DNA of 22,151 nucleotides, from NCBI GenBank assembly GCA_016188575.1, contig JACPHN010000153.1, positions 1 to 22,151 on the forward strand, in the 5' to 3' direction. This DNA comes from Candidatus Schekmanbacteria bacterium. Its GTDB lineage: Bacteria; CSSED10-310; JACPHN01. Both the position numbers and the translations under genes were made by a program. Below the pieces are notes generated by a model, which was not told the origin of the DNA, did not search any database, and worked only from the letters and a program-made list of their open reading frames with translations. Each line of letters opens with the position of its first letter. The stretch's first letter is position 1. Below, piece after piece: positions 1 to 22,151 of the stretch.

Positions 1-346
1 ACCCAGGAACCCCCCCCCCCCCCCCCGCGATGGCGAGCCCTACGACCCCCGCGGCCAGCAGCCGTGCCCGCTGCCCGGCACCACGTCGCCACGCCACCAT
101 CACGACCGCGGCCAGCGCCACAAGCATCGCCGCCACCGCTGCCCACGAAAACCCGACGTGCATCTGCGACAGCGTCACTGCGATGCCGGAGTGGTCCGCC
201 GCGCCGCTCAGGAAGGCGTGCCCGGTTATCGCCGTCGTCGTTCCCGCGGCCGCCGCGGCCGCCCACATCGCCGAGAGGACTCCCAGCCCGCTCGCCGCCA
301 GCCCCGACGCTGCTCTCCCGCTCCTCGCTCGCCGCCGTTTCGCCAT
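1..346 (-). CDS. Unidentified membrane protein, N-terminal part (runs off left edge)
   Basis: An open frame reads leftwards from an ATG at 346-344 to the window edge without a stop, giving about 115 residues. The start MAKRRRARSGRAA is strongly basic. It is followed by a hydrophobic stretch (about residues 16-36, Gly/Ala-rich), a short outside-type loop with His and Asp, a second membrane segment (about 61-84, FSWAAVAAMLVALAAVVMVAW), an Arg-rich turn (WRRGAGQRARLL), and a third hydrophobic segment. The basic residues flank the segments as the positive-inside rule predicts. This pattern is why I prefer the minus strand; the plus-strand readings here look like noise. The third segment contains a Gly run encoded by a 17-base homopolymer. 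I do not recognise the family. It is divergent from the BatD-BatE gene. The ribosome-binding site is weak (a GA-rich stretch just before the ATG). Confidence 0.5.
   Translation of the reverse strand, partial: MAKRRRARSGRAASGLAASGLGVLSAMWAAAAAAGTTTAITGHAFLSGAADHSGIAVTLSQMHVGFSWAAVAAMLVALAAVVMVAWRRGAGQRARLLAAGVVGLAIAGGGGGVPG
10..26. repeat. 17-base poly-C (poly-G on the minus strand) homopolymer
   Basis: An uninterrupted run of 17 C lies at the extreme left of the window. It falls inside the open frame of the partial minus-strand membrane protein, where it encodes consecutive Gly codons. Runs of this kind either are slippage-prone contingency tracts or come from sequencing and assembly at contig ends. 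The position so close to the edge makes an artefact likely. Confidence 0.9.
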
Positions 347-876
347 CCGCTTCTCTTCGCCGCCCCGGACCTCGAACCTTCGCTGCCCAGCGTGAGAAGC
401 CTATGGCTGCCGTCCGAACGTGTCAAGCCGCCGGCGTGCCCTGAATCCAGCGCCCTGCGGCTCTCCATCGGCTGGTGACGGAAAAGGACCAATTCGCGGC
501 CCGAGTGGCTATCCGGGGGACGGCCTTTTCGTCTCAGCAGTGTGGCGCGTCGGCAATTTCGCATTTTGTGCACCGCATCAGGTGGCCCCCGACAGTCTAC
601 GAGCAGACTACTCCCTTCCGAACGATGCCATTTCTTCGTGGATGTTGCCAATCCAGCCGCGCGAGCTACTCGGCTAATTCCTTTGATGCGTTTGCGGGTA
701 GTGAGCAGCAGGTTGTGCGATGAGTGACCGGCAGTAAGCTGAGTCACGACCAACCGTGGACCGAATAGCGATCTGAGGTAAGGATCTCCGAGTCGTTCGT
801 CCCTACGAGCTCCTGGGCCCACTTGCGCGGCCGCCGCCGATTGCACCGCCATCGGGGTAACGGTAGGATCGATTGG
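347..876. other. Gene-free divergent intergenic region (about 530 bp)
   Basis: It lies between the start of the minus-strand membrane protein and the start of the BatD-BatE gene. No frame here shows convincing protein character. GC in 541-720 is about 57% by hand count, lower than the flanking genes. I found no tRNA: the GGTTCGAG-like string near 370-380 on the minus strand lacks a pairing T-stem. A short AGTCT/AGACT dyad near 594-609 is the only structure seen. No strong sigma70 promoter was recognised. Confidence 0.5.
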
Positions 877-3147
877 ATGACCCGCTGCTCGCCCATTCCT
901 CATCTGGCCACCATCGGCGCCGCCACTGTTCTGGCGCTGTTCAGCCTGGGGGATGGGAGCGCGGAGAGCCCTGAGGTCATGGCCGCAGCGGCACTGGATC
1001 GACAGGTCGCGTACGTCGGCCAACAAGTGACCTATCTGCTCACGTTTGATCGCCGGGTGCCGCTGGCCAAGCCACCGGCGTTCAAGGATCCGAGCTGGGC
1101 GGGCTTCCGCGTCTACGAGCTCCCGCCCCCCAGACATGAGCTGAATCGGGATGTGGACGGCATCGCGTACCGGTCGCAGACCGTTGGTACGGCCCTGTTC
1201 CCGACAACGCCGGGCATCGTGGAGATCGGTCCAACGACGGTCACCGTCTCGCCGGGCGCCACGACGCCAGACAGGGCCGCGAATGCTGTGCGCCTGGCGA
1301 CGGCTGCCGTGCATTTGCGGGTTTTGGCGCTGCCGGAGCGGGACAGACCACCCGGTTTTCAGGGGCTCGTGGGCGACTTCTCGATGAGGATGTCCGTGCA
1401 ACCGCGCGCCGTCGCTGCTGGCGAGCCGATCGCGGTGACGGTGACCATCGAGGGTACGGGGAATATCGCAGCGCTTCCGGAGCCAAAGCTGGGCGCTCTC
1501 GATGCCGCGCAAGTCGTGCTGATCGAGAACAAGCGGACCGTGCAAGTCGTCGGTACCAGCGTTGGCGGTTCGCTCACCGCGTCCTTTTCCGTGGTCCCCG
1601 AACGCGCGGGCACGCTATTCATCGAACCAGCACCGGTAGTCTGTTTCAACCCCGTGAGGGAACGCTATCAACGCCTGTCCGTTTCCCGTGAGGAGGTGGC
1701 CGTGCGCGCGACGGCTGCGGCCGCGCCGAACGGCGGACAGCCTCCCTCTGTGGAAGCCGGCTCAGGCAGCGCCACTCCTGAGCGGCCCCGCCCAGACGTC
1801 GGACCGGCCGAGCTCGCCGGCAGTGGTGCCGCCGGGCCAGCACCCGCATCGGCACGGCTGGAGCGTCAGGGGAGACGCCTGCACAGGACCGGCGAAGCGT
1901 TGATCACTGACGTTCGATACTGGCTCCTACACCTGATTCCCTGGCTCATCCTGGGAGCCCGAATCGCGTGGCGACGCCTCCTCCCCGAGCCGCACCGGCA
2001 AGCACAGCGGCGCACGCAGCGCACGGCGCACAAGCTGCTGCTGCGGGCAAAAGCGGCGACCGCACGTGACGACCTCGACAAAACCTACGAGGCGCTTGGA
2101 GCCGCACTGGCGGCGTTGTCGGCCACGGGCTCACTGGCGGAGGGAGCGGGCGTTTCACGTGCCGACCTCGATGGGCTGGCGCCGCTAGCCAGGCGCTGCG
2201 AGCTTGCGCGCTTTGGCGGCATGCTCCCGGCACGGCCAACAGTCGTGGACGATCTCGAGCTCGTGGAAGCCCTCCTGGCGCGGCTGCCGGCAGCGGCGTC
2301 GGCACGCTGGCAAGGAGCGCACAATCGCGGGCCGGGGCCGCTTGCTTCCACGTTGATCTTGCTCGCGGGGCTGGCGAGCGTTCACTGCGGAGCGGATCGC
2401 CCAGGGCCCGCGGAAATCGCGTTCGACCAGGCCGTCTCGGCGATCGATGCAGACGACTGTGACCTTGCGCTCGGCTACCTTTCCACAGTCATCGCCGCCG
2501 GGGTCAATGATGCCGCCGCTGAATTCAACACCGGGCTGTGCCTGGAAGCGCGCGGCCTGCGCAGCTCAGCCCTGCTCTCCTACCGCAGGGTGCTGCGTCT
2601 GAATCCCGCGGACAGAGCGGCACTCGCGCGCGCCCACCGGCTCGCCGCGGAGCTGGGCGTGCTGCCCCATCATGCGGTGCTGGCCGCGCCAACGCCGGGC
2701 CTCCTCAGAGCTGGCCGCGACGCGGCTGCGGCGCTCGTGCTGACAAATGGCCCGGCTTGCGCAGGGTCTCTCTGCTACGCCACGGCCATGCTGCTGCTAC
2801 TGCTGGGCAGCCCACGCGACCCGCGGCGTGGCCGCGCCAGCGCCGCCTTCCTCCTGGCGGTCGCGGCTGGGGCGTGGTCGGCGGGAGCACTGGCGCTGGC
2901 GGCTAGCCGGCGGCCCGAAGTCATCGTCACAAGCGGCGCAGCCTCTGCTCGCAGCGGTCCGGGCTTCTCCTTTGGAGTCGTGACAACTCTGCCGGAGGGC
3001 GCCGCCGCCAAGGTTCGCGCCATCCAGGGGCCATGGTTGCTTGTCGATCTGCCGGATGACGGCGGACTCGGCTGGTTAAGCGACGATGACGCAGCGATGA
3101 TTCACCGCAGCGGCGGGAGTCCCTCCAGTGCTGCACCAGGGCAATAG
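877..3147 (+). CDS. BatD-BatE fusion protein (aerotolerance / Bat operon family)
   Basis: The product is 756 residues. The start is the ATG at 877, with TAGGA at 864-868, because it gives a clean signal peptide (about residues 1-28, cleavage near GSA|ES); an upstream TTG at 823 would bury that signal. Residues about 29-270 form the BatD-type beta-sandwich region (VAYVGQQVTYLLTFDR; second domain around VQPRAVAAGEPIAVTVTIEG). A Gly/Ala/Pro linker, a membrane segment (348-366) and a helical cytoplasmic BatD tail (368-485) follow. The chain then continues without a stop into BatE: a hydrophobic segment (489-506), TPR repeats (about 511-605), two membrane helices (about 629-645 and 653-678) and an SH3-like domain (680-745, ending GLGWLSDDDAAMIH). 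Bat proteins are usually encoded with MoxR and vWA-domain genes and are linked to envelope or oxidative stress. No such partner is visible here. The last codon abuts the 3147-3310 palindrome. Confidence 0.82.
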   Translation: MTRCSPIPHLATIGAATVLALFSLGDGSAESPEVMAAAALDRQVAYVGQQVTYLLTFDRRVPLAKPPAFKDPSWAGFRVYELPPPRHELNRDVDGIAYRSQTVGTALFPTTPGIVEIGPTTVTVSPGATTPDRAANAVRLATAAVHLRVLALPERDRPPGFQGLVGDFSMRMSVQPRAVAAGEPIAVTVTIEGTGNIAALPEPKLGALDAAQVVLIENKRTVQVVGTSVGGSLTASFSVVPERAGTLFIEPAPVVCFNPVRERYQRLSVSREEVAVRATAAAAPNGGQPPSVEAGSGSATPERPRPDVGPAELAGSGAAGPAPASARLERQGRRLHRTGEALITDVRYWLLHLIPWLILGARIAWRRLLPEPHRQAQRRTQRTAHKLLLRAKAATARDDLDKTYEALGAALAALSATGSLAEGAGVSRADLDGLAPLARRCELARFGGMLPARPTVVDDLELVEALLARLPAAASARWQGAHNRGPGPLASTLILLAGLASVHCGADRPGPAEIAFDQAVSAIDADDCDLALGYLSTVIAAGVNDAAAEFNTGLCLEARGLRSSALLSYRRVLRLNPADRAALARAHRLAAELGVLPHHAVLAAPTPGLLRAGRDAAAALVLTNGPACAGSLCYATAMLLLLLGSPRDPRRGRASAAFLLAVAAGAWSAGALALAASRRPEVIVTSGAASARSGPGFSFGVVTTLPEGAAAKVRAIQGPWLLVDLPDDGGLGWLSDDDAAMIHRSGGSPSSAAPGQ

Positions 3148-3310
3148 GACCCGTACCGAAATAACTGTGTCAAGCACCGAGGCCGAGCGAGAAGGCCGCC
3201 GGCGAGGAACGACGACGAAGCGTATCAAGGGAGCGATACGGTGAGGAGGAGAGACGAAGCCGGCGGCCTTCGCAGCAGGCCGAATGCAACAGTTATTGCG
3301 TTACGGGTCC
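3147..3310. mobile_element. 164-bp palindromic miniature inverted-repeat element (MITE-like)
   Basis: The whole interval folds back on itself. The outer ends are GGACCCGTA (3147-3155) and TACGGGTCC (3302-3310). AATAACTGT (3160-3168) pairs with ACAGTTATT (3289-3297), GAAGGCCGCCGGC (3191-3203) with GCCGGCGGCCTTC (3259-3271), and CGTATC (3221-3226) with GATACG (3235-3240) around an 8-base loop. All the arms share nearly the same centre (about 3229-3231). It contains no coding capacity. It fills the gap between the 3' ends of two convergent genes, and its left end starts on the last base of the BatD-BatE stop codon. I see no clear target-site duplication. It may be a MITE mobilised by an IS transposase elsewhere, or a large REP-like bidirectional terminator. 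The structure is certain; the mobile nature is inferred. Confidence 0.7.
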
Positions 3311-3338
3311 TTAGCCCTTGTCGCCCGCTCGCCTGGGG

Positions 3339-5975
3339 CTATCTATCTTCGCCCAGGCAGAGCAACCTGCCGTCCTCCGTGCTCGCCACAAGCCGTCCAT
3401 CTGCTACCGCGATGGAAGCGCGGAGAGCCGCACCGAGCTCCTGCTTCCATTTGAGCTCCCCGCTTTCGATGCTGAAAGCGAGAAGATCCCCGGCTTCCGT
3501 TCCCGCGAACACGGTGTCGCGCGCGATGACTGGCGAAGAGTAAAACGGCGAGCCTCCCTCGAAGGTCCACACCAGCACCGGGTCGGGGCTGAGCGCGACG
3601 GCGTACAGGCGCCCTGCAGCCGTGGCGATGATGACCACACCGCGCGCCACGGCGGGCGTGGCATGAATGGGCCGCGGCGGCCGCGTGGCGAACTGCCATT
3701 TCTCCGTCCCGGTGCGCCCATCGAGGGCGATGACGAGGCCCGAAGTGCTCGCAACGATCACCATGTCACCCACGACCACCGGGCTCGGACGTGGGAGGTC
3801 AGCCTCGGGATCGGCCGTGGCCGGTTTCCCGGCCTCCTCTCCTTCCGGCACGGGGAGCTCATAGCTCCAGGCGAGGATGCCGTTGGCTCGGGCCAGTGCG
3901 ACAACGCGCTGCGCAGATTGCACGTATACGTGATCCGGGCCGATGGCCGGCATGTACGCCTTGTCGATCGGCAACGAGGCGACCCAGTCTCCGGAGATCC
4001 GGACACTCGTCGTGCCGGCTCGCGCCACGCTGTACGCGGCCATCTTGCTGCCCCCCGTGGCGACATAGACGCTCGCATCTACAGCCGCGAGCGACTCCAC
4101 AGCGGCGCCGGGAAGCTCGTACTTGGTCAGGACCTTGCCATCCAGCAAGTTGACAATCCGCAGCGCGCCTGCCGTATCCACCGTAACCACCAGCGGCGGC
4201 TCCCCAGCGAGCACGGTCACCTCGCGCTCTTGTGGAGCCGGCTCGGGAAGTACCCAGCGCTCAGCCCCGTCAGCCAAAGCGAGGGCCCGCACCTGGCTAC
4301 CACTCGTCACGACGCTGTCACCGTGGATCACCGGCGAGAGCTGCCGCTTCCCGGGCCCCTTCTGGTCCCATTTCCGCGACAGCGGCAGCAGCAGGGGGTT
4401 TGCAAGATAACCCGTGCGCAGCGCGTTGCCCCGAAACGTCGGCCATGCGCCCGTAATCACGGCGGGCGACGATCCCGTATACGGAGCCAGAGACACGTGC
4501 AGCTTGGAGTGGAACTGGTGCCTTTTCTGCACGACATCCAGTCTGGGAAGGTAACCTGGTTCCCAGACCACGAGCGGCAATACTTCCAGCCCCGGTTCGC
4601 CGAGATCAAGCTCAAGGGGCGTGGAGCCGCGATATTTCCCGGCAAGGAAAACCTCGGCGCGCGGCGGATCGGATACGATCTCCAACTTCGTCGCGTCCCC
4701 GCTGGAGGCACTGCCGGTGTTTCCGCCGTCAGGTTGCTCGGTCGCCTGCGGGGTGCGGTCATGGTTGCGGATGGAGCTTGTGGCACCATCGACATCGCCG
4801 GCTCTGCGCGCCAGCAACAAGCCAACGAGAACAACGGCAAACGCCGCTACGACAAAGACGGCCTTGCGGCCAGTGCGGGCGGGGGTTCCTTCCGAGGCGC
4901 CGTGCGACGCCAGTTCCTGATCGAGATGGGCCTCGGTCGAGGGAGAAAGTGAGAACTCGTCGGCGGTGAGGCCGGACGACTCTGGCGACTCGCCGGCCAG
5001 CATCAGCGCGATAGCAGCCGCATCCGTCGGTGCGTTCGCGGGTCGCGGGGCGGCACCGGGCGCCGCGGCGGCCTGGGCTTTGGCGACCAACAGCTCGTCG
5101 CGCTTGAACTTGTCCGTCTCCGCCAGGGCATCGGACGCGCTCTCCACGAACAGACCCGCCTCGGCGAGGTAGCCGAGAGCCGTTCGGAATTCGTCCGCGC
5201 TGCGGAATCGATCCGCCGGCTTGAAGGCGAGCGCCTTGTGGAGGAAGCCGTCCACGGCTCCTGAGAGTTTTGGATTGCGGCGCGATGGCCGCTCAGCTCC
5301 TTTGCGCAGAGCCTTGAGATACGAAGCCGAGTCCGCGCACGCCTCGTATGGCGGGCGTCCAGTCAGGATGAAATAGAGGACGGCGGCGAGAGTAAAGAGA
5401 TCTGAGGCCGGTGACAAGTCTTCGCCGGTGAGCAGCTCGGGCGCCACATAGGGCGCCGGAGCAAGAAGCTCTCTAAGTGCCTGCGACGCGGATAGAGAGA
5501 CGAAGTAGCTCGGATCGGTAATCACCAGCGCCTTGCCCGGGCACCAGATGAGGTTTTCCGGTTTGATGCGGAGGTGAAGCAGGTCCCGATCATGCAGGGT
5601 AGTGAGGCTGGCCGCGAGGCCTTTGAAGATTGTTACCACCTTCTGCCTCAGACCGGCCCGGTCTTCTTTCATGGCGTCGGCGATTGAACGACCTTCGACA
5701 AAGTCACGCACGACGTAGAACCGGTGGTTGGTGCGTCCCGCGCTATGCACCTGGGCAATGCCGTCGAGCTTCGCCAGCGCCCTGAGGGATCGGCAGCGCT
5801 CGAAGAACGCTTCTTTGAGCTTGATATCAGCGACCGGTTCGGCGCCGGGCGCGATATTTACGAGCTTCACCACATAGGCGCCGCTCGTCTCCAGGTGCGT
5901 GGCGCGGTACGTTTCGCCTATCGGACCCGATCCGATCAGACTATCGAGCTGGTACGGTCCAACGCGGTGGCTCAT
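3339..5975 (-). CDS. Transmembrane Ser/Thr kinase-like protein with PEGA and PQQ-type beta-propeller domains (likely pseudokinase)
   Basis: The product is 878 residues. The start is the ATG at 5975, whose MSHRVGPYQL opens the kinase fold. Residues 1-275 are an Hanks-type kinase domain with the Gly-rich loop IGSGPIGETY (14-23), Lys37 in AYVVK, the catalytic loop HLRIKPEN (134-141), D154 in DPS, and APE (178-180). The catalytic Asp of HRD is replaced by Arg and DFG reads DPS, so phosphotransfer is doubtful. An acidic, Ala-rich juxtamembrane region leads to one membrane helix (372-388), a PEGA domain (about 430-497, IVSDPPRAEVFLAGKYRG) and a PQQ/WD-like propeller (about 505-878) with repeats such as SGLVIALDGRTGTEKWQF. 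The layout implies a cytoplasmic kinase-like domain and an extracytoplasmic sensor. It starts 13 nt after the signal peptidase stop, so the two are probably co-transcribed. Its substrate and signal are unknown. Confidence 0.85.
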   Translation of the reverse strand: MSHRVGPYQLDSLIGSGPIGETYRATHLETSGAYVVKLVNIAPGAEPVADIKLKEAFFERCRSLRALAKLDGIAQVHSAGRTNHRFYVVRDFVEGRSIADAMKEDRAGLRQKVVTIFKGLAASLTTLHDRDLLHLRIKPENLIWCPGKALVITDPSYFVSLSASQALRELLAPAPYVAPELLTGEDLSPASDLFTLAAVLYFILTGRPPYEACADSASYLKALRKGAERPSRRNPKLSGAVDGFLHKALAFKPADRFRSADEFRTALGYLAEAGLFVESASDALAETDKFKRDELLVAKAQAAAAPGAAPRPANAPTDAAAIALMLAGESPESSGLTADEFSLSPSTEAHLDQELASHGASEGTPARTGRKAVFVVAAFAVVLVGLLLARRAGDVDGATSSIRNHDRTPQATEQPDGGNTGSASSGDATKLEIVSDPPRAEVFLAGKYRGSTPLELDLGEPGLEVLPLVVWEPGYLPRLDVVQKRHQFHSKLHVSLAPYTGSSPAVITGAWPTFRGNALRTGYLANPLLLPLSRKWDQKGPGKRQLSPVIHGDSVVTSGSQVRALALADGAERWVLPEPAPQEREVTVLAGEPPLVVTVDTAGALRIVNLLDGKVLTKYELPGAAVESLAAVDASVYVATGGSKMAAYSVARAGTTSVRISGDWVASLPIDKAYMPAIGPDHVYVQSAQRVVALARANGILAWSYELPVPEGEEAGKPATADPEADLPRPSPVVVGDMVIVASTSGLVIALDGRTGTEKWQFATRPPRPIHATPAVARGVVIIATAAGRLYAVALSPDPVLVWTFEGGSPFYSSPVIARDTVFAGTEAGDLLAFSIESGELKWKQELGAALRASIAVADGRLVASTEDGRLLCLGEDR

Positions 5976-5988
5976 GGTCGCGGTCCGC

Positions 5989-6681
5989 CTATCTAAGCAA
6001 GCGAAGCAGTCGCTCCGTCCGCACTCTCTTGCCGGTGGGGTCCCAGGACCAGTAGATGAGGAAGGCCTTGCCTTTGATGTAGTCGCGCGGCAGCAGGCCC
6101 CAGTACCGGCTGTCCTGGCTGTTGTCGCGGTTGTCTCCAAAGACGAGGTAATGCGCCGGGCTGACGTCGTAGGTCTCGCCGGAGCGCCTGAGCGCTACGG
6201 CGGAGCTGCGCTCGTAGTGAGCATAGGGTTCATCGACGGCGGATCCGTCGACAAAGAGCGTATGTCCTTCCAACCGAACGCTCTGGCTCGGCTGCCCCAC
6301 GATACGCTTGATGAAATCGCGATTCAAATCGTTTGGAAATTTGAACACGACAATATCCTCTCGCTGAGGCTCGTGCAGAGGCACAAGGCTGAAACCTAGA
6401 CAGGGGAGGGGACTGCTACTAGCGATCTTGTTGACCAATATTTGATCGCCGATCTGGAGCGTCGGCAACATCGATCCGGAGGGAATCTTGAACGCTTGAA
6501 ACAGGAAAGTGCGAATAAATAGCGCCAGGATAATCGCGATGATAAAGGCTTCGGAGTACTCGCGGAGCATCGTTCGCCCGCCGCCCACCTCGGTGCCAGT
6601 CCCATCGCTGTCGTCGTCCTTCTGGGGCTCCCGACTGTTGCGTTCCCAGGCGCCCTCCAACTGCCGATCCGGCTTCACCAC
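5989..6681 (-). CDS. lepB: Signal peptidase I
   Basis: The product is 230 residues. It removes signal peptides from exported proteins at the outer face of the inner membrane. A hydrophilic N-terminus of about 40 residues is followed by one membrane helix (about 42-62). The catalytic serine box is IPSGSMLPTL with Ser70; the general-base lysine is Lys125 in DFIKRIVG; the conserved box GDNRDNSQDSR spans 182-192. All key S26 family residues are present and the length is usual. The start is a GTG at 6681 with GAGGA just upstream on the minus strand. The downstream kinase-like gene begins 13 nt after its stop. The upstream ROK gene ends 148 nt before it, leaving room for the separate promoter proposed at 6750-6779. 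Confidence 0.93.
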   Translation of the reverse strand: MVKPDRQLEGAWERNSREPQKDDDSDGTGTEVGGGRTMLREYSEAFIIAIILALFIRTFLFQAFKIPSGSMLPTLQIGDQILVNKIASSSPLPCLGFSLVPLHEPQREDIVVFKFPNDLNRDFIKRIVGQPSQSVRLEGHTLFVDGSAVDEPYAHYERSSAVALRRSGETYDVSPAHYLVFGDNRDNSQDSRYWGLLPRDYIKGKAFLIYWSWDPTGKRVRTERLLRLLR

Positions 6682-6749
6682 GTGTCCTCACGCATCACCG
6701 CGTCCCTCATGTTGCTTCCACACTCTCGCGCGTTTCCCCGCTTGGCGGC

Positions 6750-6779
6750 ATAGTAATCTCAACGCTGGCAATAGTTCAA
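6750..6779 (-). promoter_or_regulatory. Possible sigma70-type promoter for lepB and the kinase-like gene
   Basis: Read on the minus strand, TTGAAC (6779-6774) and TACTAT (6755-6750) are separated by 18 bases. Each matches its consensus at four of six positions. The predicted start near 6743 leaves a leader of about 60 nt before the lepB GTG. The region between the ROK stop and lepB is less GC-rich than the genes. It is a visual match only. Confidence 0.35.
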
Positions 6780-6829
6780 GAACCATGGCTCGCCTGCCTT
6801 TGAGTGATCGCCGCCAATCCCGAAGCGTG

Positions 6830-7792
6830 TCACGAGACCCGCGTAAGCGCAAGCCCGGCGGCGCCCAGGACGCCCGGCTCGGGCAATCGTCCGACGACGA
6901 TTCGCGTGGCCCTGGCGGGAGTCGCAAACGCTCGCCGCAGGACTTCTTTGCGGGCGGCGGCGAGAATGAGCTCTCCGGCACCGGCAATCCCACCGGACAC
7001 GCAGACCGTGCCGACGTTCAGCACGCAAATCAGGTTGGCGATGCCGACACCCAGATACCTCCCGGTCTGGTCGAGCGTCTCCTTTGCCCATTCCTCGCCT
7101 CGCTGCGCGGCCTCCGCGATCGCCGCCGGCGTCAGCTCGCCGTCCTCGGCACCGCACCCGTCACTCACCGTGCCCCCCCAGCGCTCGCGTAGGCGGCAGC
7201 CGCGGCGCACGATCGCGGCCTTACCGGCAAACGCCTCCAGGCATCCCTGATTGCCACAGCCGCACACCGGGCCATCGAGGCTGATCGTCATGTGTCCAAG
7301 CTCTCCGGCGTACCCTAGGGCGCCATGCCAGATGCGCCCCCCGAGAATCACTCCCCCACCGACACCCGTGCCCAGTGTGATCATGATCAAATCCAAGCCG
7401 CGGCATTCAGCTCCCCACCGTGACTCGCCGAGCGCCGCGAGATTGGCGTCGTTCTCGACCACTATCGGCCAGGATAACCGTCGTCTGAGCTCCGCCGCCA
7501 ACGGCACCCCTCGCCAACCTGGGAGGTTAGGTAGCATGTCGATCGTTCCTTCGGTGTCCACCGCCGGACCGGGGATGCCAACGCCGGCCGCTTCGGGAAT
7601 GACCCCAGTGCTGTCCACCAGCGCCTGCACCAGGTCCCGGATCACATCGAGGCCCTCGGCGGGCGTGCGGTCCGTCGGCGAGGGCGCGCGAATCAGCCGA
7701 ATGAGCGTTCCGTCGTCGCTCACCATGCCGATGCGCAGGTTCGTTCCTCCCAAATCGACTCCGACTGCGAATCTCTGACTCACTGTTGTCAA
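6830..7792 (-). CDS. ROK-family glucokinase
   Basis: The product is 320 residues and probably phosphorylates glucose with ATP in the cytoplasm. The phosphate-binding motif VDLGGTNLRIG is near the N-terminus (12-22). The catalytic base is Asp115 in ENDANLAALGE. The ROK signature GTGVGGGVILGG lies at 141-152. The zinc site combines His167 in GELGH with Cys177, Cys179 and Cys184 in CGCGNQGC, followed by LEAFAG. Length is normal for the family. The start is uncertain: a TTG at 7792 or, nine bases in, a GTG at 7783 with GGGA nine bases upstream; an in-frame stop just upstream excludes longer forms. Sugar specificity is inferred from the close match to bacterial glucokinases of the ROK type rather than to repressors, since no N-terminal helix-turn-helix is present. 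Confidence 0.88.
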   Translation of the reverse strand: MTTVSQRFAVGVDLGGTNLRIGMVSDDGTLIRLIRAPSPTDRTPAEGLDVIRDLVQALVDSTGVIPEAAGVGIPGPAVDTEGTIDMLPNLPGWRGVPLAAELRRRLSWPIVVENDANLAALGESRWGAECRGLDLIMITLGTGVGGGVILGGRIWHGALGYAGELGHMTISLDGPVCGCGNQGCLEAFAGKAAIVRRGCRLRERWGGTVSDGCGAEDGELTPAAIAEAAQRGEEWAKETLDQTGRYLGVGIANLICVLNVGTVCVSGGIAGAGELILAAARKEVLRRAFATPARATRIVVGRLPEPGVLGAAGLALTRVS

Positions 7793-7938
7793 TCCCGGTG
7801 ATTACTGTCAGCCCGATCCCTTGCGGTCGCGGGCACGGCGGAGGCGCCGGCGGCACCAGCAACCCGACTTCGCGGCGCCGCGCGGCGACCTTCAGTGTAG
7901 TCGGCTGCCGGCGGTGAATCCAGGGGCGCCGCGACGTC

Positions 7939-7967
7939 TTGATCCTCGGGCGGCGCGGCCATATCAT
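7939..7967 (+). promoter_or_regulatory. Sigma70-type promoter for the FmdB-like zinc-ribbon gene
   Basis: TTGATC (7939-7944) and TATCAT (7962-7967) are separated by exactly 17 bases, matching the -35 at four and the -10 at five of six positions. The predicted transcript would begin near 7974 and carry a leader of about 148 nt that holds the dyads at 8032-8084. I saw no comparable site for the divergent ROK gene. Confidence 0.5.
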
Positions 7968-8031
7968 GGCAGGGCACGTAGAACACGGGTGTAACCGTCT
8001 CCAGGCCATTTTTGGCGTCGGCGGAATGTGG

Positions 8032-8084
8032 TTTACACCATGGCTAGCGCAAAGCGCCAGCGACACGTGTAAAGGTGAATCACC
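8032..8084 (+). promoter_or_regulatory. Nested dyads in the leader of the zinc-ribbon gene
   Basis: TTTACAC (8032-8038) pairs perfectly with GTGTAAA (8067-8073). Inside them, TGGCTAGCGC (8041-8050) folds onto GCGCCAGCGA (8054-8063) around a three-base loop, with two mismatches. Immediately after comes the odd palindrome GGTGA-A-TCACC (8074-8084). They sit between the proposed promoter and the GGAGG ribosome-binding site at 8111-8115, so they could be an operator cluster or an mRNA leader structure. No known riboswitch class was recognised and no T-run follows. Confidence 0.45.
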
Positions 8085-8121
8085 CGATGTTCGGCCGACG
8101 CCCCATTTTTGGAGGTACTCC

Positions 8122-8352
8122 ATGCCCCTATTCGAATACAAATGCGACTCGTGCGGCGCCGTATTTGAGAAGCTCGTGTTTGGCGCCGAGTCAGAAAACG
8201 GCTGTCCGCGCTGTGGCGAAGGCCAGGTGACGAAGTTGTACTCGGTCTTCGCAACCTCAAGCGCAGAGAAGTCCGGCGAAGCGGCCCTCGAAAGCGGACC
8301 GTGCGGCTCATGCGGCGCCGCGCAACGAGGAATGTGCGAGTACATGAGCTAG
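8122..8352 (+). CDS. FmdB-family small zinc-ribbon protein
   Basis: The product is 76 residues. The start is the ATG at 8122 with a strong GGAGG at 8111-8115 (six-base spacing). It opens with the family hallmark MPLFEYKCDSCGAVFEKL and has a second knuckle CPRCGEG, so four Cys can hold one zinc. After KLYSVFAT the chain is low-complexity. It ends with CGSCGAAQRGMCEYMS, an additional Cys cluster that many FmdB-family proteins also carry in some form. The family is named for a putative regulator near formamidase and amidase genes, but the biochemical role is not established, and no amidase gene is present here. It is convergent with sufT, with 53 bases between the two stop codons. That gap has only a short GC hairpin (8357-8370) with no T-tract. 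Confidence 0.85.
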   Translation: MPLFEYKCDSCGAVFEKLVFGAESENGCPRCGEGQVTKLYSVFATSSAEKSGEAALESGPCGSCGAAQRGMCEYMS

Positions 8353-8405
8353 AGTCGCCGCTGGCGCGGCTCCCGCCCCCGCTTCCCGCGCCCGGCGCCC
8401 AGAGG

Positions 8406-8888
8406 TCAGAAAAAACCGAGCGTGAGACGCGCGGCCTCGGACATCATCTCCTGGTCCCAGGGCGGGTCCCACACCACCAAGACGCGCGCATCCATGACGC
8501 CGGGCACGGACCGGACCTTGCTTTCAACTTCTTCTGGAAGTGACCCGGCAACCGGGCAGGCCGGTGACGTCAAGGTCATCGTGATCGTAACCACTCGGCT
8601 GGGATCGATGTCGATTTCGTACACAAGCCCGAGCTCGTAGATGTCGACCGGAATTTCCGGATCGAAGCAGGTGCGCAGGACATCGATGACGCGGTCTCTG
8701 AGGGCGTCCCCGTCTTCCGCCTCGGCTCCTCCCGGGACTGTGTCGGGATCGATCCCGATCTCGACACTGGGCGGCGCAACAGCGAGCTCCTCCCCACCCT
8801 CGGCGGGGTCACCTGCCGCGCTTCCGGCGGCCAGGCCGCTCGTCTCCCCTTCCCTGTTCCTTCCTGACCGCCAGCCAAACAGCTTCAT
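8406..8888 (-). CDS. sufT: SufT, MIP18/DUF59-family iron-sulfur maturation factor
   Basis: The product is 160 residues from the ATG at 8888, which is preceded by GGGAGG on the minus strand. A GTG at 8900 is possible but would place that ribosome site inside the gene. The DUF59 domain occupies about residues 60-160: DPEIPVDIYELGLVYEI, then TMTLTSPACPVAGSLP with the conserved Cys, then a typical C-terminus WDQEMMSEAARLTLGFF. The first 60 residues are an acidic, Gly/Ala-rich extension after MKLFGWRSGR, with no recognised domain. SufT proteins help mature [4Fe-4S] proteins, mostly under high cluster demand. It is the last gene of the suf operon, starting 18 nt after the sufU stop. Confidence 0.88.
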   Translation of the reverse strand: MKLFGWRSGRNREGETSGLAAGSAAGDPAEGGEELAVAPPSVEIGIDPDTVPGGAEAEDGDALRDRVIDVLRTCFDPEIPVDIYELGLVYEIDIDPSRVVTITMTLTSPACPVAGSLPEEVESKVRSVPGVMDARVLVVWDPPWDQEMMSEAARLTLGFF

Positions 8889-8906
8889 GATACCTCCCAC
8901 ATGCGA

Positions 8907-9353
8907 TCACTCCGTGGTGGTCGAATCGGCGGGCTGGGTAAGCGCCGCCTTCAGGGTATGCCAGGCAAGCGTCGCGCACTTGACGCGCGCCGGAAACTCC
9001 TTTACGCCACAGAATACCTCGAGCTTGCCGAGATCGCCGGCGCGTTCGCCGTCATCCGTGGCCATGGCGTGAAAGCCTTCGAAAAGCGCGTAGGCCTCCG
9101 CCACCGACTTGCCTTTCACGCTCTGGGTCATCATCGACGCGGACGCCGTGGAGATCGCGCAGCCCGCCCCCTCAAAGCTCACATCCTTGACGATCTCATC
9201 TTCGATCTTCAAGAAGAGGCGGATGCGGTCACCGCATAGCGGGTTGTAGCCATCGGCGCGGCGGTTGGCGTCCGCCAGGGAACCACGGTTTCGAGGCCGG
9301 CGATTGTGGTCGAGAATCGCCTCCTGATAAAGCTCACGCATCTCCGCGTTCAC
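8907..9353 (-). CDS. sufU: SufU, zinc-dependent sulfur acceptor of the SUF pathway
   Basis: The product is 148 residues. The fold is IscU-like: RELYQEAILDHNRRPRN at the start, then Cys40 and Asp42 in PLCGD, Cys65 in GAGCAIS, and Cys126 in RVKCATLAWHT. The insertion before the last Cys (about 98-119, ATDDGERAGDLGKLEVFCGV) is the mark of SufU rather than IscU. SufU takes persulfide sulfur from SufS. The GTG start at 9353 overlaps the sufS stop by four bases (GTGA), suggesting translational coupling; an ATG at 9341 is an alternative start. The C-terminal tail PADSTTTE is uncharacteristic and probably disordered. Confidence 0.93.
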   Translation of the reverse strand: MNAEMRELYQEAILDHNRRPRNRGSLADANRRADGYNPLCGDRIRLFLKIEDEIVKDVSFEGAGCAISTASASMMTQSVKGKSVAEAYALFEGFHAMATDDGERAGDLGKLEVFCGVKEFPARVKCATLAWHTLKAALTQPADSTTTE

Positions 9354-10630
9354 CTGAATATCTCCTCCACATGTTGTAACGCCTGATATAGCGCCTCCAC
9401 ATCGGATATTGTGTTATAGAGCCCGAACGACGCTCGCGCCGTTGCGGGAAGCCCGAATCGCTCCATCAGGGGCTGCGCGCAATGATGGCCCGTGCGAATT
9501 GCGACTCCCTCCAGATCAATTATGGTTCCAATATCGTGCGGATGCACGCCCTCCAGTACGAAGGAAAGCACCGCGGTCTTCCGCCGAGCAGTCCCGATGA
9601 CGCGCAAGCCGGGAAGCGAGGACAGTGCCTCTGTCGCCATTCTCAGCAGCTCGTCCTCATGGCGCATGACGGCGGTGAAGGGCAAGGCGCCCAGATAGCG
9701 AATGGCTGCGCCGAGGCCGATTGCGCCCGCGATGTTGGGGGTGCCGGCTTCGAACTTGTAGGGCAGCTCATTATACGTTGTCTTGGCGAACGTTACGGAG
9801 AGAATCATGTCGCCGCCGCCCTGATACGGTGGCATCGATTCGAGTAGCTCGCGCTTCCCATACAGCACGCCGATCCCCGTAGGGCCGTACAGCTTGTGGC
9901 CGCTGAACGCGTAAAAATCGCACCCGAGCTCCTGGACGTCCACAGGGATGTGAGCCACCGCCTGCGCGCCGTCCACGAGCACCACGGCGCCCCGATCGTG
10001 AGCAGCCCGCACGACGTCCCGCACCGGATTGATTGTTCCGAGGGCATTGGAAACGTGCACGATTCCCACCAGCCGGGTGCGCGGCCCGAGAAGCCGATGG
10101 AAGGCCTCGAGCTCGAGCTCACCGCTGTCGGTGACTGGCACCACGCGCAGCACGGCACCGCGCTCCTGACAGACGAGCTGCCACGGAACGATGTCCGAAT
10201 GATGCTCCATCTCGGTAATCAGCACCTCGTCGCCGGGCTGCAGGCGAGGGCGAGCGAAGCTCTGGGCCACGAGATTGATGGCTTCGGTCGTCCCACGCGT
10301 GAAGATGATTTCTTTGCGGTCGGAGGCTCCCACAAAGTCCCTCACGACGTCCCGGGAGCTCTCGAAGCTTGCGGTCGCGCGCTGACTCAGTGTATGCACT
10401 CCGCGGTGAACGTTTGAGCATTCGCTGGTGTAGAACGACATTTCGGCGTCGATAACCGCCTGCGGCTTCTGGGTCGTGGCCGCATTATCGAGGTAAGCGA
10501 TTTCCCTGCCGCGAATCCGGTGCCGCAGGATTGGAAAATCCAGGCGCGCGCGGCTGGCGTCAAAAGCGCGCTCACACGACTCGTTCTCCACCTGTGCCCT
10601 CAGCTCAAGAGCGTTGCCGGCCGTCAGCAT
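9350..10630 (-). CDS. sufS: SufS cysteine desulfurase
   Basis: The product is 426 residues. This PLP enzyme removes sulfur from cysteine as a persulfide. Visible landmarks are YLDNAATTQKP (46-56), EMEHHSDIVPW (140-150), the PLP pocket VDGAQAVAH, the Schiff-base Lys246 in FSGHKLYGPTGIG, and the catalytic Cys384 in RTGHHCAQPLM, whose context is that of group II (SufS) enzymes. The ATG at 10630 overlaps the end of sufD by seven bases (ATGCTGA). Longer in-frame extensions upstream read as SufD antisense-like noise and are not used. The first 25 or so residues before the domain are a little longer than usual. Confidence 0.95.
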   Translation of the reverse strand: MLTAGNALELRAQVENESCERAFDASRARLDFPILRHRIRGREIAYLDNAATTQKPQAVIDAEMSFYTSECSNVHRGVHTLSQRATASFESSRDVVRDFVGASDRKEIIFTRGTTEAINLVAQSFARPRLQPGDEVLITEMEHHSDIVPWQLVCQERGAVLRVVPVTDSGELELEAFHRLLGPRTRLVGIVHVSNALGTINPVRDVVRAAHDRGAVVLVDGAQAVAHIPVDVQELGCDFYAFSGHKLYGPTGIGVLYGKRELLESMPPYQGGGDMILSVTFAKTTYNELPYKFEAGTPNIAGAIGLGAAIRYLGALPFTAVMRHEDELLRMATEALSSLPGLRVIGTARRKTAVLSFVLEGVHPHDIGTIIDLEGVAIRTGHHCAQPLMERFGLPATARASFGLYNTISDVEALYQALQHVEEIFR

Positions 10631-11958
10631 AGGCGAACCAATCCCACGCGATCGTGGAGCGTATCGCGAAGCTGTTCGCCCAGGGTCTCGGAAGGCAGGC
10701 CATCGAGCAGCTCGGCGGCAAATGCACCCGTCAGGATGCCGCGCGCATCCGGTAACGAGATTCCCCGACTGCAAAGATAGAACACGCTTTCCTCGTCCAA
10801 TCGCCCCGTCGCGGCGCCATGGGTACATTTCACATCGTCCGCGTAAATTTCAAGCTGCGGCTGCGAGTGAATCGTGGCTCCTTGCGACAACAGCAGGTTG
10901 CGGTTGGTTTGACGGGAGTCCGTTTTCTGGGCAAGCGGCGCCACCACGATCTTGCCGCGAAAAACTCCCGTGGCGTGGTCGGCGAGAATGCCCTTGTAAA
11001 GCTCTCGGCTGGTGCAGCTTGCGCGATTGTGGCGAATCAGCGTGTGATTGTCCAGGTGCTCACGCCCATCCGCTACAAACAGCCCCGCGAGGACCGCCGA
11101 CGCTCCCACCCCATCCAGTGCAACGGCGAGATCGTTGCGAACCAGCGCCCCACCCACCGTAATCGCGTGGCCGCGGTACACACTGCCGGCATGCTGGTGA
11201 ACGACAGTACTGGATACGTGGTAGCTGCGCGCACTGGTTTCTGTTACTCGACAGTGCGCCAGGGAGGCATCGGGGGCCAGGTACACTTCGGTCACGGCGT
11301 TCGCGAAGTGAGTCGTCTCGCCTGCGCACACGTAGCGCTCCACGAGCACGGCGCGAGCTCCGGCTCCGGCCACCACCAGGGTTCGCGGGAAAGTTGCCGC
11401 GGGCCGGCAATCGTCTCCGGCAGTGGAAACGTGGATCACCTCGACCAGCCCCTCGAGGCAGGCTTCCTCGCCGAGCCACACAAAGGCGCCGTCCGCCAGA
11501 AACGCCTGGTTGAGAGCAGAGAGCGCGCCGGATTCGCCGCCGTCGATGCTCGCGAGGTGTCGCAGGACGAGGTCCTCCTGCGCTCGGGCGGCAACCGCCA
11601 GGGGGAGCGCAACCAGGCCCGCGCGCGCGCTGCTGTACGACAGTCCCGGCGCGTAGCAACCGTCGACGAACACCAGGCGATCGGTGGCTCCGGGAAGCAC
11701 GGGAGCCGCATTCAGGATGCGTCTGGCGGCCCCGTTCAGGACACGCCCGGCTGGCGGCAGGGTAACCTCCAAGGAAGCGAGCGGCGCGGGGTTGGTGTGG
11801 CGCCAATCCTCCATGCGCGTGGTCGGCCAGCCGAGCTCCGCAAAGCGCTCGAACCCTCGGTGGCGCAGCCCCGTCGACCAGGCGGCATCGGCCACTCCGC
11901 CGCCTTGCTCTCGCAGAGCGAACAACTCGTGATAGCGATCTCTGACCTCTGTGCTCAT
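10624..11958 (-). CDS. sufD: SufD, SUF scaffold complex subunit
   Basis: The product is 444 residues. SufD pairs with SufB and binds SufC to form the SufBC2D scaffold. The N-terminal helical part (MSTEVRDRYHELFALREQ, then GWPTTRMEDWRHTNPAPL) leads to the beta-helix core and the signature KCTHGAATGRLDEESVFYL with His380, matching the His of SufD used at the SufB-SufD interface. The C-terminus LCSRGISLPDARGILTGAF is typical. The start is the ATG at 11958, 19 nt after the sufC stop; readings further upstream run into sufC and have no family similarity. It overlaps sufS by seven bases. Confidence 0.92.
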   Translation of the reverse strand: MSTEVRDRYHELFALREQGGGVADAAWSTGLRHRGFERFAELGWPTTRMEDWRHTNPAPLASLEVTLPPAGRVLNGAARRILNAAPVLPGATDRLVFVDGCYAPGLSYSSARAGLVALPLAVAARAQEDLVLRHLASIDGGESGALSALNQAFLADGAFVWLGEEACLEGLVEVIHVSTAGDDCRPAATFPRTLVVAGAGARAVLVERYVCAGETTHFANAVTEVYLAPDASLAHCRVTETSARSYHVSSTVVHQHAGSVYRGHAITVGGALVRNDLAVALDGVGASAVLAGLFVADGREHLDNHTLIRHNRASCTSRELYKGILADHATGVFRGKIVVAPLAQKTDSRQTNRNLLLSQGATIHSQPQLEIYADDVKCTHGAATGRLDEESVFYLCSRGISLPDARGILTGAFAAELLDGLPSETLGEQLRDTLHDRVGLVRLC

Positions 11959-11977
11959 TGTCGCCGCCCTTGCCTGC

Positions 11978-12742
11978 TCACGCTCGCGCCGCCTGGGCAA
12001 ATTGCTGATCGAGCCAGCCATAGCCATGTTCCTCGAGCTCCAGCGCCAGCTCCTTGCCACCGGATTTCACGACGCGCCCCGCGTAGAGAACGTGCACGAA
12101 GTCGGGCACGACGTGAGACAGCAACCGCTGATAATGCGTGACGACGATAAACGAGCGGCGCGGGTCGCGGAGCGCGTTGACGCCATTGGCAACGATCCTC
12201 AGCGCATCGATGTCCAGGCCCGAATCGGTTTCGTCCAGAATGGCAAGCCGAGGCTCCAGCACCACCATCTGCAGGATTTCGTTGCGCTTCTTCTCTCCAC
12301 CGGAGAAGCCCTCGTTTACGGGTCGCTTGAGCAAGCCCGGATCCATCTCCAGCGCGGCCACCTTCGCCCGGACCAGGGCCAGAAAATCGACCGCATCTAC
12401 CTCTTCCTCGCCGCGATACCGTCTGACCGCGTTCAGCGCAGCGCGCAAGAAGTAGCTGTTGCTCACGCCTGGAATCTCTACGGGATATTGAAAGGCCAAG
12501 AAAACGCCCTCGCCTGCACGCGCTTCGGGCTCCAGCTCGAGCAAGTTCTTGCCATCGAGGAGCACTTCGCCCTGGGTAACCGCATACGTCGTCCGGCCGG
12601 CGAGCACCTGCGCGAGAGTGCTTTTGCCGGACCCATTCGGCCCCATGATCGAGTGAACCTCTCCGCTCTTGACGACGAGATCAATTCCGCGAAGGATTTC
12701 GACACCATTGACTTCAGCGTGCAGATTTCTGATTTCCAGCAT
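11978..12742 (-). CDS. sufC: SufC, SUF system ATPase
   Basis: The product is 254 residues and is an ABC-type ATPase of the SufBC2D complex; it is soluble, not a transporter. It has Walker A GPNGSGKST (34-42), the Q-loop FQYPVEIPGVS (84-94), the signature FSGGEKKRNEI (146-156), Walker B LAILDETDSGLDIDAL (166-181) and the H-loop VTHYQR (201-206). The sequence around DETDSGLD is the SufC-specific form. The start is the ATG at 12742 (MLEIRNLHA). The sufB stop lies 82 nt upstream, the widest gap within the operon, and nothing structured was seen in it. Confidence 0.95.
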   Translation of the reverse strand: MLEIRNLHAEVNGVEILRGIDLVVKSGEVHSIMGPNGSGKSTLAQVLAGRTTYAVTQGEVLLDGKNLLELEPEARAGEGVFLAFQYPVEIPGVSNSYFLRAALNAVRRYRGEEEVDAVDFLALVRAKVAALEMDPGLLKRPVNEGFSGGEKKRNEILQMVVLEPRLAILDETDSGLDIDALRIVANGVNALRDPRRSFIVVTHYQRLLSHVVPDFVHVLYAGRVVKSGGKELALELEEHGYGWLDQQFAQAARA

Positions 12743-12824
12743 TTCCGCTTCTTTCGCATGAGACCACGCTCCCGACCGACCGCCCCGCGGCAAACCGGCG
12801 GCGTCGGCGCGGCGTGTGGCGATC

Positions 12825-14270
12825 CTAGCCTACGCTACCTTCCAGTGAGATGCCGAGCAGCTTCTGCGCCTCCACAGCGAACTCCATCGGGAGCTCGGCG
12901 AGCACCTGCTTGCAAAACCCATTGACGATCATGGAGACGGCGTCCTCGTTGGAAAGACCCCGCTGCCGACAGTAAAATAATTGGTCCTCGCCAATTTTGG
13001 AGGTTGAGGCCTCGTGCTCGACCTGTGCAGTGGCGTTCTGCACATCAATGTAGGGGAACGTGTGCGCACCGCACTTGTCGCCCATCAGCAGCGAGTCGCA
13101 TTGGGTGAAGTTCCGCGCTCCCTCGGCCGCCTTCAGCACGCGTACCTGGCCACGATAGGTGTTCTGCGCCCGCCCCGCCGATATGCCCTTGGAAATGATC
13201 GTTGATCGAGTGTGCTTGCCGATGTGAATCATCTTGGTGCCAGTGTCAGCCTGCTGCAGGTGATTCGTCAAGGCTACCGAGTAGAACTCGCCGATCGAGT
13301 AGTCGCCCTGCAAGATGCAGCTCGGATATTTCCAGGTGATCGCTGATCCTGTCTCCACCTGAGTCCACGAGATCTTGGCGTGCGCCCCGCGGCAGGCGCC
13401 CCGCTTCGTTACGAAGTTGTAGATTCCTCCCTTACCTTCCGCGTCGCCGGGATACCAGTTCTGCACCGTCGAATACTTGATTTGCGCCTTCTCCAGCGCC
13501 ACGAGCTCGACCACTGCTGCGTGAAGCTGATTCTCGTCGCGCATGGGCGCCGTGCAGCCTTCGAGGTAGCTGACGTAGCTGCCTTCATCGGCGACGATGA
13601 GCGTGCGCTCGAACTGCCCGGTCGCGGCAGCATTGATGCGGAAGTAGGTGGAGAGCTCCATGGGACAGCGCACCCCTTTGGGCACGTAGACAAAGGACCC
13701 ATCGGTGAACACCGCGGCGTTGAGAGCGGCGAAGTAGTTGTCCCCGGCAGGTACGACGGATCCGAGATACGGCCGCACCAGGTCCGGATGCTCCCGCACC
13801 GCCTCCGAAAACGAGCAAAACACGATACCCAGCTCGCCCAGCTTCTCTTTGAAGGTAGTCGCCACGGAAACGCTGTCAAAGACAGCGTCGACGGCGACCC
13901 CCGCCAGCAGCTCCCGCTCGCGCAACGGGATCCCCAGGCGGTCGTAGGTCCGCAGAAGCTCCGGATCGACGTCGTCGAGGCTTTGCGGCGCCTTGCCCAC
14001 CTTGGGCGCCGAATAATAGACGATGCTCTGGTAGTCGATTGGCCCGTACGTGATGTGAGCCCAGCGCGGCTCCGTCATGGTCTGCCAGTGCCGAAAGGCC
14101 CTGAGGCGCCAGTCCAGGAGCCACTCGGGTTCACGCTTCTTGGCCGAGATGTACCGGATGATCCCCTCGTCAAGGCCCGGAGGAACGGTATCGGCTTCGA
14201 TCTCGGTAAAGAAGCCGTACTTGTAGTCTGCTTTGGCAAGCTGCTCGAGCGCCTCGGTTGTTTGCGTCAT
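12825..14270 (-). CDS. sufB: SufB, SUF scaffold protein
   Basis: The product is 481 residues, the usual length. SufB is the main site of cluster assembly in the SufBC2D complex. Landmarks are [18 protein letters not shown] at the start, [17 protein letters not shown] (198-213), [43 protein letters not shown], Cys400 in [17 protein letters not shown], which corresponds to the sulfur-accepting Cys of Escherichia coli SufB, and [22 protein letters not shown]. The ATG at 14270 overlaps the TGA of the regulator gene (ATGA), and GAGGT lies about ten bases upstream inside that gene, so translation is probably coupled to it. Confidence 0.96.
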
Positions 14271-14770
14271 GATGCGTTTACCTCACATGTTTGGCAGCGC
14301 CGCACGAGCCCCGCCGGGCGCGGCTCGATCGCGCCGCCGCCCGGCGCGGCCAGGCGCGGCGAGGCCATCGGGCTGACCATTTCCGACAAGGAGATACCCT
14401 TGAGCACGGTCGCTATGGCGTCGTTGATGAGCCGCCAGTTGCTTTTTACCCGGCACCCGGGCGCGAGCGTGCATTCCGACCGCTCGGCGTCCACGCATTC
14501 CGTGATTCCCACCGGACCGTCGAGGGCGTCAATGACCTCCGCAACCGAGATGCTCTCGGGCGCGCGCGAGAGGCGGTAGCCGCCCTTGACTCCGCGATAC
14601 GAATCGAGCACTCCCGCGCGGCATAACTGCTTGAGAATCTTGCTTACCGTCGGCAACGGCAACCCGACCTCGCCCGCCAAGTCGCGCGCCGTAAAGAGCA
14701 GGGCGCGCGATACGGCCAAGTGTGTCATGAGGATGATGCCGTAGTCGGCTTGTCGCGTAATCTTGATCAC
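14267..14770 (-). CDS. sufR: Rrf2-family SUF operon regulator with three conserved Cys
   Basis: The product is 167 residues from the GTG at 14770 ([19 protein letters not shown]), the typical start of the gammaproteobacterial-type SUF regulators. The winged helix-turn-helix covers about 26-70 ([19 protein letters not shown] and RGVKGGYRL). The Fe-S region is [18 protein letters not shown], with Cys92, Cys100 and Cys106, followed by [14 protein letters not shown]. Rrf2 relatives of this type hold an Fe-S cluster and report cluster supply to their own operon. Unusually, the C-terminus carries a further Cys pair, Cys159 and Cys162 in [11 protein letters not shown], next to a Pro/Gly/Ala-rich linker. 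It overlaps sufB by four bases. The symbol is used for the role; the protein is not the cyanobacterial DeoR-type SufR. Confidence 0.88.
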
Positions 14771-14788
14771 GAGGCCCACAGCGCCATA

Positions 14789-14849
14789 AATAGGACTATT
14801 CTTGTACCCTTTCTGAGGGTTAGGGTAGCCAAACCGACTGACAATGTCA
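14789..14849. promoter_or_regulatory. Three dyads at the suf promoter (candidate operators)
   Basis: Three small inverted repeats surround the promoter. TGACA-A-TGTCA (14839-14849) overlaps the -35. ACCCT-TTCTG-AGGGT (14806-14820) covers the predicted transcription start. AATAG-GA-CTATT (14789-14800) lies in the leader. The first two are where a repressor would block polymerase. None is a full match to the Escherichia coli IscR consensus, so the assignment to the encoded Rrf2 regulator rests on position and self-regulation being usual in this family. Confidence 0.45.
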
Positions 14850-14850
14850 A
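14822..14850 (-). promoter_or_regulatory. Promoter of the suf operon
   Basis: Read on the minus strand, a perfect TTGACA (14850-14845) stands 17 bases from TACCCT (14827-14822), which fits the -10 consensus at the first two and last positions. The predicted start is near 14815, giving a leader of about 45 nt to the regulator's GTG. No other promoter was seen within the seven-gene operon. Confidence 0.6.
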
Positions 14851-14877
14851 GCGCCACGGCTCCGCGCCGGCGCGCCT

Positions 14878-14906
14878 GAGACAACCGCCACTGCTCGCAT
14901 TATACT
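14878..14906 (+). promoter_or_regulatory. Promoter of the giant surface protein gene
   Basis: GAGACA (14878-14883) and TATACT (14901-14906) are 17 bases apart, matching the sigma70 boxes at four and five of six positions. The expected start near 14913 gives a leader of about 105 nt. It diverges from the suf promoter, whose -35 is only 27 bases away, so regulation of the two could interfere. Confidence 0.5.
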
Positions 14907-14944
14907 TCGGGTAGCTACCATCGGCGACGCGCCAAGGTCACGCC

Positions 14945-14973
14945 GGCGCCACCTCGCCTGCCGAGATGGCGCC
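14945..14973 (+). other. Strong leader hairpin before the giant surface protein gene
   Basis: GGCGCCACCTCG (14945-14956) pairs with CGAGATGGCGCC (14962-14973) around the loop CCTGC; 11 of 12 pairs match. It lies about 45 nt before the start codon and is not followed by a T-run, so it is not a canonical intrinsic terminator. It may stabilise the mRNA or slow initiation. Confidence 0.5.
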
Positions 14974-15017
14974 GCTGGCTGTGCCCCCTGGGATCGAGAA
15001 TAAGCAGGAGTAGTGCA

Positions 15018-18000
15018 ATGAGGATGCAACGACTTGTGCTGGTTTTGGCAGGCCTTTTCGGCATCGCCACCACCATGCCGGCCGAGGTCGCATGGGCGCA
15101 GGCAACCTACACCTGGGTGGGCGCCAGCGGCTCGTGGAGCACGCCGGGTAACTGGTCACCTTCAGGTCCCCCCACGAGCGGCGCGGACGTCATCATCGAC
15201 GCCGCTAGTTATCTCCGCAGCGTCGTGGTCACGCTGGACCAGGATGCGACCGTCGACAACCTCACATTGACCAGTGACGCGACCTATAGCGCCGAGCTGT
15301 CCTTGTCCGGTAGCAAGACGTTTACCGTAAACGGCGCCAGCACGGTCGACTCCTTCTCCACCTTGACGCTGCAGAATGGCGTCCTCGCCGGCATCGGTGG
15401 CCTCGTCATCGATGGCACCTTCAACTGGAGTGGTGGAACCATCGAAGGCACCGGCGCGCTGACGGTCAATAGCGGGGCCGTCGTTTCCGGTGGCAACTGG
15501 AAGACCCTGGACACCCGCGTGCTGACTACCGTCGGCGGGACTTGGAGCGGCACCGGCACACTCTGGTTCGAGAATGAGGCGCAGCTCGTCAACGAGCTGG
15601 GCGCTGCGTTCACAATCACCTCCGATGCCGCTGCGGACTATTCGACGGGAGGCACTATCGTCAATAACGGGACGATCACCAAGAGCGCCGGCTCGGGCGG
15701 TCAGACGACGATTGACGTGCCGTTCGAGAATAACGGCATCCTGAATGTCGCGGAAGGTATCGTCAGTCTGACCCGCGGCGGCACCGGCACGTCTTGCACG
15801 TATGCGGTTACCGCCGGGGCGGAGCTGCAGCTCGACGGCTATACCCAGGCCATGGACACCGCAAGCTTCGCAGGAGACGGCCGAGTCACGCTCATGAACG
15901 GAACGATGACCGTCGCCGGCACTGGGGCGTCCCAGACCGACGCGACGACGGAGCTGGCCATCGAGGCCGGGACCTTGAATGGCACGGCAGATTTCACGGC
16001 AAATGGACCATTTTTCTGGACGGGCGGCACGATCTCGGGAAGTGGAACGTTCGACGCCAACAGCACGGTGCTGATCGACCCGAGCTCCTGGGTGACGCTC
16101 GATAACCGCAACTTTACCGCATCCGGCGCCCTCCAGTGGTCCGCTGTAGGCAGTATCTACGTTTCGGGCGGCGCCACCTGGACGCATGAGGCGACGGCTA
16201 CGTTCGACATCCAGGGCGACGAGTGGTTTCAAAACACGTCCGGTGGTGGCACATTCGTGAACGCCGGCACGGTCACGAAATCCGCGGGACTGGGAACCGC
16301 CGGATTCGAGATCCCGGTTAACAACACGGGAACCATCCAGGTGGACGCCGGCACTCTCGCTTTTCTCGGTGGCGGGCAGACTGATGCCACGATGAATGCG
16401 GCGGTTGGCGCCGCGCTCCAGTTCGGCGGCGGAACGTTCAGTCTGGATGGCGCGTTCTTCGGCGGCGGCGGGACCGTCGACTTGTCGGCGGGGACTCTGG
16501 ACGATACGGGCCTTTCGGCCTCGACCTTCGACGCCGGCGTCACCCTCACACTCAGCGGCGGTACCCTGAGCGGCGATCAACCGACCACGGTCGCGGGGAC
16601 GGCGGAGTGGCGGCTTGGAACGATTTCCGGCGCCGCGACCAGCTCCGCCGCGCTGACCATCGAAGGCCTGCTCACCATCTCGACGGCGAGCTGGGTGTAC
16701 CTCGACACCAGAATGTTGAAGGCGATGACCGTCGCACACACGGGCTCCGGGGATCTCTACCTGAAAAACGACGCCGTCTTCGAGCTGCAGGTCGCCGGAA
16801 CCTACGACCTGCAAACCGACGCCGGCATCCTGTACGGTTCCCCGGGTGGTCGGTTTGCCAACTACGGCACGTTCACCAAGAGCGGCGGGAGCGTGTCCTC
16901 GCAGATCACGAACGCGTTTGACAATGACGGCACCGTCAACGCCGGTAGCGGCACCTTGTCGTTCGAATCCGGAGGTACGCACTCTGGTGTCTTCTCGACC
17001 GTGGCCTCCGCGGCGATCGAGCTCGCCGGCGGCGTGCACACCCTGAGCGCGGTGAGCTTCACCGGCGCAGGGTCGGTGCGGGTCAGCGCCGGCGAAGTCA
17101 CTGTGGGCGGAAGCAGCAAGACGACGGTTGCGAGCACGACCAGCTTTGAGGTCACGGGTGGCGGCACGCTCGGTGGTGCCCAGCAGATGGAGGTCAACGG
17201 GCCTTTTGGGTTCAGCTACGGCACTTTGAATGGTGCGGGCACGCTGACCCTGGCCGGGGCCTCGGCGTTCACGAGCGGAAACGCCAAGACTGTGGACGGC
17301 AAGCCGATTGTCAATAACAGCTTGCTCACGTGGTCGGGCACGGGCTGGCTCGTGCTCAAGAACGGCGCTTCGATCACGAATCTAACCTCCGGAGTGATCG
17401 ATATCCAGACCGACGAAACGATCGACGATAGCTTCCCGGGCGGCGGAACGATTGCCAACTACGGCTTGATCAGAAAGTCAGCCGGCCTCTCAGTGGCGTA
17501 TATCGAATCGCCGCTGGACAATGCGGGGACGATTGCTGCGGAATCGGGGGCCATCTGGCTCGGCGGGAATGGCACGCACACCGGCGAGTTCCAGGCGCTG
17601 CCTGCCGCAGAGGTGACCTTCGGCGCCGGGCAGCACCAGCTCACGGGCGCCTCCTTTACCATGGGCGGCACCGCGCGGCTCGCGAGCGGAGCTTTCACGA
17701 TAACGGGCGCTGACGCCACCTCGGTAGCAGCAGGGACCACTCTCGCCGTGGATGGCGGCACGCTCTCAGGAACGGGTCCGATGTCGGTGGCCGGAATGCT
17801 GATCTGGTCGGGAGGCACGCTTGGTGGCAGCGGCGCGTTCGACATCGGCGGCTCTCTTGTCGTCAGCGGCGGTGGCACCAAACGCCTGGACGGCAAGACG
17901 CTCACGCTAAGCGGCACGGGCTCGTGGACCGGGTCGGGTTGGTGGGAGCTCATCAACGCTGCCGTCGTGAACATCGCCAGCGGCGCTACATTCGACATTG

Positions 18001-21000
18001 CGACTGATTCTACACTCGATGCGCTCATCCCCGATGGCGGCACGTTGACCAATGCTGGGACGCTGACGAAATCGGCGGGCAGCGGCACGAGCGCCACGAC
18101 GCTTTTCGTAGGACTGGTCAACACCGGCGCCGTGAGCCTCGACGCCGGTGTGCTCGAGGTTTCGAGCTACGTGCAAACGGCCGGCCAGACCACCCTTGGG
18201 GGCGGCGCGCTGGTGACGACCGGGACAATCGATCTCCAGGGAGGCTTTCTGTACGGGTCAGGTACGATCACCGGAAATGTGTCCAACAGTGGCGCTGTCG
18301 TGGCCCCGGGGAACCCGACCGGCGCGCTCGCCATCGACGGAGACTTCACTCAGGCCGCGGCTGGCCAGATCATCGTCGACGTAGGCGGAACCACGGCGGG
18401 CACAACGTACGACCAGATCACCGTTACGGGGGCGGCCGCGCTTTCAGGTACGCTGCAGAGCTCGCTCATCAACGCGTTCGTCCCCACTCTTGGACAGACG
18501 TTTCGCGCCATGACGTTCGCCTCCGTAGCGGGGGAATTCACATCTTACGTCGGCGCCTCGGCTAGCGGCATCATGCTGACCCCGGTCTTGACCGCGACAG
18601 CTCTGGATCTGCAGGCCGAGCTGGACACCAGCAGCGCCTTCATGCCCGACGTCCGGCAGTTCGCGGCGACACCTCAGGACGGACAGGTTGTCCTCACCTG
18701 GGTCCCCGTTCCCGCCGTGGACGCGCCAAGCGGCACGCTGCCGACCGTGACCGTGGTCCGGAAGGAAGCGAGCTACCCAATCTCGTTGTCGGACGGTGTC
18801 ATCGTCGCCGCGGGTGCCAATCCGCCCCTCGTGGACGCCGGCGCGACCAATGGCACGACCTACTACTATGCGGCCTTCGTCGAGACCGCCAGCACTGTTG
18901 CCAGGGCCGCCGTGCTCGCCTCTCCCGGAGTGTTCTCGCGAGCGACACCGCTGGCTGGGCTGGTTGACCTTACACCGCCGGTCTTCGTCGATGGCGGACC
19001 CCTGGTAGTCGGCAAGGATGCAGATCTCTTGAGCGTCTCCTGGGCGGTCAATGAGCCTGCCGCGGTCGAAGTATTCGTCAATACGGGCGACGGCTATACG
19101 AGCGTAGCGGACACATACTACGCCGTCCAGAGGACCATCAGCTTGACGGGGCTGGGCGGCGCGGCAACGGGCGTGTTCCTGTGCGCCACGGATCTCGCCC
19201 AACTCGGCCCTGTCTGCACCAATGAGCTCCCGATCGGCCTTCCCGGGGCCGCGGACACGACGAACCCCGTACTGCTCCAGGCTCCTACGGTCCACGCGTA
19301 TGAGGATCGCGCCATCATCGAGGTGGTCACCGACGATCCCTCCGCCGTCACGATCGAGCTCGGCCTCACGACCTCCTACGGCCGACAAGTCATGGACACG
19401 GCGGTCCTGGCGCCGCAACATCGGGTGGAGATTGCGGGACTACAGGAGGGAACGGCATATCACTACCGCGTGCAAGCGCAAAATGCCTCGGCGCTCACAA
19501 CCACTTCCGCCGACTTCACATTTCACACCTGTGTCGGCTGCGGCCACCCGGAACCCGTCGTCACCTCCGCGAGTTGCGACACCGGCACGGCAGGTCTGTC
19601 CGAAGTGCTATTGACGGTCACGACGAATCTCCCCACGCAGCTCGAGCTATCCTGGGGCATCAGCGGTGGTGCCCAGTCGGAGAACATCGTGGGACTGGCA
19701 TTTGAGTACGTGCACAGCCTCATGATTCCCGGATTGACTGCAGGGCAGGCCATCGACTACACCGTGAGGGTATCGGATCGCTTCGCCAACAGCAGCGCTC
19801 TGATCACGGGGAGCTGCAGCACGGCCGCCGCGGCGCCGGCTGCGGAGTCGGCCCTGCGCATCACGAGCGGACCGCTGGCCGACGTCAGCCGCATCGGCAC
19901 GACATTTGGGACGATCGACTGGACGACGGACGTGATGGCGCGGTCACGCCTGGTTTCGGTGACGCCCGCGGCGCGCACCAAGGCGCTCGGGCTCGGAGAC
20001 GGGGCGCCGGCGTCAGCGCGAGCGGCCGCAGTTGCGGCGGACTGGTCCGCGTATCGCACGGAGCACGCCATCTCCGTGGCCAACCTCCTGCCGGCAACAA
20101 CCTACGACGTGGTCGTGGAGAGCGTGGACATCTTCGCCCGCGGGGTAACCGCGGAAACGCTCACCTTTACGACTCAGGACACGCAGGAAGACCTGCCGCC
20201 AACCTTCCAGGCTGCGCCCAGCGTCCCCTACGCCACCCAGAACACGGTGCTGTGCGACTGGACCGTTTCGGAGGCGACGCAGGCAATCGCGACTCTGGAG
20301 GGAACTCCCCTTGGCGGTCGCGCCCCGGTCTCGTTCTCCTGGTCATCGCCCGCGCCGGCCCAGGACCATCAAGCGGTGTTTGGAAACGTTCCCGCGGGTA
20401 CCTACACCTACCGGGTCAGTGCGGTGACCGCTTCCGGCCAGAGCCTCAGCTCGAGCACGGGCGACCTCGATTTCAGCGGCGGCGACTCGGCCGACAACAC
20501 GGCGCCGGGTATCAGCAGCGTCGCCGTGGCAGAAGTAACCGATTCGCTGGCGTTGCTTCGCTGGATCACGGATGAGCCGACGCGGAGTGCGGTTCGCTAC
20601 GGCACATCTCTGCCGCTCAAGGGACGCAAGGACGACAACGCGTACGTCACGGGCCACCTCGTCCAGCTTACCGGCCTCACGCCAGGTCAGAGAATTCTGT
20701 ATCAGATCGAGGCGTACGACGTAGCGGGAAACAAGGCCGAGCATGGACCGGAAAATATCCAGATGCAGGAGACAAAAGATACGACTGCACCGCTCATTGA
20801 TGGGGGCTCGCTAAGGCTCACGTGGTTGAGCAACAGCAGCGCGCTCATCGAATGGGACACCGACGAAGCGGCAGATTCGACTGTCGAGTTCGGAGGCAGC
20901 ACGGAGTACAGGTTGCTCGTGCAGAACCCCAAATTCGTGACCCAGCACGCCATCCTACTTGATGGACTTCTCGGTGGAAAGCGCTACTACGCTCGCGTCC

Positions 21001-21179
21001 GCTCTCTCGACATGGAGAGAAACAAGAGCGACTACGAGACTTTCGACGACCCCTTTGTCGCGCCGGTTCCGGTATCGGGTGCGCCCGCCCTGGCCGCGAT
21101 GGCGGCTCTGCTCGCGCCAGTCCTGGTGTTCCGCAGTACCGCGAAGAGAATGGCCCGGCCGCCGGTGCCGAAGCGCTGA
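15018..21179 (+). CDS. Giant exported repeat protein with Fn3-like domains and C-terminal membrane anchor
   Basis: The product is 2053 residues. The ATG at 15018 has AGGAG at 15006-15010. A signal peptide covers about 1-27 (cleavage near AWA|QA). Residues about 28-1100 form a Gly/Thr/Ser-rich region with WSGGTI and GTLTKSAG motifs in five repeats of about 199 residues, probably a beta-solenoid. A closing module (about 1097-1205, VAPGNPTGALAIDGDF onward) resembles the end of autotransporter-type passengers. Then come about eight Fn3-like domains starting near 1211, 1316, 1413, 1512, 1612, 1726, 1826 and 1921, several with DTTAP- or DNTAP-type openings and a HYRV or YYAR strand. The C-terminus is VPVSG (2017-2021), a hydrophobic helix (about 2022-2038) and a basic tail. 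It is probably displayed at the cell surface as an adhesin or matrix protein. No enzyme domain or beta-barrel translocator is visible. The exact family is not recognised. Confidence 0.8.
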   Translation: MRMQRLVLVLAGLFGIATTMPAEVAWAQATYTWVGASGSWSTPGNWSPSGPPTSGADVIIDAASYLRSVVVTLDQDATVDNLTLTSDATYSAELSLSGSKTFTVNGASTVDSFSTLTLQNGVLAGIGGLVIDGTFNWSGGTIEGTGALTVNSGAVVSGGNWKTLDTRVLTTVGGTWSGTGTLWFENEAQLVNELGAAFTITSDAAADYSTGGTIVNNGTITKSAGSGGQTTIDVPFENNGILNVAEGIVSLTRGGTGTSCTYAVTAGAELQLDGYTQAMDTASFAGDGRVTLMNGTMTVAGTGASQTDATTELAIEAGTLNGTADFTANGPFFWTGGTISGSGTFDANSTVLIDPSSWVTLDNRNFTASGALQWSAVGSIYVSGGATWTHEATATFDIQGDEWFQNTSGGGTFVNAGTVTKSAGLGTAGFEIPVNNTGTIQVDAGTLAFLGGGQTDATMNAAVGAALQFGGGTFSLDGAFFGGGGTVDLSAGTLDDTGLSASTFDAGVTLTLSGGTLSGDQPTTVAGTAEWRLGTISGAATSSAALTIEGLLTISTASWVYLDTRMLKAMTVAHTGSGDLYLKNDAVFELQVAGTYDLQTDAGILYGSPGGRFANYGTFTKSGGSVSSQITNAFDNDGTVNAGSGTLSFESGGTHSGVFSTVASAAIELAGGVHTLSAVSFTGAGSVRVSAGEVTVGGSSKTTVASTTSFEVTGGGTLGGAQQMEVNGPFGFSYGTLNGAGTLTLAGASAFTSGNAKTVDGKPIVNNSLLTWSGTGWLVLKNGASITNLTSGVIDIQTDETIDDSFPGGGTIANYGLIRKSAGLSVAYIESPLDNAGTIAAESGAIWLGGNGTHTGEFQALPAAEVTFGAGQHQLTGASFTMGGTARLASGAFTITGADATSVAAGTTLAVDGGTLSGTGPMSVAGMLIWSGGTLGGSGAFDIGGSLVVSGGGTKRLDGKTLTLSGTGSWTGSGWWELINAAVVNIASGATFDIATDSTLDALIPDGGTLTNAGTLTKSAGSGTSATTLFVGLVNTGAVSLDAGVLEVSSYVQTAGQTTLGGGALVTTGTIDLQGGFLYGSGTITGNVSNSGAVVAPGNPTGALAIDGDFTQAAAGQIIVDVGGTTAGTTYDQITVTGAAALSGTLQSSLINAFVPTLGQTFRAMTFASVAGEFTSYVGASASGIMLTPVLTATALDLQAELDTSSAFMPDVRQFAATPQDGQVVLTWVPVPAVDAPSGTLPTVTVVRKEASYPISLSDGVIVAAGANPPLVDAGATNGTTYYYAAFVETASTVARAAVLASPGVFSRATPLAGLVDLTPPVFVDGGPLVVGKDADLLSVSWAVNEPAAVEVFVNTGDGYTSVADTYYAVQRTISLTGLGGAATGVFLCATDLAQLGPVCTNELPIGLPGAADTTNPVLLQAPTVHAYEDRAIIEVVTDDPSAVTIELGLTTSYGRQVMDTAVLAPQHRVEIAGLQEGTAYHYRVQAQNASALTTTSADFTFHTCVGCGHPEPVVTSASCDTGTAGLSEVLLTVTTNLPTQLELSWGISGGAQSENIVGLAFEYVHSLMIPGLTAGQAIDYTVRVSDRFANSSALITGSCSTAAAAPAAESALRITSGPLADVSRIGTTFGTIDWTTDVMARSRLVSVTPAARTKALGLGDGAPASARAAAVAADWSAYRTEHAISVANLLPATTYDVVVESVDIFARGVTAETLTFTTQDTQEDLPPTFQAAPSVPYATQNTVLCDWTVSEATQAIATLEGTPLGGRAPVSFSWSSPAPAQDHQAVFGNVPAGTYTYRVSAVTASGQSLSSSTGDLDFSGGDSADNTAPGISSVAVAEVTDSLALLRWITDEPTRSAVRYGTSLPLKGRKDDNAYVTGHLVQLTGLTPGQRILYQIEAYDVAGNKAEHGPENIQMQETKDTTAPLIDGGSLRLTWLSNSSALIEWDTDEAADSTVEFGGSTEYRLLVQNPKFVTQHAILLDGLLGGKRYYARVRSLDMERNKSDYETFDDPFVAPVPVSGAPALAAMAALLAPVLVFRSTAKRMARPPVPKR
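15099..18302 (+). repeat. Five degenerate tandem repeats of about 600 bp within the giant gene
   Basis: Two independent landmarks give the same period. The Lys of the TxxKSAG-type motif is at residues 222, 421, 621, 820 and 1018 (steps 199, 200, 199, 198). The aromatic residue of the WSGGTI-type motif is at 137, 334, 531, 732 and 930 (steps 197, 197, 201, 198). Sequence within the units has diverged strongly while length is held, so they are old duplications under structural constraint. A partial sixth unit (GGFLYGSGTITG near residue 1078) closes the array. Confidence 0.8.
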
Positions 21180-21649
21180 GGTGACGGGGGGCGGCAACTG
21201 CGCGGCGGCGGCGGCGACGGGCTGAATCCACCGTCTGTTCGGCTGCGAGCTGTGCGGAAAGCGCATCACGAAGACTCCCTACCTCACTTCCCCGCGCTAG
21301 CGGGTGGAGGGGCGGAGGGGGCGCGTGGTGGCGCGCAGCAGACAACTGGCGAGCCGGCTCACGACCGCTCGCCCGTCCAACTGGCTCATCCGGGCCGGAT
21401 GCCGCGGGATCGCGGAGCTCGCGCCAAGCCAAGCCGTCATCAGGCAGCCTGCGGTCGCCCGTCGGGCCTTCTGAAGCGTTTCCCCTGGTCCTGGCCGCTT
21501 GGGCCGTGCCAAGGTCATGAGCTTCGGTGGAGGCTGTTGGCGGACGCGCAAGCGGCAACCCTATCGCGCATTCCCGTCTTCTGGTTCGGCGACGTCCACC
21601 GCGCCGCCGCGCCGCCGCAGCCCCAGACAGAAAGGAAGCCCTACCCCCC
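21180..21649. other. Intergenic region (470 bp) between the giant gene and pglX
   Basis: No convincing gene, tRNA, terminator hairpin or promoter was recognised. Purine-rich G-runs occur at about 21300-21330. A 49-codon frame (21325-21474, GTG start) exists but lacks a ribosome site. AAGGA at 21632-21636 may serve pglX, though 13 bases from its ATG is long. The region marks the step from housekeeping and surface genes to a defence gene. Confidence 0.4.
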
Positions 21650-22151
21650 ATGCTCGACCGCGCCGCCCTGCTCGCCGATCTCGGGAAGCTCGTGAGCACC
21701 CTCGAAGACGACGTGCGCGAGCGCGGTCGGGAGCTGCCCGAGGCCGATCGCCCGCTGCAGATCGAATACGCCGAGGCAAGACACGCAGGCCGCACCGCAT
21801 CGGCCTACGAGGGCTGGCGCGACGAGCGTCTGGCCCAAGTCGCGGTGGCCTGGGTCCTGGGCGCGGTGTTCGTGCGCTTCATCGAAGACAACGAGCTCAT
21901 CGAGCGGCCGTACTTGTCGGGCCCCGGCGACCGCCGAGACCTCGCCCACGATCAGTATGCGCGCTATTTCGAGAAAAGCCCGAGCGACACCGACCGCGAG
22001 TTTTTGCGACACGTGTTTCGCGAAGTGGGAGCGCTCCCGGCCGCGGCCGGTCTTTTTGCCGAAACCAACCCGCTGTGGCAGGTAGGGCTGAGCGGCGACG
22101 GAGCCATGGTGTTGCGAAAGTTTTGGCAGACCATCGATCCCGCGACCGGGG
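21650..22151 (+). CDS. pglX: BREX type 2 adenine-specific DNA methyltransferase PglX, N-terminal part (runs off right edge)
   Basis: The first 167 codons are visible, from the ATG at 21650, with no stop before the edge. The sequence has the hallmarks of the N-terminus of type 2 BREX PglX: MLDRAALLADLGKLVSTLED, then EARHAGRTASAYEGWRDER, then QVAVAWVLGAVFVRFIEDN with LIERPYLSGPGDR, and later NPLWQVGLSGDGAMVLRKFW. In the full family, of roughly 1200 residues, the methyltransferase motifs follow further in, so none is expected here. PglX marks host DNA at a non-palindromic site as part of the phage-exclusion system with PglW, PglY, PglZ, BrxD and BrxHI. None of those is seen in this window, and they would have to lie to the right. 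Assignment is by recognised similarity, not by a search. Confidence 0.85.
   Translation, partial: MLDRAALLADLGKLVSTLEDDVRERGRELPEADRPLQIEYAEARHAGRTASAYEGWRDERLAQVAVAWVLGAVFVRFIEDNELIERPYLSGPGDRRDLAHDQYARYFEKSPSDTDREFLRHVFREVGALPAAAGLFAETNPLWQVGLSGDGAMVLRKFWQTIDPATG

Follow-up and report, generated by a model that had tools for sequence, protein, structure and literature searches.

The window, by which we mean the whole stretch of 22,151 nucleotides that was analysed, is an entire contig (C266) of a Candidatus Schekmanbacteria draft genome of 9.2 Mb (275 contigs, 93.8% complete, 3.68% contamination), and its right edge is therefore the end of a contig. The beginning of a BREX type 2 pglX gene lies at this edge, with the following features.

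15018 to 21179, plus strand: surface-protein-like open reading frame of 2053 codons with Fn3 and purple-acid-phosphatase-N domains, the non-BREX left neighbour of pglX.
21180 to 21426, no strand: remainder of the intergenic gap, not common to the other pglX copies, with dispersed-repeat sequence at about 21200-21324.
21427 to 21649, plus strand: upstream region common to the pglX remnants (C86 is 89% identical over 21427-21935 and C159 87% over 21427-21677).
21630 to 21638, plus strand: ribosome-binding-like motif GAAAGGAAG, 11 bases before the ATG at 21650.
21650 to 22151, plus strand: 5' part of a BREX type 2 pglX gene (NCBIfam, PADLOC), 167 codons, open to the contig end.

The gap between the end of the giant surface-protein gene at 21179 and the ATG at 21650 is free of genes and measures exactly 470 bp, in agreement with a preliminary description of this DNA. 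The giant gene product has a hydrophobic C-terminal segment followed by basic residues (VPVSGAPALAAMAALLAPVLVFRSTAKR), which resembles a cell-surface sorting signal. The other content of C266 is ordinary, namely a SUF iron-sulphur operon with an Rrf2-type regulator, signal peptidase I, a ROK kinase and a Ser/Thr kinase; neither Rfam families nor tRNA were found in the window. A repeat of about 97 bp at 3146-3242 is scattered through the genome in more than 20 copies of 85-96% identity. Judging by its copies on other contigs, the segment 21427-21649 is part of a duplicated BREX segment. A promoter scan of 21100-21700 revealed no sigma-70-like site, and the terminator-like sites in the same interval were on the minus strand only. 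An invertible or phase-variable arrangement near the start of pglX was rejected, as no inverted repeats were found in 21150-21660 and the neighbourhoods of the copies are unrelated.

PglX is the adenine-specific DNA methyltransferase of BREX type 2, which marks host DNA and which, with PglY, PglZ, BrxD, BrxHI and PglW, excludes phage DNA lacking the mark. The right edge indeed opens such a gene, as had been proposed. The 167 residues encoded up to the contig end matched the NCBIfam model NF033451 (BREX_2_MTaseX) with an E-value of 9e-51, residues 7-165 aligning with model positions 2-162 of 1185, at 172.7 bits, the curated cut-off of 400 bits being out of reach for a fragment; the PADLOC PglX model matched the same frame with an E-value of 6.5e-49. 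These scores are far beyond chance: by sequence, the frame is the N-terminus of a BREX type 2 PglX, which the curated family model places in a known family, not a new one. A Pfam search of the 167 residues gave no match, because the Pfam models concerned (Eco57I and DUF7008) sit further downstream in PglX. Likewise, the DPACGSG and NPPY motifs of the Eco57I/N6-Mtase region lie at about residues 220-430 of the intact PglX encoded on contig C47, and the corresponding stretch falls past the end of C266.

Compared with this intact C47 protein, the N-terminus in the window shows 61-64% amino acid identity. Differences between the two genes at the three codon positions number 37, 46 and 78, as expected of a real gene, and dN/dS is about 0.25; on account of both values, the window lineage was long under selection. 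The motif GAAAGGAAG recurs in the C86 copy; the C159 copy has it with a single change. The window and the C86 remnant differ equally at the three codon positions (7/7/7); once polarised with C47, the changes are distributed 2/1/7 along the branch of the window and 4/4/0 along that of C86. Small as these numbers are, they hint that selection maintained the copy in the window for longer than the C86 remnant, and it may have worked until recently, or may even work still.

No pglW was found in the window, where pglX is the first BREX gene, as the preliminary description had it. The kinase gene at 3339-6140 was considered as a candidate pglW and rejected, being PknB/BamB-like with a weak PglW match (E 6e-11, far below the cut-off). 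Known type 2 loci differ from the window in this respect: pglW lies upstream of pglX in the four related chromosomal loci that show both genes, all with the canonical pglW-first order (Aquariibacter L025, a proteobacterial MAG L027, Microvirga L028, Azospirillum L029), and in three plasmid loci, in which accessory genes stand between pglW and pglX. The type 2 systems of Azospirillum cavernae (L029), Microvirga pakistanensis (L028) and the Polaromonas plasmid pPNAP01 hold a pglX of the same family as that of the window. On a plasmid of Candidatus Thiodictyon syntrophicum (L077, 8196-13157), a BREX type 2 locus has a pglX annotated as two genes, another damaged pglX, which a MazF/CopG toxin-antitoxin pair separates from pglW. 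In a survey of type 2 BREX, PglW was present in 1035 of 1309 taxa, about 80% (PMC12839542), so that a missing pglW alone is unremarkable. The window shares this absence with the type 2 loci of that survey that are without PglW; here, however, further genes of the set are broken, and for this reason decay is the better reading of the absence. The pglX-first order is best read in the same way and not as a new architecture. The comparison with BREX type 2 loci of related genomes that had been suggested yielded no orthologous locus, since no pglX above the cut-off was found in seven genomes of the same phylum.

The genome holds two BREX type 2 lineages, one on C47 and C147, the other on C266 and C230. 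C47, the only contig of the assembly with a full-length pglW, carries this gene intact, then a gene for a 263-aa HTH-like protein, then an intact pglX (1201 aa). The 263-aa protein (3984-4775, minus strand) has a C-terminal HTH, with weak matches only and none in NCBIfam. Downstream of this pglX, an unclassified gene begins and is cut by the contig end, and C147 opens within the end of an unclassified gene just before pglY (1267 aa), pglZ, brxD and brxHI, all open. Family models matched neither of these two gene ends; by eye, a single coiled-coil plus nuclease-like gene seems to be split between them, so that C47 and C147 may be adjacent. They would then together form one canonical pglW-pglX-pglY-pglZ-brxD-brxHI locus, likely the working BREX type 2 system of this genome.

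C230, by contrast with known type 2 systems, has a broken pglX and a broken pglY. From its start, it carries the end of an ISKra4-type insertion sequence, the tail of a pglX and a pglY with a frameshift, after which pglZ, brxD and brxHI are all open; no pglW was found on it. C147 and C230 match known systems in the pglX-pglY-pglZ-brxD-brxHI set and order, and are the only two loci of the assembly with PglY and likewise the only two with PglZ. The transposase end joins pglX at base 587 of C230, at codon about 672, and the copy of this insertion sequence on C105 (NF033572, E 1.6e-26) diverges from C230 at the same joint. About 195 codons are missing within the C230 pglX, the match jumping from model position 900 to 1081; pglY is frameshifted and short of about 110 codons. 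C230 does not hold the intact core frames of a functional type 2 locus, which bears on the window only if C266 and C230 form one locus. Amino acid identity with the C47/C147 proteins is 63% for the PglX C-terminus, 65% for PglY, 51% for PglZ, 78% for BrxD and 73% for BrxHI. The PglX segment adjoining the insertion sequence is much closer to C47 than the rest (86% DNA identity, versus 72-75% elsewhere), and therefore the C230 pglX is either a mosaic or a gene of different history.

Two further contigs carry remnants with window-type upstream DNA. In C86, the start of pglX is frameshifted and broken off at codon 95. In C159, the first 28 nt of pglX are followed by a jump to codon about 957, the remaining 3' end being 96% identical to C230 and the next 76 bp, which belong to pglY, 95% identical. 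As C159 combines a window-like 5' end with a C230-like 3' end, the two come from a single type of locus, in which pglY follows pglX directly. Among the remnants on C86, C159 and C230 we found deletions, stops, frameshifts and an insertion sequence; the deletion joints show just a few bases of common sequence, as in ordinary illegitimate deletions. A repeat of about 72 bp (C86, about 18520-18592) has more than 15 dispersed genome copies; C159 lacks it at the corresponding position, and it was thus apparently inserted in C86.

A third pglX lineage occurs on C57 and C59, where a PglW/MAD6-like kinase gene precedes pglX. The pglX of C57 is frameshifted and followed by a HEC-01A-like ATPase; that of C59 is cut at codon 377 by the last 135 bases of the contig, and an NsnA-NsnB defence pair is inserted between the kinase gene and pglX. 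The kinase-gene copies (C57 2-7835, C59 2-7667) are 94% identical, and both contigs start at the same base. Their tetranucleotide profiles are the least like that of the window, and these contigs may be an island or foreign.

Taken together, these data most likely make the pglX of the window the 5' end of a second, decaying BREX type 2 set of the C230 type, devoid of pglW, whose function has probably been lost. C266 is the sole contig that ends in the front part of a pglX of this kind and C230 the sole one that starts in its rear part; joining them is the simplest reading. The pglX tail of C230 stands before pglY-pglZ-brxD-brxHI, and C159 suggests its tie to the window; BrxD and BrxHI, open on C230, are absent from the window. 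Codons 168-671 of the window-lineage pglX are on no contig of the assembly, and none of the other contigs overlaps the final 100 bases of C266, so that the link between C266 and C230 is not seen directly. The closeness to C47 of the C230 pglX segment beside the insertion sequence, and the open frame and mostly third-position changes of the window copy, also count against this reading. As a test of whether C266 and C230 are neighbours, the SUF operon and mutS2 were compared in genomes of the same phylum; just one relative had both, on separate contigs. The decaying set would begin with pglX beside the giant surface-protein gene and, after an unassembled stretch and the ISKra4-type insertion inside pglX, would continue on C230 with the pglX tail, the frameshifted pglY and the open pglZ, brxD and brxHI. 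The missing piece (codons 168-671 and most of the insertion sequence) would be a short repeat-flanked contig, easily lost from a draft. If so joined, the pglX of the window is now interrupted. The BREX genes that had been expected near the window do occur in the genome (PglW on C47; PglY, PglZ, BrxD and BrxHI on C147 and C230); those on C230 would be its neighbours if the two contigs are joined. The idea of unknown defence systems just beyond the edge fared less well, since none was found beside the C230 set, where brxHI is followed by a short unclassified open reading frame and by mutS2 on the opposite strand; the defence genes that accompany the third pglX lineage are on C57 and C59, contigs that may lie away from the window.

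From a functional point of view, a set with a broken pglX, a broken pglY and no pglW, the PglW kinase that marks type 2 loci being found neither in the window nor on C230, is expected to provide neither methylation nor exclusion, so that phage defence and self-methylation by it would probably be lost. In Streptomyces coelicolor, resistance requires the PglW kinase and the PglY ATPase, and PglX is toxic without PglZ (PMC4365076). Loss of pglX before pglZ would fit this toxicity.

A possible, though clearly less probable, reading is that the window holds a complete pglX, either solitary or heading an unassembled third BREX type 2 core, which remains functional, perhaps by using PglW and the other proteins made from C47/C147. 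The frame that remains open to the contig end behind a conserved ribosome-binding-like motif, the low dN/dS relative to C47 and the preference of the window branch for third-position changes are in line with it. At a completeness of 93.8%, however, the genome yielded no third pglY or pglZ, every one of the related copies (C86, C159, C230) is broken, and the toxicity reported in Streptomyces argues against an unpaired PglX, though PglZ is present here. It is unlikely that the pglX copies come from different strains or species binned in one draft, instead of being paralogues of one cell: the fragmentation and 3.68% contamination of the draft, and the close likeness, common starting base and deviant tetranucleotide profile of C57 and C59, speak for such a mixture, but C266, C86, C159 and C230 differ in their chromosomal surroundings and have similar tetranucleotide profiles (r 0.93-0.95), and hence are not one locus from several strains. 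We consider it somewhat less likely still that the window holds a short stub like the 95-codon C86 remnant, ending soon past the contig edge and belonging to no locus; two of the three loci with the window-type upstream segment (C86 and C159) are such remnants in unrelated surroundings, yet the window frame reaches codon 167 without stop or frameshift, beyond the C86 breakpoint, and C230 needs a 5' partner that no other contig supplies. Finally, it is very improbable that the scattered partial genes form a reservoir from which recombination with the C47 pglX reshuffles the methyltransferase and hence its target site, a reading under which the mosaic C230 segment would be a trace of gene conversion.

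The decaying second set thus remains the preferred reading. The remnants on C86, C159 and C230 point to it, and an ordinary type 2 locus whose gene order would be notable, as had been thought, is not supported. A BREX type 2 locus that begins with pglX at a contig edge gives the impression of a new gene order; in the context of its genome, the simplest view is that a decaying second copy ends here. The pglX of the window is most likely ordinary biology, of some interest as a record of locus decay. As pglX is intact in one place and lost to different degrees elsewhere, in four stages or more, this genome offers a usable example of the loss of BREX methyltransferase genes.
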